DNA of 55,016 bases from Ancalomicrobiaceae bacterium (lineage in GTDB: Bacteria; Pseudomonadota; Alphaproteobacteria; Rhizobiales; Ancalomicrobiaceae): assembly GCA_031291595.1 (NCBI GenBank), contig JARLIU010000121.1, forward strand, positions 1 through 55,016. Reading direction: 5' to 3'. Of the stretch, positions 1-55,016 are shown piece after piece. The position numbers and the translations under genes are program-made. Below the pieces are notes generated by a model. It was not told where the DNA came from. It did not search any database and saw only the letters and a program-made list of their open reading frames with translations. Every line of letters starts with the position of its first letter. Within the stretch, counting starts at the first letter, position 1.

Positions 1-86
1 ACCGCCGGCGCCAGGAATACGGCGATATGCCAGCGGCGCGGCGGTCTTGCGGCAATTTCGTCGTCGCTCATTTCAACGTCGCTCAT
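1..86 (-). CDS. N-terminus of an ABC transporter permease (partial, runs off the left edge)
   Basis: Reverse strand from ATG at 86 reads MSDVEMSDDEIAARPPRRWHIAVFLAPA, a MalF-like permease N-terminus, just downstream of a same-strand sugar-binding protein gene. Confidence 0.5.
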   Translation of the reverse strand, partial: MSDVEMSDDEIAARPPRRWHIAVFLAPA

Positions 87-109
87 GGCGTCTTCCCGAG
101 TACGATCTC

Positions 110-235
110 GCGGCTCCGAAGTCCCCTCCCCCCTTTGTGGGGGAGGGACAGGGAGGGGGTGGGGGACCAGGCCGATGCCACCCCTCTCCCGGCCTGTCGG
201 CCACCCTCCCCCCTTGTGGGGGGAGGGGCATTCCC
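110..235. repeat. GC-rich palindromic intergenic repeat, tandem stem-loops
   Basis: CCCTCCCCC..GGGGGAGGG (124-147) and perfect CCCTCCCCCC-TTGT-GGGGGGAGGG (204-227), with AGGGAGGGGGTGG/CCACCCCTCTCCC between them. Confidence 0.75.
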
Positions 236-274
236 AACCGACAGCCGTTCGTGGGGCTGCCGAGATGCGACCGA

Positions 275-1546
275 TCACTTCGCCGGCTTGTACCAGGCGT
301 CGAGACCGGCCTGCAGCCGCTTGGCGGCGGCTTCCGGAGTCTCGGTGCCGTTCAGAACGTTGGCCGAGGCGAGCCAAGTCTTGTTTTCGAGGTTTGGCGT
401 GCCGCGCGACAGGATCTGGTAGGTCGAGCGGATGGTCGACTTGCACTTCGACCGCCAGGAGACGAATTCCTTGGCGAGCGGGTCGGTCAGTTCGACGGCG
501 CCGGGCTGCAGGCTGAAGAAGCCGGGCAGAGCGTTGGCGTAGATCGAGCCGAACTCGGGCGAGGCCACCCAGGCAAGGAACGTCTTGGCGGCGTCCAGGT
601 TCTTCGAATGGGCATTCATGCCGAGCGCGATGTCGACGTGGTCGGAGATGTAGCAGGTGTCGCCGGCCTTTTTGACCGGCGGCATGAACACGCCCATCTT
701 GAATTGCGCCTGGGCGTTGAAGCCGGAGATCTCCCACGAGCCGGCCGGATAGATGGCGGCGCGGCCGAGGGTGAACAGGTTCTGGCTGTCGGCATAGGCC
801 TGCGCCTTGTAGCCGTCACCCATGTAGGGCGCCCACTTGGCCATCGTCTTGTAGGGTTCGACCCACTGCGGATCGGTCAGCTTCTCCTTGCCGGCGATCA
901 GCGCCAGACGGCCTTCCTCACCCTTCCAGTAGTTGGGGCCGATGTTCTGGTAGGCCATGGTGGCGGCTTCCCAGAGTTCCTTGGTGCCCATGTCGAGCGG
1001 GATGTAGGTGCCGTCCTTCTTCAGCTTTTCGAGATCCGCGAAGAACTCGTCCTCGGTGACCGGCACGGTCTTGATGCCGACCTTGTCGAAGGCATCCTTG
1101 TTGTAGATGAAGCCGTGGATGACCGAGGCCACCGGCACGCAGAAGGTCACCTTGCCGTCGTCGGTCGACCAGCCGGACTTGGCGACGGACGAGAAGCCGG
1201 CGACGCCGGGGATATCGTTGACCGACGCGAGATAGCCCTTCTGGTAGAGCGACAGCGACGCATCGAACGGACGGCAGGCGATGATGTCGCCGGCCGTGCC
1301 GCCATCGAGCTTGGAATTCAAGGCAGCGTTGTATTCGGTCGGGGCCGACGGCTGGAACACCACCTTGATGCCGGGGTGGGTCTTCTCGAAGGCAGGGATG
1401 ATCTTCTCCTGCCAGATCGGCAGGTCGTCGTTACGCCAGCTCTCGATGACGAGCGTTGAGTCCGCGAACGCCGGGGCCGCAAGACCCCCCATGAGGGCGG
1501 CGCTCACGGACGCAAGCGCAAGGGTTCGAATACGCGGATTGATCAT
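275..1546 (-). CDS. Sugar ABC transporter substrate-binding protein, family 1
   Basis: 423 aa with signal peptide; TLVIESWRNDDLPIWQEKIIPAFEKTHPGIKV typical of MalE/UgpB-type proteins. Confidence 0.9.
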   Translation of the reverse strand: MINPRIRTLALASVSAALMGGLAAPAFADSTLVIESWRNDDLPIWQEKIIPAFEKTHPGIKVVFQPSAPTEYNAALNSKLDGGTAGDIIACRPFDASLSLYQKGYLASVNDIPGVAGFSSVAKSGWSTDDGKVTFCVPVASVIHGFIYNKDAFDKVGIKTVPVTEDEFFADLEKLKKDGTYIPLDMGTKELWEAATMAYQNIGPNYWKGEEGRLALIAGKEKLTDPQWVEPYKTMAKWAPYMGDGYKAQAYADSQNLFTLGRAAIYPAGSWEISGFNAQAQFKMGVFMPPVKKAGDTCYISDHVDIALGMNAHSKNLDAAKTFLAWVASPEFGSIYANALPGFFSLQPGAVELTDPLAKEFVSWRSKCKSTIRSTYQILSRGTPNLENKTWLASANVLNGTETPEAAAKRLQAGLDAWYKPAK

Positions 1547-1659
1547 GACGTTCTCCTATCCAACGGGTGGAAAGACCCGATTCCCTGTTTGACGCCTTCC
1601 CGGATGTGTCTCCGGTCTTGTCCCTGGGCTTTCCCGCCCAAGATTTCCGATAGCCGGCG

Positions 1660-2565
1660 TCACCGCCCAGCCGGAATGTCCTCTGCAAGCGCCGGCCGCA
1701 AGTGGCCGCCGTGCCGCTCGAGCGCACAGCGCGCCGCCTCGATCGAGCCGAAACGGTCAAGCAGAATGGCGGTCTTCACGTCGTTGCCGGCCGCTTCCAA
1801 CAGCGCCCGCGCCTCCTCGGCGCTCGAGCCGCAGACGCGCGCGACGATGCCGGCGGCGCGGCGCTTGAGTTTGGCGTTGTCGGCCTGGACGTTGACCATC
1901 AGCCCGTCGTGCACGTGGCCGAGGCGGACGGCGGCGAGCGTCGACAGCATGTTGAGACCGCATTTCTGCGCCGTACCCGCATTCATCCGGGTGGAGCCGG
2001 CGAGAACCTCCGGCGGCGTCGGCAGCAGCACCGGGCAATCGGCAACGCCAAGCAGCGCCGAGCCGGCATTGCAGGCCATGCCGACGACGTGGGCGCCGTT
2101 GGCGCGCGCCTCTGCGGCCGCTGCGACCGTATAGGCGGTCGAGCCGCTCGCCGAGACGGCGATGATGCAATCCCGCGCCGACGGAACGAGCGCCGCCATC
2201 TCGGCGCGTCCGGTCGCGGCGTCGTCTTCGGTCTCGCCGGTCAGGCTTCCGGTCGCCGCTGGCCGACCGGCAACCAGGATGACGATCTGCGCCGGCTTGA
2301 TACCGAAGGTGCCAGGCAATTCCAGCGCATCGAGTTCGGCGATCAGGCCGGACGATCCCGCGCCAACGTAGATGGTTCGGCCGCCCGACCGAAGCGCCGC
2401 GGCGAAGACCAGGCTCGCCGCTTCGATCGCCGGCAACGCGGCGTCGACGCTGCGGACCGCTTCGGTCTGCGCGTCGACGATTGCTGCCAGGATCCGACCT
2501 GCCGGCCAGAGATCCAGCCCGCTATAGGCGGGAAGCGCCTGTTCCGTGGTGGGCAGCATGGTCAT
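1660..2565 (-). CDS. murQ: N-acetylmuramic acid 6-phosphate etherase (MurQ-like, SIS domain)
   Basis: VGAGSSG, GETEDDAATG, STRMNAGTAQK and C-terminal UBA-like segment; start chosen at ATG 2565. Confidence 0.85.
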   Translation of the reverse strand: MTMLPTTEQALPAYSGLDLWPAGRILAAIVDAQTEAVRSVDAALPAIEAASLVFAAALRSGGRTIYVGAGSSGLIAELDALELPGTFGIKPAQIVILVAGRPAATGSLTGETEDDAATGRAEMAALVPSARDCIIAVSASGSTAYTVAAAAEARANGAHVVGMACNAGSALLGVADCPVLLPTPPEVLAGSTRMNAGTAQKCGLNMLSTLAAVRLGHVHDGLMVNVQADNAKLKRRAAGIVARVCGSSAEEARALLEAAGNDVKTAILLDRFGSIEAARCALERHGGHLRPALAEDIPAGR

Positions 2566-2595
2566 GCGAGAGGTCCACGATGAAGTCCGCCAAAC

Positions 2596-2725
2596 GATAC
2601 CAATACAAAACCGATCGTCAAGACGCGGGAACGAATACGCCGACTTATTTTTGAGCACCGGCCTATTCCACCGCATTTTCGCAGAAGGCCGGGTCACGCA
2701 TTTACAAATGGGTTCGTACTGGTAT
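2596..2725. promoter_or_regulatory. Candidate operator half-sites in the murQ/kinase divergent promoter
   Basis: GATACCAATAC (2596-2606; reverse GTATTGGTATC) and GTACTGGTAT (2716-2725), one near each divergent start. Confidence 0.4.
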
Positions 2726-2746
2726 TATCACGACAGGAGTGACGGC

Positions 2747-3685
2747 ATGACCGAGCGACTGTTCTTGGGCGTTGACGGAGGCGGCACGAGCACGCGTGCC
2801 CGGCTCACCGATTCGATCGGCCGAACGCTCGGCGAAGGCCATGACGGCACGTCGAATCTCACCCAGGGCATCCCCAAGGCGGCTTCGGCCATCCTGGCGG
2901 CAACCGCGGCGGCCTTCGCCTCGGCCGGGCTGACCTCGGCCGATTACGCACGCACTTTTGCCGGGCTCGGGCTGGCCGGCGCCAACGTCCCCAGCCTTGC
3001 CGACGAACTCGAACGGCACGGCCTGCCGTTTGCCGCCTATGCGCTCGCCTCCGACGCGGTCATTGCCTGCCTCGGCGCGCATGGCGGCAGGGACGGCGCC
3101 ATCCTCATCCTGGGCACGGGCTCGCAGGGCTTCGCCATCGTCGGGGCCAAGGAGATTGCCATCGGCGGCTGGGGTTTCCTCGTTTCCGATCTCGGCTCCG
3201 GCGCCATCCTCGGCCGAACCGCGCTCAGGGCCGCAGTCGCCGCGGTCGACGGCCTCGACCTCGATTGCGAGCTGTCGCGTGCGCTGATGGCGCGTTTCGG
3301 CGGCCAGCCGGCCGAGGCCGTGACCTGGGCGGCAACGGCGTCCCCACGCGACTATGCCGCTTTCGCGCCGGTGGTCCTGGAGCATTTCGGCAAGGGCGAT
3401 CCGCTGGCACGCCGGTTGATGACGCAAGCGACCGCCGACGTCACCACCCAGATCGACCGGCTGATCGCGATCGGCGCCGACAGAATCGCGCTGATGGGTG
3501 GGCTCGCCACGGTCTATCGCCCGTTGCTGCCGGAGCGGCTGGCCCGGCATCTCGTCTCGCCCGGCGGCGACGCCGAGGAGGGAGCGTTGCTGCTGGCGCG
3601 CAGGGCGGTGGAAAAGCCCCCCACAGCCGAGGCCACCGGACTGGCCTCCACGCCGCAAGCGGCCGCCAAGGAGCCGATGCCATGA
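2747..3685 (+). CDS. BadF/BadG/BcrA/BcrD-family amino-sugar kinase (GlcNAc/MurNAc kinase-like)
   Basis: MTERLFLGVDGGGTSTRARL, ILGTGSQGF, GSGAILGR; RBS AGGAG upstream. Confidence 0.85.
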   Translation: MTERLFLGVDGGGTSTRARLTDSIGRTLGEGHDGTSNLTQGIPKAASAILAATAAAFASAGLTSADYARTFAGLGLAGANVPSLADELERHGLPFAAYALASDAVIACLGAHGGRDGAILILGTGSQGFAIVGAKEIAIGGWGFLVSDLGSGAILGRTALRAAVAAVDGLDLDCELSRALMARFGGQPAEAVTWAATASPRDYAAFAPVVLEHFGKGDPLARRLMTQATADVTTQIDRLIAIGADRIALMGGLATVYRPLLPERLARHLVSPGGDAEEGALLLARRAVEKPPTAEATGLASTPQAAAKEPMP

Positions 3686-4443
3686 ACGGGATCGCCAGCC
3701 TGCTCGGCCCGCCGCTGGCCGACACCTACGATCCGACGCCGCTCTACTTCCGCGTACAGGAGCGGATCCTCGCCGCGATCGAGACCGATCTGCTGAAGCC
3801 GGCGGAAGCCCTGCCGGGCGAGCGCGACATCGCCGAGGGGCTCGGCATCAGCCGTGTCACCGTGCGCAAGGCCATCGCTGGGTTGGTCGAAAAGGGCCTT
3901 CTGACCCAGCGGCAGGGCTCCGGCACCTTCGTCGTCGGTCGCCGGCAGCGGATGGAACAGCGGCTGTCGCGGCTGACATCGTTCACCGAAGATATGCGGC
4001 TCAGAGGGTTGAAGCCGTCGACGCACTGGCTCAACCGTGACGTGTCGCTGCCGACGCCGGACGAGGCGATGCGGCTGTCGCTGTCGCCGAGCGAGACCGT
4101 CGTCCGGCTGAAGCGGCTCAGAATCGCCAACGACGTGCCGATGGCGATCGAAACAGCCGTCATCCCGAGCCGCTACCTGCCCAAGCCGGAGGCCGTCGTC
4201 GCTTCGCTCTACGATGCGCTGGAGGCCAACGGTTGCCTGCCGGTCAGGGCCTTGCAGCGATTGCGCGCCGCCATTCTGACCCCGGCGGAAGCTGCGCTGC
4301 TGGAAGTGCCGCCCGGTTCGCCGGCGCTTGCCATCGACCGCATGTCGTACCTCGAAAACGGCGCGCCGGTCGAATTCACCCGCTCCACCTATCGCGGCGA
4401 TACCTATGATTTCGTTGCCGAACTGAACCTGAGGCGAGAATGA
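3682..4443 (+). CDS. GntR/HutC-family transcriptional regulator with UTRA domain
   Basis: wHTH LPGERDIAEGLGISRVTVRKAIAGLVEKGLLTQRQGSGTFV; overlaps the kinase stop. Confidence 0.9.
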   Translation: MNGIASLLGPPLADTYDPTPLYFRVQERILAAIETDLLKPAEALPGERDIAEGLGISRVTVRKAIAGLVEKGLLTQRQGSGTFVVGRRQRMEQRLSRLTSFTEDMRLRGLKPSTHWLNRDVSLPTPDEAMRLSLSPSETVVRLKRLRIANDVPMAIETAVIPSRYLPKPEAVVASLYDALEANGCLPVRALQRLRAAILTPAEAALLEVPPGSPALAIDRMSYLENGAPVEFTRSTYRGDTYDFVAELNLRRE

Positions 4444-5468
4444 CCGAGATGACCGCGATGGCGGCCGAAATCCGCGAGGCGCCCGACGCGCTTGCCCGCT
4501 TCTTCGAGCGGGAGGACCAGACGCTGGCGACAATCGGCGCCAAGCTGCGCGAGTTGCGGCCGCCGGTGATCGTCACCTGCGCCCGCGGCTCGTCGGACAA
4601 TGCCGCCGCCTATTTCAAATATCTCTCGGAGATCCTGATCGGCACGCCGGTCGCCTCGATCGGGCCATCGGTGGCCTCACTCTACGGGGCGCCGCTGAAG
4701 CTCAAGGGCGCCGTCGTCGTCTCGGTGTCGCAGTCGGGGAGAAGCCCGGACATCGTCGCCTTGCAGGCGGCGGCCAAGGCCGCCGGGGCCTATGCGATCG
4801 CCGTGGTCAATGTCGCCGGATCGCCGCTGGCCGAGGGGGCCGACGCCACCCTTCCCTTGCATGCCGGGCCCGAACTGAGCGTCGCAGCCACCAAATCCTT
4901 CCTGTCGTCGGCCGCGGCGCTGGCGGCGCTCGTCGCCGAATGGAAGGACGATGCCGGCCTGCGGTCCGCGGTGCGGACGCTGCCGGCAGCTTTCGCTGCG
5001 GCGCTCGCGGTCGATTGGAGCGATGCGGTCGCCGAATTCGCCGGGGCAAGCTCGGCCTATGTGGTCGGGCGCGGACCGGGGTTGCCGATCGCCGCGGAAG
5101 CCGCCTTGAAACTGAAGGAAACGGCGATGCTGCATGCCGAGGCCTTCTCCGGCGCCGAGGTGATGCACGGTCCCTTACAACTGGTCGAGCCCGGATTTCC
5201 GATCATCGCCTTCCACCCGAAGGACCGGGCGCATCCGGCCATGACCGAGAGCAATGCGCGGCTCAAGCGCGCCGGCGCGCATCTCTACGTCGTCGAAGAC
5301 GGGCCGGTAGCGCCGGGTCGCCTCGCCTGCCCGGCCACGGCCGAGCCGCTCATCGATCCGTTACCGATGCTTGCCGCCTTCTATCAATTGGCCGAACAGG
5401 TCGCCCGCGCACGCGGACACGACCCGGACCGGCCGACGCGGCTGAAAAAAGTAACGGAGACGATCTGA
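4440..5468 (+). CDS. SIS-domain protein, GlmS-like/NagB-II-type glucosamine-6-phosphate deaminase
   Basis: CARGSSDNAA, SQSGRSPD, KLKETAMLHAEAFSGAEVMHGP; ATGA overlap with the upstream gene. Confidence 0.85.
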   Translation: MTEMTAMAAEIREAPDALARFFEREDQTLATIGAKLRELRPPVIVTCARGSSDNAAAYFKYLSEILIGTPVASIGPSVASLYGAPLKLKGAVVVSVSQSGRSPDIVALQAAAKAAGAYAIAVVNVAGSPLAEGADATLPLHAGPELSVAATKSFLSSAAALAALVAEWKDDAGLRSAVRTLPAAFAAALAVDWSDAVAEFAGASSAYVVGRGPGLPIAAEAALKLKETAMLHAEAFSGAEVMHGPLQLVEPGFPIIAFHPKDRAHPAMTESNARLKRAGAHLYVVEDGPVAPGRLACPATAEPLIDPLPMLAAFYQLAEQVARARGHDPDRPTRLKKVTETI

Positions 5469-6613
5469 TGGCCCTTGTGGCGCTGACGGCGGAGAGACTG
5501 TTCACCGGCGAGACCATGCTCGCCGGCCATGCGCTGTTGATCGAGGATGACACGATCGCCGATGTCGTGCCGATCGACCGGCTGCCGGCCGGGGTGGGGT
5601 TGAGCGATCTCGGTGCCGGCACGCTGGCACCCGGCTTCATCGACGCGCAGGTCAACGGTGGCGGCGGCATTCTGTTCAACGACACGCCGGACAGCGACTC
5701 GCTTCGGCAGATGGCGCTGGCGCATGCACGGCACGGCACCACGGCGATGCTGCCGACTTTCATCACCGATACGCCCGCCGGCATGCATGCCGCGATCGAG
5801 GCGATCAAGGCGGCCATCGCAGCGGGCGTTCCCGGCATCGCCGGCGTGCATCTGGAAGGGCCGTTCCTGTCGGTTGCCCGCAAGGGCGCGCACGATCCGG
5901 CGCTGATCCGACCGATGCGGGCGGACGACATCGCCGCCATCACCGGATCCGGCATCGCGACGCTGCTCCTGACCGTCGCACCCGAGACCGTTCCGGCCGC
6001 GACGATCGCCGAGCTTGCGGCAGCCGGCGTGATTGTCAGCATCGGCCATTCCGACGCCGCTTACGAACTTGCCGTCGGCGCGGCCGAGGCGGGGGCGCGC
6101 GGCGCGACCCACCTGTTCAACGCCATGGCGCAATTGCAGGGGCGCAAGCCCGGCGTCGTCGGCGCAGCACTCGATACCGGCTCGTTGTGGGCCGGCATCA
6201 TCCCCGACGGCATCCACGTGCATCCCGCCTCGCTGCGGCTGGCGCTGGCCGCCAAGCGTGGTCCGGGCAGGCTGTTCATCGTCACCGACGCCATGCCGAC
6301 GGCAGGCGCCCCCGGCGACGTCTTCCACCTCAACGGCCGCAAGGTCACCCGGGCGAACGGCAGGCTGACGCTCGAAGACGGTACGATCGCCGGCTCGGAC
6401 CTGACCATGGACCAGGCGGTCGCCTTTACCGTCGCCCATCTCGGCGTCGATCTCGCCGAAGCCTTGCGCATGGCGAGCCTCTATCCGGCCGAATTCCTGC
6501 GTCTCGACGACAGGCGCGGCCGGCTGAAGCGCGGCTTGCGCGCCGACATCGTGCACCTCGGCCCCGATTTGGCGGCGCAAGCAACCTGGATCGGCGGCGC
6601 GCTCGTCAGCTGA
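5468..6613 (+). CDS. nagA: N-acetylglucosamine-6-phosphate deacetylase
   Basis: APGFIDAQVNGGGG, HLEGPFLS, GHSDA, THLFNAM, VTDAMPT. Confidence 0.93.
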   Translation: MALVALTAERLFTGETMLAGHALLIEDDTIADVVPIDRLPAGVGLSDLGAGTLAPGFIDAQVNGGGGILFNDTPDSDSLRQMALAHARHGTTAMLPTFITDTPAGMHAAIEAIKAAIAAGVPGIAGVHLEGPFLSVARKGAHDPALIRPMRADDIAAITGSGIATLLLTVAPETVPAATIAELAAAGVIVSIGHSDAAYELAVGAAEAGARGATHLFNAMAQLQGRKPGVVGAALDTGSLWAGIIPDGIHVHPASLRLALAAKRGPGRLFIVTDAMPTAGAPGDVFHLNGRKVTRANGRLTLEDGTIAGSDLTMDQAVAFTVAHLGVDLAEALRMASLYPAEFLRLDDRRGRLKRGLRADIVHLGPDLAAQATWIGGALVS

Positions 6614-6654
6614 CGTGTGGCCGAGGCGTCCAACGTCCCACAGGGAGAGACTCC

Positions 6655-7398
6655 ATGACACCGCTGATCGAAGTCTGCGTCGAAGGGATCGACGGGTTGA
6701 TCGTTGCCCAGCAGTCGGGCGCCGACCGGGTCGAGCTCTGCGCCAGCTTGCTTGAAGGCGGGCTCACCCCCAGCGTCGGCACGGTGACGGCGGCACTGCA
6801 GCTCGCAACCGTGCCGTTCTATCCGATCGTCCGGCCGCGCGGCGGCGATTTCCTCTATTCGGACGCCGAATTCGCCTCGATGCAGGCCGATATCGCGGCG
6901 TTCCGGCAGTTGGGCGTCAAGGGCGTCGTCTTCGGCATCCTCACGCCGGAGGCCCGGATCGACGAGGCGCGCATGCGGGCGCTGGTCGAGGCCGCCGATG
7001 GCATGGACGTCACCTGCCACCGCGCCTTCGACATGACGCGCGACATCGACGAGGCGGTCGAGGCGCTCATCCGCGCCGGCGTGAAGCGCGTGTTGACCTC
7101 CGGCCAACGCGACACGGCGATCGAGGGTCTGGCAACCTTGAAGCGGACTGTCGAAAAGGCCGCCGGCCGTATCAAGATCATGGCCTGCGGCGCGCTGGCC
7201 CCCGACACGATCGCCCGGGTGCGCGACGAAACGGGCGCGCCGGAGCTGCATTTCGCCACGCTGACGACCATCGCCAGCGGCATGACCTGGTCCAACCCCA
7301 ATGTCGGCATGGGCGGCACGGCGCGCTCGCGCGAATACGAGCTGACCGTTACCGACGGCGAACTCGCCGCGGCAACGATCGCCGCCGCGCGAGGCTGA
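6655..7398 (+). CDS. cutC: CutC-family TIM-barrel protein
   Basis: LIEVCVEGIDGLIVAQQSGADRVELCASLLEGGLTPSVG and TCHRAFDMTRD, CutC hallmarks. Confidence 0.9.
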   Translation: MTPLIEVCVEGIDGLIVAQQSGADRVELCASLLEGGLTPSVGTVTAALQLATVPFYPIVRPRGGDFLYSDAEFASMQADIAAFRQLGVKGVVFGILTPEARIDEARMRALVEAADGMDVTCHRAFDMTRDIDEAVEALIRAGVKRVLTSGQRDTAIEGLATLKRTVEKAAGRIKIMACGALAPDTIARVRDETGAPELHFATLTTIASGMTWSNPNVGMGGTARSREYELTVTDGELAAATIAAARG

Positions 7399-7909
7399 GC
7401 GTTTCCGGCGCGGTTCGGAAAAAAATGTGCCTTTTTCGCCATTCTGCTTGAACAATTTCCGCTAGACACGGCAGGTTCACTGTTTAGACCATCCGGTCAA
7501 ATGCGGAATCCAGGTGTTGATCAATGACACCGTCTGGCTTTTCGGGCTAATTCACATTCAGATGACGATGGCATGCATTTTGGCTCCCGGGAGCGCCGCG
7601 GCGAAAGGCGACCCGGACGTGAGCGCGCCGCCGTACAGGAAGTGACCAAAGCTGTGAACGGGTGGCCGAACGAAAGGCAATGATCGCAGGCCTGCGCAAT
7701 CGCAGGAGCGGTTCCGGGAGGAACTGGAGGCTCTCCCAATCGGATGAAGCCATCTGATTGGCGAGCAGACGCTCCAGATCCAATCGTTTGAACGTGCCGT
7801 TGCCGTTCGCATCGCAGCGATCCGGACGGCACGGCTGCAAGCGACGTCGGCAGATGACGGTTGCCCGGCACGAAGATGCAGCTTTGCAGTCCAACAAGGA
7901 GGTAGTCGC

Positions 7910-9019
7910 ATGCAGAAAACTCTGATTCTGACGTTGGCCGGTGTTGCACTCGCCTTCGCCGCCATGCCGGGTCGTGCCGACGATCTGACCATCGCCGTGG
8001 TCGGACCGATGACCGGGCCCGTCGCCACCATCGGCGAGCAGCAGAAGCGGGGCGCGGAAAGCGCCGCCCGGTTCATCAACGACGCCGGTGGGGTCCTCGG
8101 CAAGAAGATCAAGATCGTCGTCGAGGACGACGTCTGCGATCCGAAGCAGGCGGTGACCGTCGCCAACCGCATCGTCGCCAACCGCATCAAGTTCGTCGCC
8201 GGGCACGCCTGCTCCGGCGCCTCCATCCCGGCGGCCGACGTTTATGCCGAAAACAACATCATGATGATCAGCCCGGCGTCGTCGAACCCGATCCTTACCG
8301 AGAAGGGCAACCCGACGATCATGCGCCTCTACCCGCGTGACGACGCTCAAGGAGCGTTCATCGCACCGTGGATCGCCAGCCACTTCAAGGGCAAGAAGAT
8401 CGCGGTCATGCACGACAAGTCGGCCTACGGCCGCGGCCTCGCTACGGTGGTCAAGGATAAGCTGAATGCGGCCGGCATCACCGAAGTGCTGTTCGACGGC
8501 ATCAACGCCGGCGAGAAGGACTACGGCGCGGTCGTCTCCAAGCTGAAGTCGGTCGGCGCCGAGGTGGTCTATTTCGGCGGCTATCATACCGAGGCCGGCC
8601 TCATTCGCCGCCAGGCCGCTGACCAGGCCTATTCCATGACGCTGATCATGGGCGACAGCATCGCCACGTCCGACTATTGGGCGGTCTCCGGTCCGGCCGG
8701 CGAAGGCACCATCTTCACCTTCCCGACCGATCCGCGCCGCTCGCCGAACGCCGTCAAGGTGGTCGAGCAGTTCAAGGCGCAGAATTACGATCCCGAGGGC
8801 TTCACCCTGTTCTCCTACGCGGTGGTGCAGACCATCGTCGAAGGCATCAAGCGCGCCAATTCCGACGATCCGATGAAGGTCGCCAAGGCGCTGAAGGACG
8901 GACAGACGATCGAGACGGTGCTCGGCCCCGTGCAGTTCGACCAGAAGGGCGATCTCAAGGATCCGCACTTCGACATCAACCTGTGGCACGCCGGCCAGTA
9001 CGCGCCGATCCCGAACTGA
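7910..9019 (+). CDS. Branched-chain amino acid ABC transporter substrate-binding protein (LivJ/LivK-like)
   Basis: Signal peptide; DDLTIAVVGPMTGPVATIGEQQKRGAE. Confidence 0.92.
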   Translation: MQKTLILTLAGVALAFAAMPGRADDLTIAVVGPMTGPVATIGEQQKRGAESAARFINDAGGVLGKKIKIVVEDDVCDPKQAVTVANRIVANRIKFVAGHACSGASIPAADVYAENNIMMISPASSNPILTEKGNPTIMRLYPRDDAQGAFIAPWIASHFKGKKIAVMHDKSAYGRGLATVVKDKLNAAGITEVLFDGINAGEKDYGAVVSKLKSVGAEVVYFGGYHTEAGLIRRQAADQAYSMTLIMGDSIATSDYWAVSGPAGEGTIFTFPTDPRRSPNAVKVVEQFKAQNYDPEGFTLFSYAVVQTIVEGIKRANSDDPMKVAKALKDGQTIETVLGPVQFDQKGDLKDPHFDINLWHAGQYAPIPN

Positions 9020-9056
9020 TCGACGCCGCACGGCTATCTCCCTGTGACGCAATCGA

Positions 9057-9088
9057 GCCGCCCGGTGTCCGCCGGGCGGCTTTCGTTT
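9057..9088 (+). terminator. Rho-independent terminator after the Liv-type binding protein
   Basis: GCCGCCCGG-TGTCCG-CCGGGCGGC followed by TTTCGTTT. Confidence 0.8.
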
Positions 9089-9138
9089 GTCCCGCAAGCA
9101 CCCCAGCGCGTCGCATGGCCGCACTGCAGCGCTGACCG

Positions 9139-9648
9139 TCAGCGCTGGCGCGCCGTGAGCGTCGCCATGACGTCCAAGCCGGAGCGGCCGGAGCGGGCGG
9201 CGATGGCGGCGACCGTCTCGCTCGCCTTGGGCTCGGCAACGCCGAAACTCTGCAGCCGAGCCAGTGCCGCCGCCTCGTCGAGTTGCAGCACCGGCGCCAA
9301 GTCCGAAATCGACGCCGACTGGGCGAGGATGAGGAAGGCGATCGCCGGGTTGCCGCGGCCGGATCCACCGCCCGACTGATAGGCGAAGGCGCCTGCGACG
9401 GCGAGGCTCAGGGCAAGCGCGATCGGCATGGCGGCGCGGTTGAAGTAGTTGCAGAAGGAGTTCCAGTTCCGCCACAGGTGCACGCCGACCGGCACGAGCA
9501 GGGAAAGCGACATGATTTCGTGCATTTCGCGGAAGATCGAGGTGCCGATGTGAAAGAACAGCGCCACGCCGGAGCCGGCGGAGACGAGGAAGAGGCCGGC
9601 AGTCAGCGGCGTACCGTAACGCAATAGGAAGGTGCGAAGCGCGAGCAT
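9139..9648 (-). CDS. DUF4405-like small membrane protein
   Basis: Several hydrophobic segments; HEIMSLSLLVPVGVHLWRNW. Confidence 0.65.
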   Translation of the reverse strand: MLALRTFLLRYGTPLTAGLFLVSAGSGVALFFHIGTSIFREMHEIMSLSLLVPVGVHLWRNWNSFCNYFNRAAMPIALALSLAVAGAFAYQSGGGSGRGNPAIAFLILAQSASISDLAPVLQLDEAAALARLQSFGVAEPKASETVAAIAARSGRSGLDVMATLTARQR

Positions 9649-9743
9649 TTTGAAACTCCAAAGGTCAGAGAAGCGGACGGGCCGGGCGGAACCGCAGGAT
9701 CATTGCGGCGGCGAACCGCCCGGCGTGGGAGCGGCTGCAGCGG

Positions 9744-10481
9744 TCAAGCGCTCGGCGCCAATTCGGCGTGCGCGACCGCCACCAGGTGGTCGCGGCGCCT
9801 GACGTAGAGGGCGAAAACCAGGCCGGCGAAGACGGCGGCGGTCACGGCCGTGGCGGCGGCAAGGCCGATCATGCCGTGCGCCAGCAGATCGCCCGCGGCG
9901 GTACCGGCCGACCGGATCAGCGCGATCACCGGCCAGTAGACGGCAAGCCGGGTCGACAGTGCCTTGCCGCCGAGCGCCAGGGCGACGGCCAGCGGCACGG
10001 CGAGCACCAGCATGGCGTCGAGATTGCCGAGCCCGACGGCATAGGACATCGCGTCGCCGACCAGCGTGCCGAGGATGCCGGCGAGCGTCATCGACACCCA
10101 GTAGAAGCCGTTGACGGGAATGGCGGCGGCGGCACTGCGATGGTCGGCGCGGTGCCAGACGGCAAGCATGGCGGCGAGAAGCGCGGCCACAATCGGCACC
10201 GAGACGGCAAAGCCGATGCCGTCGTCATGCAGGCAGTCGCCGATATTGGTCGCGGCGGCGCGGATGGTGATGATCGCTGCCCAGTAGTAGACGCCCGGCG
10301 CGACCCGACTGAACGAGGCGGCGGCGAAGATGGCGATGAGCGCGGCGGCAAGGAACGGCAATCCGGAGACGTGGCCGAGGTCGAGCCCGTCGGCGAGGAA
10401 GTCGCCGACGTTGGCGCCGAACACGCTGGCGACGATCAGCACCGACCAATAGCACTTGTCGATTTTTGGAACGTATCTCAC
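9744..10481 (-). CDS. COG4705-type repeat membrane protein
   Basis: Four internal repeats of (Y/F)YW..GD form; GTG start at 10481 chosen from the first repeat. Confidence 0.75.
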   Translation of the reverse strand: MRYVPKIDKCYWSVLIVASVFGANVGDFLADGLDLGHVSGLPFLAAALIAIFAAASFSRVAPGVYYWAAIITIRAAATNIGDCLHDDGIGFAVSVPIVAALLAAMLAVWHRADHRSAAAAIPVNGFYWVSMTLAGILGTLVGDAMSYAVGLGNLDAMLVLAVPLAVALALGGKALSTRLAVYWPVIALIRSAGTAAGDLLAHGMIGLAAATAVTAAVFAGLVFALYVRRRDHLVAVAHAELAPSA

Positions 10482-10838
10482 GGGCGGACCCTTTCGCGAT
10501 GACCTGGCCCTGTCATCGCTCCCACAGCCCTGACGTTCAACGCGGCAAATGTCGTCTTTTGTAACCAGGTATCTTGTCGATGATTTACTTTCAGACGAAC
10601 AGTTGTCTGTGGCCAAATAATTGTTCCGATTGTCGAATCCGGCAATTTTCCGGGCCGGTCCCGGCCCGGCGGCAGGGCTGGTGCACAGAGAGCGATCGTC
10701 CTGTCACCGCCCCCCGCCACGCCAATCTGCCAGATGATCAGCATGATCAATTGCTTGCGCACTGGCTGCCGCCGCACCACCTGTCGGCGCGCCAGCCGCC
10801 CGGCGGCGCCGTTACCGGCTGATTTACCGCCCCGGTGC

Positions 10839-10852
10839 TACAATTAGTTACA
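10839..10852 (+). promoter_or_regulatory. RstA-like direct-repeat box upstream of the response regulator
   Basis: TACAATTAGTTACA (TACA-N6-TACA). Confidence 0.5.
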
Positions 10853-10966
10853 ATTTGGCGCTGGCCCCTGCCGCCCGTTCGGCCGCAGGAAGGAACCGGC
10901 GGCCGAATTCCGCCGGCACGACCGGCAGCCGCGACCGCCGGCCCGCCGCCGTGCCAGGACCGATCC

Positions 10967-11686
10967 ATGGACCGAACCCCGCATATCCTCGTCGTTGACG
11001 ATCACCGCGAGATCCGCGAACTGTTGGCCAAGTATTTCGTCAAGAACGGGCTCCGCGTCTCGACCGCCAACGGCGGGGCCGAGATGCGCCACGTGTTGCG
11101 CGGCGGCGCCATCGATCTCGTGGTGCTCGACATCATGATGCCCGGCGAGGATGGACTGACGCTGTGCCGACAGACCCGCCAGACCAGCGACGTGCCGATC
11201 GTGCTGCTGACCGCAGTGTCGGAGGAGACCGACCGCATCGTCGGGCTGGAACTCGGCGCCGACGACTATCTGACGAAGCCGTTCAATCCGCGCGAACTCC
11301 TCGCCCGCGTCCGCGCCATTCTCCGCCGCGCCGCCGCCCAGACAAGGCCGGCCGAGACCGAGGCCAAGCGCTATCGCTTCGGGGCCTGGACAGTCGACAC
11401 CGTCCGGCGCGTGCTGATCGACGCGACGGGCGACGAGAGCGCGCTTGGCACGGCGGAGTTTCGCCTGCTGACCGCCTTTCTCGCCCGGCCCGGCATCACC
11501 CTCAGCCGCGACCAGTTGCTCGACATCACCGTCGGCCGGCAGGCGCAGATCTTCGACCGCTCCATCGACAATCTCGTCAGCCGGCTTCGCCGCCGCATCG
11601 AGCGCGATCCGCAGGAGCCGGACCTGATCAAGACCGTGTGGGGCGAAGGCTACACGTTTGCCGGCAGCGTCGAGGTCATCGAATGA
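10967..11686 (+). CDS. OmpR/PhoB-family response regulator
   Basis: ILVVDDHREIRELLAKYF, VLDIMMPGEDG, LLTA, DDYLTKPFNPRELLAR, C-terminal winged helix. Confidence 0.96.
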   Translation: MDRTPHILVVDDHREIRELLAKYFVKNGLRVSTANGGAEMRHVLRGGAIDLVVLDIMMPGEDGLTLCRQTRQTSDVPIVLLTAVSEETDRIVGLELGADDYLTKPFNPRELLARVRAILRRAAAQTRPAETEAKRYRFGAWTVDTVRRVLIDATGDESALGTAEFRLLTAFLARPGITLSRDQLLDITVGRQAQIFDRSIDNLVSRLRRRIERDPQEPDLIKTVWGEGYTFAGSVEVIE

Positions 11687-13098
11687 ACCCGTCGTTCAGC
11701 CGCTTCGTGCCGAAAGGTCTGGCCGGCCGGCTGGTGTTGCTGTTGATCGCGGCGCTGGCGTTGGCGCAGACCGCGCTGGTGATCCTCCTCCATGGCGAGC
11801 AGGACCGGGTGGTGGAAGAGATCGCGCACGGCCAGGCGCTGAACCAGACGGTGACGCTTGCCAGGCTGCTCACCCACTATCCGGCATCGGAGGGTGATAC
11901 GCTGGCGGAGGCCTTCGGCTCGCGCCTCTCCTGCGCGCGCATTTCCGCCGTCGCGCCGTCGACCGAACCGATGAGCACGGCGGAACAGCAACTGGCAAGA
12001 TTGCTGGGCTTGATGCTGCACGGCGTCGGCACGTCCATGCCTTATGTGGCGATCGGGCCGATGGACCCATCCGAACACCCCTGTCAGTCGGACACCGCCG
12101 GCCCGACGGACCGATCCGTCGATTTCGCCCCCGGCCGCCGCGGTCAGTCGTTCCGTCACGGTCGAGGCGGGCTGGCCGCCGTCGAGATCAGCGTACCGCT
12201 CCGCGACGGGCGCTGGCTGACGACGCGCATGGCGGTTGCCGTCCCGACCGGCTGGAACCGGATAACGGTGCTGTCCTTCCTCCTGTCATCGCTCGCCGTC
12301 GCGGCAGCGGCGGTCATCGGCGTGCGCTCGCAGACCCGTTCGCTCGGCCGCCTCGCCGCAGCCTCCGAGCGCTTCGGCCGTGGCGAGCGCGTCGACCCGC
12401 TGCCGGCCGACGGCCCCAGCGAAGTGGCGGCGGCGATCGTCGCCTTCAATACCATGCAGGATCGGCTCAGCGGCTACATGCGCGATCGGCTGAAGCTGCT
12501 CGCCGGCATCAGCCACGATCTCAGGACGCCGCTGACCACGTTGCGGCTGAAGGCGGAGTTCATCGACGACGAGGCGGTGCGCGACGACATCGTCGCCACC
12601 ATCGACGAACTCTCGGCCATCTGCGAGGCGACGCTCGCCTTTTCCCGTGCCGAGGCGACGGCGGAGGCAACCGCCGAGGTCGAATTGAATGCCCTGGCCG
12701 GAGACGTAGTGGGCGCCGTCAAGCTGGCGGGTGCCGATGCCACGTTGCAGCCGTCGCCGCCCCTGCCCTATGCCTGCCGGCCAGTGGCGCTGAAGCGAGC
12801 GCTGCAGAACCTCGTCGACAATGCCGTACGCTACGGCGGCAACGCGCGGGTGAGCCTCGCACGGTCCGATGGCCGCGTGCTGATCCGGGTCGACGACGAC
12901 GGGCCGGGGCTGCCGGCCGACCAGATGGAGGAAGCGTTCAAGCCGTTCGTCCGGCTGGAAGCCTCGCGCTCGATCGAAACCGGCGGCATCGGCCTCGGTC
13001 TGGCGATCGCGCGCTCGATCATCGTCGCGCACGGCGGCACAATCCGTCTCGTCAATCGGCCGGAGGGCGGGCTCAGAGCCGAGATCGAACTGCCCTGA
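11683..13098 (+). CDS. Sensor histidine kinase
   Basis: HAMP, H-box LAGISHDLRTPLTTLRL, N-box NLVDNAVRYGG, DDDGPGLP, GLGLAIARSI; ATGA overlap with the regulator. Confidence 0.95.
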   Translation: MNPSFSRFVPKGLAGRLVLLLIAALALAQTALVILLHGEQDRVVEEIAHGQALNQTVTLARLLTHYPASEGDTLAEAFGSRLSCARISAVAPSTEPMSTAEQQLARLLGLMLHGVGTSMPYVAIGPMDPSEHPCQSDTAGPTDRSVDFAPGRRGQSFRHGRGGLAAVEISVPLRDGRWLTTRMAVAVPTGWNRITVLSFLLSSLAVAAAAVIGVRSQTRSLGRLAAASERFGRGERVDPLPADGPSEVAAAIVAFNTMQDRLSGYMRDRLKLLAGISHDLRTPLTTLRLKAEFIDDEAVRDDIVATIDELSAICEATLAFSRAEATAEATAEVELNALAGDVVGAVKLAGADATLQPSPPLPYACRPVALKRALQNLVDNAVRYGGNARVSLARSDGRVLIRVDDDGPGLPADQMEEAFKPFVRLEASRSIETGGIGLGLAIARSIIVAHGGTIRLVNRPEGGLRAEIELP

Positions 13099-13138
13099 GG
13101 CGCGGCTATCGCGCTCGATCAGACCGTGTACACCTTGC

Positions 13139-14137
13139 CTACGCACTCGCCCGATCGCGTCGGCGATGAGCGCTGTCGTTGCCGGCGTGCCGCAGTCGAT
13201 GCGCGATATCTGCTCCATCCCCTGCGGCTTCAGCGCTTGGGTCTGTCGCCGGCTTGGCCACGGGCCGTCGTTCTTCGCGGAAGCCGGACGGTGTCTTGCC
13301 GATCAGCCGCATGAAGTTTCGATTGAACGTCGAAAGCGTATCGTAACCGACGTCAAGACCGATCGAGATGATTCGTTCGTTCGTCTCGATCAGTAGCTGA
13401 CAGGCTTTGTAGATCCGCAGCCTGTTGATGTATTCGATGCAGGTGCATTTGACATGCCGCTCGAACAGGCGGGAGAAGGCGGGCAGGCCCATGCCCTCGG
13501 CCGCAGCGATCTCCCGGCATGTCAGATCCGATCGATTGAAGTTCTGAGCAATGTAGGCGAGGATCCGCTCGAGCCGGCGCGGCTGGGCGCATTCATGGTT
13601 GGGTCCGCGCAACGACAGCGAGGTCCGGTCGCGATCGGCCTCGAGCACGCCGAGCAATTCGAAGAACAGCGCCATCCGCTCGAGACCGCGCGCTTCGAGC
13701 ATTTCGCCGAGCAGGCCGGCCGCCACCGCCGCAGCCCTTGGCGAGAACTGGATGCCGGCGCGCGCCGCATCGAGGAGATCGGCAAAACTGGCGCAGTCGG
13801 AGAATTCCGCGATGCATTTCTCCGCAAAGCCGGCCCCGAACTGCAGCACCAGGTCGCGTCCGGCGATCAGCCCGTTGCTGTCGCGCTCGCTGTCGCCGGC
13901 GTTGTCCGACACCCACATGTGCGGCAGGTTCGGCCCGGTGATGACCACGTTGCCCGGTTCGAACCGACCGGCGTAGGTGCCGACGTAGACCTGTCCTGAA
14001 CTCCGCCGGATAAGATGAATCTCATATTCCGGATGATGATGCCATCCTGAAAAGGCGAACGGATAGTCGTGAGCGTAGAGACGGAACGTCCGATCAAGCG
14101 GCGTTTCGATCACTTCGAGCAAAGGCTTGACATTCAT
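13139..14137 (-). CDS. AraC-family transcriptional regulator
   Basis: Cupin-like N-terminus; HTH FNRSDLTCREIAAAEGMGLPAFSRLFERHVKCTCIEYINRLRI and SIGLDVGYDTLSTFNRNFMRLIGKTPSGFRE. Confidence 0.9.
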   Translation of the reverse strand: MNVKPLLEVIETPLDRTFRLYAHDYPFAFSGWHHHPEYEIHLIRRSSGQVYVGTYAGRFEPGNVVITGPNLPHMWVSDNAGDSERDSNGLIAGRDLVLQFGAGFAEKCIAEFSDCASFADLLDAARAGIQFSPRAAAVAAGLLGEMLEARGLERMALFFELLGVLEADRDRTSLSLRGPNHECAQPRRLERILAYIAQNFNRSDLTCREIAAAEGMGLPAFSRLFERHVKCTCIEYINRLRIYKACQLLIETNERIISIGLDVGYDTLSTFNRNFMRLIGKTPSGFREERRPVAKPATDPSAEAAGDGADIAHRLRHAGNDSAHRRRDRASA

Positions 14138-14185
14138 GATGCTGGCCTTTCCGGTCAGCCGGGTTCGATGCCCCGACCGAACGCT

Positions 14186-14686
14186 CTATCGATCAAACCG
14201 GATCTTCATATCCGAGGGAGGCTGCTGAGATGCGCTCTCGAATGCCTCGATGCAACCAGCGAACAGGTAGCGCGGCAAAACCGGCGGCTTCGGATCGATG
14301 CTGCCGGAAGCGGGCGGCTTGATGGCGCGTTCCCCGACGTTGGCGTGGTAGAAGGTACCGGCGACCGGGATTTCGCTGATTTGAAGCGACAGTGCATCGG
14401 GACCGCCGGGGCTCGCGGCAACGCGATCGCCCCGCGTCAAATGAGCAATTTCATCACCGACCGCCGCCACTGCAGCGGAAGCCGCATGTCCGAGGACCAT
14501 CGGTTCGGTGACGACGAAATCGCCAATCCTGCTATTGTTGGAGTAATGACCATCGCTGCCGCAGATACCGCCCGATTTGACGGCGATCCGAAGCTCGTAC
14601 GGCTTGGGTCCGAGAGTACCGGGAACGTCGATGCCGCGGAGGTTGAACGCTCCGGCACGTTCAAGTACAACGACTTGAATCTTCAT
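14186..14686 (-). pseudogene. Remnant of a xylitol/sorbitol dehydrogenase-like zinc alcohol dehydrogenase, Rossmann domain deleted
   Basis: GroES-like N-terminus (GGICGSDGHYSNNSRIGDFVVTEPMVLGHAAS) fused to a C-terminal tail (TFYHANVGERAIKPPASGSIDPKP..IEAFESASQQPPSDMKI); 166 aa against about 345 expected. Confidence 0.75.
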
Positions 14687-14928
14687 CGATTATCCTCCCC
14701 GACCACGCTCCGCACATCTAAGGCGCGGATGCTTGGCTCAATGAGACGAAGTATGCGGCGACGGCGCTCGCAATGCTAAGCCGATAAATCAAATCGTCAT
14801 GCAGCATTTTACATTATGTCGGACTGCGGAGGCCCGGCAGCATGCGGCGAGCGCCAAAACCGGCCCTCTGCGACGTCCTGTCGCATGGCCATTTGCGGCC
14901 AGGCAGCCGCTCGCAGCCGTCCGCGGCG

Positions 14929-16344
14929 TCATTTGTAGCGACTGCGCCAGACGCTGATGAGGCTGGCGGCGATGGCGAAACCGGCAGCGACGAGGAGCCC
15001 GAGACGCGGCGCCGCATCGATGGTCTCCAGCTTGAACAACAGCGCCATGCCGATGGCGCCGAGCGTCTGGCCGCACAGCCGGGCGGTTCCCTGCATGGCG
15101 CCGGCAGCGCCGCTGCGGCTCTTCGGGGCCGACAGCAGCAGGATGCGGTTGTTGGGGGTCTGGAAGAAGCCGAAGCCGGCGCCGGCCAGCACCGTGCCGA
15201 TGACGAACGGTTCGAGACTGTCGCTGTTCGACCAGACCCCGACGATCGTCAGTCCCAGCGCCAGGAACGCGCTGCCACCGGCGCACAGCCAGGCGGTCGG
15301 CACGGAATTCGACAGCCGGCCGGCGATCGGCGCGGCGATCATCACCGTCAGCGGCCAGGGGATCATGTAGAGGCCGGACGAGGTGATGGACTGGTGCAGG
15401 TGGTGCTGCAGGTAGAAGGGCAGCGCCACATAGCTCATCATCTGGCTGCAGAAACTGCACACCGAGGCCGCGACGGCAACGCGGAAGGCGGGATTGCGGA
15501 ACAGATCGACCGGCACCAGCGGCGCGTCGCGCTGTGTCTCCCGCCGGATCAGCACGGCGAGACAGACGAGCGCCGCGGCGATCAGCGCCGCACCGAACGC
15601 CGGGGCGTCGGCAAGCGCGTCGGCGCCGATGAAGAACATCACGAACATCGCGGTATTGGTGGCGATGACGAAGCGGTCTAACTGGCGCGCCATGCCGGAG
15701 GGATGCGGCAGCACGCGTGACGCCAACAGCACGGCGGCGCCGATCGGCAGGTTGACGGCGAACAGCCACGGCCAATTGGCAATCGACAGGATGGCGCCGG
15801 CGACGCCCGGGCCCATTGCCGAGGAAACGGCGACGGTCATGGCGTTGAAGCCGATGACGGTACCGAGCAGTCGCTGCGGGCAGATGAAGCGCAGCATCAT
15901 GGCGTTGAGGGCCATGATCTGGCCGGCGCCCAGGCCTTGCAGGAAGCGCGCCGACACCAGCATCGGCAGGCTGGTCGAAAACGCGCAGATGGCCGAAGCC
16001 AGCGTGAACAGGACGACGCCGCAGACGAAGACGCGGCGGGCGCCGAGCTTCTCGCCGAGCGCGCCGCTCGGCAGCAGCGCGACGATCACCGCCAGCTGGT
16101 AGCTCGAAACCACCCACACCGTCGCGGCCGGCGTGGCGTCAAGCGCCTTGGCGATCGACGGCAGGGCGATGTTGGCGATGGCGCCGTCGAGGACGACGAG
16201 GAGCAGCGTCAACAGGATGACGGCGATGGCGAAGTGGCGCTGCGGCGCCGGCAGTCCGTCGTCGTCACGCGCTTGCGCCATGGGCGCGGCTTCCACCGCG
16301 GCCAGCGGTTCGGGCTCCTCGACTACCAATCCATCCGACGCCAT
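14929..16344 (-). CDS. MFS transporter, DHA2/EmrB-like
   Basis: VVLDGAIANIALPSIAKALDATPAATVWVVSSYQLAV; many TM segments. Confidence 0.9.
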   Translation of the reverse strand: MASDGLVVEEPEPLAAVEAAPMAQARDDDGLPAPQRHFAIAVILLTLLLVVLDGAIANIALPSIAKALDATPAATVWVVSSYQLAVIVALLPSGALGEKLGARRVFVCGVVLFTLASAICAFSTSLPMLVSARFLQGLGAGQIMALNAMMLRFICPQRLLGTVIGFNAMTVAVSSAMGPGVAGAILSIANWPWLFAVNLPIGAAVLLASRVLPHPSGMARQLDRFVIATNTAMFVMFFIGADALADAPAFGAALIAAALVCLAVLIRRETQRDAPLVPVDLFRNPAFRVAVAASVCSFCSQMMSYVALPFYLQHHLHQSITSSGLYMIPWPLTVMIAAPIAGRLSNSVPTAWLCAGGSAFLALGLTIVGVWSNSDSLEPFVIGTVLAGAGFGFFQTPNNRILLLSAPKSRSGAAGAMQGTARLCGQTLGAIGMALLFKLETIDAAPRLGLLVAAGFAIAASLISVWRSRYK

Positions 16345-16391
16345 GCCGTACCTCTTCGTTCGACGAGCCGAGGGTCTAGCACCTCAGCGCC

Positions 16392-16439
16392 ATGGCGCCA
16401 AACGCAACGATGGAAACACACGGTTGCGCCCAGCGCCAT
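16392..16439. promoter_or_regulatory. Nested inverted repeat between divergent MFS and LysR genes
   Basis: ATGGCGC-N5-GCAAC-N14-GTTGC-N5-GCGCCAT. Confidence 0.65.
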
Positions 16440-16459
16440 AGCTCGGCTATGTTTCTGTC

Positions 16460-17410
16460 ATGATCGAGCCTGATCTCAACCTGCTCGTCGCGCTCGATGC
16501 GCTGTTGGCCGAGGGCAACGTCTCCGGCGCGGCACAGAAGCTCGGGCTGTCGACGTCGGCCATGAGCCGCACGCTGGCGCGGCTGCGGGCGCACGTCGGC
16601 GATCCGCTGCTGGTTCCGGCGGGGCGAAAGATGGTGCCGACGCCGCATGCCGACGCCATCCGCGACGAGGTTCGGCTGCTATGCGGCCGGGTCAAGGCCG
16701 TCATGCAGCCACCGGAGAGTGCGGATCCCCGCGATTTCCACCGGGCCTTCACCTTGCGGGCGAATGAAGCCTTCGTCGTGGCGTTCGGCGCCGGCCTGGT
16801 CGCGGCGGCGGCCGAGACGGCACCGGGGGTGCAATTGCGCTTCGCGCCGAAGCTGGAAAAGGACATCCGATCGCTGCGCGACGGCGTCGTCGACCTCGAC
16901 ATCGGCGTACTGGGCGAGGAGACGGCGGAACTCAAGGCGCAGACGCTGTATCGCGACCGGTTCGTCGGCATCGCCCGGGCCGGACATCCGCTGCTGTCGG
17001 GCGGCGACATCACGCCGCAACGCTATGCCGCTGCCGGCCATGTCGTCGCCTCGCGCCACGGCAAACGTTACGGGCCGGTCGACGCGGCACTGGCAGATCT
17101 CGGCCTGGAGCGGACCGTCAGGGTGGTGGTGCCGAGCTTTCCGGCCGTCCTTGCCATCGTTGCCGCGTCCGAGCTGATCGGGCTGGTGCCGCGAACGTTT
17201 TTCCGGCCGGGACAGATCGGCCGCGGCGATGGCGATCCGATCATCGCGGAGTTTGCCCTTCCCGTCATGACGCCGGAAATCGTCATTTCGCAAAGCTGGC
17301 ATCCGCGGCTCGATGCCGATCCGGCGCACCGCTGGTTGCGCGGCGTGGTGTTCGAGGCCTGTCGCAGGATGATCGCCCGCCGCGACCGGGTCGGTTCGGA
17401 GCGCGCGTGA
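16460..17410 (+). CDS. LysR-family transcriptional regulator
   Basis: PDLNLLVALDALLAEGNVSGAAQKLGLSTSAMSRTLARLRAHVGDPLLV. Confidence 0.93.
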   Translation: MIEPDLNLLVALDALLAEGNVSGAAQKLGLSTSAMSRTLARLRAHVGDPLLVPAGRKMVPTPHADAIRDEVRLLCGRVKAVMQPPESADPRDFHRAFTLRANEAFVVAFGAGLVAAAAETAPGVQLRFAPKLEKDIRSLRDGVVDLDIGVLGEETAELKAQTLYRDRFVGIARAGHPLLSGGDITPQRYAAAGHVVASRHGKRYGPVDAALADLGLERTVRVVVPSFPAVLAIVAASELIGLVPRTFFRPGQIGRGDGDPIIAEFALPVMTPEIVISQSWHPRLDADPAHRWLRGVVFEACRRMIARRDRVGSERA

Positions 17411-17577
17411 GCGGCGTGGCCCGACGGCCAACAGAGACCTTGCCACCCTGCACGGAACATCCGGGGCCCCTTGCGCTATTTCATGGCGCCATGGGTCGGG
17501 CCCGGCTAGAGGTGGCGGTTTCCGGGGCACGTCTCAAGGGCGCTCGTGTTGCGGCGTTCGAAAGGCTGCTGCAGCGA

Positions 17578-18348
17578 ATGATCGTCGAAATCTATCAGAT
17601 TGCCGGGGTGTCGCTGCTGGCCTTCGCTTCGGGCGCCATCAATGCGGCGGTCGGCGGTGGCGGCATGGTGACGATCCCCGGCCTGTTCGCCACCTTTCCG
17701 CTGCAGATTCCGGCCTTTCTGCTGGCAACCGACAAGGTGTCCTCGATCTTCGGCCACATCAGCGCGATGCGGCATTATGCCTTGCGCATGCAACTGCCGT
17801 GGAAGCTCATCGGGCTGGCTGCCTCCGCCGCCTTCCTCGGCGCGCTCATTGGCGCACATACGGTCTATTCGTTCCCGCGGGAATGGGTCAGGCCGCTGGT
17901 CATCGCCATGATGGCGGTGATGTTCGTCTACACGCTGGTGCGCCGCGATTTCGGTTCGAGCGATGCGGGCCAGCCGGTGACGAAAGCGCGTCAGGCCGCG
18001 GGTATCGGCATCGGCTTCATGATCGGCTTCTACGACGGGTTCTTCGGGCCGGGCACCGGCAGTTTCCTGGTGTTCCTGTTCGCGCGCGTGTTCCGCTTCG
18101 ATTTCCTCAAGGCCACCGCCTGCGCCAAGGTGGCCAATCTCGCCGCCGATTCCGGTGCGGTCGTGTACTTCCTGCCAGCCGGCGCCGTGGTGTGGAAGCT
18201 CGCCATGCCGATGGCGGTTTCGGCCTATCTCGGCGGTCTTGTCGGGGCGCGGCTGGTGATGATGGGCGGCAACGCCTGGATCCGCCGAGCCTTCCTTGCG
18301 CTGTCGGCGATCCTGCTCATCAAGCTGACGTCGGACTATCTGGTCTGA
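17578..18348 (+). CDS. TSUP (TauE/SafE)-family membrane permease
   Basis: LAFASGAINAAVGGGGMVTIPGLF and GFYDGFFGPGTGSFLVFLFAR. Confidence 0.9.
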   Translation: MIVEIYQIAGVSLLAFASGAINAAVGGGGMVTIPGLFATFPLQIPAFLLATDKVSSIFGHISAMRHYALRMQLPWKLIGLAASAAFLGALIGAHTVYSFPREWVRPLVIAMMAVMFVYTLVRRDFGSSDAGQPVTKARQAAGIGIGFMIGFYDGFFGPGTGSFLVFLFARVFRFDFLKATACAKVANLAADSGAVVYFLPAGAVVWKLAMPMAVSAYLGGLVGARLVMMGGNAWIRRAFLALSAILLIKLTSDYLV

Positions 18349-18444
18349 TCGCGGCCGTGCCGAAGCCGGATGCGTCCGACGCAGGTCGCCCGGGGGTGAT
18401 CCGTCTGAAAGATCCTCTCCGCCGAAAGCCGAAGACGCACCGGT

Positions 18445-19746
18445 TCAGTGGACGTAGGCGCGGCTGCGCCGGTCGAGCCACAGCGACACGACGAAGACTC
18501 CGAGGCCGACGGCCGACAGCAGTGCACCGACGTAGCCGGTCGCCGGGTAGCCGAAGCCATAGTCGAGCGCCCTGCCGCCGAGCCAGGCGCCGATGGCATT
18601 GGCGATATTGAAGGCCGAATGCATCGAGGCAGCAGCCAGCGTCTGGCCGTCGCGCGCCACGTCCATCAGCCGCGACTGCACCGCCGGACCGACGGCGAAG
18701 GTGCAGCCGAGCAGGAACGTGGTGATACACAGCGCCACCGGCCACTGCGCGACCAGGCCGAAGGTGGTCATGATCACGATGTTGAACACCAGCATGCAGC
18801 CGATGGTGCCCATCAGCGACCTGTCGGCAAAGCGCGAGCCGAGGAGGTTGCCGGCATTCATGCCGAGGCCGAACAGGGCCATGATCACCGCCACCATGGC
18901 GACCGGCATGTGGGCGTAGTCGGTGGCGGTCGCGGCGATGTAGCTGAAGATGGAAAACATGCCGCCGAAGCCGGTGGCGGCCATCAGCAGCGTCAACAGC
19001 ACCTGCGGGTGGGTGAAGGCGATCAGCTCGCGCATGACGCCGGCGTTCTCGTGCGGCTGGTCGTCCGGCAGGTGCAGCCATAAGAGCATCACGGTGAGCG
19101 TGCCGATGATGCCGACGGAGAGGAACATCACGCGCCAGCTGAGGATGGTGCCGAACACGGCCATGACCGGCGTGCCCAACAACGTCGCCACGGTCAGGCC
19201 CAGCATCACGTAGCCGACGGTCTGGGTGCGGCGCTCGATCGGCACCAGCGAGGCGGCCACCAGCGCCGCGACGCCGAAATAGGCGCCATGCGGCAGTCCG
19301 GTCAGGAACCGCAAGACGATCATGCTGGACAGGCTCGGAGCGGCGGCGCTGGCCAGATTGCCGATGGCAAACACCGTCATCAGGATCAACAGCAGCGAAC
19401 GGCGCGAGGTTTTCGCCCCGGCAACGGCGATGAGCGGCGCACCAATCACCACTCCGGCAGCGTAGGCGGTGATGACATAGCCGGCATCCGGCACGCTGAC
19501 GCGAAATGTCGTCGCCACTTCGGGCAGCAGCCCCATGATGGCGAATTCGCCGGTGCCGATGCCGAAGCCGCCGCAGGCCAGCGCCAGGATGACGAGCGCC
19601 ACCTTGAGCGCGGAGAGGGGCACGTCGGTCCCGGTTGCAGTGTCGGTATCGGACAGGCAGATGTCTTGGGCGCTCAAACCGTTCGGTCCTTTTCGATGGG
19701 ATTGTCGGATAAATAGGCGCGCATCGAGATTAGGCAACAGAGGCAA
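18445..19746 (-). CDS. MFS transporter, AraJ/arabinose-efflux-like (start uncertain)
   Basis: FGIGTGEFAIMGLLPEVATTFRVSVPDAGYVITAYAAGVVIGAPL; true start may lie inside the ORF. Confidence 0.88.
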   Translation of the reverse strand: MPLLPNLDARLFIRQSHRKGPNGLSAQDICLSDTDTATGTDVPLSALKVALVILALACGGFGIGTGEFAIMGLLPEVATTFRVSVPDAGYVITAYAAGVVIGAPLIAVAGAKTSRRSLLLILMTVFAIGNLASAAAPSLSSMIVLRFLTGLPHGAYFGVAALVAASLVPIERRTQTVGYVMLGLTVATLLGTPVMAVFGTILSWRVMFLSVGIIGTLTVMLLWLHLPDDQPHENAGVMRELIAFTHPQVLLTLLMAATGFGGMFSIFSYIAATATDYAHMPVAMVAVIMALFGLGMNAGNLLGSRFADRSLMGTIGCMLVFNIVIMTTFGLVAQWPVALCITTFLLGCTFAVGPAVQSRLMDVARDGQTLAAASMHSAFNIANAIGAWLGGRALDYGFGYPATGYVGALLSAVGLGVFVVSLWLDRRSRAYVH

Positions 19747-19811
19747 CCCGCCGGGCCGTCTGGCCAGGCGGGCGCGGGGTTCGGGCCTTTCCTACCTGCG
19801 TTTGGTGACGA

Positions 19812-20846
19812 TTATTGGAAGCGGCTTACCGCTCGCCACAGGTCGACGCCGCCCTCGACGGCGTAGGTGTCGATCTCGGCCAAGTCCTCCGGGCTGAAGC
19901 TCAGGTTCTTCAGGGCGTCGAGGCTGTCGTCGAGCTGCTCGACGGTACGCGCGCCGACGAGCGCCGAGGTGAAGCGCTTGTCGCGCAGCGTCCAGGCGAC
20001 GGCCATCTGGGCGAGCGTCTGGCCGCGGCGTTGGGCGATGGCGTTCAGCGCGCGCACATTGGCGAGGTTCTCGGGCGTCAACAGCGACGAGCGGAACGAG
20101 CCGCCCTTGGCGGCGCGGGCGTCGCCGGCCGGTTCCTGATGGATGTATTTGTCGGTGAGGAGGCCCTGCGCCAGGGGCGAGAAGCCGATGCAGCCGACCC
20201 CGAGCTCGTCGAGCGTATCCATCAGCCCGTCGGTCTCGATCCAGCGGTTGAACATCGAATAGGACGGCTGATGGATCAACAGCTTGACGCCCTCGGCCCG
20301 CAATGCCGCTTCCATCAAGCGAGTCCGCGCCGGACTGTGGGAGGAGATGCCGACGTAGAGCGCCTTGCCCTGCCGGACCGCCTGGGCGAGCGCCGCCGCG
20401 GTCTCTTCCACCGGCGTATCCGGCCAGGGGCGGTGGGCATAGAAAATATCGACGTAGTCGAGCCCCAGCCGCTTCAGGCTCTGGTCGAGCGAGGCGATCA
20501 CGTACTTGCGCGAGCCGCCGACGCCGTAGGGACCCTCCCACATCGGCCAGCCGGCCTTGGTGGAGACGATCATCTCGTCGCGATAGTCGGCGAAATCCTT
20601 CTTCAGGATGGCGCCGAAGTTTTCTTCGGTCGAGCCGAACGGCGGGCCGTAGTTGTTGGCGAGGTCGAAATGGGTGACGCCGCGGTCGAATGCCCGCCGG
20701 ACGATGGCACGCCCGGTCTCGAACACATCCGTGCCGCCGAAATTCTGCCAGAGGCCGAGCGAGATTGCCGGCAATTGCAGGCCGGATCGGCCGCAGCGGC
20801 GGAAATTGGCGACAGTGTAGCGATCTTGGGCAGGCACATAGCTCAC
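19812..20846 (-). CDS. Aldo/keto reductase, YghZ/Gpr-like
   Basis: GTG start with GGAG RBS; YVPAQDRY..FRRCGRSGLQLPAISLGLWQNFGG, FDLANNYGPPFGSTEENFG, YVGISSHSP. Confidence 0.9.
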   Translation of the reverse strand: MSYVPAQDRYTVANFRRCGRSGLQLPAISLGLWQNFGGTDVFETGRAIVRRAFDRGVTHFDLANNYGPPFGSTEENFGAILKKDFADYRDEMIVSTKAGWPMWEGPYGVGGSRKYVIASLDQSLKRLGLDYVDIFYAHRPWPDTPVEETAAALAQAVRQGKALYVGISSHSPARTRLMEAALRAEGVKLLIHQPSYSMFNRWIETDGLMDTLDELGVGCIGFSPLAQGLLTDKYIHQEPAGDARAAKGGSFRSSLLTPENLANVRALNAIAQRRGQTLAQMAVAWTLRDKRFTSALVGARTVEQLDDSLDALKNLSFSPEDLAEIDTYAVEGGVDLWRAVSRFQ

Positions 20847-21061
20847 GGAACCATCTCCTCGTCGGCAGCATGATCCGAGCGCTCGCAGCGTTGCGATCCG
20901 CGCGATCGGACTATACGCACATGATTGAATCTCGGGACTTTCCCGGTCGGGCGGATCCGCCCGATCGAGCGAGTCCCGAGCCGATGACTGGAGGCTGCAC
21001 CCTAAGGCCCGGGGGATCATTGAATCAACCGCCGCGGACGCAATGGCTTGTTGAGCAGAAT

Positions 21062-21985
21062 TCAACGATTGGGCTTCCAGCTCAGCGTCGGGTCGATATC
21101 GCGGATGGTTTCGATCAGCGCGCCGAGGCCGAACGGCAGTTGCCTGCGGCTCGGGTAATACATGGCGAGCGGCGGCCCCATCGACAGCCATTCCGGCAGA
21201 CAGACCTGCAATCGACCGCTGACCAGATGCGGACGGATCAGCGCTTCCAGGCAATAGACGATGCCGATGCCGTCGAGCGCCGCGGCGATGGAGAGTTCGG
21301 AAGAGCCGGCGATCAGCCTGCCGGGCACATCGATGACGCGATGATCATCGCCGCGGTCGAATTCCCAGTGGTAGATCTGGCCGCGTCCGGTGCGCAGGCG
21401 AATGCACTGGTGATCGAGCAGATCCTCTGGCGTCTCGGGACGACCGGCGCGGGCGAAATAGGCGGGCGAGGCGACCGCGACCCAGCCGAGCGGGCCGGTC
21501 AGCGGCGCTGCAACCATGTCTTCGGGAATGGTGCCGCTGTAGCGCAGGCCGGCGTCGAACCCCTCGGCCGTCACGTCGACGAAATGGTCGTCGACCGCCA
21601 CCTCGATCTCGACCAGGGGAAAGCGTTCGGTGAAGCGCGACATGACCGGCGCCAGCAACAGCGGCACGGCATCGCGCATCACATTGATGCGCACGCCGCC
21701 GGCACTCGAATTGACCTGGGCGCGGATATCGTCGAGGCCGGCATCGATCAACTCCAGCCCGGCGGCGACCTTCTGGGCCAATGCCTCACCGGCAGCGGTC
21801 GGCGCGACGCTGCGGCTGGTGCGGTTGAGCAGGCGAACCCCCAGCCGGGTTTCGAGCGCCTTCATGCGGTGGCTCATCGCCGAAACGGTGATGTCGAGAT
21901 GATCGGCGGCGCGACGGAAGCTGCGGAACTGCACGATCAGCAGGAACAGCGACAGATCGGCATAGTGGCTGCGGTGCGGTTCCAT
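21062..21985 (-). CDS. LysR-family transcriptional regulator
   Basis: LSLFLLIVQFRSFRRAADHLDITVSAMSHRMKALETRLGVRLLNRTSRSVAPT. Confidence 0.92.
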   Translation of the reverse strand: MEPHRSHYADLSLFLLIVQFRSFRRAADHLDITVSAMSHRMKALETRLGVRLLNRTSRSVAPTAAGEALAQKVAAGLELIDAGLDDIRAQVNSSAGGVRINVMRDAVPLLLAPVMSRFTERFPLVEIEVAVDDHFVDVTAEGFDAGLRYSGTIPEDMVAAPLTGPLGWVAVASPAYFARAGRPETPEDLLDHQCIRLRTGRGQIYHWEFDRGDDHRVIDVPGRLIAGSSELSIAAALDGIGIVYCLEALIRPHLVSGRLQVCLPEWLSMGPPLAMYYPSRRQLPFGLGALIETIRDIDPTLSWKPNR

Positions 21986-22120
21986 GAGGCCTGCCCGGTG
22001 CGCGGATGGACGGACAGCGCGGGGACCGGCAGCGCGGCGGATGCTGCCGGGCGGCGATCGATCCCGACGGCAGCTTCTACGCCGCAAATGTGCCGGCGTC
22101 ACACCGTATGCCGGGCTCGG

Positions 22121-22519
22121 TCAATCATCGGCCTGGAGTGCGGTGACTTCGATCTCCACCAGGAATTCCGGCCGGGTGAAGCCCGACACGATGACGAGCG
22201 TCGACACCGGCCGGGGATCGACCGTGTAGCGGTCGCGCACCGCCATGTAGGTCGGGAAATCCTCGCGCCGGGTGACGAAACCGGCGATGCGGATGACGTC
22301 GGAAAAATCCATGCCGGCATCGGCGAGGATTGCCTTCACCGCCTCGAAGCAGAGGATGGCCTGGGCCTCGACGTCCAAGGGGATCGTGTCGTCGACGGCA
22401 ATGCCGAGCTGCCCAGAGGTGACCAGCAATCGGCCGGCCGCCGGCAACGATAATCCATGGCTGTAGCCGCCGAAGGGCTTTCGGACGCCGGCTGGATTGT
22501 GGACTTGTTTCATTGCCAT
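22121..22519 (-). CDS. RidA/YjgF-family protein
   Basis: GGYSHGLSLPAAGRLLVTSGQLGIAVDDTIPLDVEAQAILCFEAVKAILADAG. Confidence 0.9.
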   Translation of the reverse strand: MAMKQVHNPAGVRKPFGGYSHGLSLPAAGRLLVTSGQLGIAVDDTIPLDVEAQAILCFEAVKAILADAGMDFSDVIRIAGFVTRREDFPTYMAVRDRYTVDPRPVSTLVIVSGFTRPEFLVEIEVTALQADD

Positions 22520-22554
22520 ATATTGCTTTTCTCGATTTCAGCTCACGACGCTGG

Positions 22555-22621
22555 TTATTGCGAGCGAAGCGATCCAGACGTTTCAACTGCTTTCTGGATT
22601 GCTTCGCTTCGCTCGCAATAA
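22555..22621. repeat. REP-type interspersed palindrome, copy 1
   Basis: TTATTGCGAGCGAAGCGATCCAGA, 14-nt spacer, TCTGGATTGCTTCGCTTCGCTCGCAATAA. Confidence 0.85.
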
Positions 22622-22687
22622 CGAACTCTGTATTTTATATGGACTTGCGGCATTGGGCTGCACATTGCTTCGACCGATCAAATCAGC

Positions 22688-23269
22688 TCAGAAGCGCGCC
22701 ATGGCATCGCCGACCTTGGCGAGGAACCGCGCGCGGGTTTCCGGCGTCGAATTGTTCATGTCGTAATGCGCCATGAATTTGACCGAGCCGAACGGATTGA
22801 TCTGCGCCCGCAACACCCGCTTGACGATCTTCTTCGGCGGATCGCCGGCCAGAAACGCCCTGAGCGGCGTGCCGCCATAGGTCAGCACGGCGCCGAGCTT
22901 GCGGATCTGTTGCAGGCGCGACTGCACCTTGCCGTCGACCAGTTCGAACGACACTCCGGGCAGCCAGACACGGTCGAAATAGCCCTTCAGCATCGCCGGA
23001 AAGCCGAAATTCCACACCGGCGTGACGATGACCAGCGCTTCGGCGGCTTTGAGGCGATCGCAATAAGGAGCGACTTTGGCGCGGTTGTCGGGAATCGTGT
23101 GGTAGGCCAGCCGGTCCTCGCGCGACAGGACGGGATCGAAGCCCTCGGCATAGAGGTCGCAGTCGTCGACGTCGTGCCCGGCACGGACGAGCGCTTCATG
23201 CGTCTTGGCGTGCAGCGCCGCGCCGTAGCTCGATTCGACCGGATGCGAATAGAGCAGCAGCAGCTTCAT
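22688..23269 (-). CDS. Flavodoxin-fold NAD(P)H oxidoreductase
   Basis: MKLLLLYSHPVESSYGAALHAKTHEALVRAGHDVDDCDLY; TPVWNFGFPAMLKGYFDRVWLPG. Confidence 0.88.
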   Translation of the reverse strand: MKLLLLYSHPVESSYGAALHAKTHEALVRAGHDVDDCDLYAEGFDPVLSREDRLAYHTIPDNRAKVAPYCDRLKAAEALVIVTPVWNFGFPAMLKGYFDRVWLPGVSFELVDGKVQSRLQQIRKLGAVLTYGGTPLRAFLAGDPPKKIVKRVLRAQINPFGSVKFMAHYDMNNSTPETRARFLAKVGDAMARF

Positions 23270-24675
23270 TCGGCCGCCCTCAGCGCTGCAAGCCCTTGGA
23301 ACAGGTAGGTCTTGCCGGCGGTGAAATCGAAGTCCGGGTTGTCCCAGGCGATCATCTTGCCGGGGTTGAGCAGGCCCTTGGGATCGGTTTCGTGCTTGAA
23401 GGCGAGTTGCACCGTGTCGGTCTGCTTCATGCCGCCTTCTTCCAGCGTATAGCGGTGCGGGTTGAAGATCGGGCAGCCGTTGTCCTCGAAGATGCGGATG
23501 ATCTCCTCGAGCCGCGCCTCGGTCGAATAGCGCACCAACGGCAGGTTGGAGCACTGGATCTCGCCGTCGAAGGTGATGAATTCGAGGTGGCTGATCACCT
23601 CGTCGCCGAAGATGCCGGCCATGCGCACGGATTTTTCGACATGATCCGGGCTGCCGTACTGCACCTGCAGGTAGGTGATGCTGGGGTCGACCCTCAGCGC
23701 CCTGAGCGTCGTGTGGTTCCAGGTGAGCTCATAAGCTTCCGGAATGCCCTTGAGGCTCTCCGCCGTGTCGGCCCGGAAGACGATTTCGGCCTTCTTTACC
23801 CCGCAGAAGGCCTCGAAGGCGTCGAGCGCGAACGGTGCCACCATGCAGATCACCACCGACTGGCCGTCGCGGATCCACGGCTTATGCCGGCTGAAATAGG
23901 CTTGCGGCGCCGGCGCGGCGACGACCGCCAGTTCCTTCAACAGGATGCCGTGCTGATGCGCCAGCTGGTCGGCAAACTTGGCGGCGTCGGCAAATGCATC
24001 GAAGCCGACGATGACGTCGACCCAGTCGTAGGCAGGCGCCAACGGCATTTCGACCTCGGTGATGATGCCGTTGGTGCCGTAGGCGTGCGACACCTTGTGC
24101 AGGTCGAGGCCGGTCAGTTCGAGCACGCGCGGCTCCGCCTCCATGGTGACCACCTTGAGCCGCAGGATGTTGCCGAGATCGCGCAGGCCGCCCCAGCGGA
24201 TTGAGCCGACGCCGCCGGAGCCGCCTGCGACGAAGCCGCCGATGGTCGCGGTCTTGGCGGTCGAGGGATGGAAGCGCAGCTCCTGGGCCGAGTGGGCACG
24301 GGTCTCCTCGTCGAGCTTGGAGATGACGATGCCGGCCTCGGCGATCACCCGGCCCGGATGGATCGCCTTCACCTTGTTCATGCCCGCCATGTTGAGGACG
24401 ATGCCGCCGGACAGCGGCATGGCCTGACCATAGTTGCCGGTGCCGGTGCCGCGCGGCGTGACCGGCACGCCATGGGCGTAGGCCACCTTCAGAGTGCGGA
24501 TCACCTCGTCCTCACTTGCCGGCGAGACGACGAGATCGGCGCGCACCTCGGCGAGCTGTGCCTTCAACACCGGCGAATACCAGTAGAAATCGCGGCTCTT
24601 CTGCAACACCAGCTGCGGATGGTCCTCGATGGCGATGCCAGCGAGTTCGGACTTGAGGACGGCATAATCAGGCAT
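23266..24675 (-). CDS. FAD-binding oxidase, GlcD/VAO-PCMH fold
   Basis: DLVVSPASEDEVIRTLKVAYAHGVPVTPRGTGTGNYGQAMPLSGGIVL; C-terminal DPKGLLNPGKM. Confidence 0.92.
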   Translation of the reverse strand: MPDYAVLKSELAGIAIEDHPQLVLQKSRDFYWYSPVLKAQLAEVRADLVVSPASEDEVIRTLKVAYAHGVPVTPRGTGTGNYGQAMPLSGGIVLNMAGMNKVKAIHPGRVIAEAGIVISKLDEETRAHSAQELRFHPSTAKTATIGGFVAGGSGGVGSIRWGGLRDLGNILRLKVVTMEAEPRVLELTGLDLHKVSHAYGTNGIITEVEMPLAPAYDWVDVIVGFDAFADAAKFADQLAHQHGILLKELAVVAAPAPQAYFSRHKPWIRDGQSVVICMVAPFALDAFEAFCGVKKAEIVFRADTAESLKGIPEAYELTWNHTTLRALRVDPSITYLQVQYGSPDHVEKSVRMAGIFGDEVISHLEFITFDGEIQCSNLPLVRYSTEARLEEIIRIFEDNGCPIFNPHRYTLEEGGMKQTDTVQLAFKHETDPKGLLNPGKMIAWDNPDFDFTAGKTYLFQGLAALRAAE

Positions 24676-25993
24676 GGTGGCCTCCGGAGAGCCAGTCGAG
24701 GTCTCGGTAGTCGGGAAGCGCGCGCGACACGGCACGCCCCCTGCGCATCACGATGCGGTCGGCCTGCGGGCGCGACAGGAACTCGCTCCAGCGGCGCGCG
24801 GAGAACAGCACGAGATCGGCCGGTGCCCCCTCGGCGATGACGCCGAGTTCCGCCCTGCCGAGGATTTCGGCCGGCGTCCTGGTGACGATCCTCGCGGCTT
24901 CATCGAGTGGATGGTCGAGGTGCAGGATCCGGACCGCCTCGCGGAACACTTCGACCGGATCGAGGTCGCCATAGCCATAGAACGGGTCGCGGGTGTTGTC
25001 GGAAGCGACGGCGGTCGGCACGCCGGCCTCGGCCAGTTCCTTGAACAGCGTGACGCCGCGCCAGCGCGGCGTGCGGCCGGGATGGCGATCCTGCAGGTAC
25101 ATGTTGCACATCGGCAGCGACACCACGCCGATGCCGGCCGTGGCGACGAGGTCGATGACCCGCTTGGCGGTGTCCTCGTCCTGGCGGGCGAGCGAACAGC
25201 AATGACCGACCGTCACCGAGCCGGAAAAGCCGTGACGAAGCTTCGCCTTGGCGATCAATTCCAGCGTCAGGACTTCGCGGTCCTCGGTCTCGTCGACATG
25301 CAGGTCGATGTCGAGCCCGGCCGAGGCGGCCGCCGCGAACAGCCGGTCGAGCTGGGCATCGATGCGGGGTCCGGGGAAGGTGGCGCCACCGAGGAGTCCG
25401 CCGGCATCGGCGACGACCGCGACCAAATCGGCGAAATAGGCTTCGTCCTCGACCGCATCGATGGGCAGGAGCGCGACGGCCTGCAGGTCGATGCGGCCCT
25501 GCCACTCGGCCCGCTTGGCCTTGAACACCTCGAACGAGATGCGGTGCTGCGGCGCCAGGCTATCGAGATGGGTGCGGATCAGCCGCGTGCCGTGGGCGTA
25601 GGCGGCTTGAAGCGAGAACTGCATCCGCGCCGCCACATCCTCGGCGGTCCAGTTGGCTTCGCGGTCGGCGCGCACCGCATTGAGCGCGCCGATGAAGCTG
25701 CCGTCCGGATTGGCTTCGCGCTCCGAGATATGCCCCTTGTCGAGGTGGGTGTGCATGTCGGTGAAGCACGGCCAGACCATGCCGGCTTTGAGATCCAGTC
25801 GCGGCATCTCGGCCGGCGCGGCCCCCGTGGGCAGGATGGCGGCGATGCGGCCGGCGTCGATGACGACATCGGCGCTGACGAGCCCCTCGCGGGCGGCAAC
25901 CGCAATCGGCTTCGCCAACAGCACGGCCGGCAACGTGGCGTTTGCCAGCACGAAGCGCGGCGCATCCGGCAATGAGGCGAAGTCGGCAGGCAT
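24668..25993 (-). CDS. Amidohydrolase, cytosine-deaminase (CodA)-like
   Basis: FTDMHTHLDKGHIS, DLHVDETED, SVTVGHCCSLARQDED, ASDNTRDPFYGYGDLDPVEVFR. Confidence 0.88.
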   Translation of the reverse strand: MPADFASLPDAPRFVLANATLPAVLLAKPIAVAAREGLVSADVVIDAGRIAAILPTGAAPAEMPRLDLKAGMVWPCFTDMHTHLDKGHISEREANPDGSFIGALNAVRADREANWTAEDVAARMQFSLQAAYAHGTRLIRTHLDSLAPQHRISFEVFKAKRAEWQGRIDLQAVALLPIDAVEDEAYFADLVAVVADAGGLLGGATFPGPRIDAQLDRLFAAAASAGLDIDLHVDETEDREVLTLELIAKAKLRHGFSGSVTVGHCCSLARQDEDTAKRVIDLVATAGIGVVSLPMCNMYLQDRHPGRTPRWRGVTLFKELAEAGVPTAVASDNTRDPFYGYGDLDPVEVFREAVRILHLDHPLDEAARIVTRTPAEILGRAELGVIAEGAPADLVLFSARRWSEFLSRPQADRIVMRRGRAVSRALPDYRDLDWLSGGHHA

Positions 25994-26805
25994 CAATTTT
26001 CCCTTTCCACGCTGCTTTCGTGCCAGCGATGGAGCACGAGCCATGCCACGAACGAGGTGGCGGCAAAGATGGCGACGCCGAGCGCCGACAGCATCAAAAG
26101 CGCCGCGAACAGGCGGGGGATGTTGAGCCGGAACTGCGATTCCAACAGCCGGAAGGCGAGGCCGGAACCGGCACCGGCCGAACCGGCGGCGAATTCGGCG
26201 ACGACCGCGGCGATGAGAGAAAGCCCGCCGCCGATCTTCAGACCCGTCATGAAATAGGGCTGCGCCGCCGGGATCTTCAGGTGCCACAGCGTCTGCAGTC
26301 GCGATGCGCCGTAGAGTTCGAACAGATTCAGATGGTTGTGATCGACGCTCTTCAGCCCCTGCACCATGTTGGACAGGATCGGGAAGAAGGCGACCAGGAA
26401 GGCGCAGATCAGCAGCGCCACCTGCGTGGTCGGGGCGTAGATCAGGATCAGCGGCGAGATGGCGACGATCGGCGTGACCTGCAACACGACGGCGATCGGA
26501 TAGAAGGCGAGCTCGATCCAGCGCGATTGCACCAGCAGGATGGCGAAGATCGAACCACCGACAAGCGCCAGCCCGAGCGAAACGAGGGTGATCTCGGCGG
26601 TCACCAGGAAGGCCGGCCACAGGATCTGCCAATCCCTGACGAGCGCCGCCACTACCGTGATCGGGTCCGGCAGGATGTAGACCGGCGTTGCCGTCAGCTT
26701 CACGCCCGCCCACCAGATCACGACCAGCAGACCGACGACGGCCAAGGGGGTGAGAATGCGAAGCGCCAGATCGCGCGATGCGCCGAGGCCATTGCCGTTC
26801 GCCAT
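25993..26805 (-). CDS. NitT/TauT-type ABC transporter permease
   Basis: Start MANGNGLGASRDLALRILTPLAVV; EAA-like loop ELYGASRLQTLWHLKIPAAQPYFMTGLKI. Confidence 0.9.
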   Translation of the reverse strand: MANGNGLGASRDLALRILTPLAVVGLLVVIWWAGVKLTATPVYILPDPITVVAALVRDWQILWPAFLVTAEITLVSLGLALVGGSIFAILLVQSRWIELAFYPIAVVLQVTPIVAISPLILIYAPTTQVALLICAFLVAFFPILSNMVQGLKSVDHNHLNLFELYGASRLQTLWHLKIPAAQPYFMTGLKIGGGLSLIAAVVAEFAAGSAGAGSGLAFRLLESQFRLNIPRLFAALLMLSALGVAIFAATSFVAWLVLHRWHESSVEREN

Positions 26806-27674
26806 CAGTGAGCTCCCGCGCCATGGAGGGCCTTGCCGCGCACGCTCTCGCCGTGCATGGCGTTCTGCAGCGAATGCGACACCCGTTCGCAGGTGCTGCG
26901 GTAGGATTCGGAGGTGCGGAACTCCTCGTCGCGCACCGCGCCGCGATTGACCTCGAAATCCTCGTGGATCCGTCCGGGACGTGCCTTCATCACCACGATG
27001 CGCGTCGACAGATAGGCGGACTCGAACACCGAATGGGTGACGAAGATGACCGAGACGCCGGTCTCCGCCCACAACGTCAGCACGTCGTCGTTGAGCTTCT
27101 GCCGGGTGATTTCGTCGAGGCTAGCGAACGGTTCGTCCATCAGCAGCAGTTTTGGCCGCGTCACCATGGCGCGGGCGATCGACACCCGCATCTTCATGCC
27201 GCCGGACAACTCGCGCGGATAGGCCTGGCGGAAGTCCGTCAGCCCCACCGTCTTCAGCGCATCGTCGACGACGGCAGCGGCGGCCCGGCGGGAGATGCCT
27301 TTCAGCTGCAATGGCAGATAGACGTTTTCAAACACATTGCGCCACGGCAACAGCGTCGGCTCCTGAAACACGAAGGAAATGTCGCTCTCAGGCTTGCCGT
27401 TCGGATTGATCCGCGTCGACGGCCAATCGATGGAGCCGGTGGTGACGCCGCCGAGGCCGGCGATGATCCTCAGCGCCGTCGACTTGCCGCAGCCAGACGG
27501 GCCGAGCAGGCTGACGAATTCGCCGGAACGGACGGTCAAGGACACGTCGGCCAGCGCCTGCGTGCCGTTGGAGAACAGTTTCGACACCGATCGCATGGCG
27601 AGCAGCGGGCGCATCGCTGGTACGGGCGTATCCAAGGGATCGGTCATTCCTCTGGCAGTCGGCGTTGACGACAT
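26805..27674 (-). CDS. NitT/TauT-type ABC transporter ATP-binding protein
   Basis: Walker A GPSGCGKST, Q-loop FQEPTLLPW, signature LSGGMKMRVSIARA, LLMDEPFASLD. Confidence 0.95.
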   Translation of the reverse strand: MSSTPTARGMTDPLDTPVPAMRPLLAMRSVSKLFSNGTQALADVSLTVRSGEFVSLLGPSGCGKSTALRIIAGLGGVTTGSIDWPSTRINPNGKPESDISFVFQEPTLLPWRNVFENVYLPLQLKGISRRAAAAVVDDALKTVGLTDFRQAYPRELSGGMKMRVSIARAMVTRPKLLLMDEPFASLDEITRQKLNDDVLTLWAETGVSVIFVTHSVFESAYLSTRIVVMKARPGRIHEDFEVNRGAVRDEEFRTSESYRSTCERVSHSLQNAMHGESVRGKALHGAGAH

Positions 27675-27780
27675 GGGCGACTCGTCGCGGTCACCCCAAG
27701 ACGGGTCGGGGATACTCACAGCATTCCCGCGATCGATCGAAGCATGTTACGATACTGTCCGAGCGCGCGCACGCGCTTGT

Positions 27781-27809
27781 TGCCCGGACAATCTTCGACT
27801 TTCCGGGCA
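27781..27809. other. Stem-loop between binding-protein and ATPase genes
   Basis: TGCCCGGA-N13-TCCGGGCA, perfect 8-bp stem. Confidence 0.6.
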
Positions 27810-27825
27810 TAGATTTTATGCGCAA

Positions 27826-28830
27826 TCACTTCTTCAGCGCCAGACCGACGCCCTTGCAGACGAACTTCGCGGTAAAGGCCTTTGTGTAGTCCGTATCCGC
27901 CTTCAATACCTTGATCTTCACCATCGTGTCGAAGAACGCCTTGTACTTCGCGTCGGTCATGCAGCCGATGCCTTTCGGCAGGGCTTCGCCCGATTCCACG
28001 ATGCCGTATTCCTTCATCTTGGCGATGGAGAAGGCGATCTGGCCATCGGTCATCTCCGGATTGTCTTTCTTGATCAACTCGTTGGCCGCCTTGTTGTCGC
28101 CATAGAGATAAGTGTACCAGCCCTCGATCGAGGCATCGACGAAGCGCTGCACCAGTTCGGGCTTGTTCTCGACCAGGCTCACTTGCGCCGCGATCGTCGT
28201 CGAATAGGGATCGAAGCCCTCGTCCGCCAAGAGGAAGATCACCGGCTTGAAGCCGGCTTGGCGTTCGATCTCGTAGGGCTCGGAGGTGAGATACCCCTGC
28301 TGCGCCGACTTGGCATCGGCAAGGAACGGCGCCGGGTTGAACGTATAGGGCTTGTACTGTTCGTCCCTGAAGCCCTTGAAGTTGGCCTTCATCCACTCGA
28401 AGAAGGTGGTGTAGCCCTCCTTGCCGAGGAAAATGGCGCTCGCCTTGGCCAGATCGGGGAATTTATCCATGCCCTGGCCGGGATGCGCCATCAGCACCTG
28501 CGGATCCTTCTGGAACATGGCGGCGACATCCATGATCGGAATGCCCTGCTCGACCGCCGACAGTTCGCCCATGGCCGAGCCCATGTAGAAGTCGATCTTG
28601 CCGGCGATCAACAGCGCGGCGTTGGCCGCCTGCGGGCCACCCTGAACGATGGTCACGTCGAGCCCGTGCTTCTTGTAGGTGCCGTCGGCGATGGCCTGGT
28701 AGAAACCGCCGTGCTCGGCTTCCGCCAGCCAGTTGGTGCCGAAAGTGACTTTGTCGGCGGCCTCCGCCGCGACAGACAGTCCGAGGCCGCAAACGGCCGC
28801 GATCAGGCCGAGCTTGAGCGTTGCGTGCAT
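27826..28830 (-). CDS. NMT1/THI5-like ABC transporter substrate-binding protein
   Basis: Signal peptide; KVTFGTNWLAEAEHGGFYQAIADGTYKKHGLDVTIVQGGPQAANAALLIAGKIDFYMG. Confidence 0.92.
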   Translation of the reverse strand: MHATLKLGLIAAVCGLGLSVAAEAADKVTFGTNWLAEAEHGGFYQAIADGTYKKHGLDVTIVQGGPQAANAALLIAGKIDFYMGSAMGELSAVEQGIPIMDVAAMFQKDPQVLMAHPGQGMDKFPDLAKASAIFLGKEGYTTFFEWMKANFKGFRDEQYKPYTFNPAPFLADAKSAQQGYLTSEPYEIERQAGFKPVIFLLADEGFDPYSTTIAAQVSLVENKPELVQRFVDASIEGWYTYLYGDNKAANELIKKDNPEMTDGQIAFSIAKMKEYGIVESGEALPKGIGCMTDAKYKAFFDTMVKIKVLKADTDYTKAFTAKFVCKGVGLALKK

Positions 28831-28911
28831 GTCCGGTCTTCCCCTGTCATGACGTGAATGGTCCCCTCGATCGGGGCATTGTGCGGAAATGGAGCACTTG
28901 CATCGAGCCTT

Positions 28912-28943
28912 GAAAAGCATCAAATTGCGTTCGCTTTGATGCC
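28912..28943. promoter_or_regulatory. 32-bp candidate operator, copy 1 (binding protein / LysR divergent region)
   Basis: GAAAAGCATCAAATTGCGTTCGCTTTGATGCC, internal GCATCAAA..TTTGATGC; 28/32 identical to copy 2 at 30801-30832. Confidence 0.75.
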
Positions 28944-29006
28944 TTTTCGGCAATTCAGCAGGGATTGTTGCTTCTGCGGGCGCTGTGCCCGGATTTTGGG
29001 CAGGCA

Positions 29007-29960
29007 ATGTCGATGTTGCACTCACGCAAGCTCCTGTACATCAACGAAATCGCCAAGTGCGGCTCGATCCGCAAGGCTGCCGAACGCATGAACGTGGCGT
29101 CCTCGGCGATCAACCGGCAGATCCTGGCGCTCGAGGACGAGATCGGCGCGCCGATCTTCGAACGGCTGCCGCGCGGCCTCCGGCTGACGTCGGTCGGCGA
29201 GCTTTGCGTCGAGCACGTTCGCGATGTGCTGAAGAATTACGAGAAGCTGCAGGGCCGCATCAAGAGCCTCAAAATGCCGCAGGCCGGCAAGGTGTCGATG
29301 GTCACCACCATCGGGCTGGCGTCCGGACCGCTGCCGCAACTGATGGCTCGCTTCCTCGCCGACCATCCGCGCATCCGGGTGCTGGTCAGGAGCGACGGCG
29401 GCGTGACGACCTCGATGCCGGTGATCGCCGGCGAGGTGGATCTCGGCCTCGGCTTCAACATTCCGACGCTGCCCGGCATCCGGTCGCTGGCCAATTTCGA
29501 GGTCCCCATCGGCGCGGTGCTGCCGGTCGGCCACCGGCTGGCCGCCCGGGAGCGGGTGAGCCTCGTCGATCTGGCGCAGGAGCGGCTGGTGCTGGGCCTA
29601 CCCGGAACGTCGTTGCGCGACACCATCAACCTGGCGTTTGCGCCGCTGCCGATTTCGGTCGAACCGGCGCTCGAAACCAATTCGCTGGAAATGATCCGCA
29701 GCCTGATCGGCCAGGGGGCGGGGGTGTCGCTGCTCAATCCGCTGGACGTGCTGATGGAATCGCGGCGCGGCGACCTCGTCTACCGGCCGCTCGCCGACAG
29801 CCACGTCCGTCCGCAGCCGATGAAGCTGTTCGCCCGGGCGCGGGCCGCGCTCGACGCCGCGACCAGCGTGTTCGTCGAGTTCCTGCTTTCAGAACTCGTC
29901 GACATGATCCGCGAGACGACCAACGGCCAGGGATTGGTGGGCAAGGCTCAGCCGGTATAG
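29007..29960 (+). CDS. LysR-family transcriptional regulator
   Basis: RKLLYINEIAKCGSIRKAAERMNVASSAINRQILALEDEIGAPIFERLPRGLRLT. Confidence 0.93.
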   Translation: MSMLHSRKLLYINEIAKCGSIRKAAERMNVASSAINRQILALEDEIGAPIFERLPRGLRLTSVGELCVEHVRDVLKNYEKLQGRIKSLKMPQAGKVSMVTTIGLASGPLPQLMARFLADHPRIRVLVRSDGGVTTSMPVIAGEVDLGLGFNIPTLPGIRSLANFEVPIGAVLPVGHRLAARERVSLVDLAQERLVLGLPGTSLRDTINLAFAPLPISVEPALETNSLEMIRSLIGQGAGVSLLNPLDVLMESRRGDLVYRPLADSHVRPQPMKLFARARAALDAATSVFVEFLLSELVDMIRETTNGQGLVGKAQPV

Positions 29961-30745
29961 AGGTTCGACAGGGAATAGCCGGTCAGATCCTCGATCAGCT
30001 CGACGAAGCCGCGCGCGACGTGGCGGCAATAGCGCTCGCCCTTGTCCACCGTCGCCTTGGAGGCATCGCCGACGACGCCGTTCGGGTTCAGATCGTGCGC
30101 CACCCAGGCAAGTGCGTGCGGCGGCAACGGCTGCAGGTAGGTGGTGTTGGCCTTCATCCATTCGGCGCGCGAGACGAAATTCTCCGCCTTGTCCATCCTG
30201 ACCAGATCCGGGCGGAAATACAGCATCATCGATGTTTCCACCTCGCCGCCGTGGATGCCGTAGGTCATCTCGTGCCGGCTGAACAGCCCCTCCGGGCTGC
30301 CGAAGCGGCTCCACTGCGTCGCCACCACCGCCATCTGGAAGCGCACGCGCATCTCGCGCGAAACGATCGACATCAGGTCGAGATTGCCACCGTGCGAGTT
30401 GACGATGATCAGCTTCTTCACCCCGGCTTCCGACACTTTCTGGCCGATCGCCGTCCACACCGGGATCAGCAGTTCGGCGGGAAACGACAGCGTGCCCGGG
30501 CCGTAGATATGCTCGTTGGCCTTGCCGATTTCCTGGGTCGGCAGCACCAGCACGTTCAGGTGGGCAGGCAGGATCTTCCTGACTTCGCCGAGCATGCCGT
30601 TGGCGATCGCCGTGTCGGTGGCGATGGGCAGGTGCGGCCCGTGCTGCTCGGTCGAGGCAAGCGGCAGGATGGCGACGGTCGTTTCGGTATCGAGCGTGCC
30701 AAACTCGGGGCTGGTCAGCTCATTCCAGTAAAAGCGCGCTGTCAT
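29948..30745 (-). CDS. Creatininase-family amidohydrolase
   Basis: VAILPLASTEQHGPHLPIATD, IVNSHGGN, GIHGGEVETSMML. Confidence 0.92.
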   Translation of the reverse strand: MTARFYWNELTSPEFGTLDTETTVAILPLASTEQHGPHLPIATDTAIANGMLGEVRKILPAHLNVLVLPTQEIGKANEHIYGPGTLSFPAELLIPVWTAIGQKVSEAGVKKLIIVNSHGGNLDLMSIVSREMRVRFQMAVVATQWSRFGSPEGLFSRHEMTYGIHGGEVETSMMLYFRPDLVRMDKAENFVSRAEWMKANTTYLQPLPPHALAWVAHDLNPNGVVGDASKATVDKGERYCRHVARGFVELIEDLTGYSLSNLYTG

Positions 30746-30800
30746 CGCCGGCCTCCGCTTGCGTCCCACGCTTCCGGAACTAGGCAATAACGTTAGCGCT

Positions 30801-30832
30801 GAAAAGCATCAATTTGCGCTCGATATGATGCC
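30801..30832. promoter_or_regulatory. 32-bp candidate operator, copy 2 (creatininase promoter region)
   Basis: GAAAAGCATCAATTTGCGCTCGATATGATGCC, 28/32 identical to copy 1. Confidence 0.75.
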
Positions 30833-30965
30833 AAATTGCGGATGGTGCGCGCTACCCGCCGAAAACCGGCCCGAGGCGGGCGGGCGCCAGGACCAGCCTC
30901 GTCGCGCCGCTCCGGTACCGTTTTGACGTCCGCGGCCGGCGCGTGCGGCGAAATCAACGGCAATA

Positions 30966-30994
30966 CGGGCCGGGGAGAGCCTCTCCCCGGCCCG
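30966..30994 (-). terminator. Strong hairpin downstream of the ADH gene, possible operon terminator
   Basis: 29-nt perfect palindrome CGGGCCGGGGAGAG-C-CTCTCCCCGGCCCG; no clear U-tract. Confidence 0.5.
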
Positions 30995-31080
30995 CTTCAA
31001 CGCATACGCAGGCATCATTTCGCGTGTCGTTGCAACACCGGCGCCGCGACTGGCGCGGGACCGGCCCGCGACCGGCGCCA

Positions 31081-32103
31081 TCAGCCGACGTCGACCATCA
31101 CCTTCATGATGTCCGCGCCGTTGGTGTCGATGTAGCGATAGGCGTCGCTCCAGGCGGCGAAGTCGAAATGGCGCGAGACCAGCGGGCGGATGTCGATCAG
31201 CCCGTCGAGCAGGCGCACGGCTTCCACCCAGTCTTCCTTCCAGTACATCATGCTGCCGGCCAGCACGACCTCATGCTCGCCGACCACCGCCATGTCGACC
31301 ACCGGCGGCTTGCCGTAGACGCCGACGATCAGGATCGTGCCGCCTTTCTCGATCGCCGCCACCGCCGAGCCGAGCGACGCCTCGGCGCCGGCCGCCTCGA
31401 AGGCGAGATCGAAGCCGCCGGGACCGAAGGCCTTCCGTGCCGCATCGGCGAGCGACGTGTGGCGCACGTCGACCGTGTGATCGACGCCGCATTGGCGGGC
31501 GACATCGAGGCGATGCGGAGCGACGTCGGTGATCAGCACCGAACCGGCGCCGCGCGCCTTGGCGACCTGGGCGATCAGGTTGCCGATGGTGCCGGCGCCG
31601 AGCACCACGACGTTGCGGCCGTTGAGGTCGCCGGCGCGGCTGCAGGCATGCACCGCCACCGACACCGGCTCGACGAAGGCGCCCTGGTCGGCAGAGAAGG
31701 TCTCCGGCAGCGGCACCAGCCGATCGGCTGGCACATTGTAATAGTCGCGCCCGCAGCCCTCGGCCTGAAAGCCGCGCACCTTCAGGTTCTCGCAGATGTT
31801 GAAGCGGCCCTTCTTGCACGGGTTGCAGCTGCCGCAGACGATCTGCGGCAGCGCCGTGACTTTTGCGCCAATGGCCGGTGGATTGGCGACGGCCGAACCG
31901 ACTGCGGCGACCACGCCCATGAATTCGTGGCCCTGCACCACGGGGAACGGCGTGAACGGGTGCTGGCCGTGCCAGACGTGGATGTCCGATCCGCAGATGC
32001 CGATCTGGCGGACGCGGATCTGCACCTCGTCGGGCGCGGGCGGCACTACCGGGACTTCCAGGAACCGGATCTGTCCCGGTCCGTCCATGATCGACTGTCG
32101 CAT
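31081..32103 (-). CDS. Zinc-dependent MDR alcohol/polyol dehydrogenase
   Basis: RQIGICGSDIHVWHGQHPFTPFPVVQGHEFMG, CGSCNPCKKGRFNIC, VVLGAGTIGNL. Confidence 0.92.
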   Translation of the reverse strand: MRQSIMDGPGQIRFLEVPVVPPAPDEVQIRVRQIGICGSDIHVWHGQHPFTPFPVVQGHEFMGVVAAVGSAVANPPAIGAKVTALPQIVCGSCNPCKKGRFNICENLKVRGFQAEGCGRDYYNVPADRLVPLPETFSADQGAFVEPVSVAVHACSRAGDLNGRNVVVLGAGTIGNLIAQVAKARGAGSVLITDVAPHRLDVARQCGVDHTVDVRHTSLADAARKAFGPGGFDLAFEAAGAEASLGSAVAAIEKGGTILIVGVYGKPPVVDMAVVGEHEVVLAGSMMYWKEDWVEAVRLLDGLIDIRPLVSRHFDFAAWSDAYRYIDTNGADIMKVMVDVG

Positions 32104-32206
32104 AGCATCCTCTCCCTGCTGATCTGTCTTTTGGCCGGCCGACGGCGGCCACCGCGCGTCGCCGCGAACGCTTTTCTCAAGCGCCCCGCCGTCCGTGATG
32201 GCGGGC

Positions 32207-32998
32207 TCACACCGTCTTCAGCATGCCGCCGTCGACGAAGTAGGTGGAACCAACGCTGTAGCTCGCCTTATCGGAACACAGGAACACATAGAAGTGCGCA
32301 AGCTCTTCCGGACTGCCGAAGCGGTCGATCGGCGCGTACTCGCGCGCTACCGCGTCGAGGTGGCCCTGCCAATCGCCGCCGGTGTCGGCGGTCAACTGCT
32401 TGGCCGTCTTGATCCAGTCGGGCGTCAGGATCAGGCCGGGGTTGACGGTGTTGACGCGGATGCGATCCTTGACCACCTCGTTGGCGAGCGACTTGGAGAA
32501 CATCATCAAGGCCGCCTTGGTGACGTTGTAGATCGGCTCGTACCCCAGGGGCTGCACCGCGCAGATCGAGGCGGTATGCAGGATCACGCCGCCGCCGCGC
32601 CGCTTCATCGACGGCACCAGGCCGCGGGCCAGCCGCACCGCGGCCATGACGTGCAGCTGCCAATAGGCGTTCCACTTGTCGTCCGGCGCCGCCTGGATGG
32701 TCTCGTTCGAGCCGGTGCCGGCGTTGTTGATCAGAATGTCGGCACCACCGAAGGCCTTTTCCGTCGCCGCGATCAGCGCGTCGGTTCCGGCCGGCGTGGC
32801 GACGTCGCAGGGAACGGCCAAAGTGCGCACGCCGTGCCGCTTGGCGATGTCGGTGGCGGCCGCCTCGAGCCGCTCCGCCTGGCGGGCCGCCAGCACGACG
32901 TCGACCCCTTCGGCCGCCAGTCCGTCGGCGACGGCCAGTCCGATGCCGACGCTGCCGCCGGTGATCACCGCGACCTTGCCCTTCAATCCGAGATCCAT
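32207..32998 (-). CDS. SDR-family oxidoreductase
   Basis: GKVAVITGGSVGIGLAVADGLAAEG, LINNAG, YNVTKAALMMFSK. Confidence 0.93.
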   Translation of the reverse strand: MDLGLKGKVAVITGGSVGIGLAVADGLAAEGVDVVLAARQAERLEAAATDIAKRHGVRTLAVPCDVATPAGTDALIAATEKAFGGADILINNAGTGSNETIQAAPDDKWNAYWQLHVMAAVRLARGLVPSMKRRGGGVILHTASICAVQPLGYEPIYNVTKAALMMFSKSLANEVVKDRIRVNTVNPGLILTPDWIKTAKQLTADTGGDWQGHLDAVAREYAPIDRFGSPEELAHFYVFLCSDKASYSVGSTYFVDGGMLKTV

Positions 32999-33008
32999 TC
33001 TTCTTCTC

Positions 33009-33959
33009 CTATTTCACGATTGGGATCTTGGTCCGATCGATGGTCACGGCCACGGCAGCGATCAGAACGAGACCAAAGACGACTTGCTGGGCGAAAATGT
33101 TGACGCCAACAAAGGTCATGCCGATGCGCACGACGGTGATGATCAGCGCGCCGATCAGCGTGCGGCCGATGCCGCCGGCACCGCCGGTAATTGCGGTGCC
33201 GCCGACGATCACCGATGCGATGGCCGGCAGCAGCAGCTGGTTGCCGAGCACCGGAGTGCCGGCGGACAGCCTGCCGGCAAGCAGCGCTCCGGCGAGGGCG
33301 GCCAAGGTACCGCACAGCGCGAAGGCGATGATCTTCTGTCGGCCGACGCGGATGCCGGAGGCCCAGGCGGCCGGTTCGCCGGCACCGATCGCCAGCGAAC
33401 GGCGGCCGAAACGGGTGAAGCGCTGCACGAAGGCGCAGGCGAGGAAGACGGCGGCGGCGATCAGCACCACCGCCGGCACGCCGGCGACCGAACCGGTGAT
33501 CCAGGCGAGCTGGCTGCGGCCGGCTGCGTCGATGGAGATGGTGCGGGCGTCGGACACCAGCAGCGCCACGCCGCTGACGACGCCGCTCGTCGCCAATGTG
33601 GCGATGAACGAGGGGACGTGCAGACGGACATGCACCACGCCGCTGAACAGGCCGGAGGCAAATCCCACGGCGAGCGCGACGGGGAAGGCGCCATAGCCGA
33701 GCGTCGGCAGCAACAGCGCAACCACGACGCTCGACAGCGAGGCGATGGTATGGGCGGCCAGATCAATGCCGCCGATGAGGATGACGAAGGTCATGCCGGC
33801 GGCGAGCACGAACAGCGTCGCGGTATCGGCAAGCACGCCCAGCAGATTTCCCGGCTGGGCGAAGTCGGGCGTCGCCACCGTGATGACGGCGACCAGCACC
33901 GCGAGGAACAGCGCCGGAGCGGCGTCGCGCCAGCGGGCCAGGGAAGGAACCGCACTCAT
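33009..33959 (-). CDS. Ribose-type ABC transporter permease (RbsC-like)
   Basis: Start MSAVPSLARWRD (alternative 33974); FVILIGGIDLAAHTIASLSSVVVA; GGTAITGGAGGIGRTLIGALIITV. Confidence 0.92.
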   Translation of the reverse strand: MSAVPSLARWRDAAPALFLAVLVAVITVATPDFAQPGNLLGVLADTATLFVLAAGMTFVILIGGIDLAAHTIASLSSVVVALLLPTLGYGAFPVALAVGFASGLFSGVVHVRLHVPSFIATLATSGVVSGVALLVSDARTISIDAAGRSQLAWITGSVAGVPAVVLIAAAVFLACAFVQRFTRFGRRSLAIGAGEPAAWASGIRVGRQKIIAFALCGTLAALAGALLAGRLSAGTPVLGNQLLLPAIASVIVGGTAITGGAGGIGRTLIGALIITVVRIGMTFVGVNIFAQQVVFGLVLIAAVAVTIDRTKIPIVK

Positions 33960-33970
33960 GGTTGCCTCGC

Positions 33971-35473
33971 TCATACCATGTACTCGATCAGGTCGACCTG
34001 GGCGGGTTTGGCGCCCGGGGCCGCATCGATTTTCGCCGTCACCCGCCCGTCGCGCATGACCAGGATCGTGTGCGCCAGGCCGATAGTCTCCTCGAGCGTA
34101 TCGGCGGTCAGGATCACCGCCGTGCCGCGAGCACAGACCTCGCGGATCAGCCGATAGACTTCCTCCTTGGCGCCGACGTCGAGGCCGCGCGTCGGATGGT
34201 CGAGGATCAGGATCCCCGATCCGGCCTGCAGCCATTTGGCCAGCACCACCTTCTGCTGGTTGCCGCCGGACAGCGACGAGCACGGCAGATCCGGTCCGGA
34301 CGTCTTGATCGCCAGCCGATCGATCCAAGAGCGCGCCACCGCGCGCTCGCGGGCGTGGTCGACGAGGCCGCGCCGGCAGACGCCGTCGAGCCCGGCCAGC
34401 GTGGTGTTCACCGCGATCGACAAGAGCATCACCAGCCCCTCGACGCGACGTTCGCGCGGGATGTAGCCAATGCCGCGGGCGACCGCGTCGGCGGGCGACG
34501 TCAGCACGACGGTCTTGCCGAAGACTTCCAGCGTGCCGGTGTCGGCCGGCTCGAAGCCGAAGATGGTGCGGATGAGCTCCTCGCGGCCCGAACCGATTAC
34601 GCCGGCGATGGCAAGGACTTCGCCGCGGTGGAGCGTCAGGTCGACGTCGCGATAGGCCCGACCCGAGCCGAGGCCGCGGGCGACGAGGACGGCGTCGGCG
34701 GCCGGCGGGCGCTGCTCGTTCTCGCGGTAGTATTCGCCGTGCAGACCGTGGCCGACCATCATCTGGTGCAGTTTCGGCACCGAGGCTTCCGCCGCCGGCA
34801 TCGCGCCGACGATCGCGCCGTCCTTCATGACGTAGATGCGGTCGGAGAGGGCCAGCACTTCATCGAGCCGGTGCGACACGAAAACGAAGCTGGCGCGCGC
34901 CCGCAGCGCCCGGACACGGGCGAACAGGATGTCAATCTCGGCCTGTTCCAAGACCGAGGTCGGTTCGTCGAGCAGAATGACGAGATCGCGGTCGACGCGG
35001 TCCTCAAGCGTCAGCGCCTTGGCCAGTTCGACCATCTGCCGTTCGGAAAAGGCCAATTCGGAGACGCGCTTGCCTGGATCGATCGTCTGGCCGACCTTGG
35101 CGAGCTGCTGGCGCGCGGCAGCGTGGAGCTTGTTGCGGTCGATCAGGCCGAAGCGGGTGAATTCCGCTTCGCGGCCGAGGAACAGGTTCTCGGCGACCGA
35201 CATGTTGAGAAGCAGCGATTGCTCCTGGAATACCAGGCCGATGCCCTGCCGTCCGGCATCGAGCGGACCGGACAGGTGGATGGGTTCGCCGTCCCGGCGC
35301 AATTCGCCCTCGTCGGGCTGTTCGACGCCGGCGAGGATCCGCATCAGCGTCGATTTGCCGGCACCGTTCTCGCCGACGAGGCCGACGACCTCGCCCCTGC
35401 CGACCTTGATGTCGATGTCGTTCAGCGCCTTCAGGCTGCCGAAGCTTTTCGATAGTCCGATCGTTTCGAGCAT
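33971..35473 (-). CDS. Ribose-type ABC transporter ATP-binding protein (RbsA-like, two NBDs)
   Basis: GENGAGKSTLMRILAG, second-domain LSGGNQQKVVLAKWL, LDHPTRGLDVGAKEEVY. Confidence 0.94.
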   Translation of the reverse strand: MLETIGLSKSFGSLKALNDIDIKVGRGEVVGLVGENGAGKSTLMRILAGVEQPDEGELRRDGEPIHLSGPLDAGRQGIGLVFQEQSLLLNMSVAENLFLGREAEFTRFGLIDRNKLHAAARQQLAKVGQTIDPGKRVSELAFSERQMVELAKALTLEDRVDRDLVILLDEPTSVLEQAEIDILFARVRALRARASFVFVSHRLDEVLALSDRIYVMKDGAIVGAMPAAEASVPKLHQMMVGHGLHGEYYRENEQRPPAADAVLVARGLGSGRAYRDVDLTLHRGEVLAIAGVIGSGREELIRTIFGFEPADTGTLEVFGKTVVLTSPADAVARGIGYIPRERRVEGLVMLLSIAVNTTLAGLDGVCRRGLVDHARERAVARSWIDRLAIKTSGPDLPCSSLSGGNQQKVVLAKWLQAGSGILILDHPTRGLDVGAKEEVYRLIREVCARGTAVILTADTLEETIGLAHTILVMRDGRVTAKIDAAPGAKPAQVDLIEYMV

Positions 35474-35477
35474 GGCG

Positions 35478-36458
35478 TCACTTCACGATCCGGAACAGCC
35501 GGTGGTCGATCGAAATCGCCACGGCCGCGATGATCATCAGGCCCTGCACGGCCTGTTGCACGTAGGGTGGAATACCGAGCAGGATCATGCCGTTGGCAAG
35601 GACTGCGACGATCAGCACGCCGATCGCCGTCTCGATCACACCGCCGTCGCCGCCGGCGAGCGAGGTGCCGCCGACCACGACCGCGGTGATGGTGGTGAAC
35701 AGCCTGCCATCGCCGACCGCTGCATTGCCCTGGCCGATCTGGGCGGCCGACATCACTGCGGCGAGCCCGTAGAAGGCCCCGGCCAGGATGAAGACCAGCA
35801 CTTTGATGCGGCCGACGCGGATGCCGGAGAGAGCAGCCAGATCCTCGGCGCCGCCGACGGCATAGACATGGCGGCCGAAGCGGGTGCGCGCCTGCAGCAC
35901 CCAGGCAACGAGCAGCGCCGCGGCGGCGATCCACACCAGCAGCGGCAGCCCGACGAAGCGGGTGAGCGACAGCGCGCGGATCGACGGTTCGACGATGCGG
36001 ATGGTGCCGCCGCCGAGCAGCACCGTGCCGAGGCCGAGACCGACGAACCAGGTGCCGAGCGTCACCATGAAGGAGGGAATGCGCAGCCCCACGTGCGCGG
36101 CCCCGTTCGCCGCGCCCATCGCCGCGCCGGCCAGGATGGCAAGCGGCACCGCCCACAGGCCGAGGGTGCCGAGCGGCCCGCTCAACACCAGCGACAAGAC
36201 GATGGCGGAGAGCGCGATATTGCCTTCGACCGACAGGTCGATGCCGCCGACCAGGATGACAAAGGTCGCGCCGAGCGCCAGCACCATCGGGATCGACGCC
36301 GCGGTCAGCACGCGGATGCCATTCGGCAGGCTGAGGAAATTGGGGCTCGTGACGCCGATCAGGATGCACAGACCGACCAGCACCAAGAGGGGCGCGGTCT
36401 TGCGCAGCCGCGATCTGAGGCGCTCTCCGTGGTTGGCGGACGTCGTCGCGAGGGACAT
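35478..36458 (-). CDS. Ribose-type ABC transporter permease (RbsC-like)
   Basis: FVILVGGIDLSVEGNIALSAIV; VVVGGTSLAGGDGGVIETAIGVLIVAVLANGM. Confidence 0.93.
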   Translation of the reverse strand: MSLATTSANHGERLRSRLRKTAPLLVLVGLCILIGVTSPNFLSLPNGIRVLTAASIPMVLALGATFVILVGGIDLSVEGNIALSAIVLSLVLSGPLGTLGLWAVPLAILAGAAMGAANGAAHVGLRIPSFMVTLGTWFVGLGLGTVLLGGGTIRIVEPSIRALSLTRFVGLPLLVWIAAAALLVAWVLQARTRFGRHVYAVGGAEDLAALSGIRVGRIKVLVFILAGAFYGLAAVMSAAQIGQGNAAVGDGRLFTTITAVVVGGTSLAGGDGGVIETAIGVLIVAVLANGMILLGIPPYVQQAVQGLMIIAAVAISIDHRLFRIVK

Positions 36459-36493
36459 GGCTTCTGCTTCCGGTCGAGACAGTCGATGGTCGG

Positions 36494-36526
36494 CCGGCGA
36501 CCCCGCCAGGGAACGGGGGTCGCCGG
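36494..36526. other. Stem-loop between binding-protein and permease genes
   Basis: CCGGCGACCCC-N11-GGGGTCGCCGG, perfect 11-bp stem. Confidence 0.65.
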
Positions 36527-36545
36527 TCTTCGCGGTCAGCTGCGG

Positions 36546-37625
36546 TCAGGTGCGGATCTGGCCGGCGGCACGGCCCCACAGATCGTTGTAGTCGAGCTTC
36601 GGCTCGTTCTCGATGTTCGCCTTGTAGAAGGCCTCGACGTTCGCCTTGCTCACGACGACGCCGGTGCCATAGACCTCGCGGTGCGCCTTCGGCTCCTTGG
36701 CCGGATCGAAGCGGCCGGTGCGGGCGGCGTAGGCGATGGAGAGACCCATGGCGCCCTGCCAGAACGGATCCCAGGAGACGGTGGCGACCATCTCGCCGGC
36801 CCGGACCGCGTCGATGCCGGTCTTGATGCCGTCGATGCCGGTCACCGGCACCTTGCCGGCCAGACCTTCGGCGCGCAGCGCCTCGACCGCGCCGATCGCC
36901 ATGTCGTCATTGGCTGCCCAGATGCCCTTGATATCGGCGCCGAAGCGGGTGATCCACGCCGCCACCGTGTCGAACGCCTTGCTCGACTGCCAGTTGGCGA
37001 CCTGGAAATCCAACAGCTTGATGCCGGGGTTGGCGGCGATCGCCTTTTCCAGCCCCGCCTTGCGCTCGATCGCTGGGGTGTTCGACAGCGTGCCGCCGAG
37101 GGCCAGGATGCCACCCTTGCCGCCGATCGACTCGATCAGCACCTTGGCGGTCGCTTCGCCGTAGAGCACGCCGTCGAAGGACACGTGCGCAACGTAGTAC
37201 GGGTCGAAATCCCAGGGATGGAGATCGGCCGGCTTGTTCCATTGCGTGACGATATGGGCCTTCGCCTTGGCGCAGGCCTCGACGATCGGCCGGGCGTCGG
37301 CGGCATCGTTCGGGTCGATGTTGATGACGGCGTTGCCGCCGGTCTTGGCGAGGATGGCGCGGATGTCGGCGATGCCCTTTTCGCTGTCGCCTTCGGTGAC
37401 GAGGGTGACGTAGTCGAGGCCGAGCGACTTGGCGAAGGCTTCGCCGCCCTTGTTCCAGGCAGCGTGGTACGGGTTCGACAATGAGCGCAAGGAGTTGACG
37501 AGGGTCGGCTTGCCTTCGGCGCGCAACGGGCGCAGGCCGACGACGGGAAGCACGCCGCCCATTGCGGCCAACACGAGCAAGTCGCGCCGGCGCAGACGGA
37601 ATCCGCCTGTTGGGATGGTAGACAT
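36546..37625 (-). CDS. Periplasmic sugar-binding protein (RbsB-like)
   Basis: KPTLVNSLRSLSNPYHAAWNKGGEAFAKSLGL; IWAANDDMAIGAVEALRA. Confidence 0.92.
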   Translation of the reverse strand: MSTIPTGGFRLRRRDLLVLAAMGGVLPVVGLRPLRAEGKPTLVNSLRSLSNPYHAAWNKGGEAFAKSLGLDYVTLVTEGDSEKGIADIRAILAKTGGNAVINIDPNDAADARPIVEACAKAKAHIVTQWNKPADLHPWDFDPYYVAHVSFDGVLYGEATAKVLIESIGGKGGILALGGTLSNTPAIERKAGLEKAIAANPGIKLLDFQVANWQSSKAFDTVAAWITRFGADIKGIWAANDDMAIGAVEALRAEGLAGKVPVTGIDGIKTGIDAVRAGEMVATVSWDPFWQGAMGLSIAYAARTGRFDPAKEPKAHREVYGTGVVVSKANVEAFYKANIENEPKLDYNDLWGRAAGQIRT

Positions 37626-37644
37626 GGCAATTTCCTCCGAAACG

Positions 37645-37687
37645 TAGCTAGTGACTAGCTATTCTTTACGAGTGCATAGCTATGCAC
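37645..37687. promoter_or_regulatory. Two perfect palindromes, candidate LacI-type operators
   Basis: TAGCTAGT-G-ACTAGCTA (37645-37661) and GTGCATAGCTATGCAC (37672-37687), upstream of the binding-protein start and divergent lacI-type gene. Confidence 0.75.
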
Positions 37688-37937
37688 CAATCATATCCGG
37701 CGTCAAGCGGGTTGTTGACGGACTTGTGCGGCCGATGCCGAGCAGGCTAAGTACCGAGGATGGCAACCGCTCATTGCCGCCTGCTGAAGCCGGAGCCGGG
37801 CGTGCCGGGCGTGCCGGCGCAATGACGCATCGGTTCGCGTGGAGGCAAGATCGTCTCGGCCGGATCGCCTTGGCCGGGTGGTGCCGCGGAGCGGGCGACG
37901 GGTGCCGGGCAGGGTTGAAAGGCGGGATGCAGTGGAC

Positions 37938-38960
37938 ATGACGGCCAGGGCTAAGAAATACGCGTCCTCCACCGATGTCGCCCGCCTCGCCGGTGTGTCG
38001 CAGTCGGCGGTGTCGAGGACCTATAAGCCGGGAGCCAAAATCTCCGAGGAGATGCGACAGAAGGTGCTCGCGGCGGCGGCCCAGCTCGACTACCGCCCGA
38101 GCCTCATTCCCCGCATCATGCTGACACACAAGTCGAATCTCGTCGCCATCGTGATCGGCGGCATGTACAACCCGTTCTATTCCGCCGTCCTCGAGCGCTT
38201 CACCGTCGGGCTGCAAGAGGCGGGCAACCAGGTGCTGCTCGTGCACGTCGACAGCGGCCATTCGCTCGATGCCGTCATCCCGAAGCTGGCGAGCTATCGC
38301 GTCGATGCGATCGTCAGCGCGCTGTCGATCCTGTCGAAACAGTCGGCCGACGAACTGGCGCGCTTCAAGATCCCGGTCGTTTCGTTCAACACGCCGGTCA
38401 GGAACGAGTGGGTGTCCTCGGTGTGCTGCGACAACGTCGGCGCGGCGCGCTCGCTGGTCGAGCTGTATCTGGCACGCGGCGGGCGGCGATTTGGCTTCAT
38501 CTCCGGACCGCCGGCCAGCCCGGCAAGCGCGGAACGCCTGGCCGGCTTCCGCCTGGGGCTTGCCGCGCACGGCATCGATAACCTCGCCATGGCGGTTGCC
38601 GATTTCCGTTACGAGGGCGGACATGCCGCGGCGCTGTCGATGTTCGCCGGCCCGGACCGTCCGGATGCGCTGTTCTGCGCCAACGACCTGATGGCAATCG
38701 GGGCGATCGATGCGTTGCGCCGGACGTACGGCTTGCGCGTGCCGGAGGACGTGCTGGTCGCCGGGTTTGACGACATTCCCTCGGCTGCCTGGGGCGCCTA
38801 CGAGTTGACCACCTTCGTGCAGGACGGACAGCGCATGGTCGACGAGGCGCTCGCCATCCTGCGCGTCGCCGCGGCATCGCACGGCCCCGTCGGCGAGGTT
38901 GCGATCGAAGTGCCGGCGCGGCTGATCGAGCGGCAGACCACGCGGCGGCAGCCGATCTGA
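37938..38960 (+). CDS. LacI-family transcriptional regulator
   Basis: SSTDVARLAGVSQSAVSRTYKPGAKISEEMRQKVLAAAAQLDYRPS; periplasmic-binding-like effector domain. Confidence 0.94.
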   Translation: MTARAKKYASSTDVARLAGVSQSAVSRTYKPGAKISEEMRQKVLAAAAQLDYRPSLIPRIMLTHKSNLVAIVIGGMYNPFYSAVLERFTVGLQEAGNQVLLVHVDSGHSLDAVIPKLASYRVDAIVSALSILSKQSADELARFKIPVVSFNTPVRNEWVSSVCCDNVGAARSLVELYLARGGRRFGFISGPPASPASAERLAGFRLGLAAHGIDNLAMAVADFRYEGGHAAALSMFAGPDRPDALFCANDLMAIGAIDALRRTYGLRVPEDVLVAGFDDIPSAAWGAYELTTFVQDGQRMVDEALAILRVAAASHGPVGEVAIEVPARLIERQTTRRQPI

Positions 38961-39164
38961 CCGAAGGCACGCCGCCGAGCCGGTGGCTACGGCAGGGTCT
39001 CGCCGCTTCGCTGACGTCGTGGCCGCTGACGACGTCGAGCGTGCCGGCGCTCGGGGTGTCGCGGGAGAGTGTCGTTCGGGCCGGGCTGCGACACCTTCGC
39101 GCTTGCCGTGGCGGCGATTCTGCGCTATCGCAACTACATCGTGGTAGCAAAGAAGAATGACGCC

Positions 39165-39506
39165 ATGGGGACGCCGGTATCTCGCATTTTCGTCGGCATC
39201 GACGTCAGTTCCGCCAGCGTACGCGCCGGTCTCTGTCAGACCGCCAGGCGCCGGCTTGCCTTCATGTCCCGTCCATTCAGCAAATTCGGCCGGCCGAACT
39301 GCATGTCGTCCAATCGTCGGCCGACGTCTGGACGACTGCCTGCGCCGCGGTGCGCGAGGCAGTCGCCGCGGCCAAGATCGATCCGGCCCGGGTCGACGAT
39401 CGAGCCGAATGCGGCGCGCAAAGCCTTCCATGCCGCCAAGTACCAGATTTTCCTTGATCTTTATGATCAGCAGAGGCGCGCTCGCGAGGCGATGGCGGCC
39501 GTCTGA
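39165..39506 (+). pseudogene. Remnant of an FGGY-family carbohydrate kinase, frameshift plus large internal deletion
   Basis: N-terminal RIFVGIDVSSASVRAGL, then in another frame IQQIRPAELHVVQSSADVWTAACAAVREAVAAAKIDPARVD, then C-terminal IEPNAARKAFHAAKYQIFLDLYDQQ. Confidence 0.75.
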
Positions 39507-39513
39507 CAGACTC

Positions 39514-39561
39514 GAGCGGGATGGCGAAAAGTGTAAGCGGTTTTCGCCGTAAATCCCGCTC
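39514..39561. repeat. RIME-like Rhizobiales intergenic palindromic repeat
   Basis: GAGCGGGAT-GGCGAAAA-gtgtaagcgg-TTTTCGCC-gtaa-ATCCCGCTC; 9-bp and 8-bp perfect nested arms. Confidence 0.8.
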
Positions 39562-39642
39562 CAATTCTTTGATGCCGATTGGGCTCGTGAGTTTCAACCC
39601 GAGCGAGTCTAAACTCATCGCGATCCAGGGAGAGACCTGAAC

Positions 39643-41289
39643 ATGCTGACCGTTAAACTGCCGCTCGAACCCGCCTATCTGACGCCCGGACCGCACGAGG
39701 TGCTGTTCGTCACCAATGCCGACCTGCGCGAAAGCGCCAACGTCGCGTGCTGGCCGGTCGAGGCCAAATACGAGGCGCTGCTGGCCAAGGCGCTGACGGC
39801 GCTCGGCAAGACGCCGCTCCGCGCCCATCCGATCAAGGCCGACAAGGGCCACGGCTTCATCTCCTCGCAGCGCGAGGGCTCCGATGTGTTCGCCGCGATC
39901 GATCCGGATGCGCCGGTGATCGTGCTGTTGACCGCCTGGCAGTACTCGCACCATCTCGCCAACTGCCTGGCGCGGCACAAGGGGCCGGTGCTGCTGTTGG
40001 CCAACTTCGACGGTACCTGGCCGGGGTTGGTCGGCATGCTGTGCATGGCCGGGACGCTGACCTCGCTCGGCAAGCCCTATTCGCGGCTGTGGTCGGAAGG
40101 CTTCGACGACGCGCTGTTCGTCAACGGGCTGAAGACGTGGCTGTCGACCGGCTGGATCGAGCCCGACCTGTCGCATCTGACGCACGTCGATGCCGCACAT
40201 CCGGTGATGGCGAGCGAGGCCGGCAAGCTCGGCATCCAGATCGGGCAGTGGTCGCTGCGCCACAAGGAAATCATCGGCCTGTTCGATGCCTATTGCATGG
40301 GCATGATGAACGGCGTGTTCCCGCTGAAGGCGCTCGCCGATATCGGCATGCCGATGGAGGCGCTGTCGCAGTCCGACCTTCTCGTCGAAATGGCCAAGGT
40401 GCCGCTCGCTCTGAGGGAAGAGTGCCTGTCGTTCTACGAGACGCGCGGCATGACCTTCCTGTGGGGCAATGACGGGGCAACCGAGCTGGTGCGCGAGCAG
40501 GTGCTGGAGCAATGCGCCATGCTGATCGCGCTCGGCCGCTACGTCGACCGCTTCGGGCTGTCGGCCGTCGGCGTGCAGTACCAGCAGGGCCTGGCGCGGG
40601 CCTGTGCCGCCTCGGATTTCGCCGAAGGGGCGATCGGTTCGACGACACGCTTCCCGATCCCGACCGAGGACGGCCGCATCGTCAGGCCCGGCAAGCCGAT
40701 CCCTTGCGTCAACGAGGTCGACATGGGCACGGCGATCCCGCAGACGCTGATGTTCCGCCTGCTCGACAGCCTCGGCCTGCCGGCGGAGACGACGCTGCAC
40801 GACATCCGCTGGGGCAGTGACTTCAACGGCACCTTCTATTGGGATTTCGAGATTTCCGGCGCGGTGCCGTTCGAACAGCTCAAGGGCGGCATCGCCGGGG
40901 CAACCGGTCATCGCCAGCCGGCGATGTACTTCCCCAAGGGCGGCTCGACCATCGCCGGCCAGGGCAAGGCCGGCCGCATCGTCTGGGCGCGCGCCCACTA
41001 CGAAGGCACCAAGGTCAAGCTGCACGTCGGCACCGGCACCGCGGTCGAACTGCCGAAGCAGGAGTTCGACCGGAGACTTGCCGCTACCACCAAGGAATGG
41101 CCGCTGTTGAACTGCGTGCTCGATGGCGTCACGCGCGACCAGCTGATGGCCGCCCACCAGTCGAACCACATCTCGATCGCCTATGTCGACGAGGCGCATC
41201 TGGCCGACGTGGTGAAAGCCTTCGTCGCGCAGGCGATCACCCATACCATCGACGTCTATGTCGCCGGTGATGCGCGCAACCTGCTGTAA
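39643..41289 (+). CDS. L-fucose/arabinose isomerase-like sugar isomerase
   Basis: 548 aa; C-terminal GATGHRQPAMYFPKGGSTIAGQGKAGRIVWARAHYEG typical of fucose-isomerase C-terminal domains. Confidence 0.75.
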   Translation: MLTVKLPLEPAYLTPGPHEVLFVTNADLRESANVACWPVEAKYEALLAKALTALGKTPLRAHPIKADKGHGFISSQREGSDVFAAIDPDAPVIVLLTAWQYSHHLANCLARHKGPVLLLANFDGTWPGLVGMLCMAGTLTSLGKPYSRLWSEGFDDALFVNGLKTWLSTGWIEPDLSHLTHVDAAHPVMASEAGKLGIQIGQWSLRHKEIIGLFDAYCMGMMNGVFPLKALADIGMPMEALSQSDLLVEMAKVPLALREECLSFYETRGMTFLWGNDGATELVREQVLEQCAMLIALGRYVDRFGLSAVGVQYQQGLARACAASDFAEGAIGSTTRFPIPTEDGRIVRPGKPIPCVNEVDMGTAIPQTLMFRLLDSLGLPAETTLHDIRWGSDFNGTFYWDFEISGAVPFEQLKGGIAGATGHRQPAMYFPKGGSTIAGQGKAGRIVWARAHYEGTKVKLHVGTGTAVELPKQEFDRRLAATTKEWPLLNCVLDGVTRDQLMAAHQSNHISIAYVDEAHLADVVKAFVAQAITHTIDVYVAGDARNLL

Positions 41290-41296
41290 GCCTCAA

Positions 41297-41333
41297 GCTC
41301 CCGGCGACGCCTGCCATTCGCGGCGCCGGGAGC
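41297..41333. terminator. Bidirectional terminator between convergent isomerase and LacI genes
   Basis: GCTCCCGGCG-N17-CGCCGGGAGC then ATTTGATT. Confidence 0.65.
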
Positions 41334-41339
41334 ATTTGA

Positions 41340-42380
41340 TTAGCCTACCGCCGAGGCGGTGTTGACGATCCTGCCCGGCACGACGACATGCAGCGGCTGC
41401 GCCGGCCGGCCGTCCATCTGCGCCACCAGATAGTCGAAGGCTTTCTCCGCAATCGCCTTTTCGTCCTGACGCACCGACAGGATGCGGTTCGGCACCGCGT
41501 CGAGGAGCGGGTGGTAGTCGAAGGTGCCGATCAGCAGCTCGGGCGGCAGCCGGCCCATGGCGGCGACGATCTCCTGCAGCGCGCCTTCGAGGATCAGCAG
41601 CGACGAGCAGATGAAGGCCAAGGGTGGCCGGCCGCCGTCGCCGAAGAAGCCCCGCATCAGCGCCCGCCCCGCTTCGGTCGTATCCGACGCATGGGTGCGG
41701 ATCAGCCGATCGGCGTGGGCGAAGCCGGCTTTGGCCGTCGCCTGCGAAAATCCGGCGATCCGATCGGCAATGCTCGGCAGATCCGGGCAGGCGCAGAGGA
41801 AATGCACCGCGCCGGCGGCAGTGGCGATCATCGATGCCGTCAGCTCCGCAGTCACGCCGGCATTGTCGCCGACGACCGTCGGCCAGGCCGACCCCGGAAA
41901 GGCGCGGTCGACGACGACGACCGCCAGCCGGCGACCGGCCCGGGACAACCGCGATGCGCCGGGTGAGCGACAGGGCGCGATGACGATCCCGTCGATGCCA
42001 CGCTCGACCAGTCCGGCGATGGCGGTTGCTTCCTGCTCGGGATCTTCCTGCGACGATGCCGTCAGCAACACCCGGCCGGACCGGCGGCAGTGGATCTCCA
42101 GCTCGGCCGTCAACGAGGCGAAGAAGGCATTGGCGAGGTCGGGGACGATGAGGCCGATCGCATCGGTGCGGCGGGTCCTGAGCGAGCGCGCCACATGGCT
42201 GATGGCCACGCCATGCGCGGCGACATAGTCCTCGATGACTTTCTTCGTTTCCGACTTGATGCGGTAGCGCTCGGCCTGACCGTTGATGACGAAGCGGACG
42301 GTGGTTCTGGAGAAGCCTGTGGCCGCCGCTATTTCAGCAATCGTCTTGGCGTAGGCGGCATCGGTGGATCCGTTGGTCAC
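41340..42380 (-). CDS. LacI-family transcriptional regulator
   Basis: KTIAEIAAATGFSRTTVRFVINGQAERYRIKSETKKVIEDYVAAHG; DAIGLIVPDLANAFFA. Confidence 0.92.
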   Translation of the reverse strand: MTNGSTDAAYAKTIAEIAAATGFSRTTVRFVINGQAERYRIKSETKKVIEDYVAAHGVAISHVARSLRTRRTDAIGLIVPDLANAFFASLTAELEIHCRRSGRVLLTASSQEDPEQEATAIAGLVERGIDGIVIAPCRSPGASRLSRAGRRLAVVVVDRAFPGSAWPTVVGDNAGVTAELTASMIATAAGAVHFLCACPDLPSIADRIAGFSQATAKAGFAHADRLIRTHASDTTEAGRALMRGFFGDGGRPPLAFICSSLLILEGALQEIVAAMGRLPPELLIGTFDYHPLLDAVPNRILSVRQDEKAIAEKAFDYLVAQMDGRPAQPLHVVVPGRIVNTASAVG

Positions 42381-42519
42381 GAGACCTCGTCCTCAATGGG
42401 TGCGGCAGCATACGATTGCGCCTGGACCCATTAATGGCCAGCCGGACGATCCGATCAACCGCATTGCTGCGGTGGCCCCCAAACAATGCGCCGTGCCCCG
42501 CCGTCCCGGCGCTCGCACG

Positions 42520-43533
42520 TCACGCCACGACCGGCCCGCAGCTTTCGCCAAGGATCAGCGTCGGCTGGAACACCACGTTGCGCGGCTGCACGTCGTTGCC
42601 GCGATCGATGCGATCGACCAGCAGCCGCAATGCCTCGTTGGTCATCTCGATGATCGGATGCTCGGTGCGGGTCAGGCGCGGCTGCAGGCCGCCGATGCCG
42701 CTGATCGTATCGGTCGAGGCGATGGAAATGTCGCGCGGGCACTCGAGGCCGAGATCGGCGAGCACCCGCATCACGCCGAGCGCCATCACGCCGTTGGCGA
42801 TATAGAGTGCGGTCGGCCGGTCGGGCCGCTCCAGGATCTCGCGGGCGACCGAATAGGCGACCTCCTCGCGGAATTCGCCGGAGCGGACATATTCGGGCGC
42901 CGGCGTCAGGCCGCGCGCCTGCATGGCCTGCAGCATGCCGTCGTAGCGGCCGCGACCGGTGGTCAGGTGCAACGGACCGGTGATGGTGCCGATGCGGCGG
43001 TGGCCGAGGTCGATGAGGTAGTTGGTGACCAGCCGGCCGGCGGCGACGTTGTCGATGGTGACGGTATCGGCGCGCTTGTCCTCGACCGAGCGGCCGAACA
43101 GCACCATCGGCAGGGCCTTGCCGTCGAAATCACGTTGGGTGCGATAGGTCGCCGGCCCGACCGGCACCACGACGACGCCGTCGCAGGAGAGTTCGCGCAC
43201 CCGCGCCATGATCCGCCGTTCGTTCTCCGGCTTCTCGTCCGAGTTGTAGACGACGAGCGAATAGCCCCATGCGGCAACCGCCGCCTCCGCCGCCCACACC
43301 ACGCGGGCGAAGAACGGGTTGGCGAGATCGGAAACCACCAGGGCGATCAACTGGCTCTTGCCGTGCTTCAGGCTGCGGGCGGCCTGCGACGGCGTGTAGG
43401 CGAGTTCGCGGACTGCGGCGAGTACCCGTTCGCGCAAGGGCGGACTGACGAATGCGGTGTCGTTGATGACCGCCGAAACCGTGGCCGTCGATACGCCGGC
43501 CAGTCGGGCTACGTCCCTGATTGTTGTTGCCAC
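42520..43533 (-). CDS. LacI-family transcriptional regulator
   Basis: TTIRDVARLAGVSTATVSAVINDTAFVSPPLRERVLAAVRELAYTPSQAARSL. Confidence 0.95.
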   Translation of the reverse strand: MATTIRDVARLAGVSTATVSAVINDTAFVSPPLRERVLAAVRELAYTPSQAARSLKHGKSQLIALVVSDLANPFFARVVWAAEAAVAAWGYSLVVYNSDEKPENERRIMARVRELSCDGVVVVPVGPATYRTQRDFDGKALPMVLFGRSVEDKRADTVTIDNVAAGRLVTNYLIDLGHRRIGTITGPLHLTTGRGRYDGMLQAMQARGLTPAPEYVRSGEFREEVAYSVAREILERPDRPTALYIANGVMALGVMRVLADLGLECPRDISIASTDTISGIGGLQPRLTRTEHPIIEMTNEALRLLVDRIDRGNDVQPRNVVFQPTLILGESCGPVVA

Positions 43534-43545
43534 GGTCCACCAAAT

Positions 43546-43557
43546 CTAATCGTTTAG
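43546..43557. promoter_or_regulatory. Candidate LacI-type operator
   Basis: CTAATCGTTTAG, CG-centred imperfect palindrome 13 bp upstream of the LacI start and in front of the divergent ABC operon. Confidence 0.5.
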
Positions 43558-43730
43558 CTGCGTTCGCTAGCCATGTTCGTCACATTCTGCCCAGAATCTG
43601 CGGCGATTGCAAAGATTATTGTTGCCTAGGGCGTCCTTCCGGCTAAGATAGGCGAAACGGTAAGATCGTGTTCGCCAGACGGTCGCCGACGACCGCGAGT
43701 CGAGAGACGCGGCCCTTGAGGGAGAGAAGA

Positions 43731-44671
43731 ATGACCAACCGCACGCTTGCAATCCTGGCCGCCGCCGGCGCCCTGTTCGCTGTTCCGGCCCACGCCGACG
43801 AGGCGCCGCTGCTCGGCATCGTTTCCATCGCCGCCACCGAGGCGAACAACGTCCGCTATATCGCCGGGGCAACCGTCGCCGCCAAGGAAGAGGGCTGGAC
43901 CGTCTCGGTCATCGACGCAGCCGGCAGTGCCGATCAGGCCAATGCCGCCATTCAGAATTTCGTCGGCCGCGGCGCCACCGCGGTGGTCGACATGGTCTTC
44001 CCGTTTTCGTCGATCGGTGCGGGCCTCGCCTCGGCCAAGACGGCGGGCGTGCCGATCGTCACCTGGGGCGGCGGCATCGGCAACGGTGTGGCGGCCACCA
44101 ACGGCTCCGGCGCCCCGATCGCCCAGCCGGTCATTGACAAGATGGTCGCCGATCTCGGCGGCAAGGGCCAAATCCTGGCGCTGACCTACCGGACCGGCGA
44201 AGTCTGCCGCAATCGCGAAGTGCTGATGGATCAGGTCGTCGCCAAGGCGCCGGGCATTGCCGTCACCAAGAACGAAGTCCGCATCCCCGGCTACTTCGAA
44301 GACGGCGCCCAGTACGCCAACGCCTGGCTTGCGCGCCATCCGGCCGGCGAAGGCAACCTCGCCATCTGGGGCTGCTGGGACGATCCGGCCATCGGCGCCA
44401 TCGGTTCGCTGCGCCAGCAGGACCGCACCGACGTCAAGGTCTACGGCGTCAACGGCAACGCACAGGCGCTCGAAAACGTCAAGAACGGACACATGACCGC
44501 CACGGCGTGGGAAGACAGTTACACCGAGGGCTACCAGATGGTGAAGCTGTTGAAGCAGATCAAGGCGGCGGGGCCCTCCTGGCAGCCGAAGGCGGTCGAG
44601 GTCCCGGCCGTGCTGGTTACCAAGGACACCATCGCCGACTTCCTGAAGCAGCACCCGGAGGCAATCGGCAA

Positions 44672-44675
<4 letters not shown>
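43731..44675 (+). CDS. Periplasmic sugar-binding protein (RbsB/PF13407-like)
   Basis: Signal peptide; PLLGIVSIAATEANNVRYIAGATVAAKEEGWTVSVIDAAGSADQANAAIQNFVGRGATAVV. Confidence 0.92.
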
Positions 44676-46257
<1,582 letters not shown>

Positions 46258-46261
<4 letters not shown>

Positions 46262-47247
46262 CCGCTGCCGCCCACCGCCGCCTGAGCCCGAACGCCAAGG
46301 CCGCCCTCGGCATTTTCGCCCGCTACGCCACCATCGTCGGCCTCGTCGGCATGATCGTCGCCTTCTCGCTGTTGTCGCCCAAGGCCTTCCCGACGGTCAA
46401 CAACTTCACCAACGTGCTGAACCAGGCCTCGCTCGCCATGATCATTGCCGCCGGCCTGACGCTGGCGGTGATCGTCGGCGAACTCGACCTGTCGATCGGC
46501 TTTGCCGCCAGCCTGCACGGCATCCTGGTGACCGGCCTGATCGTGTCGAACGGCCTGCCGATCCCGGTTGCCATCATCATCGTGCTGGCGGCCGGCGGGC
46601 TGATCGGCCTGGTCAACGGCATCATCGTCACCAAGGCGAAGGTCAATTCGGTGATCGCCACCTTGGGCGTCGGTACCATCCTGACGGGCCTCGCCTTCGC
46701 CTATTCGGCTGGCGTGCCGATCGTCTCCGGCGTACCGGAGGCGTTCCTGCAGCTCTCCCTCGGCCGCTGGCTGTTCGGCATCCCCAACAACATTCTGGTG
46801 ATGGTCATCGTAGTCGGCGGCCTGTGGACGCTGGTCGAGCGCACCTCGATCGGCCAGGAGATCCAGGCGGTCGGCGGCAATCCGTCCGCCGCGCGGCTGG
46901 CCGGCATCAATACCGACCGCATCAAGATCCTCGGCTTTGTCATTTCCGGCGTCTGCGCCGCGCTGACCGGCATCCTGTTGGCCTCGCGGCTCGGATCGGG
47001 CACGGCGAGCGCGGCCGACAGCTACCTGTTGACCGCGTTTGCCGCCGTGTTCCTCGGCTCGGCCACGCTGCGCGACGGCGAATTCCATGTGCTCGGCACG
47101 CTGATCGGCGCCCTGATCATCGCCTTCGGCTTCAACGGGCTCAATATCTTCGGCGCGCCGACCTTCTCTCAGTACGTGCTGCAGGGAGCGATCCTCATCG
47201 TCGCCGTCGGCCTGTCGAGCCTCGGCCGGTCGATCGCCGAGAGTTGA
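46258..47247 (+). CDS. Ribose-type ABC transporter permease
   Basis: GTG start overlapping the upstream stop; LAVIVGELDLSIGFAASLHGILV; LTAFAAVFLGSATLRDGEFHVLGTLIGALIIAFGFNGL. Confidence 0.92.
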
Positions 47248-47258
47248 GGAGACCCATC

Positions 47259-48101
47259 ATGCAGAAGTCCACCGCCTCCGACTGGGAGGTCCACGTCATC
47301 GAATACGCCCGTTCCAAGGATCAGCCGCTCGCCAGCCTGATCCAGGGCGCACTCGACGACGGCGCCGTCGACCTGCCGTTTTCGTTCGTGCTGGCGCGGC
47401 GGCAAGGCCTGACCGTACTGATTGATTCCGGCTTCATGCGCGAAGGGTCCGGGGCCGCAATGAGCGAAAAATTCGGCATCCCGCAGTGGATCTCGCCGAT
47501 CCGCATGCTCGCCGAACTGGGGGTCGCCCCGGAAGACGTCACCGATATCGTGTTGAGCCACGCCCACTTCGACCATATGGGTTCGATCGGCAAGTTCCCG
47601 AAAGCGACGATCCATATCCAGAAATCGGAAGTCCTCAGCTGGTACGAGTTGCTGGCCATGCCGGCGAGATTCGGCGCGCTGACCGAGATCATCAATCCCG
47701 ACGACATGCGCCGGGTGTTCGACGCCTCGGTCGAGCACCGGCTCAACCTCGTCGATGGCGACGTCGACGACCTGTTGCCCGGCCTCGACGTCCGCCTCGG
47801 CAAGGGTCACACGCCGGGCCAGCAGTTCATCGTCGTCTCGACGCCGTCCGGCCGCATCGTCGTCTCCGGCGACTGCGTCTATGCCAAGCGCAACCTCAGG
47901 GGCCCGAACAACGACGGCACCTATGTGCCGCTGTCGAATGCGGTCGGCAGTGCCTGGGACCAGTTGGTGACCATGGATCGAATCGACCGCGAACTCGACG
48001 GCGATCTCTCCCGCCTGATCATCCTGCATGACAGCGAACGCTGGCCGGGCCGGCCCGTGGTCGCCGAGATCGACGGCTTCCGCATCGTCCGCGCCAGCTG
48101 A
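47259..48101 (+). CDS. Metallo-beta-lactamase-fold hydrolase (AHL-lactonase-like)
   Basis: VLSHAHFDHMGSIGKFPKATIHIQKSE; GKGHTPGQQFIVV; VSGDCVYAKRN. Confidence 0.9.
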   Translation: MQKSTASDWEVHVIEYARSKDQPLASLIQGALDDGAVDLPFSFVLARRQGLTVLIDSGFMREGSGAAMSEKFGIPQWISPIRMLAELGVAPEDVTDIVLSHAHFDHMGSIGKFPKATIHIQKSEVLSWYELLAMPARFGALTEIINPDDMRRVFDASVEHRLNLVDGDVDDLLPGLDVRLGKGHTPGQQFIVVSTPSGRIVVSGDCVYAKRNLRGPNNDGTYVPLSNAVGSAWDQLVTMDRIDRELDGDLSRLIILHDSERWPGRPVVAEIDGFRIVRAS

Positions 48102-48251
48102 CCACCGGCCATTTCGGCGATTTCGACGCGGCCGGTTGACCGACCGGCCCGACCACCTGCAATCATGGCAGTGAAAATTCGAACGGTGGGCGGCGCGCAC
48201 AGGCGCTGCGTCTGCGCCGTCGATCGAAAACGCCAAGCAGGGGGCGCCGAC

Positions 48252-48737
48252 ATGGCCGAAGCGACGAAACGCACGATCTCGATCGCCGAAATCGAGACGC
48301 AGGAGGCGGCGCTGGTGTTCCCGGCCTTCAACGAGGACACCGCCTACGAGATCGGCACGGCCATCGTCTCCGCCGCTAAAGCCACCGCCGCGCCGGTGGT
48401 GGTCAATATCCGCACGGCGGATCGCACGCTGTTCCACGCCGCGCTGCCCGGCGGCACGCCCGACAACGACCATTGGGTGCGCCGCAAATCGAATGTCACC
48501 TTGCGGTTCCACCAGTCGTCGCTGCTGTTCGGCAGCCTGCTGGAGGCGCGCGATCGGACCATCTCGGTCGAGTCCGGGCTCGACCCGCTGCAATATGTCG
48601 GCCACGGCGGCAGCTTTCCGGTCCGAGTCGTGGGCGTCGGCGTCGTCGCCGCCATCACCGTCTCCGGCCTGCCGCAGGAAGACGACCATCGCATGGTCGT
48701 CGCGGCGCTCGAAGCTTACCTTGGTCAGGGACGCTGA
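48252..48737 (+). CDS. UPF0303/heme-degrading-domain (HbpS-like) protein
   Basis: AALVFPAFNEDTAYEIGTAIVSAA; DNDHWVRRKSNVTLRFHQSSLLFG; GHGGSFPVRVVGVGVVAAITVSGLPQEDDHRMVV. Confidence 0.87.
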   Translation: MAEATKRTISIAEIETQEAALVFPAFNEDTAYEIGTAIVSAAKATAAPVVVNIRTADRTLFHAALPGGTPDNDHWVRRKSNVTLRFHQSSLLFGSLLEARDRTISVESGLDPLQYVGHGGSFPVRVVGVGVVAAITVSGLPQEDDHRMVVAALEAYLGQGR

Positions 48738-48824
48738 TCGGGGGAACGTAAGCGTTGCCCGTCCGGTGGACGAAACTGCCGCTTGTCGGTTCTTGCCGGG
48801 CGGGACTCATCAGGCTGAGACTCC

Positions 48825-48903
48825 GTCAATTGCCAACGCAGGCGAAGCAATCCAGATCTATCCTTGGAGTTTTCTGGATAGTTTGGCTGCGCTCGCAATT
48901 GAG
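48825..48903. repeat. REP-type interspersed palindrome, diverged copy 2
   Basis: attgccaacgcaggcGAAGCAATCCAGA..TCTGGATagtttggctGCGCTCGCAAT, same arms as 22555-22621. Confidence 0.65.
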
Positions 48904-49070
48904 GGGCTTCGGTATCTACCGGCAGGAATTTTCACGCGAGGAATTGAAGCGGTTCCGCCCCGAGCTCGACGACGCCATCCCGCGCCGCGCGCCGGCGTCG
49001 GCTTCCGCGTCGGACGCGCCGCCCGGTTCCGGCGACGCTCGCTGAGCGCCGATGGCGGACCGCCGGCGGA

Positions 49071-50321
49071 TCAGATCTTGCCACCGGGATCGGCGACATA
49101 GCCGATCATCAGAATGGTGCCGGTGGCGCGGTGTTCGAGCGCGTAGACGAACGGCTTGTCGAAGCTGACGGCAATCGGTTGCGCCGGCCGCGCCGCGGTC
49201 GCCGTCACCACGCCGATCGTGACCGCCGCGGCCTCGGTGCCGGTCTCGTCCACCGCGACGAACGTCTTCTGCCGGATCGCCGACAGTTTCACTCCGTCGC
49301 CGAAACCGGGGAACTGCGCCGACGCGGCGAGCCCGGGCTTCAGGCCCATATCGGCGAGGGTGTTCAGCAGGTCGTAGTCGCCGGTGCCGGTGAATTTCGG
49401 CAGCGTGAGGTCGACGGAGGTCGGGGAAAGCTCGGTCGCCCCCAGCAGCTCGGCCAGATCCGTCGACTGCGCCAGATCCTTGAGGCTCGACGGCGTGTCG
49501 GACGTCACCAGCCTGAGCGCGAAGCGGGCGTCGGCGTAGGGCAATTCGACCGCCTGCAGATGGCCCTGGCTGGCATAGGCCAGCCGGACGTCGTCGCGCC
49601 GCATCATCGCCCGCTCGACGCTGGTGCCATCGAAGCGATGGAACGGCTGCGGACGGGTGTTGGCGGAGTTGAACTTCACCTGCCAGCAATCCTTGAAGGA
49701 AAATGCGTTGACGGCCACCAGGGCCGGAGGCAGGCCGGGTCCCAGGATCGAGGTGATGCGGCCGCGCGTCTTCTTGGCGATCAGTCCGTTGATGCGCGCG
49801 CGTGCCTGCGGCGAGGCAAAGTCGAGCCGCTCGAACAACAGCGGTGCGGCGGCGGCGATCTTCCGTTCGACACCGGAAGCCAGATTCAACGACCTGTCGG
49901 CGAACAGCGCGTCGGTCGAGGTCAGCGGCGCATCATCGCCGCTGAAGGTCGCGGCCAGCGTGCGCTCGGCCGCGCTCATGTCGGCAAGGCCTGGTCCGTC
50001 CAGCTGAAGCGTCGCGGCGATGGAGGATTTCATCGCATCGCCGGCGCCGAGGTCGAGCGCGGCGAGCACACGGCTGACGCCGAACGGCGAGACGGCGGCA
50101 TTGACCGGTCGATCGCCGCTGGCGCCTGCCAGAAGCGACAGCGCGAAATGGACGCGCGAACGCAAAACCTGCTGGCCGGCCCGCGCCATCGACGCGTCCT
50201 CCGCGTGGGGCGCGCAACGCGCCGGCGCCACCGGGGCAGCGGACGCCGCGGCGGCGGCAAAGGCCACATAGGCCGCGGCGACCACGGCGGACGGCAGCAA
50301 CTTGGCGGGGCGAGCAGTCAT
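49071..50321 (-). CDS. Secreted serpin (serine protease inhibitor family)
   Basis: Signal-like N-terminus; NAAVSPFGVSRVLAALDLGA; hinge VDETGTEAAAVT; C-terminal FDKPFVYALEHRATGTILMIGYVADP. Confidence 0.9.
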   Translation of the reverse strand: MTARPAKLLPSAVVAAAYVAFAAAAASAAPVAPARCAPHAEDASMARAGQQVLRSRVHFALSLLAGASGDRPVNAAVSPFGVSRVLAALDLGAGDAMKSSIAATLQLDGPGLADMSAAERTLAATFSGDDAPLTSTDALFADRSLNLASGVERKIAAAAPLLFERLDFASPQARARINGLIAKKTRGRITSILGPGLPPALVAVNAFSFKDCWQVKFNSANTRPQPFHRFDGTSVERAMMRRDDVRLAYASQGHLQAVELPYADARFALRLVTSDTPSSLKDLAQSTDLAELLGATELSPTSVDLTLPKFTGTGDYDLLNTLADMGLKPGLAASAQFPGFGDGVKLSAIRQKTFVAVDETGTEAAAVTIGVVTATAARPAQPIAVSFDKPFVYALEHRATGTILMIGYVADPGGKI

Positions 50322-50402
50322 GTGAGGGTCCATCCTGCAGAAGGGGCGGGCGCGGCAGCATGCGCATGCGATCTGGGCCAGATATCGGCAGCCGACCGCC
50401 GC

Positions 50403-51398
50403 TCAAGCCGTAGCGCGCGGGAAGAAGGCGGTCGGGATCGACACCGGCTCGGTCTCGCCATGCGGCGTGTCGGCCGCTTCGATCAACTGCACCATGGCGT
50501 CGACGTAGGTCGCCTTGTCGTATCCGATCGAGGCGATCGGATAGGCGTCGAAATGCGTCATCGACAGATTGTCGAAGCCGTAGAGGCGGAAGCGCTGTGG
50601 CCGGTTGCCGGGAAAGTCGGCACGGCGGGCATCGAGCACCCCCATCGCCATGGCATCGGAGGTGCAGAACACTGCGTCCGGCTCGCCGGCAATGAGTGCG
50701 GCGGCGGCCGCATGCCCGCTCTGATAGGAATAGTCACCTTGGATCTCCGAGGTGACGGCGATGCCGTGCGCGGCGAACGAACGACGGTAGGCGGCGACGC
50801 GGATGCGCTCCACCTCCGAGGTGGCGCGGCCGGTCAGCAGCGCGGCGCGGTGGACGCCCTTCAGCGCCGCATCGGCCACCGCCTCGGCGATGCCCGAGGC
50901 TTCGTCCGGCACCACGGCGGCCGACAGATGATCGTGCCGTCCGTTCATCATCACGATCCGATCGGTGCGGAACATGTTCCGGACGGTCGCCGCATCGGCG
51001 AAGTCGGAGAACACCAGCGCCGCGTCGACATGGTAGGCGATGCCGCGGGAGAGGAACTGGTCGACCCGGTCGACCGACCCGACGCGCAACAGCACCACCT
51101 GCTTGCCGATCGATTGCAGGCGATCGAGCAGCAAGTCGAACAGGTCGAGGTCGGAGAGGTCGTGGATGTGGTTGACGATGACCGCGACGATGTTGACCGA
51201 CTTCGACATCAGGCCCTGCGCCAACAGGTTCGGCCGGAAGCCCAGGTCTGCCGCGGCCTTCAGCACGCGCTGGCGCTTGTCGGCGCCGACCGGGCGCGGC
51301 TCCGGAGCGAGGGCCCGTGAAGCGACCGCGCGTGATACGCCGGCCAGTTCGGCCACGTCGGCAATCGTCGGCGACGTGCGTTTCGGCTCATCCGCCAT
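50403..51398 (-). CDS. LacI-family transcriptional regulator
   Basis: PTIADVAELAGVSRAVASRALAPEPRPVGADKRQRVLKAAADLGFRPNLLAQGL. Confidence 0.93.
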   Translation of the reverse strand: MADEPKRTSPTIADVAELAGVSRAVASRALAPEPRPVGADKRQRVLKAAADLGFRPNLLAQGLMSKSVNIVAVIVNHIHDLSDLDLFDLLLDRLQSIGKQVVLLRVGSVDRVDQFLSRGIAYHVDAALVFSDFADAATVRNMFRTDRIVMMNGRHDHLSAAVVPDEASGIAEAVADAALKGVHRAALLTGRATSEVERIRVAAYRRSFAAHGIAVTSEIQGDYSYQSGHAAAAALIAGEPDAVFCTSDAMAMGVLDARRADFPGNRPQRFRLYGFDNLSMTHFDAYPIASIGYDKATYVDAMVQLIEAADTPHGETEPVSIPTAFFPRATA

Positions 51399-51512
51399 GA
51401 TCGACTTCCAGCTCCCGGTCTCGCTGATCGGCCCCGCACCGCATAGAACAACGCCGACGGGCACCGGGCGAAGACTGGCACCCGCGCCCCGCGCCCGGCA
51501 CGCCGATATCGA

Positions 51513-51545
51513 CGGGCGGCTTCCGCCGCGATCGAAAGCCGCCCG
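51513..51545 (-). terminator. Stem-loop downstream of the amino-acid-binding protein gene
   Basis: CGGGCGGCTT-N13-AAGCCGCCCG, perfect 10-bp stem; no clear U-tract. Confidence 0.5.
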
Positions 51546-51564
51546 CACGTTCCTCAGGCCGACG

Positions 51565-52356
51565 TTACCACAGCGGGTTCAGCGTCGGCGGATTGGCGTT
51601 GGCACCCCACCACTTCTTGTAGTTCGTCTCGTAGGCGCCGGACTGGATGTAGTCGGACACGAACATGTCGAGCCAGCGCACGAACTCCGGATCGCCCTTG
51701 GCCACGGCGATGCCGATCGGGTCGTTGGAATAGAGGCCGGTCAATGTGACGAGCGTCGGATTCTTGGTGGCGAGATAGTCGAGAAGCGAGGAATCCTCGA
51801 TCGCCGCGTCGACGCGCTTCTGCTGCAGCAGCAGCACGCCGTCGGGGGCGAACTGGTCGACGTAGACGAGTTGGGCGGCCGGCAGCGCCTTCTTCAGGAA
51901 GGTCTCGCCCGTAGTGCCGCGCCCGACCACCACCTTCTTGCCCGCCAGATCCGCGAGCTTCGAAATGCCGGAATTGGCCTGAACGATGATGCGCAGACCG
52001 GCGCGGTTATACGGAATGGTGAAATCGACCGATTTCGCCCGCTCCAGCGTCGCCGAGGTGTTGGCGACGACAATGTCGAGCTGGCCGGACACCAGCATCG
52101 AGATGCGCGCATCGCCCGACACGTCGGTGAACTTCACCGGCACGCCGAGCTTCTGGGCGAGCAGGGTCGCGACGTCGACGTCATAGCCGACCGGGTTATT
52201 CTGGGCGTCGCGGAAGCCGATCGGCTCGCCGCCGAGCGATACGCCGATCCTGACGACGCCGCGCGAGCGGATATCGTCGAGCATGCCGGCGATCGCCGGA
52301 ACCGCCGTGCCGGCAACCAACGCCAGCGCGAATAGGGTACGTAGGATGCGCTTCAT
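51565..52356 (-). CDS. Polar amino acid ABC transporter substrate-binding protein
   Basis: Signal peptide; GMLDDIRSRGVVRIGVSLGGEPIGFRDAQNNPVGYDVDVATLLAQKLG. Confidence 0.93.
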   Translation of the reverse strand: MKRILRTLFALALVAGTAVPAIAGMLDDIRSRGVVRIGVSLGGEPIGFRDAQNNPVGYDVDVATLLAQKLGVPVKFTDVSGDARISMLVSGQLDIVVANTSATLERAKSVDFTIPYNRAGLRIIVQANSGISKLADLAGKKVVVGRGTTGETFLKKALPAAQLVYVDQFAPDGVLLLQQKRVDAAIEDSSLLDYLATKNPTLVTLTGLYSNDPIGIAVAKGDPEFVRWLDMFVSDYIQSGAYETNYKKWWGANANPPTLNPLW

Positions 52357-52374
52357 GGACCACTCCCTCTTAAC

Positions 52375-53292
52375 TCAGGCTGCTTTCGCCGGGCGGAGTT
52401 CGGGCTCCGCCATTTCGTCGCTCCAGAGCCAGTAGCGGATCTCGCCGGGGCACCGGAAATTGACGACCTCATGGCCGCCGTGGGCGTCGACGGCATGGAT
52501 CACCACACCGCCGAGGAAACCTTCCGACAGGTCGGCCAATTCTTCGACCGCCAGCGCGACCGCATCCTCAAGCGATCGTCCGAGCTTCAGTGCCAAGACG
52601 ACGGTGTGCGCTGTCGAGCAGCGCATGGTCATCTCGCCGGTGTGGGTGCAGGCGGCGGCGCCGTAGCGGCTGTCGGCATAGTAGCCGGCGCCGGGAATCG
52701 GGCTGTCGCCGAGCCGGCCGGGATATTTCCACGCCCAGCCCGACGTCGAGGTGGCGGCATGAATGCCGCGCATCCGGTCGGCGGAGACGAAGACGGTGGT
52801 ATCGCGCACGCGCTCCGGATCGGTGATGGCGCGGCTCAACGGCGCGAGCGGCACATCGGGGAAGGCTTCGAGCTCGGCTGGGCTCAGTTCCGTCTGCAGC
52901 CTGTCCCACCACACGCGGCGGCTGTCGTCCAGCAGCATGTTGTCGACCGGCAGGCCGACCTCGGTGGCGAAGCGCCGGGCGCCGGCGCCGGTCAGCATCA
53001 CGTGCGGCAGTCGCTGCATCACCGCATGCGCCAGGGCCGCGACATGCATCGTGTCCGGCACCGCGCCGACGGCGCCAACCTCGCGGGTGTCGCCATTCAT
53101 CACGGCCGCATCGCATTCCATCACGCCGAGCATGTTTGGCCAGCCGCCGTAACCGACACTTCTGACCTTGGGCTCGGCCTCGACCCTGGAGATGCCGGCG
53201 ATCATGGCGGTGAGACTGTCGGATCCGGACTTCAGCCGCTCGACCGTGGTCGGGAACCCCGGCCAGGCTTCGGCATTGGCGATTACCAGCAT
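52375..53292 (-). CDS. N4-glycosylasparaginase/isoaspartyl peptidase-like Ntn hydrolase
   Basis: VGYGGWPNMLGVMECDAAVMNGDTREVGAVGAVPDTMHVAALAHAVM; ATSTSGWAWKYPGRLGDSPIPGAGYYADSRYGAAACT. Confidence 0.87.
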   Translation of the reverse strand: MLVIANAEAWPGFPTTVERLKSGSDSLTAMIAGISRVEAEPKVRSVGYGGWPNMLGVMECDAAVMNGDTREVGAVGAVPDTMHVAALAHAVMQRLPHVMLTGAGARRFATEVGLPVDNMLLDDSRRVWWDRLQTELSPAELEAFPDVPLAPLSRAITDPERVRDTTVFVSADRMRGIHAATSTSGWAWKYPGRLGDSPIPGAGYYADSRYGAAACTHTGEMTMRCSTAHTVVLALKLGRSLEDAVALAVEELADLSEGFLGGVVIHAVDAHGGHEVVNFRCPGEIRYWLWSDEMAEPELRPAKAA

Positions 53293-53298
53293 ATTCGA

Positions 53299-54033
53299 TC
53301 AGGCTTTCTGCATTTTGGAGAGGAACTGTGCCACGCGCGGCAGCGCCAGCCCGCCCTCGGCGGAGAAGAATTCGGCGGTGGCCAAGTCGGTGATCAGCTT
53401 GCCCTTTTCCAGGAACACGATTCGGTGCGAGATCCGTCGGGCAAATTCGATCTCGTGGGTGACGAACACCATGGTGGTGCCCTCGCGCGCCAGTTTGGCG
53501 AGAATGTCGAGCACTTCCGACGTCATTTCCGGATCGAGCGCGCTGGTCACCTCGTCGAGGAGGAGGTAGCGCGGCTTCATCGCCAGGGCCCGGCAGATGC
53601 CGACCCGCTGGCGCTGTCCGCCGGAGAGCTGCGCCGGGTAGACGTCGATCTTGTCGGCGAGGCCGACGGAGGCGAGCAGCGCCCGTCCCTCGGCCTCGAC
53701 TTCGGCGCGCGGCCGCTTCAACACCTCGATCGGCGCCAGCGTGATGTTGCTCAGCGCCGTCATGTGCGGATAGAGGTTGAACAGCTGGAACACCGTGCCG
53801 GAGCGCTTGCGCGCCTCGGCCAGTTCGCGGGGCTTGGAGACGTCGAAATCGTCGACGGTGATGTGGCCGCCGTCGAGCGTCTCGATGCCGTTGATGCAGC
53901 GGATCAGCGTCGACTTGCCCGAGCCGGACGAGCCGAGGATGGTCACCACCTCTCCGGGGTGCACGGCGAGGCTGACGCCGTCGAGCACGGTCAGCGAGCC
54001 GAAGGCCTTCACGACATTTTCCACTTTCAGCAT
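53299..54033 (-). CDS. Polar amino acid ABC transporter ATP-binding protein
   Basis: GSSGSGKSTLIRCINGIE; LSGGQRQRVGICRALAMKPRYLLLDEVTSALDPEM. Confidence 0.96.
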   Translation of the reverse strand: MLKVENVVKAFGSLTVLDGVSLAVHPGEVVTILGSSGSGKSTLIRCINGIETLDGGHITVDDFDVSKPRELAEARKRSGTVFQLFNLYPHMTALSNITLAPIEVLKRPRAEVEAEGRALLASVGLADKIDVYPAQLSGGQRQRVGICRALAMKPRYLLLDEVTSALDPEMTSEVLDILAKLAREGTTMVFVTHEIEFARRISHRIVFLEKGKLITDLATAEFFSAEGGLALPRVAQFLSKMQKA

Positions 54034-54034
54034 G

Positions 54035-54706
54035 TCAGAGGCCTCGGAAGACGGCATGCGCCCTAAGGCGGGCTTCGATGCGGGCACCGGCCAGGGCGAC
54101 GAGCTTGGCGGCGACGTAATAGAGGGCGCCGACGACGGTCCACACCACGAACGGCTTCAGCGTCCTCAAATTGAGGTTGGCGCCGATCTTGGCGAGATCC
54201 ATCACCCCGATCACCGAGATGAGCGAGGTGACTTGCAGTTGGTTGACCAACAGCGCGGTCAGCGGTCCGGCGGAAAAGGCGATCGCCTGCGGCGCGATGA
54301 TGTGGCGCAGCACCTGCCAGCGGCTGAGCCCGAAGGCGCGCGCCGCCTCGATCTGGTCGCGGCCGACCGACTCGATGGCCGAAACCACGATCACGTAGAT
54401 GAAGGCGGCCGTATTGGCCGACAGCGTGATGGTGGCGGCGAACACCGGCGTCATGTCGACGTGCATCAGCCCCGGCACGCCGAAATACACCAGGAACAGC
54501 TGCACCAATACCGGCGAGTTCTTCAGGAACTCCGACACGAAGTCGATCGCCGGCGTTGCGAGCGGCACGCGGTAGAAGCGGATGATGCCCCAGGCGAGGC
54601 CGATGACGAGCCCGATCGCCGTCGTTACCAGGAACACCCACAGCGTCACGCCCAGCCCTTGCGCCAGCAGCACCAGATCGTAGGGAGTGAAATCGGCATA
54701 GCGCAT
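54035..54706 (-). CDS. Polar amino acid ABC transporter permease
   Basis: HisM-type topology; EFLKNSPVLVQLFLVYFG; EAARAFGLSRWQVLRHIIAPQA. Confidence 0.93.
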   Translation of the reverse strand: MRYADFTPYDLVLLAQGLGVTLWVFLVTTAIGLVIGLAWGIIRFYRVPLATPAIDFVSEFLKNSPVLVQLFLVYFGVPGLMHVDMTPVFAATITLSANTAAFIYVIVVSAIESVGRDQIEAARAFGLSRWQVLRHIIAPQAIAFSAGPLTALLVNQLQVTSLISVIGVMDLAKIGANLNLRTLKPFVVWTVVGALYYVAAKLVALAGARIEARLRAHAVFRGL

Positions 54707-55016
54707 CAGTTGACCTCCGGCTGGAGGTCGCGGTTGAGGCGACGATGCAGCATGGCGATGCCGGTCGAGACGAGATAGGTCATCACGGCATAGACGGCGA
54801 GCAGCACCACGTAGACCTCGAACGGGCGGAACGTGTCGGAGGACACGATTCTCGCTTGGCCGGTCAACTCGTTGAGGGTGATGGTGGACAGCACCGACGA
54901 AGTCAGGATGATGTTGATCAGCACCGAGCCGAGCGGCCTGACCGAGGTCCTCAGCGCGATCGGCAGCACGATGTGGGTGAAGATCACCCGGCGGGAGAGG
55001 CCACTCACTTCGGCCG
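54706..55016 (-). CDS. Polar amino acid ABC transporter permease (partial, runs off the right edge)
   Basis: EVSGLSRRVIFTHIVLPIALRTSVRPLGSVLINIILTSSVLSTITLNELTGQA, C-terminal half of a HisM-type permease. Confidence 0.88.
   Translation of the reverse strand, partial: AEVSGLSRRVIFTHIVLPIALRTSVRPLGSVLINIILTSSVLSTITLNELTGQARIVSSDTFRPFEVYVVLLAVYAVMTYLVSTGIAMLHRRLNRDLQPEVN

Follow-up and report, generated by a model that had tools for sequence, protein, structure and literature searches.

A Conserved, LysR-Linked Gene Cluster of an Ancalomicrobiaceae Bacterium Probably Dedicated to the Uptake and Catabolism of Folate or Its Pterin Breakdown Products

Nine genes at positions 22121-30745 of contig JARLIU010000121.1 (Ancalomicrobiaceae bacterium, assembly GCA_031291595.1) probably constitute a LysR-controlled operon through which folate and/or the pterins arising from its breakdown are imported and catabolised. 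By homology, this substrate class is well supported: the FAD enzyme of the cluster is an ortholog of the flavin oxygenase of PDB entry 6v42, and its CodA-like amidohydrolase is a probable pterin/folate deaminase. Natural breakdown of the pterin ring of folate is poorly known, and work on folic acid breakdown by Variovorax sp. F1 stops at deaminofolate and deaminopteroate (PMC9513972). Individual folate-deaminating enzymes and the structure of one flavin oxygenase had been described before; the partner genes, the importer and the regulator are the useful addition made here to a partly known pathway.

Gene Organization of the Cluster

The locus under study spans 22121-30832 of the window, i.e., the whole stretch of 55,016 nucleotides that was analysed. 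Its genes were checked by translation and by scanning with Pfam and NCBIfam profiles, all nine proteins far exceeding the Pfam cut-offs. In order of transcription, the minus strand carries the genes for a periplasmic NMT1/THI5-like substrate-binding protein with a signal peptide (27826-28830, 334 residues; PF09084, E-value 6.2e-24), a NitT/TauT-type ABC ATPase (26805-27719; ABC_tran, PF00005, 3.1e-33), the cognate type of permease (25993-26805, 270 residues; BPD_transp_1, PF00528, 1.1e-22), a CodA-like amidohydrolase of the PRK07583 branch (24668-25993, 441 residues; Amidohydro_3), the FAD enzyme (23266-24675, 469 residues; FAD_binding_4), a Flavodoxin_2-fold NAD(P)H oxidoreductase (22688-23269, 193 residues; PF02525, 1.3e-28) and an imine/enamine hydrolase-like protein of the RidA family (22121-22519, 132 residues; PF01042, 2.2e-21). 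The GTG start of the ATPase gene at 27719 is uncertain, because in-frame ATG codons come after it. On the plus strand, a LysR-type regulator gene (29007-29960, 317 residues; PF00126 and PF03466) diverges from the binding-protein gene and overlaps tail-to-tail with the minus-strand gene of a creatininase-family metallohydrolase (29948-30745, 265 residues; PF02633, 9.9e-73), whose stop lies at 29948.

Four gene junctions show overlaps of 1-8 bases. The stop of the CodA-like gene (24668) overlaps the start of the FAD enzyme gene (24675), the stop of the latter (23266) overlaps the start of the flavodoxin-fold gene (23269), and one-base TGATG junctions link permease and CodA-like genes at 25993 and ATPase and permease genes at 26805. 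The RidA gene is co-directional with the cluster and separated from the flavodoxin-fold gene by a gap of ~170 bp. A strong palindromic hairpin lies within this gap (22550-22628, z = -6.4); it has 70 matches across the genome, being a dispersed intergenic repeat, and is therefore not specific to the cluster. Every gene named in an earlier note on this DNA was verified by the profile scans, and the start/stop overlaps that it listed occur as described.

Conservation of the Gene Set and of a Candidate Operator

Scanning a named genome collection with an alignment of the CodA-like protein yielded 80 loci, in which homologues were counted within 20 kb. Most belong to Rhizobium, Neorhizobium, Agrobacterium and their relatives, with others in Roseibium, Martelella, Kaistia, Prosthecomicrobium and further genera. 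Each of the nine homologues is present in 71-80 of these loci, numbers that are biased to close relatives since the loci were picked as best CodA matches: the permease in all 80, the ATPase and the binding protein in 79 each, the flavodoxin-fold gene in 78, directly after that of the FAD enzyme, the LysR gene at the same position in 72, and RidA in 71. The usual order is creatininase, LysR (divergent), binding protein, ATPase, permease, CodA, FAD enzyme, flavodoxin and RidA. A separate search with the 6v42 protein covered 399 genomes sampled from the phylum; 32 of them encode the FAD enzyme, and 20 regions from those 32 genomes showed the same partners in Rhizobiales, in another family of the class and in other classes. 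Plasmid records of Klebsiella, Rahnella, Nitratireductor and Palleronia carry related or paralogous versions, and the reductase can be swapped in other versions of the cluster for a second flavodoxin, a PDR/VanB reductase or a FAD reductase. The genes under study thus form a conserved unit and not a chance assembly.

Both promoters contain a 26-bp palindrome, GCATCA-N14-TGATGC, as candidate operator: one copy lies in the LysR/binding-protein intergenic region (28917-28942) and the second upstream of the creatininase-family gene (30806-30831). It is kept with up to one mismatch in 66 of 72 LysR/binding-protein intergenic regions of homologous loci, versus 0.1 in mononucleotide shuffles, and with up to two mismatches in 58 of 71 regions upstream of the creatininase gene, versus 0.3 in such shuffles. 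Since the conserved palindrome is common to both promoters, the creatininase-family gene is tied to the same regulator. LysR is predicted to bind this site at both promoters. Perfect copies occur at just three sites in the 5.25-Mb genome, the third of which (contig C211, position 16269) overlaps the start region of the gene for a transglycosylase-associated small protein and was taken as chance. The earlier note had anticipated the operator common to the LysR and creatininase promoters and had also grouped the importer with a hydrolase, a flavin enzyme, a ring hydrolase and RidA in a single catabolic unit. This grouping is borne out by the common operator and by joint recurrence of the homologues, for which the note had proposed a search, in Rhizobiales, another alphaproteobacterial family, Betaproteobacteria and Gammaproteobacteria.

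The FAD Enzyme and Its Relation to 6v42

When the FAD enzyme was compared with the PDB by phmmer, 6v42 was matched with 696 bits over query residues 6-463, the next-best entry reaching 61 bits. Both proteins are 66-67% identical over nearly their full length, and 6v42 was also the top Foldseek match; the fold model is modest (pLDDT 68), and therefore just the sequence-backed match was relied on. In a maximum-likelihood tree, the FAD enzyme and 6v42 fall in one clade of cluster-borne enzymes, with Klebsiella-type paralogues separate. The sampled genomes with the proteins nearest to 6v42 (74-75% identity) hold creatininase, RidA, binding protein, ATPase, permease, CodA, FAD enzyme and two flavodoxins. 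Near full-length homology, the common clade and the same gene set around the closest sampled relatives indicate, at the sequence level, that the enzyme is the ortholog of 6v42/6v43. The 6v42-like clusters have two flavodoxin genes and no LysR gene detected, whereas the cluster studied here has one flavodoxin gene and LysR. Identity with the glycolate oxidase GlcD was rejected, the score of 82.8 bits lying below the equivalog cut-off of 567.9.

The link of 6v42 to folate degradation comes from its PDB title ('Crystal structure of the flavin oxygenase with cofactor bound involved in folate catabolism'), no paper on it having been found in the open-access literature, a point that counts against the folate reading. 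This assignment might not be transferable, the same enzyme types acting instead on another fused or substituted N-heterocycle, such as a purine (e.g., 8-oxoguanine), an alkaloid or a xenobiotic. The existence of paralogous clusters fits such a substrate, as do the genes that adjoin the cluster in relatives, namely 8-oxoguanine-deaminase-type genes in related clusters, biuret hydrolase and formamidase genes in some Rhizobium, and Mo-hydroxylase genes in R. leguminosarum relatives. Nonetheless, the placement of the FAD enzyme and 6v42 in one clade, surrounded by the same gene set, together with a deaminase branch that matches a known folate deaminase, make this alternative rather unlikely.

The CodA-like Amidohydrolase

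The CodA-like protein scored 660 bits against NF005759 (PRK07583), whose curated cut-off is 403. Its metal and catalytic residues H81, H83, H232, E235, H264 and D332 are invariant in the 80 loci, and the pterin-deaminase signature (HxH, H, H and D metal ligands plus the catalytic Glu) is complete. In fold, the model is nearest to cytosine deaminases and AtzC. Compared with CodA (1k6w) and AtzC, fold and metal/catalytic residues are alike, but substrate-pocket positions are changed and identity is low (22-24% to E. coli CodA by structural alignment; 113 bits). The substrate-contact residues Gln156 and Asp314 of E. coli CodA correspond to I178 and N333. At the first position, at least 74 of the 80 homologues have I, L, M or F; at the second, Asn is invariant. 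As both positions are replaced, the protein is not a plain cytosine deaminase.

This replacement, the low similarity to E. coli CodA, and the presence of an oxygenase, a creatininase-family enzyme and RidA, all superfluous for such a function, make salvage of cytosine or another simple pyrimidine highly improbable, in spite of the name 'cytosine deaminase' that NF005759 bears in NCBIfam, of the nearest folds, and of a RutR-like regulator in the cluster version of a presumed betaproteobacterial genus. In that genus, the deaminase-RidA pair adjoins genes for L-threonate/D-erythronate catabolism and this RutR-like regulator (loci L233 and L232).

An enzyme of Variovorax sp. F1 deaminates folic and pteroic acid; it consists of 399 residues, has an endoribonuclease gene downstream, and shares 36-37% identity with Arad3529, a pterin deaminase of Agrobacterium (PMC9513972). 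Matching features were found in the presumed betaproteobacterial genus, a placement based on genome size and gene content. There, every CodA-like protein of 398-400 residues has RidA, a member of the 'endoribonuclease L-PSP' family, encoded behind it, and creatininase, importer, FAD enzyme, binding-protein and flavodoxin genes lie in the neighbourhoods. The CodA-like proteins of this genus share 35-37% identity with rhizobial relatives of the enzyme studied here, versus 24-32% with rhizobial members of other deaminase families, and the Variovorax-like protein of 399 residues has NF005759 as its best profile (344 bits; next, 147). Because length, RidA linkage and identities of these relatives match those published for the Variovorax enzyme, Arad3529 (Agrobacterium radiobacter K84) most likely belongs, as judged through published identities, to the same PRK07583 branch as the CodA-like protein. 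Its placement as PRK05985-type, suggested by length (399 versus 398 residues), was dropped because NF005759 outscores that model in the RidA-linked 399-residue proteins (344 versus 115 bits) and because of the 35-37% identity mentioned above. Considering the branch and the complete signature, the CodA-like protein is a probable pterin/folate deaminase, longer than the Variovorax enzyme (441 versus 399 residues). One Agrobacterium vitis genome (CG78, locus L121, 1420-2835) encodes a second PRK07583-type deaminase, with 613 bits and 44-47% identity to the enzyme studied here. This counts against the folate reading, as family members may differ in substrate.

Creatininase-Family Hydrolase, RidA, Reductase and Importer

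Positions E33, H35, D44, H118 and E170 of the creatininase-family protein, corresponding to metal ligands, are invariant in 75 homologues. It resembles creatininase and the MftE/creatininase family in PF02633 membership and in these positions, but it falls below both equivalog cut-offs; identity as a creatininase was consequently rejected (TIGR04448, 86.9 versus 235 bits), and the protein is probably a ring-opening hydrolase of cyclic amides. Four further creatininase-family proteins are encoded in the genome (C119:19280, C245:34893, C35:589 and C304:18592).

A creatininase-family gene together with RidA could also be read as degradation of creatinine or a hydantoin, and on a Nitratireductor plasmid hydantoinase B and ureidoglycolate lyase genes lie beside a diverged version of the cluster. 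The failure of TIGR04448, together with the absence of creatinase, sarcosine oxidase and hydantoinase from the set conserved in the 80 loci, leaves this the least probable of the substrates considered, with hardly any weight.

RidA matches PF01042 and scores below the cut-off of TIGR00004 (52.9 versus 106 bits); identity with RutC was rejected (31 versus 169 bits). PDB relatives of the flavodoxin-fold protein are quinone/flavin reductases of the NQO1/azoreductase type, and it is a probable flavin reductase partner of the oxygenase. The Rut pathway of pyrimidine utilisation combines a flavin oxygenase, a flavin reductase and the RidA-family protein RutC. The cluster is similar in this logic, but its oxygenase belongs to an unrelated family, and hydrolases and importer differ. 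Weak similarity links the binding protein with THI5 and with 3ix1, which binds formyl-aminopyrimidine. That NMT1 binding proteins have many ligands speaks against the folate reading.

Proposed Pathway

For the folate/pterin reading, we infer the cluster's own substrate, step order and products as follows. The NMT1/THI5-like ABC importer would take up folate or a pterin, and the CodA-like metalloenzyme would hydrolytically remove the 2-amino group at C2, giving the 2,4-dioxo (lumazine) form. This form would then be oxidised, at the C9-N10 bridge or on the ring, by the flavin oxygenase reduced via the flavodoxin-fold reductase; a cut at C9-N10 would release an aldehyde and p-aminobenzoyl-glutamate. 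Finally, the creatininase-family hydrolase may open a cyclic amide and RidA may clear a reactive imine or enamine. Against this reading, neither a glutamate carboxypeptidase nor an aminobenzoyl-glutamate hydrolase is found among the genes of the cluster. The 2013 work on Arad3529 reportedly deduced from the surrounding genes a route of pterin degradation not described before, with which the present cluster would be consistent. More tentatively, and with somewhat less than an even chance, the cluster could encode a complete, regulated degradation of the pterin ring, including a dedicated ABC importer for folate or pterins. In that case, the creatininase-family protein would be a new hydrolase that opens the ring of the oxygenated lumazine, and no earlier NMT1 protein would have been specific for folate/pterin binding.

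The earlier note had proposed an undescribed pathway for a creatinine-, hydantoin- or pyrimidine-like compound. A cyclic N-heterocycle as substrate class stands, but its three examples do not, folate/pterin being the best-supported choice over creatinine (TIGR04448 failed), hydantoin or a simple pyrimidine. Given the 6v42 orthology of the FAD enzyme and a CodA-like branch that fits known pterin/folate deaminases, 'undescribed' does not hold in full. For the cluster as a whole, no description was found in the open-access literature (subscription journals lying outside the scope), whether looked for by folate or pterin catabolism or by the locus names of pRL12. A deaminase branch and a flavin oxygenase, both with folate links, are tied to fixed partner genes across many rhizobia and other Proteobacteria and, with this fixed set and a mapped operator, the missing steps of the pathway become directly testable.

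Additional Genes Beside Related Clusters

In several relatives (loci L026, L027, L028, L030, L031, L107, L108, L111 and L112), an extra amidohydrolase gene of the 8-oxoguanine-deaminase type (NF006055, guanine-like substrate; closest PDB entries 3hpa and 7ww2) lies beside the cluster, often between the RidA and creatininase genes and adjoining Uma2-family (PF05685) genes. These extra genes were counted for the folate/pterin reading too. Some Rhizobium have an adjoining block of a BMP-type importer, formamidase (NF009803) and biuret amidohydrolase BiuH (NF050097), located at about 12-21 kb in loci L080, L082, L085, L089, L092, L094 and L101, which possibly provides later nitrogen-releasing steps. 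Plasmid pRL12 of R. johnstonii 3841 carries a copy of the cluster (homologues RL_RS34440-34480), and genes for a PaoABC-type molybdenum aldehyde oxidoreductase (L135:3890-7686) are divergent from its creatininase gene. Only four of the 80 loci, all from relatives of R. leguminosarum, have these genes beside the cluster and, not being conserved, they were rejected as a pathway step.
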